The notes beneath the pieces are model-generated. The model saw only the letters and a program-made list of their open reading frames with translations. It was not told the DNA's origin and searched no databases. This document shows positions 1 to 64,000 of a stretch of DNA of 64,000 nt, piece by piece. Source of the stretch: Fervidobacterium pennivorans DSM 9078 (lineage in GTDB: Bacteria; Thermotogota; Thermotogae; Thermotogales; Fervidobacteriaceae); contig NC_017095.1 in NCBI RefSeq assembly GCF_000235405.2, forward strand, positions 1,265,501 to 1,329,500, written 5' to 3'. The translations under genes were made by a program, and so were the position numbers. Positions within the stretch are counted from its first letter, which is position 1. Every line of letters begins with the position of its first letter.

Positions 1-300
1 AAGGTATCCAGAGTTCACATACACATTTCCCGTGAAGAATATCTCCCTGTCTTCTTTATGTAACCTCGAAATCAAGAACGATATAGCAAACATCACGGAA
101 AAGCCAATTCCATAACGCAAGAGCACACCAGCAGTAGGAATGTAGTCGTTCATGAAAGCAAAGGTTACAATAGGTGCCATTAACCAAGTAGCAATTTTAT
201 TGAAAAGAGTGATATCTTCTTTGAACAGCTTACCATAGATATAACCGACAAACATCATTATAAAGGAAGGAACCACCGCATTAAATGCTTGCTTTATCAA
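1..300 (-). CDS. AEC-family transporter, N-terminal part (gene runs off the window)
   Basis: The reading frame is open from a TTG at 300 to the window edge (100 codons, no stop). A GAGGG Shine-Dalgarno seven bases upstream supports the TTG. The translation is hydrophobic, with at least three membrane helices, and carries FNAVVPSFIMMFVGY near its start and NVYVNSGYL at the edge, both typical of auxin-efflux-carrier (AEC) permeases. Members export or import organic acids or amino acids; the substrate cannot be told. It lies 28 bases downstream of the outer-membrane-type gene on the same strand and could be cotranscribed with it. Family assignment rests on a third of the protein. Confidence 0.65.
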   Translation of the reverse strand, partial: MIKQAFNAVVPSFIMMFVGYIYGKLFKEDITLFNKIATWLMAPIVTFAFMNDYIPTAGVLLRYGIGFSVMFAISFLISRLHKEDREIFFTGNVYVNSGYL

Positions 301-328
301 AACTTTTCCCTCACTTTTAATTCTAATC

Positions 329-1756
329 TCAGAAAGATTTGCTGAAAGAAACCCCAAAGTTACCTGAGAAGAACGGCAAGTTGTTTCCTTCTTGGGGTCT
401 TAAAAGTGGCTTTCTTACATTGTCACTACTAACTTCAACAAGTGTTGATGCATTCCAAATAAAGCCTGCGCTGACAGAAGCCCAGAATTTAAGATGTCTT
501 GAAATGCTTTCGGAATAGGAAATCGTACCAATTGCCCTATATTCTTTTACCGGATCATCGAGCAGATGCGTTCCTGGTAAATACGTCGTTCTATCGTTCC
601 AGGGGTTAACTGGTGACCTTTCGCCAAGAATAACGAATTCAAAATTTGCGTTAAAATTTGGAATAAAACTCGGTGCATAATTAACCATGAACGCTAAGTT
701 GTTTTCTCCATATTTGTAACCTGCGTATAACAATTCAAACGGTAATACTACATTCTTTCCATCCCTAGTGTAAATAAAATAAGGATAATACGTATATCCA
801 TAGAACATTTGGTTACCAGATTCTGCCGATGGTTGGAATGTATACTTAGTTGCTCCAGCATGATAAAAGCTAAAAGTTCCAATACTTGTTTTTTGAACCA
901 AACCAATTGACCAAGCAATCTTGTCTGGGTTTTGGTAACTTTCTGGATAGATGAATCTATTCATGTTTATATCATCGACAAGAACTTGCGCATAGTAATA
1001 TCTGTCAATATCTGTGTAATCTAAAAAGAATCCGCTTATATAATTTGTTTCTCCGACACCTTCCGGATAGGGTCTCCCAGCATCGTTTACGTACTGAATG
1101 AAAAATGAAGGAATCGGATTTGCGAAATACTCAAAGTTAAAAGTTTGTCCAACATACACGGTAATGTCTTCGTATCCGAATCTGAGATTCCCAATTCTCA
1201 AAGCGTAGACTTTGTAGTTTGAACTTTTTAATTTTTCGCGTTCATCTGTTCCAAATTTGAGTTCACACAGCTGTGTCCACCTTGTTATGTATATGAACTT
1301 CCCATCATCGAATGAAACATCTACTGTATTTCTGGGGATATTGACTGATGAAATGAAAAGAGAGTATGGACTTGGAACAACATCCCCTAGGTGTGTTTTA
1401 CCTAACGTAACTGAAAAATTATCATTTCTAAGAGATATCGAACCTTCTTTAAAATCAAAATAAAACCCCGCGTAGTATGACTCAGAAAATGGATCGTTAA
1501 AAACACCGTCATTTTTTGCAACCATAGAAGCTTTGAATTCGAAAGCATCAGAGAGATGTAAGAGGCCAATATCAAAAGTCCAGAAAGATGAATTGTTTAT
1601 AACTTCCCTTTCGTTGTACATCAAAAAAAGTTTGCTACCAAAGTTATAGCTACTTGCCAAAGAAAATTCTAAGGCAAAGGCTGAAGTAATATATGATAAA
1701 CCAAACAAAAACAACAAAAAGAAAAGCTTTAGATTTCCTGCTCCTCCTTTTTCCAT
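329..1756 (-). CDS. Outer-membrane beta-barrel-like exported protein
   Basis: 475 residues. The N-terminus is a signal peptide (hydrophobic core from about residue 10 to 25, likely cleavage after AFA near residue 29). The mature part is rich in alternating aromatic and polar residues, as in beta-strands, and ends in FGVSFSKSF. A C-terminal Phe after an amphipathic strand is the usual BAM recognition signal of outer-membrane barrels, so it probably sits in the toga (outer membrane). No specific family is recognised. The start overlaps the end of the upstream small gene by 28 bases, suggesting translational coupling. A GGAGG lies inside the first codons, so the exact start is slightly uncertain. 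Confidence 0.6.
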   Translation of the reverse strand: MEKGGAGNLKLFFLLFLFGLSYITSAFALEFSLASSYNFGSKLFLMYNEREVINNSSFWTFDIGLLHLSDAFEFKASMVAKNDGVFNDPFSESYYAGFYFDFKEGSISLRNDNFSVTLGKTHLGDVVPSPYSLFISSVNIPRNTVDVSFDDGKFIYITRWTQLCELKFGTDEREKLKSSNYKVYALRIGNLRFGYEDITVYVGQTFNFEYFANPIPSFFIQYVNDAGRPYPEGVGETNYISGFFLDYTDIDRYYYAQVLVDDINMNRFIYPESYQNPDKIAWSIGLVQKTSIGTFSFYHAGATKYTFQPSAESGNQMFYGYTYYPYFIYTRDGKNVVLPFELLYAGYKYGENNLAFMVNYAPSFIPNFNANFEFVILGERSPVNPWNDRTTYLPGTHLLDDPVKEYRAIGTISYSESISRHLKFWASVSAGFIWNASTLVEVSSDNVRKPLLRPQEGNNLPFFSGNFGVSFSKSF

Positions 1757-1965
1757 ACGACCTTTCCTCCGTGTGTAATAGAGTTTACTTCGGACGGTAT
1801 TGAAATCCCTTGATTAATAACTTCAAGTATCAAGTCAACAGGAAGCGAGGTTTCAAACCAAATCTCCTCAACCCTGATTTCTTCCCATCCTCTGTCCGCA
1901 AACCTTTGGATAACCTTTTCGACAGCTTTCTTGTATTTTTCAAAATCCATTTCATATTTGCCCAT
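1729..1965 (-). CDS. Small protein, possible winged-helix-like fold
   Basis: 78 residues, family not recognised. It has two charged helical stretches (about 5-25 and 40-52) followed by a short strand-turn-strand ending in GGKVVWKK, compatible with a small winged helix, but this is only an impression from residue patterning. It overlaps the start of the outer-membrane-type gene by 28 bases and follows the NlpC/P60 gene by about 37 bases on the same strand, so it is probably part of that operon. Confidence 0.5.
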   Translation of the reverse strand: MGKYEMDFEKYKKAVEKVIQRFADRGWEEIRVEEIWFETSLPVDLILEVINQGISIPSEVNSITHGGKVVWKKEEQEI

Positions 1966-2002
1966 AACGCCACCTCCGGTTTATTTCTTGATGATAATTT
2001 TA

Positions 2003-2770
2003 TCACGTAGAACAAACTCTGCAAACTTTTCTAATCCGTGATTTTAAATACTTTCCATACTCATCATTGTTCAAACTAGTTATAGATACACACATATTAT
2101 GACCATTTGCATGCACAATTTTCCCATCTCCGATGTACATCATTACATGTCCTTCCATGTAAAGCAAATCACCAGACATTAGTTTTTCTTGTTCATCGAT
2201 TGTCGCAATCTTTGGATATCTATTTTCCTGATCACTTGCATCCCTTGGCATGTCGACATTCAGCGCAACATCATAAAGCCGATTAACGAAACCGGAACAG
2301 TCAAAACCATAAGAAGATGTTCCACCCCAAAGATATGGAATTCCAATCATCTGGAGTGCAAGTTCAACCACAGAATTGAAATTCTCATTTGGTTCATCAA
2401 CTACATTATAAATGAATCCATTCGGCATGAAAAAATCTTTTCCGTTTTCAGTGTAGAGTCTACTCCCAAATGGCAGTAAGAAATTCACAGGACCGCTTAT
2501 CCTGCAAAACGGTACGGAAACCTTTATCATTTTAAATTTGATAATCTGCTTATATTCCTCTTCACTCATAAAATACAGGGTATTTTTATTCACGTAACCT
2601 TTATAATCAAGTCTTACATCCCGCACGAAGATGTAATCAAATTTTTCCAAGATTTGAATGTCTTCCAAAATCTCCACAATCTCTCCAAAAACAAGTTGAT
2701 GAACCCTTTCGCTTCTAAATTTTCGTTCCGCGCGCACATCTGTAACAGGTGTCACAACTATCGCATTCAT
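2003..2770 (-). CDS. NlpC/P60 family cell-wall hydrolase
   Basis: 255 residues from ATG 2770. The catalytic domain is C-terminal: GFDCSGF places the nucleophile at Cys158, and GHVMMYIGDG gives His208, followed by HANGHN for the third polar residue. The first 120 residues look like SH3b-type wall-binding repeats. Expected to cut gamma-D-Glu-diaminoacid bonds in peptidoglycan peptides. No signal peptide is obvious, so it may act on imported or recycled peptides. The frame extends further upstream, but a TATAAT at 2807-2812 lies inside that extension and AAAGGA precedes ATG 2770, so the shorter start is preferred. Confidence 0.8.
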   Translation of the reverse strand: MNAIVVTPVTDVRAERKFRSERVHQLVFGEIVEILEDIQILEKFDYIFVRDVRLDYKGYVNKNTLYFMSEEEYKQIIKFKMIKVSVPFCRISGPVNFLLPFGSRLYTENGKDFFMPNGFIYNVVDEPNENFNSVVELALQMIGIPYLWGGTSSYGFDCSGFVNRLYDVALNVDMPRDASDQENRYPKIATIDEQEKLMSGDLLYMEGHVMMYIGDGKIVHANGHNMCVSITSLNNDEYGKYLKSRIRKVCRVCST

Positions 2771-2806
2771 TATCGCACGTCCTTTTATGAAATGTATTTC
2801 AAGCAT

Positions 2807-2812
2807 ATTATA
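2807..2812 (-). promoter_or_regulatory. Extended -10 promoter of the NlpC/P60 gene
   Basis: On the minus strand the sequence reads TGTGGTATAAT, a perfect -10 hexamer with the TGn extension. No good -35 is visible at 16-18 bases. It lies 37 bases upstream of ATG 2770 and decides the start of that gene. Confidence 0.6.
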
Positions 2813-2986
2813 CCACATCCCCGTTCACTATTGAGTTTAATCCTTTTCAAAGAGATTAAGCAAGAAAATCTAACGGTGAAAAAGCATGACCAACTATACT
2901 GAACGATTCTCGGACAAAACAAGACTTTTTAGCTGCTATTCGCGTTGCAATTTTCACAGCCGTTTTGGTAAAATGTTGACAGGAAA

Positions 2987-3006
2987 TTCCGGTAACGTTA
3001 CCAGAA
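2987..3006. promoter_or_regulatory. LacI-type operator-like palindrome upstream of sugar ABC genes
   Basis: GGTAACGTTACC (2991-3002) is a perfect 12-bp palindrome with a central CG, extended to TTC-N-GGTAACGTTACC-N-GAA over 20 bp. This is the usual shape of a LacI/GalR-family operator. A TTGACA at 2976-2981 lies just beside it, without a convincing -10 at 17 bases. The core differs by one base from the two sites before the operon at 29407, so the same or a related regulator may act here. The rest of 2819-3118 holds only the divergent control region. Confidence 0.6.
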
Positions 3007-3118
3007 AGATTACAGTTAAGCAGAAGAAAAGACGATCTCAAAAAAGTTCTTTATATTTCGCAAACAGCATGTTGGTGCATTCAAGAGGTACATCACAACC
3101 TTTGAGGAGGTGGAAAGT

Positions 3119-4378
3119 ATGAAGAGGAGTTTCTCTAGGATTTTAGTTGTTCTCTTGATTGGTTTGGCGGCTCTGTTGTATGCTGAAAAGGCAAAGATAA
3201 CCATCTGGGCTTGGGACCCGAACTTCAACATTCCGATTATGCAAGAAGCTGCGGCAAGGTACAAGAAAATCAACCCAGATGTCGAGTTTGAGATTGTAAA
3301 TATGGCAAAAGCAGATGTAGAACAAAAACTGAATACAATACTCGCGTCTGGAGTAAAAACAGGACTTCCTGAAATAGTCCTTATCGAAGATTACAACGCG
3401 CAAAAATATCTCCAATCATATCCTGGGGCTTTTGCTGATTTAACAAAACACTTTACCTGGTCAGAATTCGCTCCATACAAAGTAAAACTCATGACTTTAA
3501 ACAACAAAGTTTACGGTGTCCCATTTGACTCAGGTGTCGCAGGATTTTTCTACAGAATAGACTACATTGAACAAGCTGGTTTCAAACCATCCGACCTCGA
3601 AAACATTACATGGGACAGGTTCATTGAAATTGGAAAAGTTGTTAAACAAAAGACAGGAAAGTACATGATTGCAGCAGACTCATACGACGGAGGTTTAATG
3701 AGAATACTTTTGCAATCGGCTGGAAGTTGGTACTTTGACAAATCCGGAAAACCATATATTGCAAATAACCCTGTTTTGAAAGAAGCACTCAGGCTCTACA
3801 AGGAAATCAAAGACTCCGGTATTGCAAAGGAAGTTTCAGGTTGGAACGAATGGGTAGGTGCATTTAACAGAGGTGAAGTCGCAGCCGTTGTAACTGGTGT
3901 GTGGATTATTGGTTCCATTAAAGCTGAAAAAAGTCAGGCAGGTAAGTGGAGAGTTGCACCTGTTCCAAGAATGAACCTTAAGGAATCCGTTAATGCATCA
4001 AACCTCGGTGGCTCAAGCTGGTATGTATTGCAAAACAGCAAGTACAGAGATGTTGCTATCGATTTCTTGAAGAAAATATACGCACGTGATGCCGATTTCT
4101 ATCAAAAGATATTAGTCAAATATGGAGCAGTTGGCACATGGCTACCAGCTCAAGGTGGTTCTGCTTACAAAGCAAAAGATCCGTTCTTCGGTAACCAACA
4201 AGTCTTCCAACTCTTCTCAGAATGGATGAAGAAGATACCACCAGTGGACTTCGGTGTTTACACTTATGAAGCAGACGCCGCAATTATGAGTGTGATGCCC
4301 GATGTTTACACTGGGAAACTCTCTATAGACGAAGCTTTGAAGAAAGCAGAACAACAATTTTTAAACTCAATTAGGTGA
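3119..4378 (+). CDS. Sugar ABC transporter, substrate-binding protein
   Basis: 419 residues, family 1 extracellular solute-binding protein. The first 22 residues form a signal peptide (KRSFSRILVVLLIGLAALL then YAEKA). The mature part starts with ITIWAWDPN, typical of the carbohydrate-binding cluster, and continues with the two-lobed fold. A GAGGAGG eight bases upstream favours ATG 3119 over the GTG at 3110. Two permease genes follow; no ATPase is encoded, so a shared MsmK-type ATPase elsewhere is expected. The sugar cannot be inferred from sequence. Probably controlled through the palindrome at 2987-3006. Confidence 0.85.
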   Translation: MKRSFSRILVVLLIGLAALLYAEKAKITIWAWDPNFNIPIMQEAAARYKKINPDVEFEIVNMAKADVEQKLNTILASGVKTGLPEIVLIEDYNAQKYLQSYPGAFADLTKHFTWSEFAPYKVKLMTLNNKVYGVPFDSGVAGFFYRIDYIEQAGFKPSDLENITWDRFIEIGKVVKQKTGKYMIAADSYDGGLMRILLQSAGSWYFDKSGKPYIANNPVLKEALRLYKEIKDSGIAKEVSGWNEWVGAFNRGEVAAVVTGVWIIGSIKAEKSQAGKWRVAPVPRMNLKESVNASNLGGSSWYVLQNSKYRDVAIDFLKKIYARDADFYQKILVKYGAVGTWLPAQGGSAYKAKDPFFGNQQVFQLFSEWMKKIPPVDFGVYTYEADAAIMSVMPDVYTGKLSIDEALKKAEQQFLNSIR

Positions 4379-4392
4379 TTTTGCATCTCTTC

Positions 4393-4423
4393 CGGGAAGG
4401 TCTCCGGACCTTCCCGTTTTTTT
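4393..4423 (+). terminator. Intrinsic terminator or attenuator between binding protein and permeases
   Basis: CGGGAAGGTC and GACCTTCCCG form a perfect 10-bp stem with a 4-base loop followed by seven Ts. It lies just after the binding-protein stop and before the permeases, so it probably lets only part of transcription through, giving excess binding protein. Confidence 0.85.
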
Positions 4424-4459
4424 AATACCCCCTCAAAGATGTCAAGGAGGAATGAAAAA

Positions 4460-5374
4460 ATGCCAAGAAGCCGTAAAAGAAAAGGTTTAGAATCTGTTTG
4501 GGATAAATGGGGATGGATATTTGTTAGCCTTATGCTGGCTGGTGTAATCTTATTTGTCTTCTACCCCATTTTATATTCTCTCTATCTTTCAACCTTTTCG
4601 ACAAGGGGTTTTTTAAAAAACTTTGTAGGTTTGGGTAACTACATAAAGCTTTTTAAGGATACATACTTTCTTCTTTCTCTGAAAAATATCCTAACAATCC
4701 TAGTGATTCAAGTTCCGATCATGCTCTTCCTTGCTTTGATTTTCGCAACGTTGCTGAATGACCCTAAGGTAAAATTCAAAGGTATTTATCGAACGGCACT
4801 TTTTCTTCCCGCAGTTACTTCTTTAGTTGCGTACACAGTAATTTTTAGAGTAATGTTCAGTAACGATGGTCTTGTGAACCATGTGCTTATGACTATCGGT
4901 CTTATAAAGGAGCCGATAAGGTGGTTGCTTGATCCTTTTTGGGCAAAGGTGACTTTGATAATAGCTTTGACCTGGAGATGGACAGGTTACAACATGATGT
5001 TCTACTTAGCAGGACTGCAAAATATACCAATAGAAGTTTACGAAGCTGCTGAAATTGATGGTGCAACAAAAACTGTGCAGTTTTTTAAAATCACGCTTCC
5101 CTTGCTAAAACCCATTATTCTTTTCACAACGATCACATCTACGATAGGTACTTTGCAACTTTTCGACGAACCGATGAACTTAGCAGCTGGTGTTGTAACA
5201 GGTTCAAGTGTTGGACCCGGGAATTCACTTCTAACTCCTTCTGTCTATATATACAACGTGTGTTTCAAATACTCTCCAAACTTTGGTTATGCTTCAGCTA
5301 TTTCGTATGTCATAGTTATGATTTCTGCAGTTCTTGCTATTATTCAGTTTAAAGTGGCAGGTGAGAAAGAATGA
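4460..5374 (+). CDS. Sugar ABC transporter permease (MalF-type)
   Basis: 304 residues with six or so membrane helices and the ATPase-contact EAA motif VYEAAEIDGATKTVQFF followed by KITLPLLKP. This is the MalF-side permease of a CUT1 carbohydrate importer. AAGGAGG at 4444-4450 selects ATG 4460 rather than the in-frame ATG 4439. It overlaps the next permease by 4 bases (ATGA), so the two are translationally coupled. Confidence 0.85.
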   Translation: MPRSRKRKGLESVWDKWGWIFVSLMLAGVILFVFYPILYSLYLSTFSTRGFLKNFVGLGNYIKLFKDTYFLLSLKNILTILVIQVPIMLFLALIFATLLNDPKVKFKGIYRTALFLPAVTSLVAYTVIFRVMFSNDGLVNHVLMTIGLIKEPIRWLLDPFWAKVTLIIALTWRWTGYNMMFYLAGLQNIPIEVYEAAEIDGATKTVQFFKITLPLLKPIILFTTITSTIGTLQLFDEPMNLAAGVVTGSSVGPGNSLLTPSVYIYNVCFKYSPNFGYASAISYVIVMISAVLAIIQFKVAGEKE

Positions 5375-6183
5375 ACAGAAAATTGAGATACATTCTCATA
5401 TACTTATTTCTTACAATATCAGCCTTCATATCTGTTTTTCCGTTTTACTGGATGATCGTTGGAAGCACCAACAGTTCTGTTGATGTTTTGAAAGGAAAAC
5501 TCACTTTTGGAGGGGAATTTTTGAACAACCTGAAAAATCTGTGGGAGAACTACAATTTAGGAAAAATCCTTCTAAATTCAACCAAGATCTCGCTCTTCGT
5601 TGTGGTATTTTCAATTATCGTTTCATCAATGGCCGGATATGGTTTTGAAATATACGCTTCAAGGTCGCGGAACAGGGTATATTCTGCTCTCTTACTTACT
5701 ATGATGATTCCATTCGCAGCCCTAATGGTTCCACTTTTCAGACTTATGTATTTCTTCAATCTTATAGACTCTCATTGGGGTGTCATTCTACCGATGATTC
5801 CTTCTGTATTTCTAACATTTTTCTTCAGACAAAGTTTCAAGCAGTATCCGAAAGAAATTATAATGGCAGCGAGGGTTGATGGTGCAAACGAATTGAGGAT
5901 ATTTTTCTCGATAGTCTTACCATCGATGAAGTCCGCATACGCTGCAGCAGCAATATATTCTTTTATGACAAGTTGGAATGCATATCTCTGGCCACTTGTC
6001 ATTATACAAAGTGAACAAAATAAAACTATTGTTCTTATGATTTCCAGTATTGCATCAGGTTATACACCAGATTTTGGAGTTGTCATGATGGCGGTTGTTA
6101 TTGCAACTTTACCAATGCTCGTTGTCTTCTTTGCTTTACAGAAACAGTTTGTTCAAGGTGTTCTTGGATCAGTAAAACAATGA
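5371..6183 (+). CDS. Sugar ABC transporter permease (MalG-type)
   Basis: 270 residues, N-terminal helix then a MalG-type permease with the EAA loop IIMAARVDGANELRIFF and SIVLPSM. It pairs with the upstream permease to form the membrane channel of a CUT1 sugar importer. It is the last gene of the transporter operon; no ATPase gene follows. A long-range inverted repeat lies downstream. Confidence 0.85.
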   Translation: MNRKLRYILIYLFLTISAFISVFPFYWMIVGSTNSSVDVLKGKLTFGGEFLNNLKNLWENYNLGKILLNSTKISLFVVVFSIIVSSMAGYGFEIYASRSRNRVYSALLLTMMIPFAALMVPLFRLMYFFNLIDSHWGVILPMIPSVFLTFFFRQSFKQYPKEIIMAARVDGANELRIFFSIVLPSMKSAYAAAAIYSFMTSWNAYLWPLVIIQSEQNKTIVLMISSIASGYTPDFGVVMMAVVIATLPMLVVFFALQKQFVQGVLGSVKQ

Positions 6184-6196
6184 TTTTGAGAATAGC

Positions 6197-6268
6197 CTAC
6201 TTTGCCGTGGATGGCTTTGCAGACAGAAAATGGCAGTTTGTAAAATAGTTTTTGTTCATGCAAAGTAG
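6197..6268 (+). repeat. Long-range inverted repeat after the permease operon
   Basis: CTACTTTGC (6197-6205) is matched by GCAAAGTAG (6260-6268), 54 bases apart, and is followed by a T-rich run. It could close a large hairpin acting as an operon end. The remainder of 6184-6379 holds no gene; a TATATT at 6303-6308 might be a -10 for the lipase but has no clear -35. Confidence 0.3.
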
Positions 6269-6379
6269 AATATTTTTTGCAAAGTTGTGTTCGTGGGCAT
6301 GCTATATTTAAAAACATTGCGTCTGAAAAGTTAAAATGACCGATGTTGATATCATCACCTTTAAAGCGGGGGGTATGTT

Positions 6380-7780
6380 ATGTTTGAGCTTCGTCGAAGT
6401 TTTGTTGCTATGCTTTTTTTGCTGATAGTAGCTATGGTGGTACTTACGGGTTGCGTTAAGATTGATTCAGAAGACACAGATGGCATATTTGTGAAAGTTA
6501 TTGTAAGGTCCACAGAAAACGAGGAAGTCGAAAAGGTTTCGCCAGGACTAAGTGCATATAGCAATATTATCGAAAACATAGTTATCACTGTGGAAAACGA
6601 GCAGGGCGAAGTTGTCTATCAATCTGTTGAAAGTGATTTGTCCAAGACCGATTTTCAAGTTAGCCTTCCAGGATACGGTACCTACAAGTTCACCGTTGAA
6701 GCTAAGGATTTTGACAAAACAACGTTCATGAGAGCTTCAAATACTGTTTTTGTTGGTTCGCAATCGCAAACGGTAGTACTTTATTATACATACTTTAACC
6801 CTTACGGCACGTATTACACCTACTACAAGGCGTACGTTATACCAGTCTACAAATCTCTATATAAGATAATACCCTTTTTTGAATACTCTAACATCAGCTC
6901 AAACGGATGGACGCGCGCAACACCTGCACTTTACGAAATAAGGAAAGCATACAGTGGATATCCATCTATAGTTCTAATACACGGCATCGATTCATCGGAA
7001 ATTTCTGGTTTATGGAGCGACTACAAGAAAGACATTATTAACAAATGGAGTTCGTATGTGCCTAAACAGTATGGTCTGTACTTTTTTGCATATCCAACTT
7101 TAGACGTACCATTAGACTTTAGCGCAAGTGTTCTAATCCAGTCGATCAATACTCTCGGAAGTACTTTAAAAACAAAATTTTACTTTTTTGCTCACAGTAT
7201 GGGTGGATTGGTCTTTAGATACGCACTGCAAAACCCTGTCTTTAGAACTTACGTGGCTAAAGTTATTTTCTCTGGAACACCACACATAGGAAGCCCTCTT
7301 GGAAATCTTGTTGTTATGGACAAAAACAAGCTTTCATCAAGGAGTGACTGGGATTTAATAAAGAACGCATTAATACTTGCCAATATGGGTGGTGTTTTCG
7401 TCGAAGCTCCAAATTACAGATATTTGGTGTACGGCGTCCAGCATCCAGCAATTCCAACAGGTGTCACGTACAAAACATTTGCTGGTGTTGTTCCTTACTA
7501 CGACTTAGCAAGCATGATAAATGCTGCATGGTCAAACGGAATAACCAATACTTTAGGACACGCAATAGTAGCTGCTTTGATGGCAAAAGTCTTTGGTTCT
7601 GATTTCTCAAAGAGCGACGGTGCTGTTCCTCTACAAAGTGCTAGTGCTCTTGGTAACACGGAAGTTATTAACGGCTTTACTCACTACGACTTAGCAATTA
7701 ATCCAACGGTTATAAGCAAAGCTATGAAATTCTTTTTCAACGTTACTCTCAGCATACCAGAAGAACAATCTACTAACTAA
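6380..7780 (+). CDS. Lipoprotein lipase/esterase (alpha/beta hydrolase)
   Basis: 466 residues. Residues 1-25 are a lipoprotein signal ending in the lipobox LTGC, so Cys25 should be lipidated and the protein membrane-anchored outside the cytoplasm. Residues about 26-140 resemble a beta-sandwich accessory domain. The catalytic part has VLIHGID (oxyanion region) and AHSMGG with nucleophile Ser273; DGAVPL and THYDL probably supply the Asp and His. This resembles PGAP1/LipA-like lipases. It starts a run of three hydrolase genes, although a terminator separates it from the next two. Confidence 0.75.
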   Translation: MFELRRSFVAMLFLLIVAMVVLTGCVKIDSEDTDGIFVKVIVRSTENEEVEKVSPGLSAYSNIIENIVITVENEQGEVVYQSVESDLSKTDFQVSLPGYGTYKFTVEAKDFDKTTFMRASNTVFVGSQSQTVVLYYTYFNPYGTYYTYYKAYVIPVYKSLYKIIPFFEYSNISSNGWTRATPALYEIRKAYSGYPSIVLIHGIDSSEISGLWSDYKKDIINKWSSYVPKQYGLYFFAYPTLDVPLDFSASVLIQSINTLGSTLKTKFYFFAHSMGGLVFRYALQNPVFRTYVAKVIFSGTPHIGSPLGNLVVMDKNKLSSRSDWDLIKNALILANMGGVFVEAPNYRYLVYGVQHPAIPTGVTYKTFAGVVPYYDLASMINAAWSNGITNTLGHAIVAALMAKVFGSDFSKSDGAVPLQSASALGNTEVINGFTHYDLAINPTVISKAMKFFFNVTLSIPEEQSTN

Positions 7781-7863
7781 ATAAACTGCCTAATTCTCTA
7801 GATAACATCTCCAAAGTAATTTCAAAATTTTAATTGTGCATTACTGTTATTCAATTATTCCAC

Positions 7864-7885
7864 AAGTGGGCCTGCGCCCACTTTT
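7864..7885 (+). terminator. Intrinsic terminator after lipase gene
   Basis: AAGTGGGC and GCCCACTT form a perfect 8-bp stem with a CTGC loop, followed by a short T-rich tail. It lies about 84 bases after the lipase stop. Confidence 0.7.
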
Positions 7886-7945
7886 CTTATTGTATGTGCT
7901 ATAATTTTTGTGCTAGTAATTATCAAGAGGGGAGCTGTAAAATGC

Positions 7946-8941
7946 ATGGATGAAAAGCGTTCCGTCAAATTTTTCAACAAGTTAACACACATTGCGAAAA
8001 TTATTTTGTTCACGAAAGGAATATTGATCTTGTCCTCGTTCTTCCTTGCTTTCTCAAACTTCTTGCTATTCTTGACTGTAGTTGTGATTCTAAACGTCCC
8101 CCTTCTCAGAAAATCAATCTTTGGAAGACTTCCCACAGACACAAAAGAACTTAGAAAATCAAATGTTTTAAGTAATCAGGAAACATACGAGTATTTGCCC
8201 GGTCTTTTTCTTGATGTGTTTTACCCTTCTTTCTTTACTGAATCTAAGAAAAGCCAATCTGTAAAAGGTATCGTGCTTTTTGCACACGGCGGAGGCTGGA
8301 TTAGTGGGTACAGAAGACAACCGAATAACCTTTCTTGGTATAGATACCTTGTCAGCAAGGGGTTCATCGTAGCAACTATAGATTACGAAAGAGGATATAA
8401 AGCCGGTATCGAAAAGTTAATTGAAGAGCTGCTTCAAGCAGTTGTTTTTTTAGAAAATCATTTGTCAAGTAAACTTGGGATAAATGAAAAAGTTTCACTA
8501 ATGGGATTATCGGCAGGTGGTCATCTTGCTTTATTGGCTGCTAGTCGTATCCCCGAAAGGGTTAAAAACGTTGTAGCTTACTATTCACCTTGCGACTTGC
8601 TTGATATATGGCATTCTGCTTCTATTTTTGCGAGGTTTGCTGCTGCAACAACGCTAAAGAGATTGCCTACAAGAGCAAGAGATGTGTACGAAAGGTATTC
8701 TCCTATCAACAATATAACCGAAAATTATCCACCGACTCTTCTTGTGCATGGTTTGAAGGACTCCGTTGTTCCATATTTTTCTTCCGTGAAAATGTTTAAA
8801 ACACTCAGAGAAAAAGGACTGGCAGCAAAACTTCTCCTCCATCCAAAAGGTGATCATGGTTTCGAGTTTGTTTTGAGAGACCGAAGGACTGTTGATATAA
8901 TAGAGAAAACCGCACAGTTTTTGGAGGGAAAGTTATGGTAA
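7946..8941 (+). CDS. Membrane-anchored esterase, alpha/beta hydrolase fold
   Basis: 331 residues. One or two hydrophobic segments (about 15-60) anchor the N-terminus. The hydrolase domain has AHGGGW (HGGG oxyanion motif), GLSAGG with nucleophile Ser189, HGLKDSVVP for the acid and GDHGFE for the His, as in the hormone-sensitive-lipase/acetyl-esterase group. The frame is open upstream, but GGGGAG eleven bases before ATG 7946 supports this start; ATG 7942 is out of frame and stops at once. Overlaps the next gene by 7 bases, so the two are coupled. Confidence 0.75.
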   Translation: MDEKRSVKFFNKLTHIAKIILFTKGILILSSFFLAFSNFLLFLTVVVILNVPLLRKSIFGRLPTDTKELRKSNVLSNQETYEYLPGLFLDVFYPSFFTESKKSQSVKGIVLFAHGGGWISGYRRQPNNLSWYRYLVSKGFIVATIDYERGYKAGIEKLIEELLQAVVFLENHLSSKLGINEKVSLMGLSAGGHLALLAASRIPERVKNVVAYYSPCDLLDIWHSASIFARFAAATTLKRLPTRARDVYERYSPINNITENYPPTLLVHGLKDSVVPYFSSVKMFKTLREKGLAAKLLLHPKGDHGFEFVLRDRRTVDIIEKTAQFLEGKLW

Positions 8942-9954
8942 GTTTCAATTACACAGGTAAAATCACCGATTTTACACAAGGATATATAATGAAATCGAAG
9001 AAGTTTCGTGGTATATACACTCGTTTTCACACACTATACCCTAATCCAGAGAAAGGTACAGAAATCGTCGAATACTATATTTTTGACCCCAAGGAAGAGC
9101 CCGTCGGCATATTATTTATTTTGCATGGGCTTGGAACATCCAATATCCCATTTTTACTGTGGATGGCAACACACCTTGCAAATGCTAATGTCAGAGTCGT
9201 AATGCCAATTTTGCCGGGAAACTTTACAAGGGTTGCACATGGTTCTGTCAGTGGAAAAGATTTCTTTGATGCAGATGTCGAGAAGGCTACAAAATTTTGG
9301 GAACAGGCAGTTGTTGATGTGTTGTCCGTAATTGACCTTTTGAAATCTCAGAACCTGTGGGTCGACAACGCTCATCTATTTGGTTTTTGTCTTGGCGGTA
9401 TGATATCGGTTATGATAAACGCCATTCGAAACGATTTCAAAAAAACCATCCTAATGACTGTTGGTGGAGAAATGGCAACCCTTATGTGGCATTCACCTAC
9501 GTTAGCGTATTTTAGAAGAAGTATTGAAAAACTCAAATCAAACGAAAAAACCAGAGGAAAATTAAAACACTTTATCGATGACCAGAAGAAAATAAAGGAG
9601 ATTTTTGAGGAACAATTAAAAATGTTAAAACAGTTCAAATCAGTTGAAGAAATGCAATCGAGCAATATACACCCCTATCTGAAATTAGACCCCATTGCAT
9701 ACGCTCAGTTTGTGGATAGAGAAAAGATAATCTTTGTGGAAGCACTTTTTGACAAAGCACTTCCGAAAAGAAGTAGGAAGTTGCTATGGGAGGCATTGGG
9801 AAAACCAAAGCGGTATATCATACCAAGTGGACACGTCACATGGCTTCCATGTGGCTTCTTTGTTGGACGGTTCATATTACAAAATATGGGAATCAAGGAG
9901 TTTAAAAAACAGATGGAACTACTGAAGAAAATAGAACTTGAAGAAAAGAAGTAG
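8935..9954 (+). CDS. Alpha/beta hydrolase with Cys nucleophile
   Basis: 339 residues. ILHGLGTS is the oxyanion strand; the nucleophile elbow reads GFCLGG, placing Cys152 where serine is usual. A DKALP segment and SGHVTW provide candidate Asp and His. A cysteine elbow is typical of dienelactone-hydrolase-like enzymes, though the overall sequence is closer to uncharacterised alpha/beta hydrolases with a helical cap (about 190-260). Translationally coupled to the upstream esterase by a 7-base overlap. Substrate unknown. Faces the pilin-like operon with only 13 bases between the convergent stops. Confidence 0.65.
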   Translation: MVSFNYTGKITDFTQGYIMKSKKFRGIYTRFHTLYPNPEKGTEIVEYYIFDPKEEPVGILFILHGLGTSNIPFLLWMATHLANANVRVVMPILPGNFTRVAHGSVSGKDFFDADVEKATKFWEQAVVDVLSVIDLLKSQNLWVDNAHLFGFCLGGMISVMINAIRNDFKKTILMTVGGEMATLMWHSPTLAYFRRSIEKLKSNEKTRGKLKHFIDDQKKIKEIFEEQLKMLKQFKSVEEMQSSNIHPYLKLDPIAYAQFVDREKIIFVEALFDKALPKRSRKLLWEALGKPKRYIIPSGHVTWLPCGFFVGRFILQNMGIKEFKKQMELLKKIELEEKK

Positions 9955-9967
9955 GAACCAATCTCTT

Positions 9968-10411
9968 TTAGAAACCAGGCCAACCAAAATCAAATACTGC
10001 ACCAAAAGGCAATTCTTGCCAGTTTTTTAAGAGCTTAAATTCTACGGAAATATACTTATCGAATTTTGATTGTGTAACTGTATGTGAGTCAATTATATAG
10101 TCTATCGTTCGTTCAAAATCTCCAAAGTTCACTTTTAAATAGTAACCGTCTATAGTTAAAGTACTTGGACGTGCTTGTGGAATTTCAGGGTGAATACTGT
10201 CCCAATAACCGCCGTTATCAGTGAGAAATTTTGCCCATATGTTCGCAGACGACATTATAAAGATACGACTAACCGCACTATCAAGGGATGCTTCGACCCT
10301 TGAACTGATATCCAAGACTTCCTTCATAACGCCTGCTATCATCAGCGATGCTACAGATGATAAAAGAAGAAGCAAAAGAGCGATAGATATGTTAATGATT
10401 CCTTTTTTCAT
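9968..10411 (-). CDS. Pilin-like membrane protein, last gene of the minor pilin operon
   Basis: 147 residues from ATG 10411 (GTGAG-type ribosome site upstream). The N-terminus KKGIINISIALLLLLLSSVASLMIAG is a pilin-like hydrophobic helix but lacks the classical G-F/Y-x3-E processing site. The rest is a small soluble domain. It follows three prepilin-type genes in the same direction, so it is probably a component of the same fibre or secretion apparatus. No family recognised. Confidence 0.55.
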   Translation of the reverse strand: MKKGIINISIALLLLLLSSVASLMIAGVMKEVLDISSRVEASLDSAVSRIFIMSSANIWAKFLTDNGGYWDSIHPEIPQARPSTLTIDGYYLKVNFGDFERTIDYIIDSHTVTQSKFDKYISVEFKLLKNWQELPFGAVFDFGWPGF

Positions 10412-10447
10412 TTTGAATCTCACCACACTTTTTAATCTGGTTACGTA

Positions 10448-11533
10448 CTATTTTACGCCCTGAGGCAAAACAATGAATTTCGTCTTTTCCACTTCTCCCG
10501 TGCTCCCAACGATATCCGACCAAGGCATCTTCCATTTAATTTTGAGCTCGATGCCTATTATGTTATCCTTGATTGCTTTAATTTCCGGACTGTTTTTATA
10601 TGTATTCCAATCACTTCTATTGTCGAATCTTATTTTATTTGTGTTTCCACCTTGGTCATAAACTAAATAAGCCTCAACATACTCTACGTTTTCTAAAAGT
10701 GTCACAGGAAAGTAATTAGTTGTCAAATCGAGTGCAGGCATAAACCTTGTCATAACGAATCTCTTTTCAGAAGCTCTGTATTCAATTCTTACTTGTCTAA
10801 ATGAACGGGTAACGTATCCATTGTTAAAAACTGCATTCTTAAACCTTGAAATAGGATAAACAAAGTTGTCGGTAGGTAAAAGGTCAAGCTCTACTGATTG
10901 AACCGCAAGGTTAATTTCTTTTAAAGTGAAACGGTCAGAAGGGCTAACGTTTCCACCGCTGAATGGTTGACCATTTAGATAATATCTCAGCTTTGCATAC
11001 CTTGGTTGGTATCCATCACTTGATGGCGAGAGTGCAGTTGTTAATATAGCCCATCCAGCAGGTCCTAAGTAACCACTTTGGAGAGGTGAGTAAGTTCCAT
11101 CTGAATTTCGCTTGAGTGTCACCGGATATGTAATCACATAAGTTACGTAAATTATGAAACCATCATTCGTCTTTTCAATGTCTATACTGTCATTGAGCCA
11201 AAGATGGTCGGTAATATCCCGGTATATCGTCCCAGGTCTAGTGTAACTCCCAGCATTTCCAGGTGTAAATACGGGTCTAAGAAGTTGCAAATTCTTATTA
11301 CTTTGATTCACAAACAACGTTGACCCACTACCAGCCCATTTCAGTTCACCTTCTATTACATCGAAAAGAAAATTGACATAACTGTTCGCGTAAAGCGAAT
11401 ACAAAGTGGATTTTGAAACCCTATAAGACCTCAAAGTCATATCCATAACCAACGTAAGTATGGCAAAGAATATGGAAATCACTATCAAGCTTATTAGAAC
11501 TTCTACAAAAGTGTAACCAAATCGCTTTCTCAT
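10448..11533 (-). CDS. Prepilin-type protein (PilW/GspJ-like)
   Basis: 361 residues. RFG-YTFVEVLISL at the N-terminus is a class III (prepilin) signal: cleavage and methylation after the Gly, Glu at +5, then a hydrophobic helix to about residue 30. The large C-terminal domain is beta-rich, as in the larger minor pseudopilins. Encoded between other pseudopilin-like genes on the minus strand. A minor pilin of a type IV pilus or type II secretion machine is the likely role; which one cannot be decided here. Confidence 0.7.
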   Translation of the reverse strand: MRKRFGYTFVEVLISLIVISIFFAILTLVMDMTLRSYRVSKSTLYSLYANSYVNFLFDVIEGELKWAGSGSTLFVNQSNKNLQLLRPVFTPGNAGSYTRPGTIYRDITDHLWLNDSIDIEKTNDGFIIYVTYVITYPVTLKRNSDGTYSPLQSGYLGPAGWAILTTALSPSSDGYQPRYAKLRYYLNGQPFSGGNVSPSDRFTLKEINLAVQSVELDLLPTDNFVYPISRFKNAVFNNGYVTRSFRQVRIEYRASEKRFVMTRFMPALDLTTNYFPVTLLENVEYVEAYLVYDQGGNTNKIRFDNRSDWNTYKNSPEIKAIKDNIIGIELKIKWKMPWSDIVGSTGEVEKTKFIVLPQGVK

Positions 11534-11563
11534 AGCAGTTCCTCCAAGTATCGAGAAGATTTT

Positions 11564-12085
11564 CTACTTTTCAATCAACTTTGGGTAAGAATCCTGTATG
11601 ACTACCCGAACCGATTTGTCACCATATGAAAATTCAAAGGTACAATTTGAGTAAGTCAGGTCAAACGTAGAATCTGAGAGATATTTAACAAAAAGACCGT
11701 CTATTGTATACAGGTCTTGTATTTTGCTAACCTCCATGCTGTTAAATTTGAAAACCACGCCTTCGTAATCTTTAGTATTCAACTCGAAAGAAGATATATA
11801 CTTTCCATCGTCTGGAATACCGTTAAAATCGTTGTCAATAAACGCATAGAATGTTTTGTTTTCATATTTTATACAAACCACAGAGTTTCCAATGAACCCT
11901 TCTCTTCGAGCATCGGAAAGCAAGAAAAAAAGCTTTTGAGAAAGAGAAGTAAGTTTCGCTTCTACAGGAAGATTTTGTGCCATTTTAGAGATAACCGGCG
12001 TGGAGATTCCCATTATAATAGCGATGAGCAAAATAGCGATGAGCGTTTCAACAAGTGTATATCCAGTTCGTAAAGATATTCTCAC
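11564..12085 (-). CDS. Prepilin-type protein (GspH/FimT-like)
   Basis: 173 residues. RTG-YTLVETLIAILLIAI is a canonical prepilin cleavage and methylation site with Glu at +5. The following domain resembles the GspH/FimT minor pseudopilins in length and pattern. Overlaps the upstream prepilin gene by 4 bases, so they are translated together. Confidence 0.7.
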   Translation of the reverse strand: MRISLRTGYTLVETLIAILLIAIIMGISTPVISKMAQNLPVEAKLTSLSQKLFFLLSDARREGFIGNSVVCIKYENKTFYAFIDNDFNGIPDDGKYISSFELNTKDYEGVVFKFNSMEVSKIQDLYTIDGLFVKYLSDSTFDLTYSNCTFEFSYGDKSVRVVIQDSYPKLIEK

Positions 12086-12486
12086 TGTTTTGGCACCACC
12101 TTTGTCTCCACATAACGACCTTTGGAATCAGTTACTCTAACCACCACAACAACAATATTCGAGAGTCCGGAGAAATTTAAGGTAACAGGTTCTCCATCGG
12201 GTGACATGGTGAACTTACTGGAGTAATTGGCGATAGTTTTTGTCACGTTCACAGTGAACTCCTTACCGTGGTATATAACCTTTCGAGTTCCACTAGCAAT
12301 TTGAAGTACATTCATAGTAAGAATTTTCTCACACTCGTTCAAAAGCACGTCTGAAAGTTCCACTAGTGCTTGGTTTTCGTAAGACTTTTTAAGAAGGTTA
12401 TATGAACTCACCATAGCAATGCCAACGGAGAACATTATAATTACCAAAGCAATCAAAGCTTCAACAAGTAGCGAACCTTTTCTCAC
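12082..12486 (-). CDS. Prepilin-type protein (PilV/GspI-like)
   Basis: 134 residues. The very short leader MRKG is followed by SLLVEALIALVII, a prepilin site with Ser at +1 and Glu at +5, as in GspI/PilV proteins. It is the first of the small pilin-like genes after the FG-GAP gene, with about 50 bases between them, and overlaps the next gene by 4 bases. Confidence 0.65.
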   Translation of the reverse strand: MRKGSLLVEALIALVIIMFSVGIAMVSSYNLLKKSYENQALVELSDVLLNECEKILTMNVLQIASGTRKVIYHGKEFTVNVTKTIANYSSKFTMSPDGEPVTLNFSGLSNIVVVVVRVTDSKGRYVETKVVPKQ

Positions 12487-12536
12487 AACACCACCTCATT
12501 CAGGAAAAACTATATCTCCGTAGCTTAAAGAATCGT

Positions 12537-14420
12537 TTACCAAGTACTTTTCAACCATCTAAATCCTTTAATTTCAACTGTCGCGGGCTTTGTCCATATT
12601 CTGTACACCACACTTTTCAGATGCGGTGCTGTGTTTTGGTTGTCAGGGTATAATACTATCAGAATTTGCGGATCCGGTGATGGAGTTGAGAGTACAACAC
12701 GCGCCTTGAATGACCCGTTAAATGGAACTGGTTTTGGATCCATGGGTAACCATTCTTTTGTATTGGGATCTATCTTATTTGGGTCAAGCATAAGCGGAAA
12801 ATTTTTTGGGTCTATTATCGTCGGGTCTTTAATAGCACCTTTGGAGTATCTTATTTCAAATTTTCCTGAACCGTCGTTTGTAAACGACACCTCTACCTCT
12901 ATTGCATAAACAAAATAGTACTGCAAAACACTTCTTGGAATACCTCTAGTTATAGTACCATCAGGCAATTTGAAGTTCACTAAGTTTGTAAGGTAATCAC
13001 TTAAGAGAATACCAGGTTCCGTAACATACTGCTGTACAGTTTTTGTAATCACTTTATAGAAGTTACCTGAGTGGTTTCCATCGGCTGCAACAAAGTCGGG
13101 TATTCCATCGTTGTCAAGGTCACCAATTGCGCCAGCATCAAAATCGTACGGTGGTTTGTTTTCCGACGAATAACTACCTTTAACAAGTTCGAGACTAGTA
13201 AACTTCGGTTTCCCAGTTGTATCACGACTCGTGCCTTTGAACAAGTATATCGAACCTCCAAAGTTTTTTCCCTGACGCCATGCATCAGTTCCAACAAAGA
13301 TATCTGGCTTCCCATCTCTGTCTAAGTCCGTTACCTTTACTATCGTTGGTCCAAATGATGGCAGATACTTTGGACTCTTTGAGTTTGGAATAGTTATATC
13401 TACACTTGCTTCTGTTCCAAGGTCTCCATCAAGATTGACTATAGCAACCTTCTTTGTTGGGTTATATTTTATCTCATTATTAACAAGTTCGCCATAGTAT
13501 ATGAATATACCTCTTTTGTCAGTATTACCTGCAACAATGTCTGGAACACCATCACCGTTCAAATCTCCTATATCCAGAACAGCTCCTCCGTTGGATGCAG
13601 TTGTGCCTATGTCCGGGTCTGAAAACAGCAAAGTAATCTTCGAAGTATCGAAAAATCTGCTGTTTCCTCGTGTTGGGTCGTTCTTCCAAAACCATATTCT
13701 TCCACTCATGTCCGCGTAAATTATGTCTTTGTATCCGTCTTTGTCAAAGTCGTAACTTGCCATTGCACTGACTGTCCAATTTGTCAGGAACTTTGAATCT
13801 TTATTAATACGAGTTATCGCTATATTTTTACCCTTATCTTGAATTGTTGGTTTCGGGGTTATCACATCGTTGATAAATGCAGCTTGATACTTTGCATTGT
13901 ACAAGAACAAGTCAAGTTTACCGTCGTTATTAAAATCATCCACCACCATTGTCCCGTCACCAGCTATGTAACTGTAGCTTGAATTTCCTATAACATATGA
14001 TGTAACATCCTGGAAGTCAAGAGTTCCGATGTTTGGCATCGTATTTCGTTTCACAACCAACATACCACCGTATGTTACAGCAACTATGTCTGAATATCCG
14101 TTCCTGTCAAAATCCACAGCATGTGTTTGAGACACGTCCCTGAAGGGACCCGCTCCTGGGTCCGCCTGGACAGTTTGGATTTTGTAAGCGTTAACAGCAA
14201 CAACGTTACTACCTATAACACGAACGGAAATGTTCCTTGCATAGACAGCTCCAAAAGCACTTTCCGGTTTAGATTGGTCGTAATTAGAGATTGGAAAAGT
14301 GCTTGATACAAAGTTTGGCCTACTCCAATCAATATTCATCGAATCTGCAGCGTAAACTTTTAGGACCAACAAAAGTAAGAATGTCAACAAGCAGCAAAGG
14401 TTAACAACAAACTTTCTCAT
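12537..14420 (-). CDS. Secreted FG-GAP repeat (beta-propeller) protein
   Basis: 627 residues. A signal peptide ends around KVYAAD (residue 25). At least six FG-GAP/VCBS-type repeats follow between about residues 95 and 460, each with a calcium-loop pattern DxDxxGxxD: DFDRNGYSD, DFNNDGKLD, DFDKDGYKD, DLNGDGVPD, DLDRDGKPD, DLDNDGIPD. They should build a calcium-binding beta-propeller. The last 150 residues form a separate beta-rich domain. It heads the operon of four pilin-like proteins, a position resembling PilY1-type tip adhesins, though no PilY1 domain is recognised. Only about 20 bases separate its start from the upstream terminator, so its promoter must overlap that region. Confidence 0.7.
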   Translation of the reverse strand: MRKFVVNLCCLLTFLLLLVLKVYAADSMNIDWSRPNFVSSTFPISNYDQSKPESAFGAVYARNISVRVIGSNVVAVNAYKIQTVQADPGAGPFRDVSQTHAVDFDRNGYSDIVAVTYGGMLVVKRNTMPNIGTLDFQDVTSYVIGNSSYSYIAGDGTMVVDDFNNDGKLDLFLYNAKYQAAFINDVITPKPTIQDKGKNIAITRINKDSKFLTNWTVSAMASYDFDKDGYKDIIYADMSGRIWFWKNDPTRGNSRFFDTSKITLLFSDPDIGTTASNGGAVLDIGDLNGDGVPDIVAGNTDKRGIFIYYGELVNNEIKYNPTKKVAIVNLDGDLGTEASVDITIPNSKSPKYLPSFGPTIVKVTDLDRDGKPDIFVGTDAWRQGKNFGGSIYLFKGTSRDTTGKPKFTSLELVKGSYSSENKPPYDFDAGAIGDLDNDGIPDFVAADGNHSGNFYKVITKTVQQYVTEPGILLSDYLTNLVNFKLPDGTITRGIPRSVLQYYFVYAIEVEVSFTNDGSGKFEIRYSKGAIKDPTIIDPKNFPLMLDPNKIDPNTKEWLPMDPKPVPFNGSFKARVVLSTPSPDPQILIVLYPDNQNTAPHLKSVVYRIWTKPATVEIKGFRWLKSTW

Positions 14421-14441
14421 TTATACCACCTCTTTTGATTT

Positions 14442-14473
14442 CAAAAATCCCCCGCAATCTCAAGCGGGGGATT
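14442..14473 (-). terminator. Intrinsic terminator after the M20 dipeptidase gene
   Basis: On the minus strand AATCCCCCGC and GCGGGGGATT form a perfect 10-bp stem with an 8-base loop, followed by TTTTTG. It separates the dipeptidase from the FG-GAP/pilin genes. Confidence 0.85.
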
Positions 14474-14495
14474 ACCATGAACAAAAGTATAATAA

Positions 14496-15887
14496 TCACT
14501 CTGTTAGCCAAGCGTATATAAGTTTTGTGTATATACGTATGTATTTCTTAAACGATTCCAAAGACCAACATTCATCAGGCTGGTGCATGTGTGTATCTTC
14601 TCCTGGGAAAACCGCACCGTAAGCTACACCGTATGGAACGCTTCTTGCATATGTACCTCCACCGATTGAAATAGGTTCGGACATATCTTGAGTTTCTTCA
14701 CGGTATATCTTCAATAGCAATCTCATAAAGTCACTGTCTTTTGACACATAAAGAGGTTTGCTGTAACTTGTTCGTTCTACTTCAAATCCTTTCATAGCTT
14801 CTTTGATTTGCATTGTTATCATATCCACATTGAAGAATATCGGATGCCTAATGTTTATAACCGCAGTTATCGTATCGTTCTCAAGCTTTAGAATCCCAAG
14901 GTTGCACGTAAGTTTTTTACTCACATCATCTTGACCAGATATGCCAAGACCTATACCGTAGTAATCTTTTCCAAGGCGTTCGTATAACGTTCTAATTGTT
15001 TCATTCTCCGGACCAAAACCAATTCTAGAAAGTAATTCAAGCATACCTGAAGCCGCATTAATTCCAGCTTCTGGATGAGCACCGTGTGCAGACTTGCCAA
15101 GTGATTTAATTGTGATTCTGTTACCATCAACTTTGTATTCGTATTTGCACTTTCCTATGTAATTAGACACTAAATATGCAATTTCGTTCAACTTATCAGA
15201 CTCAATAATTGCAATACATTCTTCTGGTACAACATTCGCTGCTGTTCCCGCCTTGAGTTCAACAAGCTTTGTGGAGTAGTCTTTAGTGATAGTTCTTTTT
15301 ATAGTGTAAGTAACTATACCTTTTTCTGCAAAAACTGCAGGAAAATCTCCATCCGGTGTCACTGCCGCATCCGGATAAGGTTCTTTCGTAAAGTAATACT
15401 TCAAACACTGCGAACCATTTTCTTCGTTTGTACCAAATATAACACGCACCCTATTTTTCGGTTTATCGACCAATTCTGAGGCTATCTTTAACGCAAAAAG
15501 TGCTCCTATGCTAGGTCCTTTATCGTCAGAAACACCTCTTCCGTACATCTTGCCATCTCTAATCACCAATTCAAACGGATTGCTTGTCCACCTCTCTATA
15601 TCACCTTCGGGAACAACATCTAAATGTCCAAGTACAGCGTAAAGTTTTCCACCTTCGCCGTATTCAACATGTCCTGCGTAGTTATCAACGTTCACACTCC
15701 TAAATCCAAGTTCTTCCGCTATCTTCAGGGTTTCATGTAAGGCTTTTGCTGGTCCCTCACCAAAAGGCATCCCATCTTTTGGTTCACCCATGACAGATTT
15801 AATCGCTATAACCTTTTTAAGAGCTTCTAAGATTTCATCAAAATACTTATCAACCTTTTCGTTGATGATTTTGTTGATGTCTGACAT
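14496..15887 (-). CDS. pepV: M20 family dipeptidase (PepV-like)
   Basis: 463 residues, the usual length for PepV. Metal ligands and catalytic residues are visible: LGHLDVVP (His), GVSDDKGP (Asp), EENGS (catalytic and ligand Glu pair) and a C-terminal DTHMHQPDE. Such enzymes cleave dipeptides with two zinc ions in the cytoplasm. It lies 64 bases downstream of the LacI gene, in the same direction and before a terminator, so readthrough from the sugar operon is possible, but nothing ties it functionally to that pathway. Confidence 0.85.
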   Translation of the reverse strand: MSDINKIINEKVDKYFDEILEALKKVIAIKSVMGEPKDGMPFGEGPAKALHETLKIAEELGFRSVNVDNYAGHVEYGEGGKLYAVLGHLDVVPEGDIERWTSNPFELVIRDGKMYGRGVSDDKGPSIGALFALKIASELVDKPKNRVRVIFGTNEENGSQCLKYYFTKEPYPDAAVTPDGDFPAVFAEKGIVTYTIKRTITKDYSTKLVELKAGTAANVVPEECIAIIESDKLNEIAYLVSNYIGKCKYEYKVDGNRITIKSLGKSAHGAHPEAGINAASGMLELLSRIGFGPENETIRTLYERLGKDYYGIGLGISGQDDVSKKLTCNLGILKLENDTITAVINIRHPIFFNVDMITMQIKEAMKGFEVERTSYSKPLYVSKDSDFMRLLLKIYREETQDMSEPISIGGGTYARSVPYGVAYGAVFPGEDTHMHQPDECWSLESFKKYIRIYTKLIYAWLTE

Positions 15888-15951
15888 AACTGATACCCCT
15901 TTCTATTTTTTTATTCATCAATATTTTACCATAAACATGAAAAACTTTACA

Positions 15952-16995
15952 CTAAGGATTTCCATTGCTTCGGTTTTTAGTAGAGTTTCTTATTATTAAT
16001 TCAACAGGCAAGATTATCTGCGAAATGGAACCAGTTTCAATATTCTTTATCAAACTCTTGAACGCTTCTCTTCCCAATCGGATTTTATCTGTAGCTACCG
16101 TGGTTAGCGGAGGCTCTATTATTGACGAAAAGCTGATGTCATCGAAGCCAACAACGGAAAGTTCTTCAGGAATTTTAAGTCCATGCTCTTTTAATAGTTT
16201 GATAACTGCATAGGCAAAGATGTCGTTATAACAGATTATCGCATCATACTTAAAATCTTTTTTCGTCTTCTGGAGAAACATTTGGAAAGTTTCGTAAGCA
16301 TTTTCGAAACCTTCATTTGAGTATATGACTCCGAACTCAACTTTGTTTTCCAAGGTTAGTTCATACTCATTTAGAGCTTTTCTCATCCCCTGTTCCCTAA
16401 CTCTTGCTGCGTATTTGTATTTCTGAGCATTCAAAAAGAGAACATTTTTATGTCCAGTGTCTAAAAGGTATTTCATCGCTATGTATCCGCCACGTTCGTC
16501 GTCACTGCATACGTAGTTTGTAGGTATATTTTCAAATCTTGCCCCAATTACAACATTTGGAATTCCCTGATGGACTAATCTGAGAATATCGTCTATCCTT
16601 GTTTGCACTGCTGTTATAATTAAACCATCAACACGTCTTTGCAACAAAGTGTTTATAGCTTTTTCTTCATTTTCATAGTTTCGATCAGTATTCACAAGCA
16701 ATATTGTATAGCCATAGTTTCGAGCCTCGAGTTCAATTCCCTTTATTACTTCCGCATAGAAAGGATTGGTGTTGTCGACAACAACAACACCTATTAGATG
16801 TGTTTTCCTTGTTCTTAATGCACTGGCTGTACAATCTCTTGTGTATCCAAGCTCAGCTGCAACTCGGAGAATTTTTTCCTTGGTCTCCTTTTTTACGTAT
16901 CCGCGCCCACTTAGTGCACGCGAAACAGTGTTGATGGAGAATCCTGAAGCATCAGCAACATCTTTTATTGTTGCAAACTTTTTTCTTTTCACCAT
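15952..16995 (-). CDS. LacI-family transcriptional regulator
   Basis: 347 residues. TIKDVADASGFSINTVSRAL (about residues 9-28) is a LacI helix-turn-helix, followed by the hinge helix and a periplasmic-binding-like effector domain with VVVDNTNPFYAEV and VVGFDDI. Last gene of the tightly packed sugar operon: its ATG overlaps the stop of the RpiB-like gene. It probably represses the operon by binding the two sites at 29486-29504 and 29638-29656, with the operon's own substrate or an intermediate as inducer. That link is inference from position and operator shape. Confidence 0.85.
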   Translation of the reverse strand: MVKRKKFATIKDVADASGFSINTVSRALSGRGYVKKETKEKILRVAAELGYTRDCTASALRTRKTHLIGVVVVDNTNPFYAEVIKGIELEARNYGYTILLVNTDRNYENEEKAINTLLQRRVDGLIITAVQTRIDDILRLVHQGIPNVVIGARFENIPTNYVCSDDERGGYIAMKYLLDTGHKNVLFLNAQKYKYAARVREQGMRKALNEYELTLENKVEFGVIYSNEGFENAYETFQMFLQKTKKDFKYDAIICYNDIFAYAVIKLLKEHGLKIPEELSVVGFDDISFSSIIEPPLTTVATDKIRLGREAFKSLIKNIETGSISQIILPVELIIRNSTKNRSNGNP

Positions 16996-17477
16996 TATTT
17001 AAAGTTTTCCTCCTCAATTTTCTGAACTTCTTTATACGCATTCTTCAAAAATTCTTGGCGCCATTCTGGAAAACCTTCTGTAAAAGAAGAGTCAAGCCAT
17101 TTATCCACAATATCACATGCTTGTTCAGGAGCAATAACCCAACCACCCATTGTAAGCACATTTGCGTTATTTACAACTTTTGCCATCTTTCCTGTGTAGC
17201 TACCTTCAACGGCAACCGCGTATATACCTTTGAATTTATTAGCAACTATCGACATACCTGCACCTGTTCCGCATATCAATATCCCTCTCTCGTATTCTCC
17301 CGACTGAATCTTTTTCGCAACACGCGGTGCAACAACATAGTAAGGAAGCCAATTTTCTGGGTCCAAAGTTCCCACGTCTTCTACTTCGTATCCTTTCTCT
17401 TGAAGGTACCTTTTCACCGCTTCTTTTAAAGTGAAACCTGATTTATCAGAACCAATAACTATCCTTTTATCAGCCAT
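16995..17477 (-). CDS. RpiB/LacAB-family isomerase; candidate sulfoerythrose isomerase (SqwI-like)
   Basis: 160 residues. The family core is present: GSDKSGFTLKEAV at the start and CGTGAGMSIVANK with the catalytic Cys. Several residues that bind phosphate or open the ring in ribose-5-phosphate isomerases are changed: the SDH motif reads SDK, the His of SRxHND is Val (KVVNNANVL), and the Arg of LGxRV is Trp (MGGWV). This suggests a substrate without a phosphate group. In the sulfo-TK pathway, an enzyme of this family (SqwI) interconverts 4-deoxy-4-sulfoerythrose and -erythrulose. Overlaps the LacI gene; 24 bases after the isomerase gene. Confidence 0.7.
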   Translation of the reverse strand: MADKRIVIGSDKSGFTLKEAVKRYLQEKGYEVEDVGTLDPENWLPYYVVAPRVAKKIQSGEYERGILICGTGAGMSIVANKFKGIYAVAVEGSYTGKMAKVVNNANVLTMGGWVIAPEQACDIVDKWLDSSFTEGFPEWRQEFLKNAYKEVQKIEEENFK

Positions 17478-17501
17478 ACTGCATTCCCCCTTCTCTTTAT
17501 T

Positions 17502-18953
17502 CTATATCAATTTATAATTTTGATAATAATCCCTGTATGGAACTTTATTTATTGGAGAAAGCTCGAGCCAATTCATGACTTCTATGAATTCGTTGTCCCA
17601 GACACCTTTAACAACAGGGAAGTGATGTTCTACCTTTCTGACGAGCAATGTATTCATTAAGTCGAGGGCATTGATTTCTTGCCCAAAGTATTTGAGTTTT
17701 CCCAACCACCCTCTGCTACCAAAGTAATCTGGTTTGCTTTCATCGTTTATAAATTCACCGGTCATCACGAAATATTCAGACAAGTTATTTCCAATCCTCG
17801 CTATGGTCGCTGACATCTCTGAAAACTTCATACTCGCCACCGGTGCCATTTCTAACCATCCTTTACCTTCTACGTAAGGTCCAGGGTTAAAATGTCTTTC
17901 TAAGATGGGCTGACCTTTGGAGTAATATTTGCTACCAATGCCGCAGTGCCACAAGAAGATGCTGTTATCGGACATATCGAAACTGGATAAGTCCATTAAG
18001 ATTGCCGGATAATTAGATATGTACTCGAGTATTTTCATACTTAGCAAGCTGACGATATCACCTTCACAGACAGTTGTAGTTCCTTCATCAGAGAGAAACG
18101 CGTAGGCTCCGCAAGGTACCATGCCCAACTCGCTTCTGAATCTTGGCCAACAACTTATCGCAAGACCATCATAGTTACCTTTCTGAGCAAGTTCTCTAAC
18201 TGCACAGACAAGCCTTGCCATTTTCTCTATAAAACCTTCAGCGAATTTATCAGCAATAAAGTATTTTTCGCGGATTTCTCTTTCAATTTCTCTAACCTTA
18301 CTCTCACTTTGTTCAAAGAACAGCTTCTTTAAATCTCCGAACTCTATTTCGTCAACTGAAACACCAAATTTAGACATTAAAAGTCTTGGATCGTAAAACA
18401 AGTTATCAAACCCGGGTGCTCGTCCACCAACTAACGCATAGTTTGAACCTTTCACATTGACTATGGCTCTCAATGCTCTTATTGTTACTTCAAACCTTCT
18501 TTTGAAAAGTTCGTCTTCAACAAATCCATAGAACCATTTTGCATCTTTACCAAGGTAAGGTAAGAACCTATCTATAATACTCATGTTTAGATTCATATTA
18601 CAGAACGAATTAAGTGGCAAAGGACCGGAAGCAGTTATCTCCGGTACAGCCCACAGACCAAGGTAAGCTTTAGTTTGAGCCAAGATTTGTATCAGATACC
18701 CAGAAGAAAAAGATGTAGACTGGACAAGGAGAAAATCAATTTTTTGGTCTTCCATTTCTTTAAGTGCTTGGATAGCGTCATTTTTAGTCACAACAAAACT
18801 TTCTCTCCAATAGAATTCAAAATCAAGCTCTTGAGACAATTTTCTCAAACCCTCGACGCTTTTGTTGTAAACCTCTTGCTTGTTTCCTCTGTAATTCAGC
18901 TGAATAAGTCCAACAAGTCCTACTCTGAGTTTCCGTTTCATGCTGCTTCTCAT
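17502..18953 (-). CDS. L-fucose/L-arabinose isomerase-like protein; candidate sulfoquinovose isomerase
   Basis: 483 residues. The N-terminal half has two Rossmann-like domains (LRVGLVGL; VKGSNYALVGGRAPGF). The C-terminal half has the metal-site signature of the FucI-like superfamily (COG2407 type): CWPRF, VCEGD and LSSFDMSDN...LWHCG, supplying Glu, Asp and His. The sulfoquinovose isomerases of the transaldolase and transketolase routes (SqvD/SftI) are, as I recall, of this superfamily and unlike E. coli YihS. Overlaps the GH31 gene by 4 bases. In context it would convert the released aldose to the ketose used by the transketolase. The exact sugar is inferred. Confidence 0.65.
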   Translation of the reverse strand: MRSSMKRKLRVGLVGLIQLNYRGNKQEVYNKSVEGLRKLSQELDFEFYWRESFVVTKNDAIQALKEMEDQKIDFLLVQSTSFSSGYLIQILAQTKAYLGLWAVPEITASGPLPLNSFCNMNLNMSIIDRFLPYLGKDAKWFYGFVEDELFKRRFEVTIRALRAIVNVKGSNYALVGGRAPGFDNLFYDPRLLMSKFGVSVDEIEFGDLKKLFFEQSESKVREIEREIREKYFIADKFAEGFIEKMARLVCAVRELAQKGNYDGLAISCWPRFRSELGMVPCGAYAFLSDEGTTTVCEGDIVSLLSMKILEYISNYPAILMDLSSFDMSDNSIFLWHCGIGSKYYSKGQPILERHFNPGPYVEGKGWLEMAPVASMKFSEMSATIARIGNNLSEYFVMTGEFINDESKPDYFGSRGWLGKLKYFGQEINALDLMNTLLVRKVEHHFPVVKGVWDNEFIEVMNWLELSPINKVPYRDYYQNYKLI

Positions 18954-20971
18954 TCCACGCCACCTGCCTTCTCAAAAATATCTTTCCAGCGAGAACTCAA
19001 CCTGTAAAACACGGGCGGATAACCTATCGGGGTTTCTATTTCGTAGATACCTCCTGAGTACTTTTTACCACTCCACAAATGTATCCATTCATCGTCTGGT
19101 AAAAACACTTTTTTTACGTTTTGACCACTTTCTACAACGGGGGCTACCAATAAATCTTCTCCAAAAAGATATTGATACTTCAACTCTTCGACATTATCAA
19201 CCTTGTACTTTAGGTTTAGAGGCATTATTATCGGCTTTCCTTTACAGGTGTACTCTTCAACGAGATGCTTTATATATGGTTTCAAAGCATAATGCACTTT
19301 GCTCATCCGTGCAAAGTGCTCCAACGTCTCTTCATCTGAGTCGAACTGCCAGTTCTCATCTGGCCAATTACCTTCATGTGTTCTCATAACTGGTGTGAAT
19401 GTCGCCTGCTCAGCCCATCTCATAAATAATTCTTTCGTTCGTTTTGTCACAACTATGTCAGGTACGTTTTTTGCTAACGTTGTGTATCCACCTATATCAG
19501 AATGAGTGAGTCCTATTCCTGACATTGTCATAGAGAGTGCTGCAACAATAACGGAGGGTAATCCATCATCCCTCGACCAATTCACAAGCTGGTCTCCATG
19601 CCAGAAAAGTGTTGAGTACTTAGCACTGTAAAGATTTCCCGCCCTCATGAAAAACACAACTTCGCCTTTTTTTCCAGCTTCTTGGACCACTTCTGCGTTT
19701 ATTTTTGCCCACTCCACGGGATACCTGTTGTGGTATAGCTCTGCCTGTGTTCCATCGTACAAAACAGCGTCTGTTGGTAGGTATTCTCCAAAGTCAGCCA
19801 TCCAACCAGAAAGTCCAATACCTATCATATTTGATTTGATGACGTTCTTTATCCATTCCCTGGCTTCTGGGTTTGTGAAATCGACAAGTGCCGCTGGGAA
19901 GGTTGTAACTACAACGTGGTACTCTTCACCGTTGTTCTTTTTAACAAGATATCCCTTTTGTGAAGCTTCTTTGTAGAGCGAGCCCTCCAAAGCAAGGAAT
20001 GTGTTTATATACCCAAGCGTCCTTATTCCCATACTTTTGAGTTGATTTATCATTCCAGGCAAATCTGGATACATGCTCTCATCATAGACCCAGTTCCACA
20101 TCAACTGTTTTCCGAAAGTTGTAATACGTTTGCCTTCCCAATCTTGGATCCAAAGCCCAGTTATTTTCAAACCTTTTTCAAGTGCATTCATAATTTTTGG
20201 CATGACCACATCTCGCCCGCCCTGAAGCCCCAGAATTACTCCATTGTATATCCATTCAGGAAGCGGGTTTGGAAGACCGATATTTTTGGAAAGTTTTATT
20301 ACCGTGTCAATAAGCGACTCTCCAACGCCAAATTCTATCTTCTGCGGTATTTCGTGTATTTCAAGCTCATGGAAATCTCTGTGCGAGAAATCGAATTCAC
20401 TGTAAGCATAACTATGCACTATTGCGTAGTAATTTTTACTTGAAACAAACGTTGGTTGAGGAAAGTAGGTGGTGTACCAATCTCCTCCTGCATCATCTTT
20501 GAAGTTCGCAAAATGGGTTATGATTTCCCTCTTATTCCTTCCAACGCCCTGCTCTGAAACCCACAACGGAACTCTTTTTGAACGCAAGTTTAAATAAGAG
20601 TATTGTTCACCGCATCCGTATATTTCCTCATTTTCGGACGCAGGTATGTAAATCCAAAATCTGTTTAATTGTTCTGAATGTGATAGTATTTCAATATTCA
20701 GCGCGTCCATGCTAATATTGAATCTACATTTCAGTTCTTCACCGCTATGGGAATAGAAGAGTATTTCATAACTTTCTGACGTTTTCGATATCACTTTGAA
20801 CTCTCTCAGCGGTATCTTAATTTTGTAGTATTTTGAAATGTTAAAATTCCCATGCGACATTTCGTATGTATTTTCACCATAACCCACTGCAAACATAGGA
20901 AAATCCTTCTTATGCATCAATTCAAAACTTCCCAGCTTTAATCTAATTGATTTATCGTTAATCTCTATCAT
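18950..20971 (-). CDS. GH31 alpha-glycosidase of the YihQ (sulfoquinovosidase) type, sulfonate Arg replaced by Gln
   Basis: 673 residues against 678 in E. coli YihQ. From memory of that sequence, the match runs from IYGCGEQYSY to near the C-terminus. Catalytic residues align at a constant offset: nucleophile Asp393 (WMADFGEYLPTD) and acid/base Asp460 (WHGDQLVNW). Of the YihQ substrate motif Q262-Q288-R301-W304-Y508, four are present (Gln250, Gln276, Trp292, Tyr496) but Arg301 is Gln289 (GKQLMWNW against GKRVMWNW). That Arg holds the sulfonate, so specificity may differ. ATG 20971 follows AAAGAGG by eight bases; the GTG at 20980 is less likely. No signal peptide: a cytoplasmic enzyme acting on imported glycosides. 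Confidence 0.8.
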   Translation of the reverse strand: MIEINDKSIRLKLGSFELMHKKDFPMFAVGYGENTYEMSHGNFNISKYYKIKIPLREFKVISKTSESYEILFYSHSGEELKCRFNISMDALNIEILSHSEQLNRFWIYIPASENEEIYGCGEQYSYLNLRSKRVPLWVSEQGVGRNKREIITHFANFKDDAGGDWYTTYFPQPTFVSSKNYYAIVHSYAYSEFDFSHRDFHELEIHEIPQKIEFGVGESLIDTVIKLSKNIGLPNPLPEWIYNGVILGLQGGRDVVMPKIMNALEKGLKITGLWIQDWEGKRITTFGKQLMWNWVYDESMYPDLPGMINQLKSMGIRTLGYINTFLALEGSLYKEASQKGYLVKKNNGEEYHVVVTTFPAALVDFTNPEAREWIKNVIKSNMIGIGLSGWMADFGEYLPTDAVLYDGTQAELYHNRYPVEWAKINAEVVQEAGKKGEVVFFMRAGNLYSAKYSTLFWHGDQLVNWSRDDGLPSVIVAALSMTMSGIGLTHSDIGGYTTLAKNVPDIVVTKRTKELFMRWAEQATFTPVMRTHEGNWPDENWQFDSDEETLEHFARMSKVHYALKPYIKHLVEEYTCKGKPIIMPLNLKYKVDNVEELKYQYLFGEDLLVAPVVESGQNVKKVFLPDDEWIHLWSGKKYSGGIYEIETPIGYPPVFYRLSSRWKDIFEKAGGVE

Positions 20972-21008
20972 TGTTACCACCTCTTTGGGCTATAAAGGCC
21001 ACATAACC

Positions 21009-21977
21009 TTACTTTTCCAAAAACTTTTTAGCTTCACTGTAAATATCCTTTGCCGTCATCTTGTATTTCTCAAGCAGAAAGTCCGTTAATCCGACCTCAC
21101 CAAAGTGGTCCCTTACACCTATCCTCACAACAGGAACTGGATAGTGCTCGGTTACTACTTCACAGACCGCACTCCCCCATCCGTTGAGTATGCTGTGGTT
21201 TTCAGCAACAACTATCTTCCCAGTTTCCTTTGCCGCTTTGATAATGGTCTCCTCATCAACAGGTTTAAGTGTATGCATATTCAACAATCTCACGCTGATT
21301 CCCTCATCTTCAAGCATGTGTGTAGCAATTATAGCCTGGCCTACCATCAACCCAGAAGCAATTATAGTTACATCCTTTCCATCTTTCATCGTGTATATCT
21401 TCCCAATTTCGAATTTTTCATTGCCAGAGAAGAACCTATCCTTTCTTCGTCTGTAAAGCCTTGTATAAACTGGTCGTTCATGATAGATGATTTGCTTAAA
21501 CAACGCTCTGAGTTGAATAGCATCAGCAGGTTCAACTATGACCATATTAGGCAGATTTCTCATTATACCAGCATCTTCAAAGCTCATATGTGTACCGCCG
21601 TTGAGTTCTGCTGTAACACCTGGATCCGTTCCCATTATTTTCACAGGTAATCCCGCGTAAGCTATGGATATTGTTATTTGGTCGTACGCGCGCCTGGTTG
21701 CAAATGGGGTAAAACTGTGAGCAATTGGAATAAGTCCCATATTTGCAAGTCCTGCAGCTATACCCATCATATTTGCCTCTGCTACTCCAACATCGATAAA
21801 TCTCTCGGGAAACTTTTCTTTGAATTTCAGCGTGCTATCCGACCTTGCTAAGTCCGCGTTTAACACAACAATGCGGTCATCCTGTTCTGCCAAATTAAGC
21901 AACAGCTCACCGTATATATCTCTAATTTCCCTATCATCTTGCGTTGGCAAAGGCAATAGTTTCTTTGTATTGCTCAT
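21009..21977 (-). CDS. Transketolase, C-terminal subunit (pyrimidine-binding and C domains); SqwH-like candidate
   Basis: 322 residues, the usual size of split transketolase C subunits. The pyrimidine-domain glutamate is in DVGVAEANMMG. The segment that usually reads GPTHQ is GGTHMSFED, and the C domain begins around KDVTIIASGLM. Together with the N subunit, overlapping by 4 bases, it forms the thiamine-diphosphate enzyme. In a sulfo-TK pathway, the same transketolase acts twice, on sulfofructose and then on sulfoerythrulose, passing two-carbon units to glyceraldehyde-3-phosphate. Its place among sugar catabolic genes rather than with pentose-phosphate genes supports a dedicated role. Confidence 0.8.
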   Translation of the reverse strand: MSNTKKLLPLPTQDDREIRDIYGELLLNLAEQDDRIVVLNADLARSDSTLKFKEKFPERFIDVGVAEANMMGIAAGLANMGLIPIAHSFTPFATRRAYDQITISIAYAGLPVKIMGTDPGVTAELNGGTHMSFEDAGIMRNLPNMVIVEPADAIQLRALFKQIIYHERPVYTRLYRRRKDRFFSGNEKFEIGKIYTMKDGKDVTIIASGLMVGQAIIATHMLEDEGISVRLLNMHTLKPVDEETIIKAAKETGKIVVAENHSILNGWGSAVCEVVTEHYPVPVVRIGVRDHFGEVGLTDFLLEKYKMTAKDIYSEAKKFLEK

Positions 21978-22849
21978 TGCACATCAGCTCCTTCAATTTC
22001 TTCGATTTCTTTTCTGAGGTTATCTATCGCAATTTTTAATTCCTCTTTCTTGATAGGCATATTGTGGGATGTCACTTTACCTTCCGCAAAGAAAGCCCCT
22101 TTACCTTTGATTGTGTGCAATATTATCATCGTTGGTTTTTCATCTTGCGACATGCCTTCACGGATAGCATTGTATATCTGCTGTACATCGTGGCCATCAA
22201 TTTCTATCACATGCCAATTAAACGCTCTCCATTTATCTGCAAGTGGTTCAAGGTTATTAACTTCGTGAATGTACCCGTCTATCTGCATTTTGTTGTAATC
22301 GGTAAAAGCAATTAAGTTATTCAGTTTATTATGTGAAGCAAACATCGCTGCTTCCCAGATTTGACCTTCTTGAGATTCCCCGTCACCTATAAGAGCAAAG
22401 ACACGTATGTTCATCTTCCTGATTCTCGCCCCAAGTGCCATGCCAACGGCAGCTGATAAACCTTGTCCGAGTGAGCCAGCGGTCATATCAACACCTGGAG
22501 TTTTTAACCTGTCGCAATGACTTGGAAGATTCGTATTAGGTTTGTTCAACGTGTATATCCATTCGTATGGAAAGTATCCAAGGTCCGCTAATACAGCGTA
22601 GAGCGCAGGTCCAGCATGCCCTTTCGACAGGACAAATCTGTCCCGTTCGTCCCATTTAGGGTTCTTGGGGTCTATTCTCATAACCTTGTAGTAGAGCACC
22701 GCCAAAGCTTCAGCTATGGATAGGGAACCTCCGACATGCCCTACTCCAAGATGACCTATCATTTCAAGGGTAATAATTCTTATTTGCGTTGCTTTCTTTT
22801 TCAAGAAAGTAACTTCTTCCGGTGTCAAATCTGGTAGTTTGCCATTCAA
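21974..22849 (-). CDS. Transketolase, N-terminal subunit (TPP-binding domain); SqwG-like candidate
   Basis: 291 residues. The thiamine-diphosphate motif is GDGESQEGQIWEAA with the later Asn of FTDYNKMQIDG; LSKGHAGPALYA and GSLGQGLS carry catalytic histidine and loop residues. The gene starts with TTG: GGAGG lies eight bases upstream, while the nearby ATG is out of frame. Overlaps the C-subunit gene by the ATGA arrangement, so equal amounts are made. Follows the iron alcohol dehydrogenase by 37 bases. Confidence 0.8.
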   Translation of the reverse strand: MNGKLPDLTPEEVTFLKKKATQIRIITLEMIGHLGVGHVGGSLSIAEALAVLYYKVMRIDPKNPKWDERDRFVLSKGHAGPALYAVLADLGYFPYEWIYTLNKPNTNLPSHCDRLKTPGVDMTAGSLGQGLSAAVGMALGARIRKMNIRVFALIGDGESQEGQIWEAAMFASHNKLNNLIAFTDYNKMQIDGYIHEVNNLEPLADKWRAFNWHVIEIDGHDVQQIYNAIREGMSQDEKPTMIILHTIKGKGAFFAEGKVTSHNMPIKKEELKIAIDNLRKEIEEIEGADVQ

Positions 22850-22886
22850 AATTAATCCCTCCTCATCAGATGCTGAAATAATGCTA

Positions 22887-24005
22887 TCAATATATCTCTT
22901 TTAAGATTCTTAGCACATCATCATAACTTGGTTTCCCTGGTGTCAGATTTATTATGTTCGCTTCCATGGAAACCTTAGCTATTTCTTCAAGCTCATTCTC
23001 TTTTACACCATAGTCACGAAGTCTGCGTGAAAACCCCGAATACTCCATTAATTGCTCCACTTTCTTGGCAAGTTCTTCCACATCTTTCAATCCAAGATAA
23101 CTTGCAAAATCATCCATTTTCTTGGAAACAAATTTGTAAGTCCACCTAATCAAACTTGGTAGTGTCAGTGCACACGCAAGCCCATGCTCCACGTTGTAAA
23201 AGCTTGTTATTGGAAAGCTAATAGCATGTGCTGCTGTTGTTCTTGTTTGACTAAATGCCACACCCGCTATTGTCGCTGCCACAGCCATTTCATCCCTTGC
23301 CCATTCTTCACCATCGATAGAAGCTTCGAAACTTTCCAGTATCATTTTCGCTGCTCTCAAAGCAAGTCCTTCAGTGTAAGGTTGCGTACTAATAGCCCAG
23401 TAGCTTTCAACTGCATGTGTAAGCGCATCGAGCCCTGTTGTAGCTGCAATTCTCCTTGGCATCGAATAAGTCAAGATAGGGTCTATCAAAGCAACATCCG
23501 CCCAAAATGTTGGACTTGTCATCGGTCTCTTTATCCCATTCAGTGTGTAAACTCCAACATTTGTCACTTCACTGCCTGTTCCTGACGTCGTTGGCACAAG
23601 CATCAGTGGTAATCTTCTGTCAAACCTTTTCTTTCCTTCAATATAATCACTTAGTTTCCCTTCGCTCACTAACAGAGAGCTTATCGCTTTTGCAGTATCA
23701 AGTGTGCTCCCTCCACCGATACCTATCACACCATCAAATTTAGGAGCGCCTTTTGAATACTCATACACACTCTCGATAATCTCATCAATCATTTCGCACG
23801 GTGGGTTGGGAACGATTTTATCGTAAATAAAAACTGATTTGTACTTTTCCATAGCCCTTTTAAAATATTCGCTTGTGCTAACAAATGGGTCACATATAAC
23901 AAGTACTTGCGAAACACCAAAGATATCCCTTGAGTTTTCTAATTCACCCTTTCCGTATACAATTCTGACAGGATTAAATATTTGGAATTTCTCGGTTTCT
24001 AACAT
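22887..24005 (-). CDS. Iron-dependent alcohol dehydrogenase; candidate sulfoacetaldehyde reductase
   Basis: 372 residues, group III Fe-ADH. GIGGGSTLDTAKA is the NAD(P)-binding loop; iron ligands are in ALIDP (Asp), LTHAVE (His), TTAAHAISFP (His) and NVEHGLAC (His). In sulfonate metabolism, Fe-ADHs such as Bilophila SarD reduce sulfoacetaldehyde to isethionate, and a reductase closes the fermentative form of the sulfo-TK pathway. GAGGAGG eight bases before ATG 24005 favours this over the GTG at 24014. The start lies 5 bases after the EamA stop codon. A butanol or lactaldehyde dehydrogenase remains possible by sequence alone. Confidence 0.75.
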   Translation of the reverse strand: MLETEKFQIFNPVRIVYGKGELENSRDIFGVSQVLVICDPFVSTSEYFKRAMEKYKSVFIYDKIVPNPPCEMIDEIIESVYEYSKGAPKFDGVIGIGGGSTLDTAKAISSLLVSEGKLSDYIEGKKRFDRRLPLMLVPTTSGTGSEVTNVGVYTLNGIKRPMTSPTFWADVALIDPILTYSMPRRIAATTGLDALTHAVESYWAISTQPYTEGLALRAAKMILESFEASIDGEEWARDEMAVAATIAGVAFSQTRTTAAHAISFPITSFYNVEHGLACALTLPSLIRWTYKFVSKKMDDFASYLGLKDVEELAKKVEQLMEYSGFSRRLRDYGVKENELEEIAKVSMEANIINLTPGKPSYDDVLRILKEIY

Positions 24006-24010
24006 ATTTA

Positions 24011-24934
24011 TCACCTCCTCGCTTGCCTTCTTTGTTTGATAAACTGATTGTTCATGGTCAACAAGAACGCACCCACGAGTATCACCACGACACCTATTAA
24101 TTGTTTACCAGTAATGGACTCTCCAAAAAAAGACATCACAATCAGCACATACACCGGCATGAATAAAAGCGAGGTTCTCACAAGCCACACGGGGAAAAGT
24201 CTTAGATTTCTGTAATAAACCACGTATATCAAGTACTGAAACATACCGGCAGAAATAAGTCCCAACGTAGGTATATTAATGCCCAATAGTCTAAAGTTAT
24301 CAATCACCTCGTGTAGTAGTGACTTCAATGAAAAAAGTGAAAAAAACACTAGTGTGAAGAGATTGTTGTAAAACGCAATAACAAAATCTGTTCCAGGGTT
24401 TCTTTTATCTTCTTGAACACTCCGAATAACAAATGCGTTCAAACTTATGAAAAACGCGCTCAGTAAGAAAAATACATCTCCTTGACTAAGCTTTAGTAAG
24501 TTTTGAGCATTTGATACGAGACCTACACCAAGGAGCATAAACACCATCGCAATTATATCCAGCAATCCTGGGATTTCTCCAAAAAACAGAGAGATAAAAG
24601 CCGAGAAGAGTACGTCCGTTCTCAACAGCACCGCACCTTTCGAAGCCGTTGAATACTTAAAACCCAAGAATGCGGTAATATCCAAAGCAAAACCAAGTAG
24701 ACCTATTAAGAGAAGTCTCAAAAAAATATATCTTACCTTCAATAATTCACCATTTCTCCTCAGTATTGCTCCCACCAAGAGCATAAAAAAGAGCACAAAA
24801 GTACGTATGAATATACCATTGAAGATTACACTAAATGCGGATAAGGATATTTTAGTTGCTACATAATAAGTTCCCCATACAACGACTAGTGTTAAGAGGT
24901 TTACTGCCTTTATAATCACACTCTCCCTTTCCAT
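24011..24934 (-). CDS. EamA/DMT-family transporter; possible product exporter
   Basis: About 307 residues with ten predicted membrane helices in two EamA repeats (first repeat from VVVWGTYYVATK, second from DVFFLLSAFFISLNAF). DMT proteins export metabolites or amino acids. In this operon, export of the sulfonated end product is a natural guess. The start is uncertain: TTG 24943, ATG 24934 and GTG 24919 are all in frame, and the best ribosome site (AAAGG) favours ATG 24934 weakly or GTG 24919. Confidence 0.6.
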   Translation of the reverse strand: MERESVIIKAVNLLTLVVVWGTYYVATKISLSAFSVIFNGIFIRTFVLFFMLLVGAILRRNGELLKVRYIFLRLLLIGLLGFALDITAFLGFKYSTASKGAVLLRTDVLFSAFISLFFGEIPGLLDIIAMVFMLLGVGLVSNAQNLLKLSQGDVFFLLSAFFISLNAFVIRSVQEDKRNPGTDFVIAFYNNLFTLVFFSLFSLKSLLHEVIDNFRLLGINIPTLGLISAGMFQYLIYVVYYRNLRLFPVWLVRTSLLFMPVYVLIVMSFFGESITGKQLIGVVVILVGAFLLTMNNQFIKQRRQARR

Positions 24935-24965
24935 CTCCAGCAAAATTGTTCAAACAAAGTAATTG

Positions 24966-26405
24966 TCAAATTAACTCTCTTTCTAATTCCCTCAAAGTAT
25001 TTTCATCTACATTTGCACCCTGACGTTTGGCATTCAGAATTTCTATCAGTTTTTTATGAACTTCTGGTTTGAGCGGGTATCTTATTGCACAATAGATACC
25101 CACCAACAGTAACAAGATTGGTCCAACGAAAACTATTAAACGTATTGCCAACACAACACTCTCTGGTTGTTTTGGAATCTCGTTACCCTTCGGGTTTATG
25201 TATCCTACTGCACCAAGTATCAAAAGAATTAAAGCTTGAACAAGCGCTGATGAAACTTTTCGAAGGAACGTTGCAAGCGAAGAAATACTTCCTTCCCTTC
25301 TTTCAGAATATTTCAACTCAGCAACATCGGTAACATCTCCAAGAATCGTATGTGGCATAACAGCGACTGCAGAAACACCTGCACCTATCAGTGCTGCAAC
25401 GGCCAACAACAGTTGTGATGGCCAATCTGGTCTGAAAAAGAATGTGATCGCGGCACCTACCATCCATACCAAAGCACCAACAATATACGCAAAATTCTTA
25501 CTTTTTTTCCTCGCAATAGTTGCATAAACTGGCACGAAGATGATTTCGGTTATAAGTAAAACCCCCAGAACAGCGGAAACAAAGTAAGGTCTTCCGATGT
25601 AGTATTTCATGTAGTACGGGAAGATAACAGAAACGGTGTCAATCGCCAGATACGCAAAAAGGAACATGCCAAGATAAAGCCTGAATGTCTTTATTTTGAG
25701 TGGTTCTATAATCAATTCTTTAAAATTCAGTTTGGTTGTTGCAGGGTTGAAGTTCTTTTCTTTTGTAAATGCAAAAACCCCAAGATATGGCAGTGCAAAA
25801 AACGTTCCAAAGATGATTGACATCGTTAAGTAACCCTTCTTTGGGTCGCCCATACTTTTCACTATCATCATCGGTAAAACCGCGCAAAGGAGTGATGATA
25901 GTAGAGAGAACATTAGCCTCAAAGAATTTATTGCAGTTCTTTCGTTGTAGTCTAGAGTAATTTCCGCACTCATTGCGGTGTAAGGTATCAAAACCATTGT
26001 TACAACCGTGTTGAGGAACATATATGAAAAGAGGGCGTATAAAAATCTTGCAAATGTACTCTCAAACGATACCGGATACCAAACCATAACAAACGATAGG
26101 AATATAAATGGTACACCAAACAAAAAATACGGTCTGCGCCTACCCCATCTTGATTTTGTTCTGTCACTTATGTAACCCATTATTGGATCTGTTATAGCAT
26201 CCCATATCTTACCAACCAAGAAAATGATGGAGGCATAAGCTGGAGGAATCTTAACAACATCGGTCAAAAAAATCGCGTAGAAGAAGTTGATGATGTTAAA
26301 TACTCCTCCACCGTAAACATCACCCAATCCGAAGAAGAACTTCGTTATAAACGGCACCTTTTCGTTCCCATTCACATGGTTATCGCCCTTAACTTCTATA
26401 CTCAT
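24966..26405 (-). CDS. GPH-family sugar:cation symporter (YihO/YihP-like context)
   Basis: 479 residues, twelve membrane helices. FFFGLGDVYGGGVFNIINFFY and DAITDPIMGYISDRTKSRWGRRRPY are the hallmarks of glycoside-pentoside-hexuronide:cation symporters (MelB, XynB, YihO/YihP). In E. coli, YihO and YihP of this family belong to the sulfoquinovose locus. Here it adds a second uptake system beside the ABC importer, or exchanges product for substrate. Overlaps the upstream permease by ATGA. Confidence 0.8.
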   Translation of the reverse strand: MSIEVKGDNHVNGNEKVPFITKFFFGLGDVYGGGVFNIINFFYAIFLTDVVKIPPAYASIIFLVGKIWDAITDPIMGYISDRTKSRWGRRRPYFLFGVPFIFLSFVMVWYPVSFESTFARFLYALFSYMFLNTVVTMVLIPYTAMSAEITLDYNERTAINSLRLMFSLLSSLLCAVLPMMIVKSMGDPKKGYLTMSIIFGTFFALPYLGVFAFTKEKNFNPATTKLNFKELIIEPLKIKTFRLYLGMFLFAYLAIDTVSVIFPYYMKYYIGRPYFVSAVLGVLLITEIIFVPVYATIARKKSKNFAYIVGALVWMVGAAITFFFRPDWPSQLLLAVAALIGAGVSAVAVMPHTILGDVTDVAELKYSERREGSISSLATFLRKVSSALVQALILLILGAVGYINPKGNEIPKQPESVVLAIRLIVFVGPILLLLVGIYCAIRYPLKPEVHKKLIEILNAKRQGANVDENTLRELERELI

Positions 26406-27253
26406 CCCTTAATCCCCCCTGATATAAGACCTTTTATAATGTATCTTTGCAAGCTCAGAGTTATAACAAACACCGGTATGAGCATAATAGTACCCGCAGC
26501 TGTCAGCTGTCCCCACCTTGGAGCATATTGTCCAAGAAAACCATTCACAGCAACAGGTGCAGTTCTTGCGTTCACAGATGTCAAAATCAGAGCATACAAA
26601 AATTCGTTCCAGGACATCAAAAATGCAAACACACTTGCTACCACAAGTCCCGGAGAAACGAGTGGAAAGAAAACTCTCCAAAAAATCTGCTTTTCCGTAG
26701 CACCATCTACTCTTGCCGCTTCTTCATAATCTCGAGGCACAGCAGCAAAAAAAGGTAGAAGTAACCATATGACATACGGTATGTTAAAACTGACGTGAGC
26801 CAAGATTATGCCTGTCAATGTGTCTCTCAGTCTTAAATAGTTAAACATAACGTAAAGTGGTATAACAAGCGATATTTGTGGAATCATTCTGAAACCAAGA
26901 AAAGTATATGCTATTGCTTCTTTGAACTTAAATACGTACCTTGTAAGTCCATAAGATGCCATCGCACCAACGATGATAGAAATCATCGTTGAGCTTGCAC
27001 CAACAACAAGACTGTTCTTCAAACTATTTAAAAAGTCACTGTTTGAAAGTACCTCTTTGTAGCTTTGAAGTGTTGGTTTAAAGTAAAAAGGTCCACGAGC
27101 CCAAATATCAATGTCCCTTTTAAACCCACTGGTAATAACGACTATTATAGGCATCAATTCAACTATTAAAACGGTCAATGAAACAATAAAAATAAGAGAT
27201 GAAATGACTGTTTTCGTTCTTTTTCTCGCTCTTCTCCTTCCATCTGTTCTCAT
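26402..27253 (-). CDS. Sugar ABC transporter permease (MalG-type)
   Basis: 283 residues, six membrane helices, EAA loop YEEAARVDGATEKQIFW followed by RVFFPLVSPGL. Pairs with the upstream MalF-type permease and binding protein. Overlaps both neighbours by 4 bases, so it is firmly within the operon. No ATPase subunit is encoded in the operon. Confidence 0.85.
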   Translation of the reverse strand: MRTDGRRRARKRTKTVISSLIFIVSLTVLIVELMPIIVVITSGFKRDIDIWARGPFYFKPTLQSYKEVLSNSDFLNSLKNSLVVGASSTMISIIVGAMASYGLTRYVFKFKEAIAYTFLGFRMIPQISLVIPLYVMFNYLRLRDTLTGIILAHVSFNIPYVIWLLLPFFAAVPRDYEEAARVDGATEKQIFWRVFFPLVSPGLVVASVFAFLMSWNEFLYALILTSVNARTAPVAVNGFLGQYAPRWGQLTAAGTIMLIPVFVITLSLQRYIIKGLISGGIKG

Positions 27254-28164
27254 CCACGCTCACCTTCAAACTGAATATTCCGTCGCACGATAAAGAAAGA
27301 TATTGTTAGCGCAAGAACAAGCAAAACAACACCCATCGCAGCAGCATATCCTATGTTGAAAAATTCAAATGCTTGCTTATTGATATAAAGTGACAGCAAC
27401 ATCGTCGCGTTTCCAGGTCCTCCGCCGGTCATAACGTAAACTTCGGAAAATATCCTCAGTGCATCGACCAACCTAAGTAAAAATGCTGTCGCTATAGTTG
27501 ACCTAAGCTGAGGCAAGATAATTTTAAACACCCTGGTCCAAAACCGAGCGCCATCGATTTCTGCGGCTTCAATAATTTCCCTTGGTAGTCCAGTCAGTCC
27601 AGCATATATGAACATAAACATAAATGGCCACATACGCCAGACATCCTGAACCACCACCATTCCATAAGCAAAATCAGGTTCCGCAAGCCACGCCTTTACA
27701 CCAAAACCAAGTTTTTCCAAAATGAAGCTTATGATACCGTATTCTGGTTGTAACATCAAACGCCAAGTTAAACCGGAAATAACAGGAAGAATAAAAACAG
27801 GGAGCAAAAGTAACGACCTAACCAAAGTATAGAATTTCCCGTCTCGGTTCAGCAGTAGCGCCACGAAAAAGCCTATAATCGTTTCTATTGGTAGTGCAAT
27901 GACAACAAAACCAAACTGAAGCCAAAGCGAATGCAAAAATTCTTTATCTTTAAACAGCCGAATAAAATTCCCAAACCCTATAAACTTTCTTTCCGCGGTG
28001 TGAAACAGGTTCCAGTCAAATGTTGACATGTAAATGGAATATATCACCGGAAATACAAGAATAGCAAAAACTATTACCAAGGCAGGAATGATGAAGAACC
28101 AATGGGGGCTTGAGCCCCCACTTTTCTTGGTCTTACTACTTACCAACAAGCTCGTTGAGCTCAT
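27250..28164 (-). CDS. Sugar ABC transporter permease (MalF-type)
   Basis: 304 residues with an N-terminal cytoplasmic tail, then six membrane helices; EAA loop IIEAAEIDGARFWTRVF and KIILPQLRST. The ATG at 28164 lies within the last codons of the binding-protein gene (29-base overlap) after a GAGGAAG ribosome site. A GC-rich hairpin (28103-28120) falls in its first codons and may tune its translation or processing. Confidence 0.85.
   Translation of the reverse strand: MSSTSLLVSSKTKKSGGSSPHWFFIIPALVIVFAILVFPVIYSIYMSTFDWNLFHTAERKFIGFGNFIRLFKDKEFLHSLWLQFGFVVIALPIETIIGFFVALLLNRDGKFYTLVRSLLLLPVFILPVISGLTWRLMLQPEYGIISFILEKLGFGVKAWLAEPDFAYGMVVVQDVWRMWPFMFMFIYAGLTGLPREIIEAAEIDGARFWTRVFKIILPQLRSTIATAFLLRLVDALRIFSEVYVMTGGGPGNATMLLSLYINKQAFEFFNIGYAAAMGVVLLVLALTISFFIVRRNIQFEGERG
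28103..28120 (-). promoter_or_regulatory. GC-rich RNA hairpin just after the binding-protein stop
   Basis: TGGGGGCT and AGCCCCCA form a perfect 8-bp inverted repeat with almost no loop, beginning 15 bases downstream of the binding-protein stop and inside the permease frame. There is no good T run on the minus strand, so it looks like an mRNA-stabilising or processing hairpin rather than a terminator. Confidence 0.5.
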
Positions 28165-29407
28165 CTTTCATCTTCCTCACAGCTTCTTCTGCCGTCATCT
28201 TTCCGCTTATTGCCGCCAGCCAATAGTTCCTGATTATCTGGGAAGCTTCGGGATATTTTGTAAACCTTGGTCTGGCGACAGCATTCTTCATAGAATCAAA
28301 AATAGCCTTAAACCAAGGTCTTTCCTTGTTGTAATTCGGGTTGAGCAGTAAATCGGACCTGGCCGGAGTGAAACCTTTTGGGATGAGTTTTTGCCCTGTT
28401 TGATATGAAGCCCACCAGTAAGCAAACTCTGCCGCCGCTTCTTTGTTCTTCGAGGCGATTGGCATAGCTAATACCCAGCACCCTCTAATGGCTGCTCCTT
28501 TTACTGGACCAACTGGCGGTGCTGAGTAGATAATCTTACCTGCGACAAGTGAGTTGTTTGGATCTTCATGTTGTGGAACAAGCGCTGGCCATTGGAACAT
28601 CGTAAATACCTTCCCTTGATTAAATGCGGCAATCCTTTCTGAGTGCCCCATGTCAAGTGCACCCGGAGGTGAGAACTTTAAAAGTTCTTTGTAGAAATTA
28701 ATCGCTTCGACTGCTTTCTTTTCATCGAGAGAAACAACAACTTTGCCTCCTTGTACAGTCAAAGGACTTGTACCAAATGATTCAAACATGAATATCGCTT
28801 CTGCTGTTGAACCTTCTGTCTGTTTTGTGAACGGTGCGAATCCATAAATACCTTTGGAATAGAAGAACTCTGCCATGTCTTTTAGTTCCTTGAACGTTTT
28901 TGGTACACCAAGGTCGTATCCATACTTTGATTTGAACTCAGTTCTGTACTTTGGATCATTGATTAAATCTTTCCTTGTCATCCAGATATAAACGTTTGCG
29001 TTAATAGGCATACCTACGAAGACCCCTGCCCACTGTGCTGCTTCGAAAGCGTTCGGTGCAAAGACATTGAGATTCGGCTTTTTGTAAACTTTACCCAGTG
29101 CCCACTGCTCAAATGGTAACATGAGGTGTGCGAGGGCTGGTATGAACGGTTCATCCACAGTTACCAAATCATAGTCTGTTTTGTCCAAACCAACGCTTAC
29201 TCCAATCTTTTGCAGTAAGTTACCCGACGGAACCAACTCGAGGACAACTTTTATACCTGTTGCTTTTTCAAAATCAGATATACCTGTCTTGAGAGCCTGA
29301 GTCAGCGCGTCGTCCCACGCAAGAACTTTGATCGTTGTGTTGTAAGGTGCCGCAAGAACAACCGCCAAAAGACCTACTAGAAACAGTGCTAAAAATACCC
29401 TTTTCAT
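28136..29407 (-). CDS. Sugar ABC transporter, substrate-binding protein (first gene of the sugar operon)
   Basis: 423 residues, family 1 solute-binding protein. Signal peptide residues 1-19 (VFLALFLVGLLAVVLA then APYN). The mature part opens with TIKVLAWDD and contains the two-lobe pattern of CUT1 carbohydrate receptors (GVFVGMPINANVYIWM; WWASYQTGQKLIP). A GGGGGTGAT ribosome site precedes ATG 29407. It is preceded by a 320-base control region with two operator-like sites. By context the ligand may be sulfoquinovose or its glycerol glycoside, as for SmoF of Agrobacterium, but no binding-site residue shows this. Confidence 0.8.
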   Translation of the reverse strand: MKRVFLALFLVGLLAVVLAAPYNTTIKVLAWDDALTQALKTGISDFEKATGIKVVLELVPSGNLLQKIGVSVGLDKTDYDLVTVDEPFIPALAHLMLPFEQWALGKVYKKPNLNVFAPNAFEAAQWAGVFVGMPINANVYIWMTRKDLINDPKYRTEFKSKYGYDLGVPKTFKELKDMAEFFYSKGIYGFAPFTKQTEGSTAEAIFMFESFGTSPLTVQGGKVVVSLDEKKAVEAINFYKELLKFSPPGALDMGHSERIAAFNQGKVFTMFQWPALVPQHEDPNNSLVAGKIIYSAPPVGPVKGAAIRGCWVLAMPIASKNKEAAAEFAYWWASYQTGQKLIPKGFTPARSDLLLNPNYNKERPWFKAIFDSMKNAVARPRFTKYPEASQIIRNYWLAAISGKMTAEEAVRKMKDELNELVGK

Positions 29408-29485
29408 CTACATCACCCCCTTGGAAGGTTCATAGCTTAAAACTTGTAACCGAAACTTCTTTATCTTTAGGATAATATAATCTAA

Positions 29486-29504
29486 TGTGGTAACGTTATC
29501 ATAT
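29486..29504. promoter_or_regulatory. LacI-type operator, promoter-proximal copy
   Basis: TGTGGTAACGTTATCATAT; the core TGGTAACGTTATCA is a near-perfect palindrome with central CG (one pair mismatched). It lies about 80 bases before the binding-protein ATG, where it would overlap or adjoin the promoter. The same 19 bases recur at 29638-29656. Confidence 0.75.
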
Positions 29505-29637
29505 ATTAATTTAACCACAAAGTTGCTATCAAACAAAAGCCAGATAGGCCTAGAAAATGTAGAAAAATCCCGTCTCTGATGCAAGAATGATAGCCAAATG
29601 TCTGTTTTTTTTCAAGTTACTTTAAATTTTGCCTCTC

Positions 29638-29656
29638 TGTGGTAACGTTATCATAT
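29638..29656. promoter_or_regulatory. LacI-type operator, upstream copy
   Basis: Identical over 19 bases to the site at 29486-29504, same orientation, 152 bases apart start to start. Two copies suit looping by a LacI-family tetramer or dimer pair. Between them, 29505-29637 holds no gene; the leading -35-like TTGATA (29528-29533, minus strand) is weak. Confidence 0.7.
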
Positions 29657-29660
29657 TTAT

Positions 29661-29696
29661 AAAAAATAAAGGTGGCCCGAAAAACTTAGCCACCTT
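29661..29696 (-). terminator. Intrinsic terminator after the GNAT gene
   Basis: On the minus strand AAGGTGGC and GCCACCTT form an 8-bp stem with a 12-base loop, followed by TTATTTTTTAT. It ends the VIT-TSUP-GNAT unit before the sugar operon control region. Confidence 0.75.
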
Positions 29697-29728
29697 ACAA
29701 AATTCGGAAGTTCAAAAGATTGTTGATA

Positions 29729-30211
29729 TTAAATTTCCCTAATCATATTTCTATAGATCCCCGGATAAGAACCTTCAATCTCTATTGCATTCACGGTTTT
29801 TCTATAATACTCAATCGGACCGGGGTCTCCTATAATGGCATAAGCGTATCCGACGTTGAACATATCGTGCAAACAAGCCAACAAAAGAGCCTTTCCTATC
29901 CCTTTTCCCCTGTATTCTTCATCAACACCTGTCGGTCCGAAAAATCCACGTACTGTAGCATCATAGCAAGCAAATCCAACAATTTTGTTCGTCTTCTCAT
30001 CTATAGCTATGAACGATGAAATTGGTTTGTTTGAAAAAGTCATATCAGTTTCGCTTGCCCAATGATTGCCAAATTTCGACCTGACCCATTCAACAACAAA
30101 GTATTTTTCTGGACCAATTGGACGTTTGATAATAATCCCATTTTTCCTAGCTTCTTCTAACGCGCTATTAAGCTCGGGTAACTCATACAACTTTACTAAC
30201 ATGTCACCCAT
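29729..30211 (-). CDS. GNAT-family N-acetyltransferase
   Basis: 160 residues. The acetyl-CoA loop is visible as VDEEYRGKGIGKALL (motif A, about residues 95-110) after the strand GFFGPTGV. The acceptor is unknown. GGGGGTGA precedes ATG 30211. Third gene of a likely operon with the exporter and VIT-like genes, 22 bases apart. Confidence 0.75.
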   Translation of the reverse strand: MGDMLVKLYELPELNSALEEARKNGIIIKRPIGPEKYFVVEWVRSKFGNHWASETDMTFSNKPISSFIAIDEKTNKIVGFACYDATVRGFFGPTGVDEEYRGKGIGKALLLACLHDMFNVGYAYAIIGDPGPIEYYRKTVNAIEIEGSYPGIYRNMIREI

Positions 30212-30233
30212 ACGTTCACCCCCAGATAAGAGG

Positions 30234-31001
30234 TCAGATTAAGTCCATGAGTATTTTGGCAAAAAGTATTGCAAGAACCCCAAGCATCACAGGTTTGATA
30301 ATCTTTGCACCTTTTTTCAATGCAAGTCCCGAACCGAGCCAGTTGCCCGCAATCCCGAAGACGGCTGCAGGCAGTCCTATGGAATACAAAACCTTTTTAC
30401 CAACGATGAAAGTAAGAAGTGCACCTATGTTTGAAGCCAAATTGACTATCTTAGCTGTTCCAGATGCACTCACATGATCTAAGGACAAAAAACTCACATA
30501 GAGTATTATCAAAAATGTACCAGTTCCTGGTCCAAAGAAGCCATCGTATGTGCCTATAGTTAAACCTATCAAACCAGAAACTACAACAGCACGTGTCTTT
30601 GAGATGTTTTCCACTTCCAATGTTCTTTCTTTCCTCGGATTTGCCAAAAGGACAATTAAAGCTGCCAGAGGTATTAAGAAGGCTAAAACCAATTTTAAGA
30701 TGTTATCGCTCAATACAAGTGCCAACCTAGCACCTATATGTGATCCAATAAGCGACCCAACGACTGAAGGAACAGCAATAAGGTAAACTATCGCCCTTCC
30801 TTTCGCATACCTGAGCGTGCTGAAAATTGTTCCTATCGTTGATGAAAGTTTGTTTGTAGCCAGTGCGTTATGACTTGGCAAACCTACGAACAAATAAGCA
30901 GGAAGTGAGATAAGACCTCCACCCCCAGCTATTGAGTCAACGAATCCTGCTAAGAAAATTAATGGATAAAGTATAATTAAGTCTTGAAAAGTTATGTCCA
31001 T
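30234..31001 (-). CDS. TauE/SafE (TSUP) family exporter
   Basis: 255 residues, about eight membrane helices. AGFVDSIAGGGGLISLPAY and GTYDGFFGPGTGTFLI are the two repeated TSUP signatures. Characterised members export sulfite, sulfoacetate or other organosulfonates. It lies just upstream of the candidate sulfoglycolysis operon, though in its own transcription unit. The in-frame GTG at 31010 is possible; ATG 31001 has the better-spaced GTGAG. The family also includes members with unrelated substrates. Confidence 0.8.
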   Translation of the reverse strand: MDITFQDLIILYPLIFLAGFVDSIAGGGGLISLPAYLFVGLPSHNALATNKLSSTIGTIFSTLRYAKGRAIVYLIAVPSVVGSLIGSHIGARLALVLSDNILKLVLAFLIPLAALIVLLANPRKERTLEVENISKTRAVVVSGLIGLTIGTYDGFFGPGTGTFLIILYVSFLSLDHVSASGTAKIVNLASNIGALLTFIVGKKVLYSIGLPAAVFGIAGNWLGSGLALKKGAKIIKPVMLGVLAILFAKILMDLI

Positions 31002-31034
31002 TTTAATCACTCACTTTTCTGCTAGATGAATACA

Positions 31035-31871
31035 CTATAGTGCCGGAATTTTCACTATCTTTTCCAATAACCACCCTATTAGATACGCAACTACTGCCGA
31101 AAGCCCACCAACAAACAACATCTCAAAGCCGCCTTTGTACCACTTTACGCCAGTAACAACCTGACGCAGTGCACCCACGAAAAATAACGTCGCCGCAGTT
31201 ATTAAACATGATGCCAAAAACTGATTTTGTGCTAACAATTGAGATTGAGAAGCGAAGATGTACGCTATCAACGGCATGAAACCTGCGATGACAAACGATA
31301 AAAATGTTATAATCGCACTTTTAAGAGGATTTGTATCATCTTCGAAGATCCCAAGTTCCTCGTGTAACATCGTATCTACCCATATTTCTTTATTACTTGT
31401 AATTGCCTCAACAAGATGTTCTAATTTTTCGCCAGTTAGTCCTTTTCTCTTGTAAATCTCTCTAACTTCTAATTTTTCAGCTTCGGGCAAATGTTCAATC
31501 TCCCACAGCTCCCGTTCTTTTTCGGATTTTATGTAGTCTTTCTCCGATTTCTCCGATAGGTAGTCCCCAATCGCCATAGAAATACCGTCGGCAAATAGAT
31601 TTGCTAAACCGACAATGATAGCAATCTTAGGACTCAAGTTTGCTCCAGCTATTCCAGATATTGCGGCAAATGTTGTTACTATACCATCACTTGCACCGTA
31701 AACAGCTTGACCTATGTATTTTCCCTGCTCAGTCTTGTGCCAAGGTTCTTTTCCTATTTCATCAGGTGAATGTAGCTTTTTGTGAGTTTCTAAATCCCCC
31801 TTCTTAAAAGCTTCACTGGCAAGCCTTGGTCTTGACTTCGGTGTGAGCTTTGAGAACAGCCATCTGAACAC
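31035..31871 (-). CDS. VIT1/CCC1-like transporter with N-terminal rubrerythrin-type linker
   Basis: 278 residues from GTG 31871. Five membrane helices: YGASDGIVTTFAAISGIAGA and GLANLFADGISMAIGDYLSEKSE are VIT family helices 1 and 2, followed by a charged cytoplasmic segment (about 130-190) that binds metal in plant VIT1, then three helices. Probable iron or manganese exporter. The frame is open to an ATG at 31910, but a TATAAT covers that codon (31909-31914), while GGGGGG nine bases upstream supports GTG 31871. Confidence 0.7.
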   Translation of the reverse strand: MFRWLFSKLTPKSRPRLASEAFKKGDLETHKKLHSPDEIGKEPWHKTEQGKYIGQAVYGASDGIVTTFAAISGIAGANLSPKIAIIVGLANLFADGISMAIGDYLSEKSEKDYIKSEKERELWEIEHLPEAEKLEVREIYKRKGLTGEKLEHLVEAITSNKEIWVDTMLHEELGIFEDDTNPLKSAIITFLSFVIAGFMPLIAYIFASQSQLLAQNQFLASCLITAATLFFVGALRQVVTGVKWYKGGFEMLFVGGLSAVVAYLIGWLLEKIVKIPAL

Positions 31872-31908
31872 TTCTCTATGCCCCCCTTCTGGAAGTTTAC
31901 ATAATTTC

Positions 31909-31914
31909 ATTATA
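31909..31914 (-). promoter_or_regulatory. -10 element of the VIT-TSUP-GNAT operon
   Basis: TATAAT on the minus strand (ATGGTATAAT context with TGn extension), 38 bases before GTG 31871. No convincing -35. The stretch 31920-32020 holds nothing else recognisable. Confidence 0.55.
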
Positions 31915-32022
31915 CCATATATGCATACTCTGGTATCTAAAAAACAGTGTATTAACTTACCTCGTAGTTACTAGATACAAAATGTTAACCTTTTCTTTTC
32001 ATTGAAACCTATTCAAAACCAC

Positions 32023-32050
32023 TTGACAAAAATTTTTTCTTTGGTATTAT
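32023..32050 (+). promoter_or_regulatory. Promoter of tRNA-Glu/Val/Phe cluster
   Basis: TTGACA (32023-32028), 16-base spacer, TATTAT (32045-32050), about 64 bases before tRNA-Glu. Confidence 0.75.
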
Positions 32051-32113
32051 TGGTAACGGTCACTGATTGAAGAGCCGAAATTGTGCGGAAAAACACGAAA
32101 AAATAAAGGGAAC

Positions 32114-32189
32114 GCCCCCATCGTCTAGCGGTCTAGGACACTGGCCTTTCAAGCCAGCGGCACGGGTTCGAATCCCGTTGGGGGCGCCA
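32114..32189 (+). tRNA. tRNA-Glu (TTC)
   Basis: 76 bases with encoded CCA. Acceptor GCCCCCA pairs with TGGGGGC; the anticodon loop CTTTCAA gives TTC; the T-arm GGTTCGAATCC is standard. Confidence 0.97.
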
Positions 32190-32205
32190 GTTTTTAAAAC
32201 AGGTT

Positions 32206-32280
32206 GGGTGCGTAGCTCAGAGGGAGAGCGTCTGCCTTACGAGCAGAAGGTCGTAGGTTCAAGTCCTGCCGCACCCACCA
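32206..32280 (+). tRNA. tRNA-Val (TAC)
   Basis: 75 bases with encoded CCA. Acceptor GGGTGCG pairs with CGCACCC; anticodon loop CTTACGA gives TAC. Confidence 0.97.
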
Positions 32281-32324
32281 AGCGGAAAAAATAAATTGAA
32301 ACGATTATATAAAAACTTAATGGT

Positions 32325-32400
32325 GGCCAGGTAGCTCAGTTGGTAGAGCAGTGGACTGAAAATCCACGTGTCGACGGTTCGATTCCGTCCCTGGCCACCA
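32325..32400 (+). tRNA. tRNA-Phe (GAA)
   Basis: 76 bases with encoded CCA. Acceptor GGCCAGG pairs with CCTGGCC; anticodon loop CTGAAAA gives GAA. Followed by a T run (GTTTTTTTAT) that may end the transcript. Confidence 0.97.
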
Positions 32401-32438
32401 GTTTTTTTATATACACATGAAAATGCGAAAATCATGTG

Positions 32439-32466
32439 TTGAATAACTGGAAAGTTTTGGTATAAT
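32439..32466 (+). promoter_or_regulatory. Promoter of rpmH-rnpA
   Basis: TTGAAT (32439-32444), 16-base spacer ending in TGG, TATAAT (32461-32466): an extended -10 promoter, 41 bases before rpmH. The rpmB promoter in this window has the same two hexamers and spacing. Confidence 0.75.
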
Positions 32467-32506
32467 CGAAATTAGACCTACAAATGTATGAAAAGGAGGA
32501 AGTAGT

Positions 32507-32641
32507 ATGAAGAGAACGTACCAACCGTCTCGCATTAAAAGGAAAAGAACGCACGGATTTCTTGCCAGAAAGTCCACACCTGGCGGAAGAAGAGTTCTAA
32601 GGAACAGAAGAAGAACGGGTAGATGGAGACTCACAGTCTGA
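32507..32641 (+). CDS. rpmH: Ribosomal protein L34
   Basis: 44 residues, highly basic: [18 protein letters not shown], then the invariant [16 protein letters not shown] region. A component of the large ribosomal subunit. AAGGAGG lies nine bases upstream. The last 19 bases overlap the start of rnpA in another frame, coupling their translation. Confidence 0.97.
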
Positions 32642-33018
32642 AAAGGTATACGTTCAGAAAAAGAGAGCGCCTGAGACTCAGGAGGGACATATCCCTCGTT
32701 TTTAGATACGGTAAAGCTATTCAAAGCGAAGAGTTTGTAGTGCTTTACAGGAAGAATGGACTTGATTACAGTAGGTTAGCTATTATCGTAAAGCGAAAAT
32801 TTGGAAAGGCGAACCGGAGAAACAAATTGAGAAGATGGATTCGTGAGTGCTTTAGATTGAACAAAGATTCTATTCCGAAGGGATTCGACATCATCGTTAT
32901 AGCAAGGAAAGCGCTATCCGAAAAGTTTGAAAAAAGTAACTACGAAGTTGTCTGCAAAGCACTTTTGGGAAATTTTGAGAGGTTAATTGATGCGGAAAGC
33001 AATACTGGGAATCATTAG
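32623..33018 (+). CDS. rnpA: Ribonuclease P protein component
   Basis: 131 residues. The RNR signature is [15 protein letters not shown] (about residues 61-75), preceded by the [21 protein letters not shown] start common to RnpA. Binds the RNase P RNA and helps mature tRNA 5' ends. Starts within the rpmH gene, an overlap known from other thermophiles; downstream overlap with yidD is 29 bases. Confidence 0.95.
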
Positions 33019-33286
33019 ATTTTATCAAAAGTACATTTCTCCTTTAAAACCTCCAACATGCAGGTTCGAACCAACCTGTTCCACATATACATATCAAGCT
33101 GTGGAAAGGTTTGGTGTTTTTAAGGGGTTCCTCCTGGGTTTCTGGCGCATTCTCCGATGTAATCCTTTGTCAAAAGGTGGATTTGACCCTGTTCCGGAAG
33201 AATTCACACTGTTCCATCTTCCTAAACATGACAAACCCGTGGAACATCAAAAAATAAATAACATTCGAAGGAGGCGGTCGAGTTGA
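32990..33286 (+). CDS. yidD: Membrane protein insertion efficiency factor YidD
   Basis: 98 residues. [32 protein letters not shown] is typical, with the three conserved Cys (two in CRFEPTC); [17 protein letters not shown] closes the domain. Associates with YidC in membrane protein insertion. ATG 32990 is preferred over the adjacent TTG; GAGAGG lies upstream. Its TGA stop overlaps the TTG start of yidC. Confidence 0.93.
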
Positions 33287-34629
33287 AAAAAATAACCGTC
33301 ATTTTTTTGTTGTTAATAACAATGGTAGCGGGATTGACACTTTTTGCTGGATTCTTCGTGGAAGAACGTGTTGATTCTATAGTTATCACATCAAGATATC
33401 TACAAGTTGAATTGGGGAAAGATGGCAATTTGCAGAAGGTTACTCACATGTTGGGGAGAGCGTATTTATTTTTTATAAACGACAACGATGGTTTTAATTT
33501 GTTTGATTTACAAGGTAAGGAACTTTCAGTTGCAACACCAACATACAACATTCAATACGGTGAGAAATCGAAAGATTTGAAGGACTCATACGAAAGTGTC
33601 AAAGTTATTTTCAGTTATGAAAACGGGATTGAAAAGATTTACTCCTTTGACCAGAGGTTTTACACTTACACTTTTGATGTGGAAATTCGCTCCAACGAGG
33701 AAATCAAAGTCGCGCTACCATTAATCTGGGATAAATCAACAGTTCGCTCAGCAGTGAATTTCTTTGTCTCATTTAGACCTGATAAAGACTACTCATCCAT
33801 TGTCAAATTCTCGGGTAAGTTAGACCAAACACAAGTCATTGGGAAGGACTTGAAATTCACAGTTTACATGGGGCCATACAAGAAGGTTGTCGTAAAGCAT
33901 GTTTTTGGAGAAGATTATGAAAGAATTGCAACACTCATAAAAACCATCCCTGGCGTAGGAACCTGGTACAGTTTTATATCTGATGGTCTCAACGAATTCT
34001 TTAGTTGGATAAATTCATTTACAAAAAACTTCGGTTTAACAATTATTATCTTCACAATTATAGTTAGGCTTATTCTCTACCCGTTCTATCATGCACAAAC
34101 TAAACAGATGATTCAAATGAGAAAACTACAACCGGCTGTAGATGCTATCAAAAAGAAATACAAAGACCCACAAAAACAACAAGAAGAATTAATGAAACTC
34201 TACAAAGAAAACAAAATAAATCCATCGAGTGGTTGTTTGATGTTACTTATTCAGTTACCAATCTTCATGCTTCTTTACGGAGTTATTCAAAGTTATCAGG
34301 AACTTTTCTCAGTATCTAAAGGTTTCTTGATTTGGAAGGACCTTTCCGTAGGTGGCTGGTCAAACAACTGGCTCTTCTTAGTAGTAACAATATTGACAAG
34401 TTATTACCTCGCACTTATCACTAGTCAGGATAGCCGAACTGCTTGGCAGCAGATACTCATGGGTTCCATATTCCCGTTCTTCTTTATAAGCTTACCAAGC
34501 GGTATATTCCTTTACTGGACTATGAACTCGATAATTCAACTCGTCATCACATACTACATATACAAACGTTACAAGATAAAAGGCATCTCCCAGCACGAAC
34601 TTTGGGGAATTCAAAAAAAGAGGGTATAA
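33283..34629 (+). CDS. yidC: Membrane protein insertase YidC
   Basis: 448 residues, intermediate between the short Gram-positive and long proteobacterial forms. Helix 1 is at residues 3-25; a periplasmic beta domain (about 30-210) is followed by the 60KD_IMP core with [21 protein letters not shown], carrying the conserved hydrophilic-groove Arg, and four further helices. Inserts membrane proteins alone or with Sec. Start is TTG, with GGAGGCGG in front, overlapping the yidD stop (TTGA). Confidence 0.93.
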
Positions 34630-34676
34630 ACCAACGTAAGCAACAAACTACGCGGTAAGAAAAAGGGGTGGGTGAC

Positions 34677-35342
34677 TTGAAGACGATAAACTACGTAGGT
34701 AAAAGTGTAGATGAAATCATTGAGCAATTCAAAAGTGAACATGATGTTTTGGAAGGAGAGTATGAAGTCAATGTTATTGATAAAGGGACTCCCGGTATTT
34801 TCGGACTTTTCGCAAGAGATGCAGTGGTAGAGATTACGATAACTAACAGGTACTATGAGAGAAAGTTAAAAGAGTTTTTAGAAGAGATTTTTAAACGCTT
34901 TGGAGCTGATTATTACATTGAAATAGCAAGTCGCGGGAAAACGTTTATAGCAACATGTCACAGCGAAGAAATTGGGAAACTAATAGGAAAGCACGGAAAA
35001 GGCTTAGGAGCTTTGCAACACCTTGCTAATATATACCTAAACAGATTAACAGACACAAAAGTTACCGTAGTTATCGACGCAGGAAATTATCGTGAGAAGA
35101 GAAGAGAACAATTAGTAAAGATTGTAGAAGCAGCCGTTGAAAGAGCACGAAAATTCGGTAAAGTGAAGTTAGACCCAATGTTTGCATTCGAAAGAAAAAT
35201 CGTCCATGAGTTAGCAAAGAAACATAAAGATATACACACGTACTCTGAAGGTTTGGAACCTTACAGGTACGTTGTCATTGAGGCAAGGAGAAGGGGGCGA
35301 AACAATGAAGATAGGAAACATTTCAGAAATGCAACCACTTGA
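34677..35342 (+). CDS. jag: Jag/KhpB RNA-binding protein (Jag-N, KH, R3H domains)
   Basis: 221 residues. The Jag-N domain covers 1-50 (INYVGKSVDEIIEQF; KGTPGIFGLF), a KH domain has IGKLIGKHGKGLGALQ, and an R3H domain at the end has the MFAFERKIVHELAKKHKDIHTYSEG core. Jag/KhpB works with KhpA in RNA binding linked to cell division and wall synthesis, and usually follows yidC as here. TTG 34677 is spaced eight bases from GGGG; the GTG at 34668 sits too close to it. Overlaps the cupin gene by 38 bases. Confidence 0.9.
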   Translation: MKTINYVGKSVDEIIEQFKSEHDVLEGEYEVNVIDKGTPGIFGLFARDAVVEITITNRYYERKLKEFLEEIFKRFGADYYIEIASRGKTFIATCHSEEIGKLIGKHGKGLGALQHLANIYLNRLTDTKVTVVIDAGNYREKRREQLVKIVEAAVERARKFGKVKLDPMFAFERKIVHELAKKHKDIHTYSEGLEPYRYVVIEARRRGRNNEDRKHFRNATT

Positions 35343-35643
35343 AATCGATGGCGGAAAGATCTTAAAACGTGTTTTGATTGGTCCAAGAGATGGTGCTCCG
35401 AACTTCGTAATGAGACTCTTTACATTGAAACCTGGAGCTTCAACACCGTATCACACCCACCCATGGGAACACGAAGTATTCGTTGTTGATGGAGAAATTG
35501 AAGTTGTGAGTAAAAATGGAAGGACAAGGGTATCTAAAGGTTCTTTTGTTTTCGTTGAACCAAACGAAGAACACCAATTCCACAACTTCACAGATAAAGA
35601 GGCATCGTTCATCTGTGTCATTCCAAAAGAAGGTGGAGAATAA
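35305..35643 (+). CDS. Small cupin-domain protein
   Basis: 112 residues, single cupin barrel. Metal ligands: YHTHPWEHEVFVVDGE (His, His, Glu pattern) and the second motif EEHQFHNF with His. Function unknown; such proteins are isomerases, sensors or dioxygenase-like. ATG 35305 follows AGGGGG; it starts inside the jag gene in another frame. Confidence 0.8.
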   Translation: MKIGNISEMQPLEIDGGKILKRVLIGPRDGAPNFVMRLFTLKPGASTPYHTHPWEHEVFVVDGEIEVVSKNGRTRVSKGSFVFVEPNEEHQFHNFTDKEASFICVIPKEGGE

Positions 35644-35706
35644 TAAGTTATCACATCTTTGTCTTTATCAACACAAATTTAACGTAGTTTTATATGTATC
35701 GTTTAC

Positions 35707-35735
35707 TTGACACTCAAAAACGTGTGTGCTATAAT
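35707..35735 (+). promoter_or_regulatory. Consensus promoter of the five-tRNA cluster
   Basis: TTGACA (35707-35712), 17-base spacer ending in TGC, TATAAT (35730-35735): perfect -35 and extended -10, 19 bases before tRNA-Pro. Confidence 0.88.
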
Positions 35736-35754
35736 AACTCACGGTCCTTCGCGT

Positions 35755-35831
35755 CGGGGCGTAGCGCAGTTGGCTAGCGCGCCGGTCTTGGGAACCGGAG
35801 GACGCTGGTTCAAGTCCAGTCGCCCCGACCA
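35755..35831 (+). tRNA. tRNA-Pro (TGG)
   Basis: 77 bases with encoded CCA. Acceptor CGGGGCG pairs with CGCCCCG; anticodon loop CTTGGGA gives TGG. Confidence 0.97.
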
Positions 35832-35836
35832 GTGAT

Positions 35837-35914
<78 letters not shown>

Positions 35915-35947
35915 TTTATTGATAATCTAAACGCCGAAAGGCAGGTT

Positions 35948-36024
35948 GCGGCCGTAGCTCAACAGGATAGAGCATCGGACTTCTAATCCGAGGGTTGTGG
36001 GTTCGAGTCCCGCCGGCCGCGCCA
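35948..36024 (+). tRNA. tRNA-Arg (TCT)
   Basis: 77 bases with encoded CCA. Acceptor GCGGCCG pairs with CGGCCGC; anticodon loop CTTCTAA gives TCT. Confidence 0.97.
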
Positions 36025-36054
36025 AAAGAAAAAATCAATAAAACAACTATTTGT

Positions 36055-36131
36055 GGTGGCTATAGCTCAGCTGGCAGAGCGCCTGACTGTGGATCAGGTG
36101 GTCGAGGGTTCAAATCCCTCTAGCCACCCCA
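36055..36131 (+). tRNA. tRNA-His (GTG)
   Basis: 77 bases including the extra 5' G (-1) opposite C73 and encoded CCA. Acceptor GTGGCTA pairs with TAGCCAC; anticodon loop CTGTGGA gives GTG. Confidence 0.97.
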
Positions 36132-36160
36132 GTTTTTTATATAATGCAACTATTGAGGAC

Positions 36161-36237
36161 GCGCTCGTAGCTCAACTGGATAGAGCGTCGGACTTCGGAT
36201 CCGATGGTTGCGGGTTCAAGTCCTGCCGGGCGCGCCA
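36161..36237 (+). tRNA. tRNA-Arg (TCG)
   Basis: 77 bases with encoded CCA. Acceptor GCGCTCG pairs with CGGGCGC with one wobble; anticodon loop CTTCGGA gives TCG. Second arginine tRNA of the cluster. Confidence 0.96.
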
Positions 36238-36358
36238 GATTTTGAGAAAAAATCCTAGTTCATTCTGTCAACAGTGGTTGTAACATAAAGTGCGTCATTC
36301 TCCGGTGCTTAGAACAAACTACTGAGCTATCAAGCGCCAAAGAAGGGGAGGTAGAACT

Positions 36359-36622
36359 ATGGAAGTACTAAAAGTCTCTTCAAAATCAAACCCAAACAAA
36401 GTTGCAGGTGCGTTAGCAGGTGTTATCAGGGAAAAGGGCAAAGCGGAAATTCAGGCTATCGGTGCGGGCGCTGTTAACCAAGCAGTTAAGGCAATCGCAA
36501 TCGCAAGAGGGTACCTTGCGCCAAGTGGATATGACCTTGTCTGCGTTCCAGCATTCACAGATGTAACAGTGGAAAATGAAACAAGAACAGCGCTTAAGTT
36601 CATAGTCTTCCCCAGAGAATAA
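36359..36622 (+). CDS. spoVS: SpoVS-family (Alba-like) nucleic-acid-binding protein
   Basis: 87 residues. EVLKVSSKSNPNKVAGALAG, then GAGAVNQAVKAIAIARG and the end TALKFIVFP are the SpoVS pattern. SpoVS has an Alba-like fold and affects sporulation in Bacillus; in non-sporulating Thermotogota and Thermus it must do something else, probably nucleic-acid binding. GGGGAGG precedes the ATG. It follows the tRNA cluster and ends at a strong terminator. Confidence 0.92.
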   Translation: MEVLKVSSKSNPNKVAGALAGVIREKGKAEIQAIGAGAVNQAVKAIAIARGYLAPSGYDLVCVPAFTDVTVENETRTALKFIVFPRE

Positions 36623-36648
36623 GTGTAAAATCGAAAATTAGAAAACAC

Positions 36649-36687
36649 AAAGCGGTCCGAAAGATGGACCGCTTTTTATGTTTTTTT
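36649..36687 (+). terminator. Intrinsic terminator after spoVS
   Basis: AAAGCGGTCC and GGACCGCTTT form a perfect 10-bp stem with a 7-base loop, followed by TTATGTTTTTTT. It may also serve the convergent binding-protein gene. Confidence 0.88.
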
Positions 36688-36701
36688 GTGCCCGTACATC
36701 G

Positions 36702-37826
36702 TTATTTAAGAGAATTAGCTGAAATTCTTGTAAAGAAGGTCATATTGTCGTTTTTTGCAACAAGAATAACAATGTCTTTCGTTGCGTCCCCCATCTTATC
36801 TATAGTGATTGACCCAGTTACACCATCGTAGTTTTCGATATTCCTTATACCCAATGCTATCTTTTCCGGGTTTGTGCTTTTGACATTCTCAATAGCCTTC
36901 AAAATAATCATATAAGCATCGTACCCTAAGGCTGAAAGTGTCGAAGGCTTTTCTCCGTATCTCTTTTCATATAGCTCAACAAACCTTTTTCCCAAAGATG
37001 ATAGTGCCGCATCTGGGTGATAATGATCCGAGAAATACAAACCTTCAACCGCTTTACCACCTATTTTAATCAGTTCGGGGGCATTTGCTCCATCTCCCGC
37101 AAGGAAGTATCCTTTAAAGCCTAAAGCTCTTGCTTGTTGTGCGATTAAAGCTATCTCGTTGTAGTAACCAGCAATTAAAATGGCTTCACTACCAAAAGCT
37201 ATCGCCTGGGTGATTTGTGCACTAAAGTCTGTGTCTCCTGTTTTGTATTGAACTTGCAGTACTTTTCCACCAGATTTTTTGAACCTTTCGATGAAATAAT
37301 TCGAAAGCCCAACGCTATAATCCTGCTCAATATCTGTGAACACTGTAACTTTTGTTAGTTTCAAATTCTTTACTGCAAATTCCGCCAAGGCGGTCCCTTG
37401 CACAGGGTCTATGAAACAGACACGTGAGACAAATTTCTTCCCCTGCGTAACAAGGGGATTAGTTGATGCAGGGCTCAAGAGTGGAATTTTCTTACTCTCA
37501 GCTAACTCACCAGCAGCCATCGAATTACCACTCATTATTTCTCCAATCACTGCTACTACTTTTTCCCTGTCAATAAGTCTTGCCATTCCGTTGGCGGCTT
37601 CTGTTTTCTCACTCCTAGTGTCCATGTAAACAAGTTCAACTTTTTCCCCCAACACTGAACCTTTTTCGTTGTGAGCTATCTCAATACCCCTTTTCACTAA
37701 ATCCCCAGCAGCGGCTAACGGACCTGTTAGTGGCAATAGAACCCCTATTTTTACGACCGCAAAGGAACTCATATAAATCAAAGAAATGAGTGTAAACAAT
37801 AGTGCCTTCAATGTTTTACCCAACAT
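36702..37826 (-). CDS. Branched-chain amino-acid-type ABC substrate-binding protein (LivJ-like)
   Basis: 374 residues. Signal peptide to about residue 23 (LLFTLISLIYMSSFAV), then the leucine-binding-protein opening VKIGVLLPLTGPLAAAG and the matching VAVIGEIMSGN and TDIEQDYSVG segments. Binds branched-chain or related amino acids in the periplasm. No permease or ATPase genes are adjacent, so it is an orphan receptor here. AAAGGAGG eight bases before ATG 37826 beats the GTG at 37835. It follows trpB2 by 24 bases and may be cotranscribed with it under the trp attenuator. Confidence 0.85.
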   Translation of the reverse strand: MLGKTLKALLFTLISLIYMSSFAVVKIGVLLPLTGPLAAAGDLVKRGIEIAHNEKGSVLGEKVELVYMDTRSEKTEAANGMARLIDREKVVAVIGEIMSGNSMAAGELAESKKIPLLSPASTNPLVTQGKKFVSRVCFIDPVQGTALAEFAVKNLKLTKVTVFTDIEQDYSVGLSNYFIERFKKSGGKVLQVQYKTGDTDFSAQITQAIAFGSEAILIAGYYNEIALIAQQARALGFKGYFLAGDGANAPELIKIGGKAVEGLYFSDHYHPDAALSSLGKRFVELYEKRYGEKPSTLSALGYDAYMIILKAIENVKSTNPEKIALGIRNIENYDGVTGSITIDKMGDATKDIVILVAKNDNMTFFTRISANSLK

Positions 37827-37850
37827 AGTTCGCACCTCCTTTAGACAACT

Positions 37851-39131
37851 TCAAAAGTTTCTAAAGTTTCCCCTTAACGAACTGACATACGCATTCAAAT
37901 CAAAATATCCATGACCAGAAAGTGTGAAGACAATTGTCTTTTTCTCATTCTTTTTCGCTTCCTTAATCACATATGCTATTGCGTGTGCCGATTCTGGTGC
38001 AGGAACGATTCCCTCCACTTTTGCAAAAAGCTTTCCGGCTTCGAAGACCTCATCCTGACTAACCGCTGCAGCGGATATCAGTTTTTCGTAGAGTAACTTT
38101 GAGACAATAGGGGCTGCTCCGTGGTATCTTAACCCACCTGCGTGAATTGCTGGGGGAACAAAGTCCTTACCAAGTGTGTACATTTTCATCATTGGTGTCA
38201 AACCTGCGCTATCTCCAAAGTCATATCGATACTCACCTTTTGTCAGTGACGGACAGCTCTCGGGCTCTACCGCAACAATTTCGATATCTTTCCCATCGAG
38301 AACATCAGGAATAAAAGGCAATATCGTTCCACCGAAATTAGAACCACCTCCATGGCATGCAACAATCATGTCTGGCGTAATTTCTAACTTTTTTAATTGC
38401 TCTTTCAATTCGAGTCCAATTATCGTTTGGTGTAGTAACACATGGTTCAAAACACTTCCAAGTGCATACTTTGCATTTTGTTCTTCAAGGACTGTTTCAA
38501 TAGCCTCTGAAATCGCTATACCAAGTGTTCCAGGGTGCCCTTCGTCAAACATCTGACCAAATTGCGTTAACTTGCTCGGACTTGGAACTACGTTACCATC
38601 AAATAAATTCATTAGTACCTTTCTGAAAGGCTTTTGATTATAGCTAATTTTTACCATAAATACTCGAACTTCCAAGCCAAACTTAGCACCTGCGTACGAA
38701 AGTGCACTTCCCCACTGCCCTGCACCCGTTTCGGTTACCAAAACTTTTGTTCCTGAGATTTTGTTGTAGTAAGCCTGTGCAAGAGCAGTATTTGTTTTGT
38801 GACTACCTGTAGGGCTGAGCCCTTCGTATTTGTAATAAATCTGTGTACGCGTTCCAAGGTATTCTTCAAGAAAGTGTGCTCGAACGAGTGGTGTAGGTCT
38901 GTAGACTGCGTATTCTTTCAAAACGGGCTCAGGAATAGGGATAAATCTTTTGTCACTTACCTCTTGTTCAAGCAGTGGTTCCGGGAATATCCTAAGCAAC
39001 TTCTCGGGTCTCATCGGCTCACCTGTTTTTGGGTCAAGTGGTGGGTCCAATTTGAATGGCAAGTCTGCAAGCACGTTGTAGTAACTTCTTGGCATTTCCT
39101 CGGGCTTCAAATACACAACTTCCCTAAACAT
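37851..39131 (-). CDS. trpB: Tryptophan synthase beta chain, TrpB2 type
   Basis: 426 residues, the length of TrpB2, with the N-terminal region LPFKLDPPLDPKTGEPMRPE absent from TrpB1. The PLP lysine is Lys112 in GSHKTN; the phosphate loop is HGGGSNFGG; VACHGG and EGIVPAPESAHA follow. Makes tryptophan from indole and serine and does not need TrpA. No other trp gene is adjacent, so it probably salvages indole. The 330 bases upstream hold a Trp-codon leader peptide and attenuator. Confidence 0.92.
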   Translation of the reverse strand: MFREVVYLKPEEMPRSYYNVLADLPFKLDPPLDPKTGEPMRPEKLLRIFPEPLLEQEVSDKRFIPIPEPVLKEYAVYRPTPLVRAHFLEEYLGTRTQIYYKYEGLSPTGSHKTNTALAQAYYNKISGTKVLVTETGAGQWGSALSYAGAKFGLEVRVFMVKISYNQKPFRKVLMNLFDGNVVPSPSKLTQFGQMFDEGHPGTLGIAISEAIETVLEEQNAKYALGSVLNHVLLHQTIIGLELKEQLKKLEITPDMIVACHGGGSNFGGTILPFIPDVLDGKDIEIVAVEPESCPSLTKGEYRYDFGDSAGLTPMMKMYTLGKDFVPPAIHAGGLRYHGAAPIVSKLLYEKLISAAAVSQDEVFEAGKLFAKVEGIVPAPESAHAIAYVIKEAKKNEKKTIVFTLSGHGYFDLNAYVSSLRGNFRNF

Positions 39132-39170
39132 ACAGTCCCCTCCTCCTTTTATGTGGATTTTTTGTTAAAT

Positions 39171-39204
39171 AAAAAAGCCGGGTACGTTTTTACACGTACC
39201 CGGC
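39171..39204 (-). terminator. Attenuator terminator in the trpB2 leader
   Basis: On the minus strand GCCGGGTACG and CGTACCCGGC form a perfect 10-bp stem with an 8-base loop followed by TTTTTTATTT, ending 40 bases before the trpB2 start. It can form only when the antiterminator (39200-39285) does not. Confidence 0.9.
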
Positions 39205-39285
39205 GATTGTCCACACTTTGTATTTTTTGTTGTTGCCTATTTTCTCCTTAGGTGTGGCAACAACAGACTGGTGGACAACCACCGG
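39200..39285 (-). promoter_or_regulatory. trpB2 antiterminator
   Basis: On the minus strand CCGGTGGTTGTCCAC (39285-39271) can pair over 15 bases with GTGGACAATCGCCGG (39214-39200), two of them G-U pairs; inside, GTTGTTGCC (39264-39256) pairs with GGCAACAAC (39237-39229). The outer helix uses the first five bases of the terminator stem, so the two structures exclude each other. Confidence 0.8.
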
Positions 39286-39367
39286 TTGTCCACCACCAAG
39301 AATTTGTTGAATTTATTTGATATTGATTAGCATTCAAAGAAAATCTAAATTTACTCACCAAAATCAT
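39248..39367 (-). CDS. trpL: trp leader peptide with three consecutive Trp codons
   Basis: 39-codon ORF, ATG at 39367, TAA at 39250-39248. It ends in SWWWTTGGCPPVCCCHT: Trp24-Trp26 are encoded by TGG TGG TGG, directly before the hairpin at 39269-39295. A ribosome stalled there for lack of charged tRNA-Trp would cover that hairpin's 5' arm and let the antiterminator form. The ribosome binding site (GGACGG) is weak. Preceded by a promoter at 39397-39426. The last part of the peptide also has Cys codons TGT TGT TGC. Confidence 0.85.
   Translation of the reverse strand: MILVSKFRFSLNANQYQINSTNSWWWTTGGCPPVCCCHT
39269..39295 (-). promoter_or_regulatory. trp leader 1:2 hairpin (pause/protector)
   Basis: On the minus strand TGGTGGACAACC and GGTTGTCCACCA form a perfect 12-bp stem with loop GGT, starting at the second of the three Trp codons. 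It competes with the antiterminator for GGTTGTCCAC. Confidence 0.88.
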
Positions 39368-39396
39368 ACACCGTCCGTTATGCTGAGCTTTTTGGT

Positions 39397-39426
39397 ATTT
39401 TATCATAAACATTTGGAAAAAGTCAA
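39397..39426 (-). promoter_or_regulatory. Promoter of the trpL-trpB2 unit
   Basis: On the minus strand TTGACT (39426-39421), 18-base spacer, TAAAAT (39402-39397). The predicted RNA start is near 39390, about 23 bases before the leader ATG. Confidence 0.7.
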
Positions 39427-39463
39427 GAGAAACTCGCTCACAATTTTATATGTTTGAACTTCA

Positions 39464-39760
39464 CTACTGTGCTTTGCATTTTTCAATCAACTCAGTCACA
39501 TATTTATCCATCATCTCTTCTACTTTTTCCTTCATTCCAGGCATTCCAAGAAATGAAGACTCAACAGTGATTATGATTCTATCTTTTTGAACTTCGATCG
39601 TTCCTTTCCCAAAGATACTAACCTTTGCTTCAAAGACGTTCTCACTTATTCTTGATATCTTCACGTTGAATTTAGAAATGTACGGTTCTGCTTCTTTCAC
39701 AGCAACATTGTAGAGTCTCTCTGGCTCACAGGTATGCACGTATTCCTTCCTTATCGTCAT
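39464..39760 (-). CDS. Small conserved-type protein of unknown function
   Basis: 98 residues, family not recognised. One helix, then three or four strands rich in alternating charged and hydrophobic residues, then a C-terminal helix (KEKVEEMMDKYVTELIEKC): an alpha/beta fold such as a small SRPBCC or dodecin-like domain. Lies 12 bases after the radical SAM gene, same direction; probably cotranscribed. Confidence 0.55.
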   Translation of the reverse strand: MTIRKEYVHTCEPERLYNVAVKEAEPYISKFNVKISRISENVFEAKVSIFGKGTIEVQKDRIIITVESSFLGMPGMKEKVEEMMDKYVTELIEKCKAQ

Positions 39761-39772
39761 CCTCTTCCCCCT

Positions 39773-40972
39773 TTAAAATTCGTTCCCAACTTTGATTTTC
39801 ATATTTTGAACAGCCTTTTTTGCGAGTTGCTCTTGTTTTAACCAATATCCATCAAGAATACCTTTTGAAGCAAGTTGCCCAAGGAATTTGTAATGGTAAT
39901 CTTTCAAAACACCGGGTCCGACATCTGAAAGAGGTGTGCCTGGTAGAGGCATAAAGGTGTGGGCATGAATTTTTGCATTGTACCTCTTAACAATCTTCTC
40001 GATGAAATTGAACGTTTGTTCCACATCTTCTTTTGTTTCAAACGGAAATCCGAATATGAAATCTACTTTCGCATAAAAACCGTTGTTAGCCAATATTTCA
40101 AGCGCTTCTTCTACCTTCTCAACAGTATGCCCACGACGTATAAGCTGTAGTATCCTATTGCTTCCACTTTGTGCGCCTATAACGATATAATCATGGTTCA
40201 CATATTTTTTGATAACTTTGACCATCTCATCGGTAACACTCTCAGGCCTTACATCTGATGGGAACGTTCCAAAGTATATCTCTTTTACTCCTGTAGATTT
40301 TATTTTATAAAGCAACTCATCAACGACTTCAGGCATCGGTTTAACTCCATTCTTACTACCATACCCGAACGCATTTGGTGTAATAAATCGTGCAATCGTT
40401 TTTCCATGCTTTACAGAAATTTTTTCGTATTCGACAATTTGTTCTATACTTCGGTGCCTAACTATTTTGCCAGCCAATCTTGGTGTCTGGCAGTATCCAC
40501 AATCGAAAGGACAACCACGGGAAATCTCTATAGGCATGAAGAGTTTCTTCTTCTCACATATAGGAGGGTATTTATTCAAATCGACACGATTTTTTACCCC
40601 ATCAAAGATTCTATTTTCAGGTAACTCACCTTTCAGAAATCTGATGATATTCTCTTCTCCATCACCAACAAAGACATAATCAAAACCAAGCTCTAATAGT
40701 TCGAAAGGTAGCGCCGTTGCATGTGGACCACCAGCGATTACAGTGTAACCATGTTTTTTCAACACTCTAAGTTCTTCAATTACCGTATCCAAATCGAAGG
40801 TCATAAATGAAAAAGCAACTGCAGTATCCGATACCGGATACTGCAAGATATCAGCAACGTTTTTAGTTTCTAAAATCTCCACATTTTCAATCTCACTAAG
40901 CACAGCAGAAACAAGTGCAGTAACACTGTAACGATTATGCTTTGTTGTTCTGAATATGAGCCTTTTAAACAT
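39773..40972 (-). CDS. B12-binding-domain radical SAM protein
   Basis: 399 residues. The N-terminal 130 residues look like a cobalamin-binding Rossmann domain (VIAGGPHATALP; FVGDGEENI) but the DxHxxG cobalamin motif is not obvious. The radical SAM cluster is RGCPFDCGYC (CxxxCxxC), followed by the TIM-barrel segments FITPNAFGYG, YFGTFPSDVRPE and GAQSGSNRIL. Similar archaeal and bacterial proteins have no assigned reaction. ATG 40972 has AAAGGA close upstream; the TTG at 40999 is in frame. Confidence 0.75.
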   Translation of the reverse strand: MFKRLIFRTTKHNRYSVTALVSAVLSEIENVEILETKNVADILQYPVSDTAVAFSFMTFDLDTVIEELRVLKKHGYTVIAGGPHATALPFELLELGFDYVFVGDGEENIIRFLKGELPENRIFDGVKNRVDLNKYPPICEKKKLFMPIEISRGCPFDCGYCQTPRLAGKIVRHRSIEQIVEYEKISVKHGKTIARFITPNAFGYGSKNGVKPMPEVVDELLYKIKSTGVKEIYFGTFPSDVRPESVTDEMVKVIKKYVNHDYIVIGAQSGSNRILQLIRRGHTVEKVEEALEILANNGFYAKVDFIFGFPFETKEDVEQTFNFIEKIVKRYNAKIHAHTFMPLPGTPLSDVGPGVLKDYHYKFLGQLASKGILDGYWLKQEQLAKKAVQNMKIKVGNEF

Positions 40973-41005
40973 ACTTATCCTTTTCGAGATTACCTCCAAT
41001 TATCC

Positions 41006-41245
41006 TTAACCCCAAATCTTTTTTCTTACTTCAAGAGCAGGTTCAGCAAGTAGTAAAGAATGACCGCTATCCATAAAGACTATAGACTTGCACTCTTTAC
41101 CGTAAGATAAATTTACCATTTTTCCACCAAGCTGGCTGCTTGCTCTTATACGTCTTGACACCGTTGACGTAATCGGGATAACCGCGATTACTCTGTCTCT
41201 TACGATATATACGTTCTCGTTTATTCTTGCAACTGCTTCGGACAT
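41006..41245 (-). CDS. RemA-like DUF370 protein
   Basis: 79 residues. VIAVIPITSTVSRRIRASSQ, then YGKECKSIVFMDSGHSLL, matches the DUF370/RemA pattern, where RemA of Bacillus is a DNA-binding activator of matrix genes that forms oligomeric rings. Its role here is unknown. Follows ychF by 34 bases and precedes the radical SAM gene by 33. Confidence 0.75.
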   Translation of the reverse strand: MSEAVARINENVYIVRDRVIAVIPITSTVSRRIRASSQLGGKMVNLSYGKECKSIVFMDSGHSLLLAEPALEVRKKIWG

Positions 41246-41279
41246 ATTTCTAACCCCCTCTTTCTTTACGTTTTTACTT

Positions 41280-42344
41280 TCACACGTTGAACCTTATTGT
41301 TATTATATCACCATCTTCAACGATGTAATCTCTTCCAACAAGCTTCATCAATCCAGCGTCTTTAACCGCTTTCTCGGAACCAAGCCTCACGAGGTCGTCG
41401 TATTTTATTACCTCTGCACGGATAAAACCTCTTGCCAAGTCGCTATGGATAACGCCTGCTGCATCGACTGCTGTTGCACCTTTTCTGAGCGTCCATGCAC
41501 GTACTTCGTCTTTACCAACAGTAAAGAAGGAAATCAATCCAAATTGTGTATAAAGTGCTCTGGATAATCTTTCAATACCTGTTTCGTCTGTTCCCAATTC
41601 TTTGAGAAATTCCATCTTTTCTTCTTCACTCAAGGCGTTCAGTTCCATTTCAAGCTTACCACACAGTTCGACATACGCAAACCCATTGTCTTGACAAAGT
41701 TTTATAACTTCATCCTTGGTTTGATAACTCTTTTCAGAGAACTGTTCCTCATCAACATTTACTACTACACCTATCGGCTTCAAAGTAGTAAGTGAAAAAC
41801 CACCAAGCATCTTTTTCTCTTCATCCGTGAGCCCAATTTTCGATAAAAGTTGTTCGTTTTCTAAAGCCTCTTGTATGCGTTTTAGCAACTTTAACTCTGT
41901 CTCTTCCTTTGGCTCGAGCTTTCTCTTTGCGTTTTCTAATCTACCAATCCTATTTGTCACTACGTCAAGGTCCCTGAACAGGAATTCATCCAAAGTAGCT
42001 TTGAGCTGGTCAATAGGTTTTTCTACCTCAGGGTATGGTACACTATCATTCTTAAACGCTCGAACCACGATAAGCATAGCTTCAACGTTTTGGATGGCGT
42101 TAAACACCGCTGTTCGTTCCTTAATATCTTTTATCTTCAAAGCGGGCGTATCGAAAAATTCAAGGGTTGCATAAGTCACTTTCTTTGGTTCATACATCTT
42201 TGCAAGAACATCAACTCGTTTATCATGGACTTTTGCAGTTCCCTTTTGATGCTCTTGAGAAAAGAGGTCTACTTCAAGTCCTGTAAGCAAAGAGAATATT
42301 GTCGTCTTACCAACCTGTGAAAGTCCAACGATACCTACTTTCAT
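41280..42344 (-). CDS. ychF: YchF-type P-loop ATPase/GTPase (OLA1 family)
   Basis: 354 residues. G1 is GLSQVGKTT at the N-terminus, G3 is FFDTPAL (D-T-P), and the usual G4 NKxD is replaced by NVDEEQ, as in YchF proteins that prefer ATP. A coiled-coil insert (about 120-190) and the C-terminal TGS-like domain (AWTLRKGATAVDAAGVIHSDLARGFIRAEV) are in order. Binds ribosomes and affects translation of leaderless mRNAs and stress responses. Confidence 0.92.
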   Translation of the reverse strand: MKVGIVGLSQVGKTTIFSLLTGLEVDLFSQEHQKGTAKVHDKRVDVLAKMYEPKKVTYATLEFFDTPALKIKDIKERTAVFNAIQNVEAMLIVVRAFKNDSVPYPEVEKPIDQLKATLDEFLFRDLDVVTNRIGRLENAKRKLEPKEETELKLLKRIQEALENEQLLSKIGLTDEEKKMLGGFSLTTLKPIGVVVNVDEEQFSEKSYQTKDEVIKLCQDNGFAYVELCGKLEMELNALSEEEKMEFLKELGTDETGIERLSRALYTQFGLISFFTVGKDEVRAWTLRKGATAVDAAGVIHSDLARGFIRAEVIKYDDLVRLGSEKAVKDAGLMKLVGRDYIVEDGDIITIRFNV

Positions 42345-42346
42345 TT

Positions 42347-43309
42347 CTATTCCTCCTTGAACACCTTTATTAGTGTTGCAATGCGTTCGTTCCTATTGTG
42401 CTTTTTGAGTGTCTCGATAAATTCAGAATTTCTCTCAGCGCGAGCAATCGCTATCAATTTTCCATCATGAAAAACCTGGATTATTTGGTCCTTTTTGAAA
42501 TTCTCGTATTCTACGAGGTCTTCAACCTTTGGTTGAACACCGTTATATATTTTCTCTTGGCTATTCACAATTATTTTTGGAAAATCAAGCACTTTTTCCA
42601 ATGGAACTAGACTCTTGATAATCAGCTCTCGTAAGCTCTCAAAAGCTTGGGCATCTAAATTCTTTGTCTCTGGTATCATTATTGCATTATCGACTACAAA
42701 TCTCCCAACGGATAACCTCCTAAGTTCTATTGCAGTTGCTCCACAGCCCAACTTATAACCTATATCCATGCACAAGCTTCTTATGTAAGTGCCAGAAGAG
42801 ACCTTGGTAACGAATTCAACCTCAGGTAAGTTAATCTTTATGTCCCATATATCGTATATTGTTACTTCACGCGGTGGAAGGTTTATAATCTTCCCTTCGC
42901 GTGCGAGTTCATACAACTTTTTTCCTTGGTACTTCTTAGCCGAGTACGCAGGTGGAACTTGTTTGTATGTTCCTATAAAAGATTTTATCGTATTCAAGAC
43001 TTCTTCTTCAGAAAGTTTTGAGACATCATCGGAATGGTCTTCCATTATTTGACCTGTTATGTCAAAAGTGTCGGTGATTACACCTAATCTGAACTTTACC
43101 TTGTAGACTTTGTCAGCATGTTGAAGATACTCAAGTAACCTTGTAGCCTTTCCTACACCAACCACAAGAAGACCCGTTGCGAACGGGTCGAGCGTTCCAG
43201 CATGTCCAACTTGTTTTACTTGAAGCAGTTTTCTAATTCTCTCAACAATATCGTGAGACGTCGGTCCCTTTTCTTTATCTACAAGTAGTATTCCTGAAAC
43301 TACTGGCAC
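42347..43309 (-). CDS. truB: tRNA pseudouridine(55) synthase
   Basis: 320 residues. GILLVDKEKGPTSHDIV and VGHAGTLDPFATGLLVVGVG are diagnostic; Asp41 in TLDP is the catalytic nucleophile. Followed by PPAYSAKKYQGKKLYELAREG and SSGTYIRSLC; a PUA-like domain ends the protein. Makes Psi55 in the T-loop of tRNAs. Three bases separate it from ychF. Confidence 0.95.
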   Translation of the reverse strand: MPVVSGILLVDKEKGPTSHDIVERIRKLLQVKQVGHAGTLDPFATGLLVVGVGKATRLLEYLQHADKVYKVKFRLGVITDTFDITGQIMEDHSDDVSKLSEEEVLNTIKSFIGTYKQVPPAYSAKKYQGKKLYELAREGKIINLPPREVTIYDIWDIKINLPEVEFVTKVSSGTYIRSLCMDIGYKLGCGATAIELRRLSVGRFVVDNAIMIPETKNLDAQAFESLRELIIKSLVPLEKVLDFPKIIVNSQEKIYNGVQPKVEDLVEYENFKKDQIIQVFHDGKLIAIARAERNSEFIETLKKHNRNERIATLIKVFKEE

Positions 43310-43344
43310 AACATCACTCCAAGTCTCGCTTTTTTATCAGAAAA

Positions 43345-44346
43345 TTACCAGTTTTCCAAGAACCTGATATCGTTTCTCACCAAGTCCCTGATATCTTTCA
43401 CACCGTATTTTACCATTGCGATTCTTTCTATGCCAAGTCCAAACGCAAGTCCGCGCCATTCTTCCGGATCATAACCTACGTTTTTAAATACGTTAGGATG
43501 AACCATTCCTGCACCAAGTACCTCAAACCACCTGTTGTTAAAGTATATATCAACCTCAAAGCTCGGTTCGGTGAATGGGAAGTAACTTGGTCGGAGTCTT
43601 ACCTTAGTATTTTCACCAAGCAGCCTTCTTGCAAATTCTTCCAAGAAATACTTCAAGTGCTTTACTGTAACATCGTGGTCAACGTACAAACCTTCCATCT
43701 GTGTAAACATTGGAAGGTGTGTGGCATCGTAGTCTCTTCTGTAAACCCTACCTGGTGCAACTATTGCAAGAGGTGGTTTCCTTGAGAGCATGGTACGTAT
43801 CTGGACAGGCGAGGTATGTGTTCTTAACATGTACTCGTCGTTGATGTAGAAAGAATCGTGCGCATCACGTGCAGGATGCCATTCTGGAGTGTTGAGCGCA
43901 TCGAAATTAAACCAAGGCTGTTCGATTTCCGGACCTTCAACTACTGAGAAACCCATTGAAATGAATATATCTTCTAATTCTTTCTGGACCTTCGTAATTA
44001 TATGTAAATGTCCACGAGCCCTGCGTGCACCCGGCATTGTTGGATCAACCCAGAGTTTTTTGTAAAGCAGTTGTTTCTCACTTTCCATCAACTGACTTTT
44101 TCTTTCTTCAAGCAAACCTTCTATCTCATCTTTTAGCTCGTTGACAACCTTTCCAAAGTTTGGTCTTTCTTCGGGTGGTAAATCTTTGAGCTTTTTCATC
44201 AGTGAAGTAACAATACCAGATTTTCCCAGGTACTTTACCCTCAAGTCGTTAAGCTGTTTACTATCAGTTGCATTTGAAATCTCGTTTTTTGCATTCTCAA
44301 GTATACTTTTGAGTTCTTCAGAGTATCCGGAATATCCAGAAACCAT
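43345..44346 (-). CDS. pheS: Phenylalanyl-tRNA synthetase alpha subunit
   Basis: 333 residues. N-terminal coiled coil (1-90), then the class II core: motif 1 around [17 protein letters not shown], motif 2 with [10 protein letters not shown] and [16 protein letters not shown], and motif 3 [18 protein letters not shown]. Charges tRNA-Phe with PheT. pheT is not next to it; the downstream neighbour is truB. Confidence 0.95.
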
Positions 44347-44377
44347 GTGTATGCCCCCTTGTTCATCTCACAAGAAT

Positions 44378-45211
44378 TTATTTCTCGAATTGCCCGAGCG
44401 TGTAAACAACTAACCCGCCAATAGCAATCCAAAGAAACATTCCAAAAACATTACCTGTCCCATGATAAGCTGGGGTTATGGGATAAAGTGAACCGGCGAT
44501 TAATCCCAGGATAAAGTTCAAAACAGAGAGCTTAGCCTTTTCAAACCAAATCTTCAGAAGTTTCGAAATAGTTCCTATACCTATCAAAACACCTATTCCA
44601 AGAGTAAGTATAAAAAGCAAATCTGAAATCGTGAACCCACCACTGGCAATTTTTGTTAACTTAGACACGGTTTTTATAGCTGCTTCGTAGTACCCCATGA
44701 GCATCAGCAGTAATGAGCCACTAATTCCAGGTAAGACCATCGCCGCTCCCGCAATAACACCAGCAAGAGCTAAAAAGAAATAGCCCAATCCACCTACCAC
44801 GGAAGTTACGTGTGATTGACCACTTTTAAAAAAATACGGAACGACAACTATCAGAAAACCAACCACAAACTCAAAAAAGCGAAATTTAGAAACTTCTTTT
44901 CTGAAATTCCACAAAGAGAAAAGTATAAGCCCAAAGAAAAAACTGTAAGTATAAAACGGGTGGTTTTGAAATGCCCATGTAAGTAATTTACTCCCAGTAA
45001 TAACCCCAATAAGAATTCCTATAGCAAGTGTTGCTATAAAGGCGATATCTTTCCTACTAATCTTAAACTCCATTATGTCGTTTATAACATCGATAAACCT
45101 CTCAAAAATGCCCATTATAACAGCTATTGTTCCACCGCTGATACCTGGAATCACATTCGCCCAACCCATGAACAAACCCGCTATGATTGGTCTAAAAATT
45201 TCATCGTACAT
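44378..45211 (-). CDS. popT: DUF368 membrane protein, undecaprenyl-phosphate translocase (PopT) type
   Basis: 277 residues, about eight membrane helices. MGWANVIPGISGGTIAVIMGIFE and its second copy AGAAMVLPGISGSLLLMLMGYY are the DUF368 repeats. Members (PopT) recycle undecaprenyl phosphate across the membrane for wall synthesis. Overlaps the phosphatase gene upstream by 11 bases and precedes pheS by 31. Confidence 0.82.
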   Translation of the reverse strand: MYDEIFRPIIAGLFMGWANVIPGISGGTIAVIMGIFERFIDVINDIMEFKISRKDIAFIATLAIGILIGVITGSKLLTWAFQNHPFYTYSFFFGLILFSLWNFRKEVSKFRFFEFVVGFLIVVVPYFFKSGQSHVTSVVGGLGYFFLALAGVIAGAAMVLPGISGSLLLMLMGYYEAAIKTVSKLTKIASGGFTISDLLFILTLGIGVLIGIGTISKLLKIWFEKAKLSVLNFILGLIAGSLYPITPAYHGTGNVFGMFLWIAIGGLVVYTLGQFEK

Positions 45212-45836
45212 TCCTGCAGTCCTCCTGTATAACCACTTTTTGGTTTACTTCAATCGCTGTCAGTTTCCCACCGTACACACATCCTGTATCGATTCCTATT
45301 TTATCTTCATCAAAATATACCTCTTCAAAGGGCGTGTGACCAAAAACAACTACAAAGCCCAGGTTATGTCTTTTAAGTATAAACTCTTCCCTAATCCATA
45401 TCAAATCCCTTGGCTCCTGTTTCTCAATTGGCACATTTGGTCTAACGCCACCATGGACAAATAGATATTTCCCTTCGATGTGGTAGTATTTAGTATTTCT
45501 GTAGAAGCTCATGTGCTCCTCGTTCGTTTCTAATTGAATAAGATTTCCGTAACTTCTAATTGTTGCCTGTGCTCCGTTTAAGTTCCATAAAAAGATATCA
45601 TCGTTATTATCGATAACATCAAGCAACATCTGTTCGTGGTTTCCTCTTAAAAACACACACTGCGTCATCTTAGAGAGCAGGAGCAAAAAATCAACAACTC
45701 CCTTCGCATCGGGCCCTCTGTCTATATAATCACCCAGGAAGATTAACTTATCGTGCTCACTCGGTGATATTCTTTCTATCACTCTTTCCAAAGCTCTCAA
45801 ACAACCATGAATATCACCTATTGCCCATAATCCCAT
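45201..45836 (-). CDS. PPP-family serine/threonine-type metallophosphatase
   Basis: 211 residues. All metal-site motifs are present: GDIHG, GDYIDRGP, RGNHEQM, VHGG, GHTPF. It resembles bacterial PrpA/PrpE-type phosphatases, which act on phosphoproteins or diadenosine tetraphosphate. Sits between topA and popT in the same direction. Confidence 0.88.
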   Translation of the reverse strand: MGLWAIGDIHGCLRALERVIERISPSEHDKLIFLGDYIDRGPDAKGVVDFLLLLSKMTQCVFLRGNHEQMLLDVIDNNDDIFLWNLNGAQATIRSYGNLIQLETNEEHMSFYRNTKYYHIEGKYLFVHGGVRPNVPIEKQEPRDLIWIREEFILKRHNLGFVVVFGHTPFEEVYFDEDKIGIDTGCVYGGKLTAIEVNQKVVIQEDCRNVR

Positions 45837-45863
45837 TTAACCGAACTCCTCATCGATATTTTG

Positions 45864-47984
45864 TTATTTTTTCTTTTTAGTTTTCGTTGTAGAAGTCTTT
45901 GAATTCTTTGACTTCGAAGTTTGACTCTTCTTGTAAAATCTTTTCTTGCTATAGTTACTCGATGAATTCTTTTCCTGTGTATTACTTTCTTTGTTGATTC
46001 CTTCTTGAATTTCTTGCTCTAATTCGTCCTGTTCGTTTGAATTTTGTTCTTTCACCACATAAAGCTTATTACCATCTATGACTCCGAATATATCCGGTTT
46101 TAAAGCCTTGTTTGCTTTACAATGTGGGCAGTGTAAGTATAGGCCGAACTTTCCAACTTTGAGTTTGTAGTTACCTGAACAGTCTTCACACTGGATATCT
46201 GTATCAAAATCTATAGCAAAAAACTCATTCTTAGCTTTTTCCAAATCCTTGTTGAACTCCTTGAGGAACGTCTTGACAACCTCTTTCCAATCCCTTTTAC
46301 CATTTTCAATTTCGTCGAGGTCCTTTTCCATCTCGGCAGTAAATCCCTTGTCCACTATATCCGGAAACCTTTGCTCAAGATAATGGTTCACGACAAATCC
46401 AAGAATTGTAGGAATCAGAGTTTTTCTTTTCTTAACAACGTATCCTCTATCCAAAAGTGTTTGGATAATCGTCGCATACGTGCTTGGTCGACCTATGCCT
46501 TCCGCTTCTAATGTCTTAACGAGTGAAGCTTCCGTGTATCTATCCGGAGGTGTTGTTTGTGATTCTGCTGTTTTAACCTCGACCGAGTATTCTTCATTAA
46601 CCTTAAGTTCCTTATGTTCTTCGCTTAGTTCGTTGTCTAATGTGTAAACTTTTTCAAATCCATCAAATATACGTTCTCTTATACTTGCCTCAAAAACATA
46701 TCTACCACTCTCGAAATCGTAGCTGTACTGTTTGTAAACCGCACTACTCATTTGCGATGCGATGAATCGCTTCCAAATCAGTTCGTATAACTTATGGTGG
46801 TCTTTGTCCAGCAATTCTTTAGCCTTTTCTGGGGTAATATTTATATCAACTGGCCTGATACACTCGTGGGCATCCTGTATTTTTCCTTTGGTCTTCGAGT
46901 TTTTCTTGGAAGTTCCACTTGCACTTCCATTTAGGTATTCTTTTCCGAAATTTTTCAAAATGAACGCTTCTGCTGCCTCTTTCGCTTCATCGGAAACTCT
47001 TGTTGAATCTGTTCTCATGTAGGTTATAAATGCAATGTGCCCTTCTTTTGTATCAACACCTTCGTACAACTCTTGAGCTATTCGCATCGTTTTAGAAACT
47101 GGGAAGCCGAGCTTGCTTGCCGCATCCTGTTGCAATGTACTGGTTATAAACGGTGCAGGTGGATTTTTCTTTACTTCCTTGATATCTACATCCACTAAAC
47201 GCACGCTCTTTACGTTTTTAACCACATCTTTTGCAATATCTTCATTTATATCTGTGGGTTTCACCTTTTTACCATCTATCTTTGTTAAATAAGCCTTCAA
47301 CCCTGCGATATCTATCCAAACTTTGAAATACTTCTGTGGAACAAATCTAAGCCGTTCTCTTTCACGTTCACAGATTATTTTTAGAGCGGCAGATTGTACT
47401 CTCCCTGCACTTTTTGCATCCTTTATGATACGCCAAAGAAGTGGGCTAATCGTATAACCTACTATTCTGTCAAGTACTCTTCTAGCAAGTTGAGCGTTGA
47501 CTTTGTTCATGTCTATCTCCCTTGGGTTCTTAACAGCTTCCTTTATCGCGCGCTCGGTAATTTCGGTGAATGTGATCCTGTTCTTTCCCTTGACTCCAAG
47601 GATTGTTGAGAGATGCCAGGCAATGGCTTCTCCTTCTCTGTCCTGGTCGGAAGCAAGTAACACTTCTTTTCCTGAAGTTATCTTCTTTATCTGCTCAACA
47701 ACACTCTCTTTGCCTGGTATAATCTCAAAATCCAATTTAAGCGAATCAAGGTCCACACCAAACTGTTTCTGTGGAAGGTCACGGATGTGACCTTTTGAAG
47801 ATATGACCTGGTAATCACTTCCAAGGATTCGCTCTATTGTTTTCGCTTTCGCAGGTGACTCAACGATAATAACTTTTCTCTTTTCTGTCTTTGCCTCATC
47901 CTTCTTGTGATATTCCTCTACACCCTGTTGGCTGTTTTGTTTTTCCAAGTCATCTCTTTTGTCTTTGGTCTTGGATTTTGCCAT
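45864..47984 (-). CDS. topA: DNA topoisomerase I
   Basis: 706 residues. Toprim domain: VIIVESPAKAKTIE and ASDQDREGEAIAWHL; active-site Tyr in TYMRTDSTRVSD; GIGRPSTYA follows. One zinc finger (CEDC then CPHC) is present near residue 600. A long Lys/Ser/Asn-rich tail follows. Relaxes negative supercoils. The N-terminal 35 residues are also charged and disordered. ATG 47984 has TAGGTG at suitable distance; the GTG 47993 is less likely. Confidence 0.95.
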   Translation of the reverse strand: MAKSKTKDKRDDLEKQNSQQGVEEYHKKDEAKTEKRKVIIVESPAKAKTIERILGSDYQVISSKGHIRDLPQKQFGVDLDSLKLDFEIIPGKESVVEQIKKITSGKEVLLASDQDREGEAIAWHLSTILGVKGKNRITFTEITERAIKEAVKNPREIDMNKVNAQLARRVLDRIVGYTISPLLWRIIKDAKSAGRVQSAALKIICERERERLRFVPQKYFKVWIDIAGLKAYLTKIDGKKVKPTDINEDIAKDVVKNVKSVRLVDVDIKEVKKNPPAPFITSTLQQDAASKLGFPVSKTMRIAQELYEGVDTKEGHIAFITYMRTDSTRVSDEAKEAAEAFILKNFGKEYLNGSASGTSKKNSKTKGKIQDAHECIRPVDINITPEKAKELLDKDHHKLYELIWKRFIASQMSSAVYKQYSYDFESGRYVFEASIRERIFDGFEKVYTLDNELSEEHKELKVNEEYSVEVKTAESQTTPPDRYTEASLVKTLEAEGIGRPSTYATIIQTLLDRGYVVKKRKTLIPTILGFVVNHYLEQRFPDIVDKGFTAEMEKDLDEIENGKRDWKEVVKTFLKEFNKDLEKAKNEFFAIDFDTDIQCEDCSGNYKLKVGKFGLYLHCPHCKANKALKPDIFGVIDGNKLYVVKEQNSNEQDELEQEIQEGINKESNTQEKNSSSNYSKKRFYKKSQTSKSKNSKTSTTKTKKKK

Positions 47985-48002
47985 AGCTTTCACCTACTTC
48001 CT

Positions 48003-48986
48003 TTATTTAAGGAAAAACCTTCTGCTAAGATTCGAGTCGTATTCACTCCAATCTTTTTCCTTATCCTCCTTGTCTATTATCTGCATCACACGATTAATCT
48101 TGGAATCCATATTTTCAATAAAGTGAAGCACAAGTGCCTCTGGGGTTTTTGGTAACACAGGCGAGCCCCACTCGAATTCACCATGATGGGATGCAATAAG
48201 GTGTTTTAATTTCAAGAACTTCTCATAGGATATTCCCCTTGCCTTTTGAGCTAGCATTTCGATTCCTATGATGATATGCCCCACCAATTCACCTTCCGTT
48301 GTCACTTCTATGCCATTGTAATTAACTGTGTATTCCTTGACCTTTCCAATATCATGTAACAACGCACCTGTCACAAGTAAATCTCTATCAAATTGGTTGT
48401 AAATCCTACAAACACTGTCGACAAGTTTCGCAACGGTCAGCGAGTGTTCCAATAATCCACCTTTATATGCGTGATGTATCCTCATTCCCGCCGGTGAACT
48501 CTTAAACATTTCTACAAAATTTTTGTCCTCAACAAAGAATCTTTGAAGTATTGTTTTGTAATCTTCGTCTCGGATTGTATCAATCAACCTGAGAACCGAT
48601 TTATACATTTCTTCAACATTTTCAGCACTCTTAACAAAACGTTCAATATCGTATTCATTTTCAGAAAGCTTCTTTATAGCGTCCTGTTCGTTTAAGATAT
48701 TTATCTGTACACGCTCCTCGAAATACACAACTTTTCCTCTGACGTTGACAACATGACCAACCTGGAGTTTTTCATCGTTTGCCTCAGCGTTGTACCAATC
48801 AACAGCCCGAATGCTTCCGGTTCTGTCTTCCAACGTTAAAAGCAGGAACTTTTTACCATCTTTTGCTTCTTGGAGTTTTTTGCTCTTAATTTTGTATATT
48901 CCATCGATTTCTTTGTCGATCCAGTTCCGCAGTTCCTCCACATAAGGAGACCTAAGCTTTTCAAGAGTTTCTCTGAATCTGTTCAC
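48003..48986 (-). CDS. yhaM: YhaM-like OB-fold/HD-domain 3'-5' exoribonuclease
   Basis: 327 residues. An OB-fold (about 30-105: FLLLTLEDRTGSIRAVDWYNAE) precedes an HD domain with HHAYKGGLLEHSLTVAKLV, GALLHDIGK and IASHHGEFEWGSP, as in YhaM. Degrades RNA or single-stranded DNA from the 3' end. Overlaps alr by 4 bases upstream and precedes topA by 18. Confidence 0.88.
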   Translation of the reverse strand: MNRFRETLEKLRSPYVEELRNWIDKEIDGIYKIKSKKLQEAKDGKKFLLLTLEDRTGSIRAVDWYNAEANDEKLQVGHVVNVRGKVVYFEERVQINILNEQDAIKKLSENEYDIERFVKSAENVEEMYKSVLRLIDTIRDEDYKTILQRFFVEDKNFVEMFKSSPAGMRIHHAYKGGLLEHSLTVAKLVDSVCRIYNQFDRDLLVTGALLHDIGKVKEYTVNYNGIEVTTEGELVGHIIIGIEMLAQKARGISYEKFLKLKHLIASHHGEFEWGSPVLPKTPEALVLHFIENMDSKINRVMQIIDKEDKEKDWSEYDSNLSRRFFLK

Positions 48987-50077
48987 AATTCCAACCCCTC
49001 GTATTTTCTTGGTACCCGTTCGGAGATTCTGCAGGTTACCTCGTAGTTTATTGTTCCTACTAATTTCGCTATTTCCTCAGCAGTAATTTGATTAGCGCCT
49101 TGCTTGCCAATCAAAACCACCTCATCGCCTATCTTGACGTCTTCCAAGTGGCTAACATCTACCATGAACTGGTCCATACAGACTCTTCCAACAATTGGAC
49201 ACTTTTCCCCGTGTATTAATACATATCCCTTGTTTGATAAGCTTCGCCAATATCCATCAGCGTATCCAACAGGAATGGTTGCAATCCTCATTTCAGTGTA
49301 CGCAGTGAACGTTCGACCGTAACTTACCGTGTCTCCAGGCTGTATGGTTTTTACATGTGAAACAACTGTTTTCCAAGTGAGTACAGGTTTCAATTTATCA
49401 CTCTTGACCGTATCACCTGGTTGTAAACCGTAACTCGCAATACCAACCCTGACGTAATCGAAACAATTGACAACTCTTGATATCCCCGCCCCACTGTTGC
49501 AAACATGTTTTATCTTGACATCCAAATCGAGTTTCGAAAACTCTTCTGCCTGCTTTTGAGTAAATGCCACATCCGACTCTTCCAAACTATCAGCTACAGC
49601 AAAGTGAGTGTAGGCTCCTTCAACCTCAAATCCCGCTTTCCGTGCTGCTTTAACAAATTCTATTGCTTCGGCAGGTGGGATACCCAATCTGCGCATTCCT
49701 GTGTCTATCTTTACATGACACTTTGGTTTGAAAGCTTCTTTCGAATACCGCCAAAGTTGCTCCCAAGAGTAAAGTGTTATGATTATGTTATGCTTGTAAG
49801 CTATTTGAAGCATGTCTGGTTCGATGTAATTAAAAACCAGGATGTTAGACTTTAAACCGTGTTTACGTAATTCAAGGGCTTCTTCTAAAAACGCTACCGC
49901 AAAATAGTCCATTCCTGCCCGTTCCGCTGCTTTGGATAGCACAACCGCACCATGACCATACGCATTTGCTTTAACAACAGGCATGACCTTAGCCGGTGCA
50001 CAATGCTCTTGGAAGAAACGGAGGTTGTCGATATAGTTCCTAACGTTTATCACAGCGTATGTTCTTCGACTTTCCAC
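48983..50077 (-). CDS. alr: Alanine racemase
   Basis: 364 residues. The PLP lysine is in VMPVVKANAYGHGA; the catalytic Tyr in TVSYGRTF; VGRVCMDQFMVDV and the end match the family. Makes D-alanine for peptidoglycan. Starts with GTG, with GGGAGG eight bases upstream. Confidence 0.95.
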   Translation of the reverse strand: MESRRTYAVINVRNYIDNLRFFQEHCAPAKVMPVVKANAYGHGAVVLSKAAERAGMDYFAVAFLEEALELRKHGLKSNILVFNYIEPDMLQIAYKHNIIITLYSWEQLWRYSKEAFKPKCHVKIDTGMRRLGIPPAEAIEFVKAARKAGFEVEGAYTHFAVADSLEESDVAFTQKQAEEFSKLDLDVKIKHVCNSGAGISRVVNCFDYVRVGIASYGLQPGDTVKSDKLKPVLTWKTVVSHVKTIQPGDTVSYGRTFTAYTEMRIATIPVGYADGYWRSLSNKGYVLIHGEKCPIVGRVCMDQFMVDVSHLEDVKIGDEVVLIGKQGANQITAEEIAKLVGTINYEVTCRISERVPRKYEGLEL

Positions 50078-50098
50078 AAGCAGCGCCTCCCAACCCTT

Positions 50099-50470
50099 CT
50101 ATTTACACATCTTTTGCAAATCGTTTGGTAAACTTGATAAAACCACCTGGACACCATCAATAGGCGGTAGTTTGTACACCTTCCATCGCGTTCTTATTTT
50201 TGTTTCAAAAACTCCATCTTCAACTTCAATTATATCACTTAAGGGAACTGAAAAGTATATTGTTGAAATTTTATCCTTTGAAACCTCCAACTTTAATATA
50301 AAACTTTCTATCAAAAAGAAGACAAGCCCAGCATAAGCTGATAAAAGTACAAAGACCATTAAACTTGATAACTGCAAAGAAAAAAGATAGAGCACAACAG
50401 GTGTGCTCAAAATTATCTCTAACAGTATTAAAACTTTATACCACTTCTTTACTCTCAAGACCATACTCAT
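50099..50470 (-). CDS. Membrane protein with PH-like C-terminal domain
   Basis: 123 residues. Two adjacent membrane helices (about 10-55), then a 65-residue beta-rich tail (LEVSKDKISTIYFSVPLSDI...) like the bacterial PH domains of two-helix proteins. No function known. Lies 21 bases before alr in the same direction, just after the rpmB terminator. Confidence 0.5.
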   Translation of the reverse strand: MSMVLRVKKWYKVLILLEIILSTPVVLYLFSLQLSSLMVFVLLSAYAGLVFFLIESFILKLEVSKDKISTIYFSVPLSDIIEVEDGVFETKIRTRWKVYKLPPIDGVQVVLSSLPNDLQKMCK

Positions 50471-50488
50471 CACTCATTCAATTTCAAA

Positions 50489-50513
50489 AAAAGCGGGGTG
50501 TATCCCCGCTTTT
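50489..50513 (-). terminator. Intrinsic terminator after rpmB
   Basis: On the minus strand AAAAGCGGGG and CCCCGCTTTT form a perfect 10-bp stem with a 5-base loop and a run of Ts. It begins within the rpmB stop codon. Confidence 0.87.
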
Positions 50514-50734
50514 TATGCCTCTACTGCTACGGATTGTGATTTACTTACGTACCTTTTGACCTTACCTGCTTTTAAACAGCTTGTACAAACGTTCATCCTT
50601 TTCACAGTTCCGTTTTCAAGTAGAACCCTTACTTTCTGAACATTTGGCTTAAACCATCTGTTCGTGTGTCTGTTGGAGTGGCTGACGTTCTTACCTGCTC
50701 TTGGTTCTTTTCCGCAAATTTCGCACTTTGCCAT
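50513..50734 (-). CDS. rpmB: Ribosomal protein L28
   Basis: 73 residues. [30 protein letters not shown] is typical of the zinc-binding form: CEIC at the start pairs with CTSC near residue 52. Monocistronic, between its own promoter and terminator. Confidence 0.96.
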
Positions 50735-50811
50735 GACCGCTTCCTCCTTTATTTTGATTTTAATTACTATATCAATTAAGCCACACTACAGTAGGGACCA
50801 CTACGTGGTAT

Positions 50812-50839
50812 ATTATACCAATTCTCTTTGCAAATTCAA
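50812..50839 (-). promoter_or_regulatory. Promoter of rpmB
   Basis: On the minus strand TTGAAT, 16-base spacer ending TGG, TATAAT: the same extended -10 layout as the rpmH promoter at 32439-32466. Confidence 0.75.
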
Positions 50840-50867
50840 GTAGGATTTTTTGTAGCTTAGGTTAATT

Positions 50868-52283
50868 TTATCTGATTTCTTGGACTTGGACCGTATTTGT
50901 TGTTCCAGGTTTACCCCAAGGAATACCAGCAACAATGACAACTTTATCACCAGGCTGGACAAATCCTAATTCTTTGGCTTTTTTCGTAACCTCCTCTATC
51001 ATCTCATCCGTTGTTAAACTCTTTTCAAGCATTACAGGAACCACGCCCCAAACTAACGATAACCTACAGAACGTTTCATAGGAATTTGTTGCAGCCATTA
51101 TGGGTATCGATGGTTTGTATTTAGAGACATGGATAGCAGTCGCTCCTGTTCCCGTCGCGGTTATTATGAGCTTCGCGTCGATGTTTTTGGCAAGATTAGT
51201 CGCTGCGTAAGAAATCGCACTTGGGAGATCCAAACTCGACGAATACTCTTTTAACCAGTCAAGTCTAAATGTTTCGTACTCTTCCATAAAGGATTCAGTG
51301 TTCTTTGCCACTTCATCCATAACCCGTACAGCTTCGCATGGATACTTACCAATTGAAGTCTCTGCGGAAAGCATTACGGCATCCGTTCCATCTAAAATGG
51401 CGTTCGATATATCAGTTACTTCAGCTCTGGTCGGAGTTGCGCTATTTATCATACTTTCAAGCATTTGGGTTGCGGTAATCACGGGTTTTTTATAAAGATT
51501 CGCAACTTCTATTATCCGCTTCTGAGCAATTGGAACCTGGGCTATGGGAATTTCGACTCCAAGGTCTCCTCGTGCAACCATCACAGCATCCGCCTTAATT
51601 ACAATCTCTTCAAGATTATTTAAAGCTTGTGCGGTCTCTATCTTCGCTACTATAGGGATGTCCGTTAGTCTTTTCGCATCTTCAACATCTTTTGCTTTCC
51701 TAACAAATGAAAGTGCAAAGTAATCTATCCTTTCCTCATTTCCAAGTCTAATAAATTCTTTGTCCCGGTCTGTAATAGATGGTATAGAGATGTCGACACC
51801 TGGAAGGTTGACACCTCTTTTGTGTGTTATCGTTCCACCGCGGTCAATTACGCATATTATAGCTTTTCTGGACTTATCGATGTCCTTAACTGTTAAAGAA
51901 ACTGCTCCATCATTAATTAATATCCTTTCACCAGGTTTGATTTCCTCGTAGAGTTTATCGTAGTTTATCCAAAAGCGTTGTGAATTACCAACAAATTCTT
52001 CGCCACATACAATTTCTACTTCTTTTCCATCCTCGAGTGTTATGTAATCTGTTTCAAACATTCCCGTTCTTATCTTTGGACCAGCTAAGTCTAAGAGTAT
52101 GGCAAATTGATACCCTTTTTCTCTCACCCTCTTTAGCCTTTCAATCCTTTCTCTGTGAACCTCTATTGTCTCGTGCGATGAATTCAACCTGAAGACTTTA
52201 ACCCCACATTCCAAGAGTTTAACAATATTTTCTTCCGATTCGCTCGCAGGTCCAATAGTCGCAACAATCTTTGTTTTTCTCAC
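50868..52283 (-). CDS. pyk: Pyruvate kinase
   Basis: 471 residues from GTG 52283. KTKIVATIGPASES opens the barrel; MVARGDLGVEIP holds the metal and substrate ligands (KIETAQALNNL before it), and ITATQMLESMINSATPTRAEV is the signature. The last 115 residues are the allosteric C domain. Converts PEP and ADP to pyruvate and ATP. The frame is open to 52367, but a TATAAT (52350-52355) lies inside it and GGAGG is seven bases before GTG 52283. Confidence 0.95.
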   Translation of the reverse strand: MRKTKIVATIGPASESEENIVKLLECGVKVFRLNSSHETIEVHRERIERLKRVREKGYQFAILLDLAGPKIRTGMFETDYITLEDGKEVEIVCGEEFVGNSQRFWINYDKLYEEIKPGERILINDGAVSLTVKDIDKSRKAIICVIDRGGTITHKRGVNLPGVDISIPSITDRDKEFIRLGNEERIDYFALSFVRKAKDVEDAKRLTDIPIVAKIETAQALNNLEEIVIKADAVMVARGDLGVEIPIAQVPIAQKRIIEVANLYKKPVITATQMLESMINSATPTRAEVTDISNAILDGTDAVMLSAETSIGKYPCEAVRVMDEVAKNTESFMEEYETFRLDWLKEYSSSLDLPSAISYAATNLAKNIDAKLIITATGTGATAIHVSKYKPSIPIMAATNSYETFCRLSLVWGVVPVMLEKSLTTDEMIEEVTKKAKELGFVQPGDKVVIVAGIPWGKPGTTNTVQVQEIR

Positions 52284-52349
52284 CCTTACACCTCCAATCT
52301 TCTTTTTGCTTGAGAAAGCTTTATATTTTTCAAGTATCGCCTTTTTCAT

Positions 52350-52355
52350 ATTATA
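52350..52355 (-). promoter_or_regulatory. Extended -10 promoter of pyk
   Basis: On the minus strand TGTGGTATAAT, no clear -35. It overlaps the upstream part of the open frame and so rules out the long pyk start. Confidence 0.6.
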
Positions 52356-52370
52356 CCACAAAACCAAAAG

Positions 52371-52406
52371 AAAAAAGCCCGCGACTTATTGCTGTCACGG
52401 GCTTTT
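52371..52406 (-). terminator. Intrinsic terminator after the small membrane protein gene
   Basis: On the minus strand AAAAGCCCG and CGGGCTTTT pair over 9 bases and continue with GTGAC/GCGAC pairing interrupted by one mismatch, followed by TTCTTTT. Confidence 0.8.
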
Positions 52407-52431
52407 CTACCAATTTCTTTTATATGGGTTA

Positions 52432-52869
52432 TTATTCAATGTTCCATTTCATTATACCAACGATAAGAACCACAACGTAAGCCCATGTGATTGAGAAAAG
52501 TGGTATAAGAGCTGCACTCTTCACCCAGAAAAAGTCAACAACGTTTAGGGCAATCATTACCACACTCATTAAGACTGCTTTTCTCATACCTTGTCTAACC
52601 CTCAGCTCACCAAAATCCTTGGCAATGAGGAAAGTAAAAATAGCCAGAATAACGTATGCTACCGGGGATATAGAGAGTCCTAACTTTGAGAAGAAGAGCT
52701 TGAAATCTTCTGAGAAGAAACCAACAGAGATAAGTATGTAAACTCCTGAAACAACGTTTGCAATGTTCATAGACGCCTTTGCCTGCTGTATTACCGCAAG
52801 CAATATAGGCACTGCTAAAACTATGTTTGCTATGAACATCAAAACAGAATACGCATTCACATTCGTCAT
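52432..52869 (-). CDS. Small multi-helix membrane protein
   Basis: 145 residues with four predicted membrane helices (about 5-27, 37-52, 68-86, 97-140) and short loops. Family not recognised. It follows gcvH by 21 bases in the same direction and ends at a terminator. Confidence 0.5.
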   Translation of the reverse strand: MTNVNAYSVLMFIANIVLAVPILLAVIQQAKASMNIANVVSGVYILISVGFFSEDFKLFFSKLGLSISPVAYVILAIFTFLIAKDFGELRVRQGMRKAVLMSVVMIALNVVDFFWVKSAALIPLFSITWAYVVVLIVGIMKWNIE

Positions 52870-52890
52870 TCAAACCACATCCTTATGACC

Positions 52891-53244
52891 TTACAATGTG
52901 GCTTTGTATTCATCTTCCGTCAAAAGCTCGTCAAGTTCCGCAGGATTCGACATTTCTATTTGAACAAGCCAACCTTCACCCTCTGGGTCTTGGTTTATCA
53001 ATTCTGGCGTGGCGTTTACCTTATCGTTGACTGCTACTATCTTACCACTGACTGGTGCATATACATCGCCAGCTGCTTTGACGCTCTCAAGCGATACTAT
53101 TCTTTCTCCCTTTTTAACTTCCTTGCCAACAGCAGGAAGTTCTACGTAAACAATGTCTCCAAGTTGTTCTTGTGCATAGTTTGAAACTCCTACTTTTCCT
53201 GTTTCAGTGTCGATCCATTCATGAGTTTTTGTGTACTTTTTCAT
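52891..53244 (-). CDS. gcvH: Glycine cleavage system H protein
   Basis: 117 residues. The lipoyl-lysine is Lys56 in SLESVKAAGDVYAP; the rest has the biotin/lipoyl barrel with GVSNYAQEQLGDIVYVELP. Carries aminomethyl intermediates between the P, T and L proteins. No other gcv gene is nearby. An insertion sequence now lies 26 bases upstream of its ATG, between it and the likely promoter at 54359-54387; the ribosome site GGGAGG is intact. Confidence 0.93.
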   Translation of the reverse strand: MKKYTKTHEWIDTETGKVGVSNYAQEQLGDIVYVELPAVGKEVKKGERIVSLESVKAAGDVYAPVSGKIVAVNDKVNATPELINQDPEGEGWLVQIEMSNPAELDELLTEDEYKATL

Positions 53245-53262
53245 CCCATCATACCTCCCTTG

Positions 53263-53270
53263 AGCTTTAT
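53263..53270. repeat. Target-site duplication, left copy
   Basis: AGCTTTAT, repeated exactly at 54330-54337, flanking the insertion sequence. An 8-bp duplication is characteristic of the IS6 family. Confidence 0.85.
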
Positions 53271-54329
53271 GATAATGTTAACTAAAAGTATTGAAACTTT
53301 CCAAAAACTGCATTATCCTTATAAAGAGGGGACACCCCCCAACCAACTCTCGACAAAGGAGGTATCCCGATATGAACAACTCAACGCTCTCTTGTCCAAA
53401 ATGCGGTTCCACCAGCTTATACAAAAACGGTCATGACAAATACGGTAACCAACAATTCCTTTGCAAACTCTGCCATCATTCTTTCAAACTCTCCCATTCT
53501 CAAAAACGCAAAAACTTCCCTTTCCCTTATCCCAAATGCACTTCTTGTGGTAAATCTATGCAAATTTACAAAGTCCGTCGCTCTTTCGTTGTCTTCCGTT
53601 GTAGAGCTTGTCGTACCAAAGATAGAGTACCTTTTAACCTCCCCGAACCAGTCACCCTTATTCCTGAGAAATTTAAATATTTCCGCTTCCCTATCTTTTT
53701 CGTCTTAAAGGCTTTTGTTTTGTATATGAAACACAATATGTCTTATCGCTCTCTTGCTCATTCTCTTAATATCAAAGTATCTCATGTCACCATATACAAA
53801 TGGGTTATTAAATTGTGTACTTTATTCTCTGTACTTTTTCCAACATTTACCATCGAAAATGTTTTCTCAGTTCATGCTGATGAAACTGTTCTTGTGTTCA
53901 AAGAACAAAAGTACTATGTTTGGCTATTAGTTGATCACGAAACTAACTTAATTCTTTGTTGGCATGTCTCAAAGTATCGTGATATGGGACAAGTCAAAGT
54001 ATTGCTCGAGAAGTTCTTTGGTAATTCAAAACCTAGAAACATTGAACTTATTACTGATGGACTTGGTGCATATGAAAGTGCAGTAAAGCTGTTGTTCAGA
54101 AATATCAATCACGTAGTGGTACCGCTCGGTAAAAACAATCAATGTGAATCTAAGTTTTCATTGTTGAAAGACTTTTTCCGACTCAAGCGAGGGCTGAAGA
54201 ATACGAAGAACTTAGCGAAATATATTCAAGGATTTTGTGTAGTGAAGAATCTTTGGAAAACGCACAATGGCAATATCAATCGCATTCTTTCACAATTACA
54301 CTCTTTCATCACTACAAGTTAACACTATC
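53271..54329 (+). mobile_element. Complete IS6-like insertion sequence (1059 bp)
   Basis: Ends are 13-bp inverted repeats GATAATGTTAACT and GATAGTGTTAACT (inverted), with partial matches further in, flanked by the direct repeat AGCTTTAT. Holds one intact transposase gene on the plus strand whose stop lies within the right inverted repeat. The intact gene and duplication suggest a recent, possibly active insertion. Inserted in the leader of gcvH. The left end, read toward gcvH, carries TTGGAA and TAACAT 18 bases apart, a weak candidate outward promoter. Confidence 0.85.
53372..54322 (+). CDS. DDE transposase with N-terminal zinc ribbons (IS6-like)
   Basis: 316 residues. Two zinc ribbons: CPKC/CKLC (about 7-35) and CTSC/CRAC (about 50-75). 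Then a helical DNA-binding part (SYRSLAHSLNIKVSHVTIYKW) and a DDE domain with HADET, ITDGLGAY and, 29 residues on, NQCESKF. IS6 transposases have the same order. AAAGGAGG nine bases before ATG 53372 decides the start. No frameshift is seen. Confidence 0.85.
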   Translation: MNNSTLSCPKCGSTSLYKNGHDKYGNQQFLCKLCHHSFKLSHSQKRKNFPFPYPKCTSCGKSMQIYKVRRSFVVFRCRACRTKDRVPFNLPEPVTLIPEKFKYFRFPIFFVLKAFVLYMKHNMSYRSLAHSLNIKVSHVTIYKWVIKLCTLFSVLFPTFTIENVFSVHADETVLVFKEQKYYVWLLVDHETNLILCWHVSKYRDMGQVKVLLEKFFGNSKPRNIELITDGLGAYESAVKLLFRNINHVVVPLGKNNQCESKFSLLKDFFRLKRGLKNTKNLAKYIQGFCVVKNLWKTHNGNINRILSQLHSFITTS

Positions 54330-54337
54330 AGCTTTAT
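54330..54337. repeat. Target-site duplication, right copy
   Basis: AGCTTTAT, identical to 53263-53270, directly after the right inverted repeat. Confidence 0.85.
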
Positions 54338-54358
54338 TGTGAATTTATTTGCTAATTA

Positions 54359-54387
54359 ATTATAGCACACCTTGTAAAGTTATCCAA
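54359..54387 (-). promoter_or_regulatory. Likely gcvH promoter, now cut off by the insertion sequence
   Basis: On the minus strand TTGGAT (54387-54382), 17-base spacer ending TGC, TATAAT (54364-54359). It overlaps the end of recG and points toward gcvH. Without the IS its start point would lie roughly 40 bases before the gcvH ATG. Confidence 0.7.
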
Positions 54388-56716
54388 CATCCAAAAACCT
54401 GATTCGCTCTCCATAAATCCTATATACCTCTCTTATTATCTCACTATCTGGATAATTTTCAACTATGCGCTTAGCATCTTCTCGTGCTATTAACATGAGT
54501 TCTGTATCTGAGATAATATCTGCCACTTTAAACTCAGGAAGCCCATGCTGGCGTGTTCCAAAGAATTCACCTGGTCCTCGCAATCTTAAGTCGTATTCTG
54601 ATATCTTGAACCCATCGTTCGTACTTGCGAAGAATTGTAATCTGTCCCACGCCTCCTCGCCTGCTTCACTCACTATGAGGAAACAATAACTTTGTTTTTC
54701 GCCCCTTCCTACTCTTCCTCTTAGTTGGTGCAACTGCGCAAGCCCGAATCTTTCAGCATTCTCAATGACCATTATCGTTGCGTTAGGTACATCCACCCCA
54801 ACTTCTATAACAGATGTTGAGACCAATATCTTGATTTCTCCTCTTACAAATTTACTCATTACATCGCTTTTTTCTTCGTCAGACATCCGTCCGTGGAGCA
54901 AGCCCATGGGAATATCGGGAAACGCTTCCTTGCTTAATGTACGGTACATATCCTCCGCCGCTTTCGCGTTGATTGCTTCCGATTGTTCAATCAAGGGGTA
55001 AACTATGTAAGCTTGGTCTCCATTCTCAAGGACCTGCTCTCTAACGAATTTGTAGACTTCTTTTGCTCGTGTGTGCCTCAATGTAAACGTTTTGATTTCC
55101 TTCCTACCTGGAGGCATTTCATCAATAACAGACACATCCAAGTCTCCGTAGAGTGTTAGAGAAAGTGTCCTTGGGATAGGTGTCGCAGTCATGATGAGTG
55201 TATCGACGACCTTTCCTTTCGATATTAGTTCTTCCCTTTGCTTTACACCGAATCTGTGTTGCTCATCAATTATCACAAGACCAAGGTTTGCAAAGTGAAC
55301 ATCTTCCTGAATTAGCGCATGAGTACCAACTACAACATCCAAATCCCCGTTTCTTAGAGCAAACTTTATCTTTTCTTTTTCCCTTTGAGAAGTTGAACCA
55401 ATGAGCAACGCAACCCTGATACCAAGTTCTGTCAAATGATTAAAGAGTTTTTGAAAATGTTGGATAGCAAGAATAGAAGTGGGAACCATAAACGCACTTT
55501 GATAACCTGCCTCGTAGTTGTCTATTATCGCAAGTTCAGCAACTAGCGTCTTACCGCTACCCACATCTCCTTGAAGTAATCTGTTCATCGGGTCCGGACT
55601 TCGCATATCTTCGCGAATTTCTGCATGTGCCCTCTTTTGTGCGTTCGTAAGTTTAAACGGTAACTTTGATATGAATTCCTCAGCAAGCCTACCGGAAAAG
55701 CTCTTAGGAATTCCTCCAACTTGTTTGACATTCCGCTTGGACAGATATAATGCTGTTTGAAACAGAAGAAGTTCCTCATATGCCAGACGCTTTCGAGATA
55801 TCTTGTAATGGAAAGAACTCTTCGGAAAATGCATCCCGGTATAGGCTTTCCAGACATCGATAAGTCTTCTTTCTTCAAGTATTTCTTTCGGTATCAAATC
55901 TCTCAAATTACATATGCTAGGCAAGTTGTCTGCAATAATTTTTCTGATAGTCCTCTGTGTTAGGTTTTCAGTTAGAGGATATATAGGCAATATTGTTCTT
56001 TCCGGAGAATCACTTAACGAAATCTCAGGGTTTTGTATCTCCATCGCTCCAAAAAAACCTCTTTTAACACTCCCAGTTACATAAACCTCTCTACCTACTA
56101 GTTGTTTAAGTTCCATTTCTTTAAATTCTTGGTTGAACCACTTCAAAATAACCTGGTTTATCCCGTCTTGCAAAAGTGCGCTAACAATTATCAAGTCACC
56201 TTTTTTGGTTTTTTCTACGCTCTTCAAAATTCCCTTAGTCGTAATTTTTTCATTTTCTCGAACGTACATCAGTGGTATAACTTTTCTTCTGTCTTCGTAA
56301 TCCCTCGGAAAGAAACTTATCAAATCTCCTATAGTCTGAATTCCAAGTTTTCTAAGTAGTTTTTCCCTTGCAGGTCCTACACCTTTTGCATATTTTATAG
56401 GAACATCCAACGACTTAGCAAACTCCGACGACTCACAAGTAACGGAGTATGTCAGAAAATTGTATTTAAAACGCTCAACCATTCCTCGAACATGGGAAAG
56501 TCTTTTTAGTGCACGATGTGTTGGAAGTTTTTTTGCCTCGATTATGTAGTTTCTAAATTCTTCGAGCTTAACCTGTATTTCAACGTCAGAAAGAAGAGGA
56601 TCATCTATCCTTTCGTAGTTGTCCTCAATATATTCGATGAGAGCGTTTAGGGCTTCTTCACTTATTTCTCTTGATATTTCATAGCAATTATCAAGAAATT
56701 CTTCGATGAGCAACAT
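54380..56716 (-). CDS. recG: ATP-dependent DNA helicase RecG
   Basis: 778 residues. An N-terminal extension and the wedge (OB-fold, about 110-250) precede the helicase: motif I LLQGDVGSGKTLVAE, DEQH box IIDEQHRFGVKQ, TATPIPRTL, and motif VI QLHQLRGRVGRGEKQSYC. Remodels stalled forks and recombination intermediates. The first 100 residues are longer than in E. coli RecG, as in other Thermotogota. Confidence 0.95.
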   Translation of the reverse strand: MLLIEEFLDNCYEISREISEEALNALIEYIEDNYERIDDPLLSDVEIQVKLEEFRNYIIEAKKLPTHRALKRLSHVRGMVERFKYNFLTYSVTCESSEFAKSLDVPIKYAKGVGPAREKLLRKLGIQTIGDLISFFPRDYEDRRKVIPLMYVRENEKITTKGILKSVEKTKKGDLIIVSALLQDGINQVILKWFNQEFKEMELKQLVGREVYVTGSVKRGFFGAMEIQNPEISLSDSPERTILPIYPLTENLTQRTIRKIIADNLPSICNLRDLIPKEILEERRLIDVWKAYTGMHFPKSSFHYKISRKRLAYEELLLFQTALYLSKRNVKQVGGIPKSFSGRLAEEFISKLPFKLTNAQKRAHAEIREDMRSPDPMNRLLQGDVGSGKTLVAELAIIDNYEAGYQSAFMVPTSILAIQHFQKLFNHLTELGIRVALLIGSTSQREKEKIKFALRNGDLDVVVGTHALIQEDVHFANLGLVIIDEQHRFGVKQREELISKGKVVDTLIMTATPIPRTLSLTLYGDLDVSVIDEMPPGRKEIKTFTLRHTRAKEVYKFVREQVLENGDQAYIVYPLIEQSEAINAKAAEDMYRTLSKEAFPDIPMGLLHGRMSDEEKSDVMSKFVRGEIKILVSTSVIEVGVDVPNATIMVIENAERFGLAQLHQLRGRVGRGEKQSYCFLIVSEAGEEAWDRLQFFASTNDGFKISEYDLRLRGPGEFFGTRQHGLPEFKVADIISDTELMLIAREDAKRIVENYPDSEIIREVYRIYGERIRFLDVG

Positions 56717-56740
56717 ACTTACACCCTCTTTTTGAGGTCT

Positions 56741-57880
56741 TTAATAGTACATAAAAAGGTACGTCCAAAGACCGCTATTTTGGAACCTTATCTTTTTAGT
56801 AGCCCTTCCAAAAATTTTCTCAAAATCCTTGTCAGGATGTAGCAGATAAAAATTCGCATTCGGAAACTTTTCTCTCAAAATCTTTATATCCCTAATTACC
56901 TTACCATCATCTAACCTTTGACCATACGGGAGATTGGAAATTACCCAAGCTTTTTCGGTGAATACAGGCAAATCTCTAAAGTCCAAGCACGAAAATTCAA
57001 CCGGTAAGGTTGTCTGAAAGATTTTGGAAGCTATTCTTAAGTTTTCTTGAGCAATTTGTATAACTTGGCAATCGATATCACTTCCTTTGATAATTTTCCG
57101 AGAAGGTTTTTCAGAAAGATTCTGAAGGTCTTTTAAAGCTTCTTTCTTTGATTTTCTCCATTCTTCTTTTAAAATCATCCAGTTCTCAGAGATATACTTC
57201 TTATTTACATTCGGCAAATTTATAGTACTCGCCTCTATGGGAATTGTACCACTGCCACAGAAAGGGTCAAAAAGGGCTGGACTTTCATTGTTAGTATTCA
57301 AATCCAATCTTGAAAGCGTAATAATTGCTGCGGCTATTGTCTCTCTAAGTGGCGCTTTACTTGTCTTTAAACGATAACCACGCTTTGATAATGCATCTCC
57401 AGAAGTATCGAGCAATAAGTATGCCTCGTCATCCTTCAATACGAGGATGAAACTGTAGACAGGACCACTTTCGTCAGTTCCACCTAAGCTTTCAACAATT
57501 GCCTTTTTTAAAACAGAAGCAACCGCCCCAGTTGCACTGAGTTTTGAATTTGTTATCTTCAGTTTGTCTATAACAATCCTTGCGTTCTTTTGAACAATTT
57601 CCTTCAAATTTGAATATTTCACATTATCAAAAAGCTCATCGAACGTTTCTGCTTTGAATTTTTTTATCAATATCGATATTCTATCTGCTGTTTTCATATA
57701 CATGTTCAAAAAAGGCAAGTCTTCCAACCTTGCTTTAAAAAATATCCTCCCGGAGGAGGAATAATAGACCTTGTATCCAAATTTTTTAAGTTCTAATGCC
57801 ACCGCACCTTCCAACCCCGAAGAACAGAAAGCAACAATGTCAAAAAGTCCACTACTATTGTTATCTGCACCGATACTCAT
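56741..57880 (-). CDS. THUMP-domain RNA methyltransferase (RlmL/Trm14-like)
   Basis: 379 residues. THUMP domain about 55-155, then a Rossmann methyltransferase: DPFCGSGTIPIEA binds SAM, and SNLPYGQRLD is the NPPY-type catalytic motif of base N-methylation. Probably makes N2-methylguanosine in 23S rRNA or tRNA. GGAGG close upstream favours ATG 57880 over the TTG at 57892. Confidence 0.85.
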   Translation of the reverse strand: MSIGADNNSSGLFDIVAFCSSGLEGAVALELKKFGYKVYYSSSGRIFFKARLEDLPFLNMYMKTADRISILIKKFKAETFDELFDNVKYSNLKEIVQKNARIVIDKLKITNSKLSATGAVASVLKKAIVESLGGTDESGPVYSFILVLKDDEAYLLLDTSGDALSKRGYRLKTSKAPLRETIAAAIITLSRLDLNTNNESPALFDPFCGSGTIPIEASTINLPNVNKKYISENWMILKEEWRKSKKEALKDLQNLSEKPSRKIIKGSDIDCQVIQIAQENLRIASKIFQTTLPVEFSCLDFRDLPVFTEKAWVISNLPYGQRLDDGKVIRDIKILREKFPNANFYLLHPDKDFEKIFGRATKKIRFQNSGLWTYLFMYY

Positions 57881-57937
57881 GAGAACCTCCAACTCTTGAA
57901 TTTTTTTCTTTTTCTTATGTCCGAACTATCGCTATTA

Positions 57938-58462
57938 TTATCCACCCGGCCTATCATGGCTTTCAAATGTTCCTTTCTTTTTATTTGAGAAAATCAAACT
58001 GTCATCGAGGACTACGACTCCAGTTCCTTCAAATACTACACCCTCATCTACGTTAACAGAAAAGAGCATACGATTGACAACATTGTTATAGATAATATGT
58101 CCGAAGACGTTCGTTTTCGAAACTTGAGCACCAATCCACATCTGCGCTTTTCTATAGAAAAATTTTGAAGGATAGCTTGTCCGCTCAAAACATATGAAAA
58201 GATTGGGAGGATTCTTAACGTAGTTTTCAATAATCCCTATCTCTGTGCCAATCAAAATACGAAAGACCGTATTATCAAACTTCACATCAACCTTTTTATC
58301 AACGGTGTGTTTATGTAACGCATATTGATAAATGTAGACCTTGTTCCCATCAAAATAGAATGTGTAAGGAACATCAAATTTATACCCATTTAGATTCGTA
58401 GTGATTAGTATGTCCACATCATACTCACTTGTTACTAAAGAACTTCCCGAGATGATAATCAT
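57938..58462 (-). CDS. Protein of unknown function, beta-rich
   Basis: 174 residues, no family recognised, no signal peptide or membrane segment. Consists mostly of alternating beta-type stretches (VDILITTNLNGYKFDVPYTFYF; RILIGTEIGIIENYV) and a Cys in FICFER. Lies between rlmB and the THUMP methyltransferase on the same strand with gaps of 43 and 57 bases. Confidence 0.55.
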   Translation of the reverse strand: MIIISGSSLVTSEYDVDILITTNLNGYKFDVPYTFYFDGNKVYIYQYALHKHTVDKKVDVKFDNTVFRILIGTEIGIIENYVKNPPNLFICFERTSYPSKFFYRKAQMWIGAQVSKTNVFGHIIYNNVVNRMLFSVNVDEGVVFEGTGVVVLDDSLIFSNKKKGTFESHDRPGG

Positions 58463-58505
58463 TATTCACCATCTCTCTAATTCAAAAATTCAAAATTAAT
58501 CAAAA

Positions 58506-59213
58506 CTAAGTGTTCATCATCTCTCGTCTAAGCACTTCATATATGATGATACCAGCACTAACAGACACATTGAGTGAGTCAATGGAAGTTTTCATGGGTA
58601 CTGAAACCAACTCATCACACGATTGTTTAACAAGTTGTCGTATCCCACTACCTTCGTTACCAAAAACGAGGGCTAGGGGCCTTTTTAAGTCCGCTTGCCA
58701 TATAGGTTTACCTCTCATGTCTGCTCCATATACCCAAACGCCTCTTTCCTTGATTTTTTCGATGTATCTAGAAAGGTTTACGGTTATAGCTATCGGTACC
58801 CTAAAGACTGTACCAGCAGAGGCTTTAACCGCTCCTGGTGTAACATGCGCACTGTTGTCTTTGGTTAATACAACCATATCTACGCCAGCTGCAACACAGG
58901 TTCGAACAATAGCGCCGAGGTTTTGTGGGTCTTGGACCTGGTCAAGCAAAACAAGAAACGGGTTTTCTGGCAAATCGTTTTCATCTGCATACTCAAATTC
59001 ACCGATATCAATCACTACACCTTGGTTCTTTTCTTCACCACACAACCTCTTCAAAACATTTTTTGGAGCCACTGAATACGGTATCTTTCTTTTTTTAACT
59101 TCTTCTATGAGACTTTCTAATTCTCTATCACCACTTTCGGAAAAGTAAACCATCTTTATCGGCTGCTTACTTTGAAAAAGCTCTTTGAGCACATTTCTAC
59201 CATAGACTATCAT
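58506..59213 (-). CDS. rlmB: 23S rRNA 2'-O-methyltransferase RlmB (SpoU family)
   Basis: 235 residues. An L30e-like N-terminal substrate-binding domain (1-70) starts IVYGRNVLKELF; the SPOUT motifs are LLDQVQDPQNLGAIVRTC (motif 1), LALVFGNEGSGIRQL (motif 2) and SLNVSVSAGIIIYEVLRRE (motif 3). Methylates a ribose in the 23S peptidyl-transferase region, or another Gm site. Overlaps mazG by 4 bases. Confidence 0.9.
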   Translation of the reverse strand: MIVYGRNVLKELFQSKQPIKMVYFSESGDRELESLIEEVKKRKIPYSVAPKNVLKRLCGEEKNQGVVIDIGEFEYADENDLPENPFLVLLDQVQDPQNLGAIVRTCVAAGVDMVVLTKDNSAHVTPGAVKASAGTVFRVPIAITVNLSRYIEKIKERGVWVYGADMRGKPIWQADLKRPLALVFGNEGSGIRQLVKQSCDELVSVPMKTSIDSLNVSVSAGIIIYEVLRREMMNT

Positions 59214-59995
59214 TTTTCATTCACTTCCTCAACTTTTTTATATTCCTGCGATTTCACTTTATTCCAGTATTCATCCATCTCTTCAACGGTCATGTTCTCC
59301 AGTTTCTTTCCATCTTTCTCAATCTCCTTCTCCATTTTTTCAAACCTTGCGATGAATTTCTCTGTAGCTTTTCTAATCGCGCTTTCTGGGTCCACGTTTA
59401 AAAACCTTGCTAAGTTTACGATTGCAAAAAGTAAGTCTCCCATTTCTTCTTCTATTTCTTCCTCGTTTTTTGCGTTTTTCAGTTCTTTTACTTCTTCCTC
59501 AACTTTGTGCCATACATCTTCAATTTCTGTCCAGTCAAAACCTACACCAGCAGCGTTCTCTTGGACTCTACGAGCTAATGAAAGACCAGGCAAAGCATGG
59601 TTCACATCCCCAATACTCGAGCGTTTTTTCTGACCCTTTTCCTTTGCTTTTATTTCCTCCCAACGCGCATACGAATACCCTTGTGCATTACCAAACACAT
59701 GCGGATGGCGTCTCACTAGCTTGTCGGAAAGCGTCTTTATAACATCTTCAATTGTAAATGCTCCCCGCTCTGCGGCAATTTGGGAATGAAAAACCACTTG
59801 CAAAAGTACGTCACCAAGTTCTTCTTTAAGTTCTTCATCGTCGTTATTATCAATAGCGTTAAGCACTTCGTACGCTTCTTCTATCAAATATGGCTTCAAG
59901 CTTTCATGCGTTTGTGCTTTATCCCACTCACATCCGTTTTCTCCTCGCAGTGTTGCCATAATTTCTACGAGTTTTTCGAACTCTTTTCCAACCAT
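59210..59995 (-). CDS. mazG: Nucleoside triphosphate pyrophosphohydrolase MazG
   Basis: 261 residues, two MazG domains in tandem. The first has EEAYEVLNAIDNND then EELGDVLLQVVFHS (EExxE and ExxD metal ligands); the second has EEVKELKNAKNEEEI then EEEMGDLLFAIVNLARF. Hydrolyses (d)NTPs to monophosphates. Its start overlaps the gpsA end by 31 bases. Confidence 0.93.
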   Translation of the reverse strand: MVGKEFEKLVEIMATLRGENGCEWDKAQTHESLKPYLIEEAYEVLNAIDNNDDEELKEELGDVLLQVVFHSQIAAERGAFTIEDVIKTLSDKLVRRHPHVFGNAQGYSYARWEEIKAKEKGQKKRSSIGDVNHALPGLSLARRVQENAAGVGFDWTEIEDVWHKVEEEVKELKNAKNEEEIEEEMGDLLFAIVNLARFLNVDPESAIRKATEKFIARFEKMEKEIEKDGKKLENMTVEEMDEYWNKVKSQEYKKVEEVNEK

Positions 59996-60960
59996 CTTCT
60001 TACTTCCTCCATTTCCAGCTTCAGGGACCTGCTCATCAATGATTTTATCGAATCAATCGGAGATTTTCTATTGTAAATTACTTCATAAACTTCTTTGATT
60101 ATGGGGAGGTCATGCTTATTTCCGTAATTTTCTACAACTGCTTTACAGGTAAACGCCCCTTCCACTATTTCTTTACTTGCTTCCAATAGATAGACGGGGT
60201 CATACCCTTTTGCAACCATCTCCCCATAACGTCTGTTTCGGCTGTGTTTACTTCCACACGTGACTATCAAATCACCTATCCCTGCAAGTCCCATAAAAGT
60301 GAGAGGATTAGCTCCAAATTCTATAGAAAACCTTGCAATCTCATATAATCCACGCGTGATTAAAGCGGCTTTTGCGTTATCCCATCCACCAAGTCCATCA
60401 ACGATACCTGCAGCTATCGCTATGACATTCTTGAGAGCTCCTGCCAGTTCTACACCGACAACATCATCGTGAACATACACTCTGAAGTAATCATTCGAAA
60501 ATTCCCTTTGGAATTCCGAAGCCATTTCTCCCGCCACAACGACAGCTGTTGGTAACTTAAGCGCTACCTCCTCAGCGTGAGAAGGACCCGATAAAACCGC
60601 GTATTTACATCCTAAGGTTTCGTGAACTATCTCCGATACCCTCTTACCAGTCGCTATTTCTATACCCTTGGACAAATTAAGTACGATACTAACATCATAA
60701 TCAATTTTCTCCAGCACGCTCCTTACAAACTGGACAGGTACTGCGATAATTAAGGCATCATAGTTCTTACCGACAGAAATATCAGCGGTTACCGGCACAT
60801 TCAAGTCCACATCTGGAAGATGTGGCATTTTCTTTCTTTTATTCAATAAGTTTGCATGTTCTTCGCTATGTGCCCAAAGCAAAACCTCATGTCCATTGTC
60901 TTTCAGCATTTGAGCAATCGTACATCCCCAACTACCAGCACCAAGAATGAAATAGCGCAT
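59965..60960 (-). CDS. gpsA: Glycerol-3-phosphate dehydrogenase [NAD(P)+]
   Basis: 331 residues. ILGAGSWGCTIAQML is the nucleotide-binding loop; LSGPSHAEEVA and GVELAGALKNVIAIAAGIVDGL carry the catalytic Lys; GIGDLIVTCGSKHSRNRRYG binds substrate. Supplies sn-glycerol-3-phosphate for lipids. Confidence 0.95.
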   Translation of the reverse strand: MRYFILGAGSWGCTIAQMLKDNGHEVLLWAHSEEHANLLNKRKKMPHLPDVDLNVPVTADISVGKNYDALIIAVPVQFVRSVLEKIDYDVSIVLNLSKGIEIATGKRVSEIVHETLGCKYAVLSGPSHAEEVALKLPTAVVVAGEMASEFQREFSNDYFRVYVHDDVVGVELAGALKNVIAIAAGIVDGLGGWDNAKAALITRGLYEIARFSIEFGANPLTFMGLAGIGDLIVTCGSKHSRNRRYGEMVAKGYDPVYLLEASKEIVEGAFTCKAVVENYGNKHDLPIIKEVYEVIYNRKSPIDSIKSLMSRSLKLEMEEVRRWLEKSSKNS

Positions 60961-60999
60961 ACAAGAACACCTCGAATCAAATATTAAGAATACGGAAAG

Positions 61000-61965
61000 T
61001 TATTTACCTTGTTCTTCTTCTGATGAAAGAAAATCCGCCAAAACCGATACAGACCATTTAACAGCTGGTGTTCTATAGGGGTTCGAAGCACTATCAAGCT
61101 TGATTATCCATTCTTTGCTTCCAGGTTCTTCTGGGTAAGCCACCAAATAATAGTGTTGTTGGAACTCGCCATCCGATGAAATTACTTTTATTAAGTAAGC
61201 ATCATTCCCTGTTGATTTGTAAACACCTTTGACAACCACTACTTTCTTACCTTCTTTGAATACTTTATTGTGAAGCAACGGCAGTTTCTCTTCAGCAACG
61301 ACGCTCCTAGCATGAGGCATTTCGTGCCTACCTCCTATCAGCCTTTCAATCTCTATATGCTTAACCTTTCTTATCACAAGCGAATAGATATTTCTGCCAT
61401 ACTTTATCCATTTTTGCTCGTAACGCGTCTTTATTTCTCTGTCTGGATTCTCCAAAAATTCGACAACTTCGAATCCCATTTCCTTTGCTGTTTCCATTGT
61501 CTGTTTCGCATACCATTCAACATCTGTTGCAAGCTCAAAAGTACCACCGTCGACAAGCACGTTCGAAAGTGTTTCAAAAAACTCTGGAACGATAACTCGC
61601 CTTCTTTCGTGGGATTTCTTGTCCCAGGGAATTGGAAAGTTCATTATCACTTTTTCAACACTCTTTGGTCCGAAAAATTCCCTGAGTCCAAACCTCGCAT
61701 CGGTTATTACTAATCTAACGTTCTCAAGACTCTCCACTCTCTTATGAGCCTTTTTCATAGAAGTTATTGAAACCTCGAACCCGACAAAATTCTTTTCAGG
61801 ATGCTTTATTGCATAAGACTGAAGATATTCACCACTCCCGAAACCGATTTCAACGATAATACCATTGTTGTTGCCAAAGACGGTGGACCAATCTATAGGT
61901 AAGTAATCAAATAAAGCGGGACGCACTTCTTTGGAAAAGACACCGTATTTTTCCAAGTCCTTCAT
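61000..61965 (-). CDS. trmB: tRNA (guanine-N7)-methyltransferase with C-terminal extension
   Basis: 321 residues, about 100 more than typical TrmB. SAM loop VEIGFGSGEYL; the motif usually NFPDPWPKKRH reads NFPIPWDKKSH; FELATDVEWYA and the conserved TRYEQKW follow. After about residue 210 an extra beta-rich domain (VVVKGVYKSTGNDAYLIKV...) is attached, an arrangement I associate with Thermotogota. Makes m7G46 in tRNAs. Confidence 0.88.
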   Translation of the reverse strand: MKDLEKYGVFSKEVRPALFDYLPIDWSTVFGNNNGIIVEIGFGSGEYLQSYAIKHPEKNFVGFEVSITSMKKAHKRVESLENVRLVITDARFGLREFFGPKSVEKVIMNFPIPWDKKSHERRRVIVPEFFETLSNVLVDGGTFELATDVEWYAKQTMETAKEMGFEVVEFLENPDREIKTRYEQKWIKYGRNIYSLVIRKVKHIEIERLIGGRHEMPHARSVVAEEKLPLLHNKVFKEGKKVVVVKGVYKSTGNDAYLIKVISSDGEFQQHYYLVAYPEEPGSKEWIIKLDSASNPYRTPAVKWSVSVLADFLSSEEEQGK

Positions 61966-62011
61966 ACATTTACACCTCGTCTGTTTTACTTTTCTTGATT
62001 AACTATTCATA

Positions 62012-64000
62012 TCACTTGAAATAAGCACTTAATTCTCTTATATACTGTCCTGACGGATATAATTTCTTATAAACTTCGTACTTCTTTGCTGCTTGCTCTT
62101 TTTGACCTAATTCGATATAACTAAGGATTTCGTAGTAGTACATGTCTTCTTTAAAGTAAACATCTAAGTTTTCTATAAGCGGTTCTATGTAAGAGAAAAT
62201 CGCTACAGCATTTCCATATTGTCCTTCCACGTAGAATCTCAGACCTATCAAGAATAACTCTCTTAAGTCTTTCGTTTGCTTAAGAATTTGTTCAACAACT
62301 TCGTTTTGCTGAGACGAATTTACAGTCTTTTGCTCGACAACCTGCTGATTTTGTGAAGTAGAATTTGTCGAAGCATATGTAAGTTCCAATAAAGTCACAG
62401 AACCTTGTTCAAGAGTTTTTATGGTTTCCTTTGAGCTGGATAGTCCTGAAGAAACAACAGAGGTTTCATTCTCATTTAAAACTGAAGACTCAGAATTCTT
62501 TTGAGTAGAGGACAATATCTCTAATATTTTTGAGACATTTGATTTTAGTACTTCAAGATCTTTTTTTACATCATTGTCCAAAACACTTTGTTCTCTAGAC
62601 TTCGCCACTGTTTCTTTGCTAGAAATCTCTTCCGATAACTTTTCTATCATCAGCGAAAGCTTATCAAACTTTTGTTCAAATTCCAAGATTTTTTCTGTAA
62701 GGTCTCCGCTGGCTTGACTGCTCTGCTCCTTAGCAGTTCCAGTCTGTTCTTTAATTTGCAAAACTTCTGAATAAAGAATGCTTATAGACTGCGACAGTGT
62801 TTCCAAACGTTTTTGAATTGCATCCAGTGACAGAATAAAGCTCCCCTGGTCATTTGTGGTTTTTGATGAATCTGCCGATTGGGAACTAAGCTGAGTAATC
62901 TGAGAAGAAATTTCACCCAACCTTGCCATAATGTTTTTCATACTTTCGTCAAGTTTTGCTTTCACAAGTTCCATCACGCTATCTTCTATCCTACCTAAAC
63001 GCGTTTTAACAATAGCAAGTTCAGAATATATTCTTTCAAAATCATTAGAAGAAGACAAAGAGGCAGATTTTGCCGACGATGTTGTTTTCAAACCCTCTAA
63101 TTTTCCTTCAAGAGACGCTATCCTTTCTTTTAGCGTCCTTACCTGCATACTAAGCTCTTTCAAAGCTGTGTCATCGTACTTTACAATTGTGGTCTGCGAA
63201 CCGGAATTACCAGTCGAAACTCCTTTGTTCAAGCTCTCAGCAACTTGGGATATTTCTCTCTCAACGCCAGATAATTTTTCGTTTATCAGAGACAGCTGAT
63301 CTGATAATGCTTTTGGTAAATCATTGTTCGAGACTTGCGTTGGATTTTCAAGCTTTTTGTTTATATAATCAAGGCTGGTTTTCACAACTTCCAAAGTCTT
63401 TGACAGTTCCTCGTATTTTTTAGTAATGTCGTTTGTATACCCTTCTATTTTTCCTTGAAGATTGGACATACTCTTTTCCAATTTTCCAAGTTGCAAAGTT
63501 CCAGATTTGGTGAAGTTCATAAAGGACACAACTAAGTTTACCAAAACCACTATGAAGATGACCAAAGTCAACGTAGGAAAAAGGAACGTGCCCAATGATT
63601 TTTGTTTCTTAACTTGGGTGAGAACAGGGTGTGTTTTATCAAGCTGGCTGAGTATTTCAGACAATAGTTGTATTTTCTTTTTATCCCCACGCTTTAACGC
63701 TGTTAAAAGTTCCATAGCGATGATTTCTATAACTTGAGGAAACTCCTTCTTTATTCTCTGAACTTCAGCGATAACTATTGGATAGTTCTCCTCATTAAAC
63801 TCTTTGAGAATCTTCTCAAGTGCTTCTGAAACTTTGCTGACGTCTTTTTCTATGTTTTCAACGATATGTATATAAAGCTCTTGTCGTTCTTTTGGCATGA
63901 AATTGAATATCTCAACAGCTCTTGCATAATTCCCAGCCTTTACTTCCAATTCAAATAACAAATGGTTGTATTTCTTACCAAGTGCCTCCAATATGTTTCT
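62012..64000 (-). CDS. Membrane-anchored coiled-coil/TPR-like protein (5' end beyond window)
   Basis: At least 660 residues; the frame is open to the window edge, so the first part is missing and the TTG at 63991 need not be the start. Helical repeats in the first 120 residues look TPR-like; one membrane helix follows (FPTLTLVIFIVVLVNLVVSFM); then about 350 residues of heptad-rich coiled coil with Ser/Gln-rich breaks; the last 80 residues form another TPR-like part (FYVEGQYGNAVAIFSYIEPL). It is probably an envelope-spanning structural protein. No known family. Confidence 0.6.
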   Translation of the reverse strand, partial: RNILEALGKKYNHLLFELEVKAGNYARAVEIFNFMPKERQELYIHIVENIEKDVSKVSEALEKILKEFNEENYPIVIAEVQRIKKEFPQVIEIIAMELLTALKRGDKKKIQLLSEILSQLDKTHPVLTQVKKQKSLGTFLFPTLTLVIFIVVLVNLVVSFMNFTKSGTLQLGKLEKSMSNLQGKIEGYTNDITKKYEELSKTLEVVKTSLDYINKKLENPTQVSNNDLPKALSDQLSLINEKLSGVEREISQVAESLNKGVSTGNSGSQTTIVKYDDTALKELSMQVRTLKERIASLEGKLEGLKTTSSAKSASLSSSNDFERIYSELAIVKTRLGRIEDSVMELVKAKLDESMKNIMARLGEISSQITQLSSQSADSSKTTNDQGSFILSLDAIQKRLETLSQSISILYSEVLQIKEQTGTAKEQSSQASGDLTEKILEFEQKFDKLSLMIEKLSEEISSKETVAKSREQSVLDNDVKKDLEVLKSNVSKILEILSSTQKNSESSVLNENETSVVSSGLSSSKETIKTLEQGSVTLLELTYASTNSTSQNQQVVEQKTVNSSQQNEVVEQILKQTKDLRELFLIGLRFYVEGQYGNAVAIFSYIEPLIENLDVYFKEDMYYYEILSYIELGQKEQAAKKYEVYKKLYPSGQYIRELSAYFK

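Follow-up and report, generated by a model that had tools for sequence, protein, structure and literature searches.

The window analysed here, a stretch of 64,000 nucleotides from Fervidobacterium pennivorans DSM 9078 (NC_017095.1), carries a GH31 enzyme that is quite probably a retaining alpha-sulfoquinovosidase, predicted to belong to a branch of the YihQ clade in which glutamine (Gln type) takes the place of the canonical arginine (Arg type). That arginine, Arg301 of E. coli YihQ, is presumably the sulfonate-binding residue, and it is treated as a mark of a sulfoquinovosidase. Judged from the homologous sequences, Gln at this place is a widespread second form and not an oddity. The analysis directly establishes that the active site is conserved and that Gln is clade-wide and comes with a coupled loop change, and it establishes the fold and the operon as well.

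The gene lies on the reverse strand at 18953..20980, from a GTG start at 20980 to a stop codon at 18950-18952, and encodes 676 amino acids. The sequence-only reading, which placed the gene at 18950-20971, had the correct frame but another start: the ATG at 20971 is three codons downstream of the GTG, and its Gln289 is therefore Gln292 here. The product passes the YihQ-family model NCBIfam NF007746 with 892.5 bits (cut-off 553). Aligned with the YihQ sequence from E. coli MG1655 (L031), E. coli Q262, Q288, R301 and W304 correspond to window Q253, Q279, Q292 and W295, and D405, D472 and Y508 to D396, D463 and Y499, at a single offset of 9 throughout the motif; E. coli H537 is also preserved. The constant offset claimed earlier for the catalytic and the Gln, Gln, Trp and Tyr residues is thus reproduced with the actual MG1655 sequence, as is the replacement of Arg301 by Gln in GKQLMWNW (codon at 20105..20107). 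The codons of Asp396 and Asp463, the counterparts of what we take to be the nucleophile (Asp405) and the acid/base (Asp472) of YihQ, lie at 19793..19795 and 19592..19594. With Q262, Q288, R301, W304 and Y508 assumed as the sulfoquinovosidase substrate motif (QQRWY), the window enzyme reads QQQWY, and because this one published motif feature is missing, it is classed within the YihQ clade as a variant of Gln type and not as a typical member. The place of Arg301 is not taken over by an Arg or Lys nearby. Two substitutes were considered and rejected: R256 (in GGR) is seen solely in the window enzyme and two close species, and the Lys preceding Gln292 varies, other Gln types having Ser, Thr, Arg or Tyr there.

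The AlphaFold2 model of the enzyme (pLDDT 92.5) has its nearest solved folds in the four solved GH31 sulfoquinovosidases, namely E. coli YihQ (5AED, 5OHT), E. rectale SftG (6PNR), BmSQase (8R56) and A. tumefaciens SQase (5OHS, 5OHY), with TM scores of 0.91-0.96 compared with about 0.70-0.73 for other GH31 enzymes. It shares with these four the fold, the catalytic Asp pair, the equivalents of W304 and Y508, and 42-50% identity. Its QQ pair is as in three of them; A. tumefaciens SQase has Lys and Glu at this pair, yet retains the Arg. The window enzyme differs from them by Gln in place of Arg, VTTF in place of FGEF, and Arg136 in place of Pro145. The Arg and the FGEF acid occur in 4/4 solved enzymes and Gln in none, which counts against the assignment; the Gln form is thus absent from the solved sulfoquinovosidases, as examples of proven ones, and common among uncharacterised homologues. 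A literature search for YihQ R301, the QQRWY motif and Gln in GH31 sulfoquinovosidases found nothing on the topic.

Among 103 genomes of Thermotogota, 29 hold a homologue with an E value of at most 1e-60, with one enzyme only, of either type, in each, and the position of E. coli 301 is Gln in 26 and Arg in 3, so that chance or a sequencing error is excluded. A scan of named genomes, other phyla included, gave 11 Gln types and 69 Arg types among the best-matched 80 relatives, which were chosen by their match to the query and are biased towards it. In 34 aligned Gln rows, Q262, Q288, W304 and D405 are always kept, D472 is kept in 33 and H537 in 32 (the remainder are gaps), and position 508 is occupied by Tyr in 27 rows and by Phe in 5, with a gap in 2. 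One Gln type (L130) was missed by the motif filter and stands outside the alignments; it was added by hand to the gene-context count.

Other residues change together with the Gln. For this comparison, 138 rows less than 95% alike (49 Gln, 89 Arg) were used. L178, L180 and L212, in which several active-site residues are missing, were left out of it and of the context count but retained in the larger Spirochaetota-enriched tree and the independent-pairs test, and L182, overlapping with L181, was used in none of the four; near-copies were removed at >95% alike in alignment comparisons and at >80% alike in the 79-row tree. The FGEF loop of the Arg types becomes (V/I)TTFP in the Gln types: Thr is present at E. 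coli 368 in 45/49 Gln versus 4/89 Arg rows and at 369 in 37/49 versus 1/89, and Pro at 371 in 46/49 Gln rows, and the Arg types carry Gly (83/89), Glu (82/89) and Tyr (59/89) at these positions. In the window, the loop is V358-T359-T360-F361-P362 (19895..19909, reverse strand), which stands in place of the Arg-type FGEFY and has lost the acid. An acid at 366-369 is found in 89/89 Arg rows, the aberrant acid-less Arg row L212 being left out, and in 5/49 Gln rows; the Fisher value is tiny, but related rows are counted as independent in it. The independent-pairs test gave four contrasts, of which 2-3 agree and none opposes (p at least 0.25), and this small number of Arg/acid events counts against our explanation. 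In the closest contrast, L194 (Gln) is 69-71% identical to its Arg sisters L193, L195, L196 and L197, and 301, 365, 366, 369 and 370 are among the residues differing together, which suggests a partnership in which Arg301 and the next loop's acid are exchanged together. Basic residues are gained most strongly at E. coli 145 (Lys/Arg in 45/49 Gln versus 13/89 Arg rows), and Arg136 of the window (codon at 20573..20575, reverse strand) is a candidate replacement, at a distance, for the missing Arg. The loss of the canonical Arg could also mean that sulfoquinovosidase activity has been lost and that the operon uses free sulfoquinovose, but the catalytic residues, the intact frame and the conservation of the new loop in Gln rows of several phyla make this highly improbable.

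The window GH31 gene has a divergent isomerase of the SqvD type on one side and a split transketolase on the other, and all operon genes are on one strand, the reverse. The SqvD/SftI-like sulfoquinovose isomerase (17505..18953) reaches only 125.6 bits with NF048012 (cut-off 700) and is 28% identical to its homologue in L095 (E 8e-39); a search for its solved homologues gave nothing meaningful. The C-terminal and N-terminal halves of the transketolase (SqwGH) lie at 21012..21977 and 21977..22849. Beside them is the gene of an iron-containing alcohol dehydrogenase (22890..24014), a putative SqwF or sulfoacetaldehyde reductase, which scores below the cut-off in all models (PsrA 211.8, cut-off 423.7; SarD 180.6, cut-off 700) and best with a phosphonate-linked model. 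That the isomerase and the dehydrogenase both fall far below their cut-offs counts against the assignment. Further genes encode an RpiB/LacAB-family isomerase found by family search (16998..17477), probably SqwI, the sulfoerythrose isomerase, by the role given in PMC9594981; a LacI-family regulator (15955..16995); an EamA transporter (24014..24943, Pfam PF00892), possibly for sulfonate export; a GPH-family symporter (24969..26405, TIGR00792 236 bits, cut-off 231); and a sugar ABC transporter (26405..29407) with two permeases and a distantly SmoF-like binding protein, for which SmoF (49.8 bits) ranks behind several maltose/trehalose-binding proteins. A TauE/TSUP exporter upstream (30237..31010, reverse strand, PF01925 154.8 bits, cut-off 32.6) may be linked to the operon. 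In a promoter and terminator scan, promoters were not above chance and terminators were little above it. With the split transketolase, the RpiB-family isomerase and the homologous but divergent SqvD-family isomerase present, the window operon is, by its predicted products, a standard sulfo-transketolase set.

The history of the glycosidase and that of the downstream enzymes are different. In a 79-row glycosidase tree built with the signature columns removed and the truncated L030 left out, two label changes are needed, and a single group holds the Gln rows, with one Arg group nested inside; its outgroup row is very long, and the other glycosidase trees were midpoint-rooted. With the added Spirochaetota rows, four Arg/Gln changes are required. 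The Gln form may be older than the Arg form. In a joined tree of transketolase and RpiB, the Thermotogota operons form one clade (100/98) and four Spirochaetota operons another (100/100), each with both glycosidase types inside, whereas a single clade for the glycosidases of the same operons is rejected (AU p 0.004 for Thermotogota and 0.0005 for Spirochaetota). Thus, one type of glycosidase replaced the other at least twice while the downstream enzymes stayed closely related, and it is mainly for this reason that both types are thought to free the same sugar.

This exchange bears on the reading in which the enzyme cuts an alpha-glucoside that is either unsubstituted or differently substituted at C6, with the operon serving to degrade that sugar. 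The loss of the presumed sulfonate grip, the divergent isomerase, the phosphonate-linked best score of the dehydrogenase and the Gln paralogues outside sulfoglycolysis loci in Spirochaetota (see below) would all fit such an enzyme. However, the same transketolase/RpiB core serves Arg types, since that of the window is 62% identical to those of the Arg-type L045 and L046 and 63-64% identical to those in Gln operons of other Thermotogota families, and DUF4867, TauE, SauS-like or SuyAB-like genes adjoin Gln types, so we consider this reading improbable. The proposal made earlier, that a different C6-modified glucoside would require the whole operon to be reread, is accordingly unsupported for the window, where the operon is standard and the types are interchanged on related cores. 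Because related cores are served by both types, no reinterpretation of the operon is needed and a sulfoquinovosidase is the most likely enzyme.

The neighbourhoods of the homologues mostly agree with this in Thermotogota. At least two sulfoglycolysis genes adjoin 21/26 Gln-type and 3/3 Arg-type loci of that phylum, and the other five Gln loci are on contigs of 3.5-6.6 kb. For the named loci, at least two core genes are found at 7/10 Gln-type and 44/69 Arg-type loci, the context counts being made without L059 (a duplicate of L012's contig). Enterobacterales, whose yih genes mostly belong to other families, make up many of the Arg-type misses in this count. For example, one Gln type (L095) stands in a full operon that comprises isomerase, transketolase, RpiB, Fe-ADH, TauE and DUF4867, another (L068) belongs to an oxidative variant that has a CoA ligase and a SauS-like dehydrogenase, and a third (L138) lies with transaldolase and SLA-reductase-like genes. 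Some Gln-type loci have transaldolase, aldehyde dehydrogenase and SuyAB-like genes together, and SuyB-like genes occur at 12/35; the sole PDB match of the SuyB-like protein is galactarate dehydratase, so it is from context that a sulfolyase role is proposed.

In Spirochaetota, where 66/392 genomes have a match at E 1e-80 or better, neighbourhoods were taken from 29 of the 66 (38 stretches), mostly from the top of the match list. Seven of these 29 genomes have one Arg and one Gln copy with the catalytic residues kept. In five of the seven (G493, G464, G348, G486 and G353), the Gln copy is outside sulfoglycolysis loci, mostly with only a GPH symporter adjoining, which counts against our explanation; in G486, this copy carries Asn in place of Tyr508. 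In G451, transketolase genes accompany the Gln copy, and the Arg copy lies on a short contig. Three further Gln types are alone (L207, L208 and L211), and the L194 locus lacks the operon, unlike Arg sisters such as L193, which also counts against it; the SqvD isomerase was not detected in the genomes of these four. In this survey, at least two core genes are present at 6/15 Gln versus 13/20 Arg loci (Fisher p 0.18), and Arg types without neighbours exist too (7/20 with fewer than two core genes, versus 9/15 Gln). From the Gln copies outside sulfoglycolysis loci and the genomes without isomerase, it follows that the Gln type is not synonymous with sulfoquinovosidase, and the assignment of the window enzyme thus rests on the window operon and close relatives. 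Some of the Spirochaetota paralogues may indeed act on a different glucoside.

In G416, Gln and Arg copies are at opposite ends of one sulfo-transketolase cluster (L181). Such an arrangement would fit a sulfoquinovosidase that still binds the sulfonate but prefers another aglycone or conjugate, for example a larger sulfolipid fragment, with Gln or Arg tracking the glycoside; many signature residues are N-terminal (E. coli 52, 145, 150, 177 and 181), which is in its favour, but Thermotogota genomes with a match have a single enzyme of either type. We regard this reading, which overlaps with our preferred one, as possible but rather unlikely.

In the sulfoquinovosidase pathway that we prefer, glycosides derived from sulfolipid would be cleaved by the window enzyme to release sulfoquinovose (SQ), the isomerase would convert SQ to sulfofructose, and sulfofructose would pass through two transketolase steps with the RpiB-type isomerase acting between them, after which sulfoacetaldehyde would be reduced to isethionate. 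The sulfonate may be held in a neutral hydrogen-bonding pocket of Gln292, Thr359/Thr360, Trp295 and a water on Tyr499, which would stand in for the Arg301/Glu369 pair, and Arg136 of the N-terminal domain could provide a distant charge. The earlier suggestion of a variant sulfoquinovosidase with another way of binding sulfonate is therefore the better supported of the two that were made, through the related cores and the operon. We are evenly divided on the broader proposal of a YihQ-clade branch in at least four phyla that holds the sulfonate without the canonical Arg, in which Arg/Glu became neutral Gln/Thr and the N-terminal domain supplies a basic residue, with Gln perhaps the older form and some Spirochaetota paralogues working on a new glycoside.

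If the Gln types are active, screens that require the Arg overlook the majority of the homologues in Thermotogota and some of those found in Bacillota and Spirochaetota, and accounts of sulfolipid turnover would be affected. In addition, natural swapped enzyme pairs on one pathway make the question of sulfonate binding directly testable. In the reviews PMC12890257 and PMC9594981, Thermotogae are already named as holders of the sulfo-transketolase or the related transaldolase pathway. Compared with the sulfo-transketolase pathway of Clostridium sp. MSTE9, as described in these reviews, the window has a divergent isomerase and a Gln-type glycosidase, and DUF4867 was not found in its operon; the isomerase, split transketolase, RpiB-type isomerase, Fe-ADH and glycosidase are common to both. 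The same question arises in an unrelated sulfoquinovosidase family, in which, according to its published description, the contact is a backbone amide and is intact, unlike the window enzyme, in which a side-chain cation is gone.

The divergent SqvD-like isomerase of the window (17505-18953, reverse strand) scored 125.6 bits against the NCBIfam sulfoquinovose isomerase model, where the cut-off of 700 lies far higher. Its neighbours include no detected DUF4867 protein.

Genes for Gln-type enzymes, the YihQ homologues with Gln at the place of E. coli YihQ Arg301, were also seen in other phyla. At a Silvanigrella MAG locus (L135), the Gln-type frame, which has one in-frame TAA inside it, adjoins SqvD, transketolase, RpiB and GPH genes. 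In Bacillota MAG.222 (L060), an ABC transporter is flanked on either side by a Gln-type paralogue (n = 2), and the genome encodes one more YihQ homologue, making three; its SqvD-like proteins are all distant. The YihQ homologue of two MAGs labelled Lokiarchaeota (L089 and L096) has Arg, but with a different loop; it is adjoined by an SqvD isomerase in both, and by a transaldolase as well in L089.

In several Spirochaetota genomes (L175-L192), an Arg-type enzyme is encoded within or close to sulfoglycolysis genes; a Gln-type paralogue lies away from them, usually with a GPH symporter as its sole companion in the neighbourhoods read. In the closely related Spirochaetota pair L193 and L194, apparently related proteins are encoded 3' of each YihQ-type gene (L193:11197-12204 and L194:4757-5761). 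The former follows the Arg-type gene inside the operon; the latter follows the Gln-type gene, where the operon is absent. Judged by eye, this kind of protein looks like a metallo-beta-lactamase-fold enzyme.

Gln-type loci of Thermotogota (L039-L042, L049-L053 and L055-L057) carry transaldolase, aldehyde dehydrogenase, and split SAF and GD_AH proteins, with some of these pieces undetected in individual loci. The split SAF and GD_AH proteins resemble the sulfolactate sulfolyase SuyAB, and the set may form a route from sulfoquinovose to sulfite.

Follow-up and report, generated by a model that had tools for sequence, protein, structure and literature searches.

The trpL leader of E. coli carries consecutive Trp codons at the opening of region 1, forms the alternative 1:2, 2:3 and 3:4 helices and ends in a terminator located before the first gene. 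In actinobacteria (Corynebacterium, Streptomyces), leader peptides with Trp codons and terminators precede the trp operons, and attenuators have also been described before the trpB2A operon of C. diphtheriae and before trpS2 of S. avermitilis (PMC1262725). The label trpB2 denotes in those cases the second trpB copy of a genome, not necessarily a member of the stand-alone family. Another 5' leader, RF04312, bears a terminator and sometimes lies before trpB; its authors were unable to exclude a classic attenuator (PMC11109978). According to a survey with Rfam models that covered 11 Thermotogales genomes, amino acid attenuators are essentially or mostly confined to gammaproteobacteria, with few transfers (PMC3766115), and attenuation has been considered superfluous for detached trp genes (PMC2395257).

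The DNA analyzed here, termed the window, is a stretch of 64,000 nucleotides from Fervidobacterium pennivorans DSM 9078. An initial annotation had placed a promoter, a Trp leader, a hairpin, an antiterminator and a terminator before trpB2, and all of these elements were found, in the order given and on the minus strand (Table 1). A leader of 39 codons with TGG TGG TGG, a 12-bp hairpin at the Trp codons, which begins in the second of them, and a 15-bp antiterminator are present as had been described. The terminator and its T run are likewise present, but the stem consists of 11 bp and not of the 10 bp originally assigned. The 5' arm of the 1:2 hairpin is formed by Trp codons 2 and 3 together with the bases that follow them. 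Immediately 5' of the leader ORF lies an SD-like sequence, GGACGGTG. Two in-frame upstream ATGs, at 39412 and 39406, are inside the promoter, such that the ATG at 39367 is the first that can be transcribed. In the sister species G003, the promoter is conserved at the same position and a GTG occupies the aligned leader start, again after the same SD-like sequence. Farther upstream, a 98-aa ORF (39464-39760, minus strand) that matches PHA_gran_rgn and DUF5749 below threshold adjoins a radical SAM/B12-binding gene (39773-40999), an arrangement also seen in G001 and G003.

Table 1. Features of the trpB2 locus and their positions in the window
Feature	Position	Strand	Remarks
Promoter, TTGACT (39426), 18 nt, TAAAAT (39397), TG before the -10	39397..39426	-	sigma-70-type
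Leader ORF, 39 codons, MILVSKFRFSLNANQYQINSTNSWWWTTGGCPPVCCCHT	39248..39367 (ATG 39367, TAA 39248)	-	WWW(W) open frame in relatives
Control codons TGG TGG TGG (three consecutive Trp)	39290..39298	-	invariant in 13-sequence alignment
1:2 hairpin (anti-antiterminator), 12 bp	39269..39295	-	85% of cells paired, 13 sequences
Middle hairpin, 10 bp, inside antiterminator loop	39228..39265	-	carries leader stop codon
Region 2, 5' strand of 15-bp antiterminator (CCGGTGGTTGTCCAC)	39271..39285	-	
Region 3, 3' strand of 15-bp antiterminator (GTGGACAATCGCCGG)	39200..39214	-	final 5 nt common to terminator
Intrinsic terminator, 11-bp stem (39204-39177) and T6	39171..39204	-	
trpB2, 426 aa	37851..39131	-	TIGR01415 648.8 bits (cut-off 518.85)
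LivJ-like periplasmic binding protein gene (Peripla_BP_6)	36702..37835	-	15 nt 3' of trpB2

The locus resembles the E. coli trp attenuator (RF00513, Trp_leader) in its leader peptide with Trp codons, its three alternative helices and its intrinsic terminator. The sequence thus holds an ORF with the cognate codons, helices that share a segment, a 1:2 hairpin that includes the control codons and, as the target, a gene whose predicted activity concerns the cognate amino acid (trpB2, above the TIGR01415 cut-off), which together characterize attenuators of the trp type. It differs from E. coli trpL in that the leader ORF crosses region 2 and extends into the middle hairpin, whereas the E. coli ORF ends before region 2. 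The target differs as well: it is trpB2 alone or with livJ, instead of trpEDCBA. The actinobacterial attenuators belong to another phylum and their trpB2 is linked to trpA, while RF04312 mostly precedes an amino acid ABC transporter.

A ribosome-mediated transcription attenuator very probably links the expression of trpB2, and of the LivJ-like gene, to the level of charged tRNA-Trp. When charged tRNA-Trp is scarce, the ribosome would stall on the WWW codons and cover region 1, such that region 2 could pair with region 3 ahead of the synthesis of region 4 and transcription would read through into trpB2. When tryptophan is ample, the ribosome would reach the stop codon and either the 1:2 hairpin would re-form behind it or the ribosome itself would block region 2. 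With region 2 unavailable, regions 3 and 4 would form the terminator and transcription would end some 40 nt short of trpB2. If the leader were not translated, the 1:2 hairpin would form and trpB2 would be off. We infer the stalling, the read-through and the direction of the response from the arrangement of these elements, which supports the classical mechanism of the initial annotation, since the leader ORF is conserved in relatives, together with its Trp codons and the competing structures.

Predicted folds are consistent with this sequence of events. When region 1 is masked and region 4 has yet to be transcribed, the fold of lowest energy is the 15-bp antiterminator, with -39.4 kcal/mol at 37 °C and -14.4 kcal/mol at 75 °C. 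The middle hairpin stacks within the antiterminator loop, and this combined structure was the most stable one at each of 37, 65 and 75 °C. With the ribosome past the stop codon, the terminator is the best fold. The structures had been regarded as mutually exclusive. The helices do compete, but antiterminator and terminator overlap in only 5 nt (39204-39200), which restricts their exclusion to the terminator base: if region 4 has been made while region 1 is masked, the five shared nucleotides return to the terminator and a 10-bp remnant of the antiterminator stays. Since this remnant coexists with the terminator at equilibrium, the switch must be kinetic and depend on timing, a property shared with the trp attenuator of E. 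coli. The leader ORF continues past region 2, so a ribosome at the stop codon has left that region behind and the 1:2 hairpin can re-form. The middle hairpin is missing from the short leaders of genera g3 and g4, in which the stop codon is nearer; there, the end of region 2 would be covered by the ribosome itself. Termination at ample tryptophan should result from either arrangement of the stop codon.

In a sample of 20 genomes of the host family, the leader lies directly 5' of trpB2 in 13 that contain this gene. The leader peptide reads WWW(W)TTGGCPP in the host genus and the next genus and WWWxxG(N/D)CPP in g3 and g4, whereas its N-terminal part varies freely among the 13 leaders. Conservation of the ORF, the Trp codons and the competing structures, on which the attenuator proposal had been made to depend, is thus borne out. 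In an alignment of the 13 leaders, which come from four genera, 87% of the antiterminator and 93% of the terminator cells are paired, with three and six pairs, respectively, changed on both sides. For neither helix was the covariation score attained in any of 500 shuffles. In G006, the shared segment carries an A that has a U as its partner in the antiterminator and in the terminator alike. Covariation, which had been proposed as a check, therefore supports the antiterminator and the terminator but hardly the 1:2 hairpin, in which too little sequence variation is available for covariation to appear.

Two natural REARRANGEMENTS were found among sister species, in G003 and G001. In G003, the closest relative as judged by trpB2 (92%), the promoter and the leader are intact and a gene for an IS110-family transposase lies between the leader and trpB2 (L106:4565-5722, numbered in trpB2 orientation; L216). 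The insertion is a natural uncoupling of the leader from trpB2. In G001 the order is leader-livJ-trpB2, the inverse of the trpB2-livJ order of the host, and the leader still stands at the head. In G002 the LivJ-like gene follows 31 nt after trpB2. Between G000, G001 and G002, the LivJ-like proteins show 71-80% identity, which places livJ in the attenuated unit of these three close species. In the host, the LivJ-like gene has the same direction as trpB2 and is presumably cotranscribed with it. The description of trpB2 as a lone gene must be qualified accordingly: it is correct for TrpA, IGP synthase and any other TrpB, but not for the neighboring gene. The LivJ-like protein is a candidate for a tryptophan- or indole-related binding protein.

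The role of TrpB2 is debated, with indole rescue, trp-operon substitution and serine deamination as the proposed functions. It has been called an open question (PMC1854888), and high affinity for indole and use of O-phosphoserine have been reported (cited in PMC11917138). The product of the trpB2 gene in the window carries the tryptophan synthase motifs GSHKTN, ETGAGQ and GGGSN. With the TrpB1 model TIGR00263 it scores 173.4 bits, below the cut-off of 392.45 bits, and both its TIGR01415 score and the absence of TrpA from the genome identify it as a stand-alone TrpB2. It is the only TrpB homologue of the host genome, which is complete (2.17 Mb). TrpA (PF00290) and IGP synthase (PF00218) were absent from this genome at the cut-off, and the same searches were positive in 14 of 14 control genomes. 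A search of the host genome for tryptophanase was also negative, and no indole source of the host's own was detectable there. trpB2 is therefore an orphan of a tryptophan pathway whose other genes the host has lost and, lacking TrpA, IGP synthase, tryptophanase and a second TrpB, it would serve only for the synthesis of tryptophan from supplied indole. The regulated reaction would then be the formation of tryptophan from indole taken up from outside. The missing pathway and the Trp-specific switch together argue for the salvage of indole tuned by charged tRNA-Trp, as the initial annotation had suggested; the benefit of such salvage to the host is an ecological assumption.

The leader is not confined to the host family. 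A covariance model of the 13 family leaders, run blind on 103 Thermotogota genomes, matched 23 of them. In 22 of the 23, a match heads trpB2: it is immediately 5' of the gene in 20, separated from it by livJ in G001 and by the IS element in G003. The 22 matches span seven genera and three families, including f8 and f10, which are outside the model. The sole match in the remaining genome, G085, is the unrelated locus L199, and this genome nonetheless has its own WWW leader before trpB2. The weak matches L199, L200 and L201 contain no Trp codons, were obtained mainly via their terminators and were rejected as chance. L199 precedes a gene for a glutamine-type binding protein and L201 another LivJ-like gene. 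L199 (reverse strand of G085:C7:57268-57349) is a terminator leader with a short ORF, MVSSFYGKLRPSIVEIKHHTRYGPVYSPGGTSLVAT, and not a Trp leader.

A script applied to upstream DNA detected an in-frame WWW leader ORF (once WYWW) before 57 of 65 trpB2 genes. With the addition of G060, G001 and G003, a WWW leader lies before trpB2 or heads its transcript in 60 of 67 assessable Thermotogota loci, which derive from 75 genomes with trpB2 after removal of G024 (contig end) and seven others (fragments or unfetched sequences). Strict TGGTGGTGG leader ORFs were present within 250 nt in 55 of 64 trpB2 upstream regions; dinucleotide shuffles gave an expectation of 0.05. The hairpin sequences are unrelated between families, as exemplified by f9, in which GCCCCTTC pairs with GAAGGGGC. 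The antiterminator was examined across families as the overlap of the duplex formed by the post-Trp segment with the 5' arm of the terminator; an earlier partition-function score of terminator-arm sequestration had carried no information, as the two helices have only the base of the arm in common. In all 55 testable leaders, pairing of the post-Trp segment overlaps the terminator 5' arm by at least 3 nt, and in 50 of them its pairing with the 5' flank and arm reaches z < -2. Counting from the Trp run, at least three of the first 15 nt are in a stem in 53 of the 55, and the energy of the 1:2 fold lies beyond z -2 in just 26. That WWW stays in frame even where the helices have been rewritten shows that the codons are selected and not the RNA shape alone.

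The seven leaderless loci belong to six g13 genomes (Thermotoga-like) and to G089 (g12), all of which have TrpA. Among genomes with TrpA, the leader is present in nine and absent in seven; without TrpA, it is present in 51 and absent in none (Fisher p about 1e-5, a value that ignores relatedness). The seven cases probably reflect one or two losses. WWW leaders with a terminator also lie immediately 5' of trp operons that begin with trpE or trpD, in G054, G056, G068, G029, G072 and others (loci L209, L210, L215, L211 and L214). They resemble the trpB2 leader in their WWW ORF and terminator but head trp operons in genomes that possess TrpA. G029 has a WWW leader before both its trp operon and its trpB2. 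The occurrence on trp operons as well as on trpB2 makes Trp attenuation a general control of tryptophan genes in Thermotogota.

Among 80 trpB2 loci of other phyla, a leader of this kind is absent from most. A WWW leader precedes trpB2 at the Ignavibacteria locus L002, and within the Ignavibacteria class a WWW leader combined with a terminator-like hairpin was found at 8 of 30 trpB2 loci (L219, L220, L227, L228, L230, L234, L235 and L238). Several of the genomes of this class that have the leader also have TrpA. Three further loci of the class (L229, L231 and L247) contain ORFs with WW only and no terminator and were rejected. Of the loci from the other phyla with WW-containing ORFs, L002 and L062 were followed up; L062 lacks the attenuator pattern and looks like chance.

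This distribution bears on the possibility that the main function of TrpB2 is another one, such as serine deamination or an unspecified PLP reaction, and that the Trp leader is incidental. A serine deaminase role has been proposed from phyletic patterns (reported in PMC1854888), and the NCBIfam name of the family is merely 'TrpB-like'. However, a Trp-specific leader at 60 of the 67 loci in Thermotogota, and also in certain genomes of the Ignavibacteria class, would be difficult to reconcile with an incidental role, the characterized proteins have poor serine deaminase activity (PMC1854888), and the tryptophan synthase motifs are in place. We consider this explanation unlikely.

An untranslated sensor of tRNA or of a metabolite, whether of the T-box kind or a riboswitch like RF04312, the 'trpB motif' of Rfam, is less likely still. 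Leaders of this type do control some trp genes, and trpB2 is preceded by a terminator. RF04312 attains 22 bits in this region, but the match is on the strand opposite to the mRNA and far below the cut-off of 59 bits. RF04312 has been reported from Firmicutes and Fusobacteria (PMC11109978). No Rfam family fitted the leader at either the gathering or the E-value threshold, the covariance models of the T-box (RF00230) and of Trp_leader (RF00513) included, and in the entire window Rfam and ARAGORN found only tRNAs. An untranslated sensor would not need the in-frame WWW that is kept across families with unrelated hairpins.

There is equally little in favor of a peptide that senses free tryptophan in the ribosome by arrest, as TnaC does, or of a leader peptide that acts in trans. 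Within the family, the leader peptide is strongly conserved after WWW (TTGGCPP or GNCPPP), but this conservation follows from the codons that form region 2, and in other families the corresponding residues are HSPPI, CCPDSVG or YDRYFGRT. Moreover, a sensor of the inducer type would act with the wrong sign on a biosynthetic gene. That the leader is a relic, or a simple constitutive terminator with a Trp-rich ORF arisen by chance, is hardly credible: the severed leader of G003 illustrates that tight control can be lost, but the frequency of strict WWW leaders far exceeds the shuffled expectation and compensatory changes occur in the antiterminator and the terminator.

We thus return to ribosome-mediated attenuation, a mechanism that is itself classical; it is the target and the phylum-wide distribution that are unusually informative. 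No report of a Trp attenuator in Thermotogota or before a stand-alone trpB2 was found in the open-access literature, nor was a description of the phylum-wide distribution; priority is uncertain. The leaders throughout the phylum qualify both the statement that amino acid attenuators are mostly gammaproteobacterial (PMC3766115) and the statement that detached trp genes do not need attenuation (PMC2395257).

A putative Trp-specific switch that precedes trpB2 across a phylum, in many genomes without TrpA, provides regulatory evidence that TrpB2 synthesizes tryptophan from indole. The host retains none of the other tryptophan genes searched for, yet it has kept the Trp switch before trpB2. On balance, we lean toward a broader interpretation, held with only slightly more confidence than doubt, in which the stand-alone trpB2 of all Thermotogota was ancestrally under Trp attenuation, a control that outlasted the trp operon and also occurs in a second phylum, in the Ignavibacteria class. 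TrpB2 would then act in vivo as a starvation-induced tryptophan synthase for the salvage of indole, and the LivJ-like protein of Fervidobacterium would belong to the same unit for the acquisition of tryptophan or indole.
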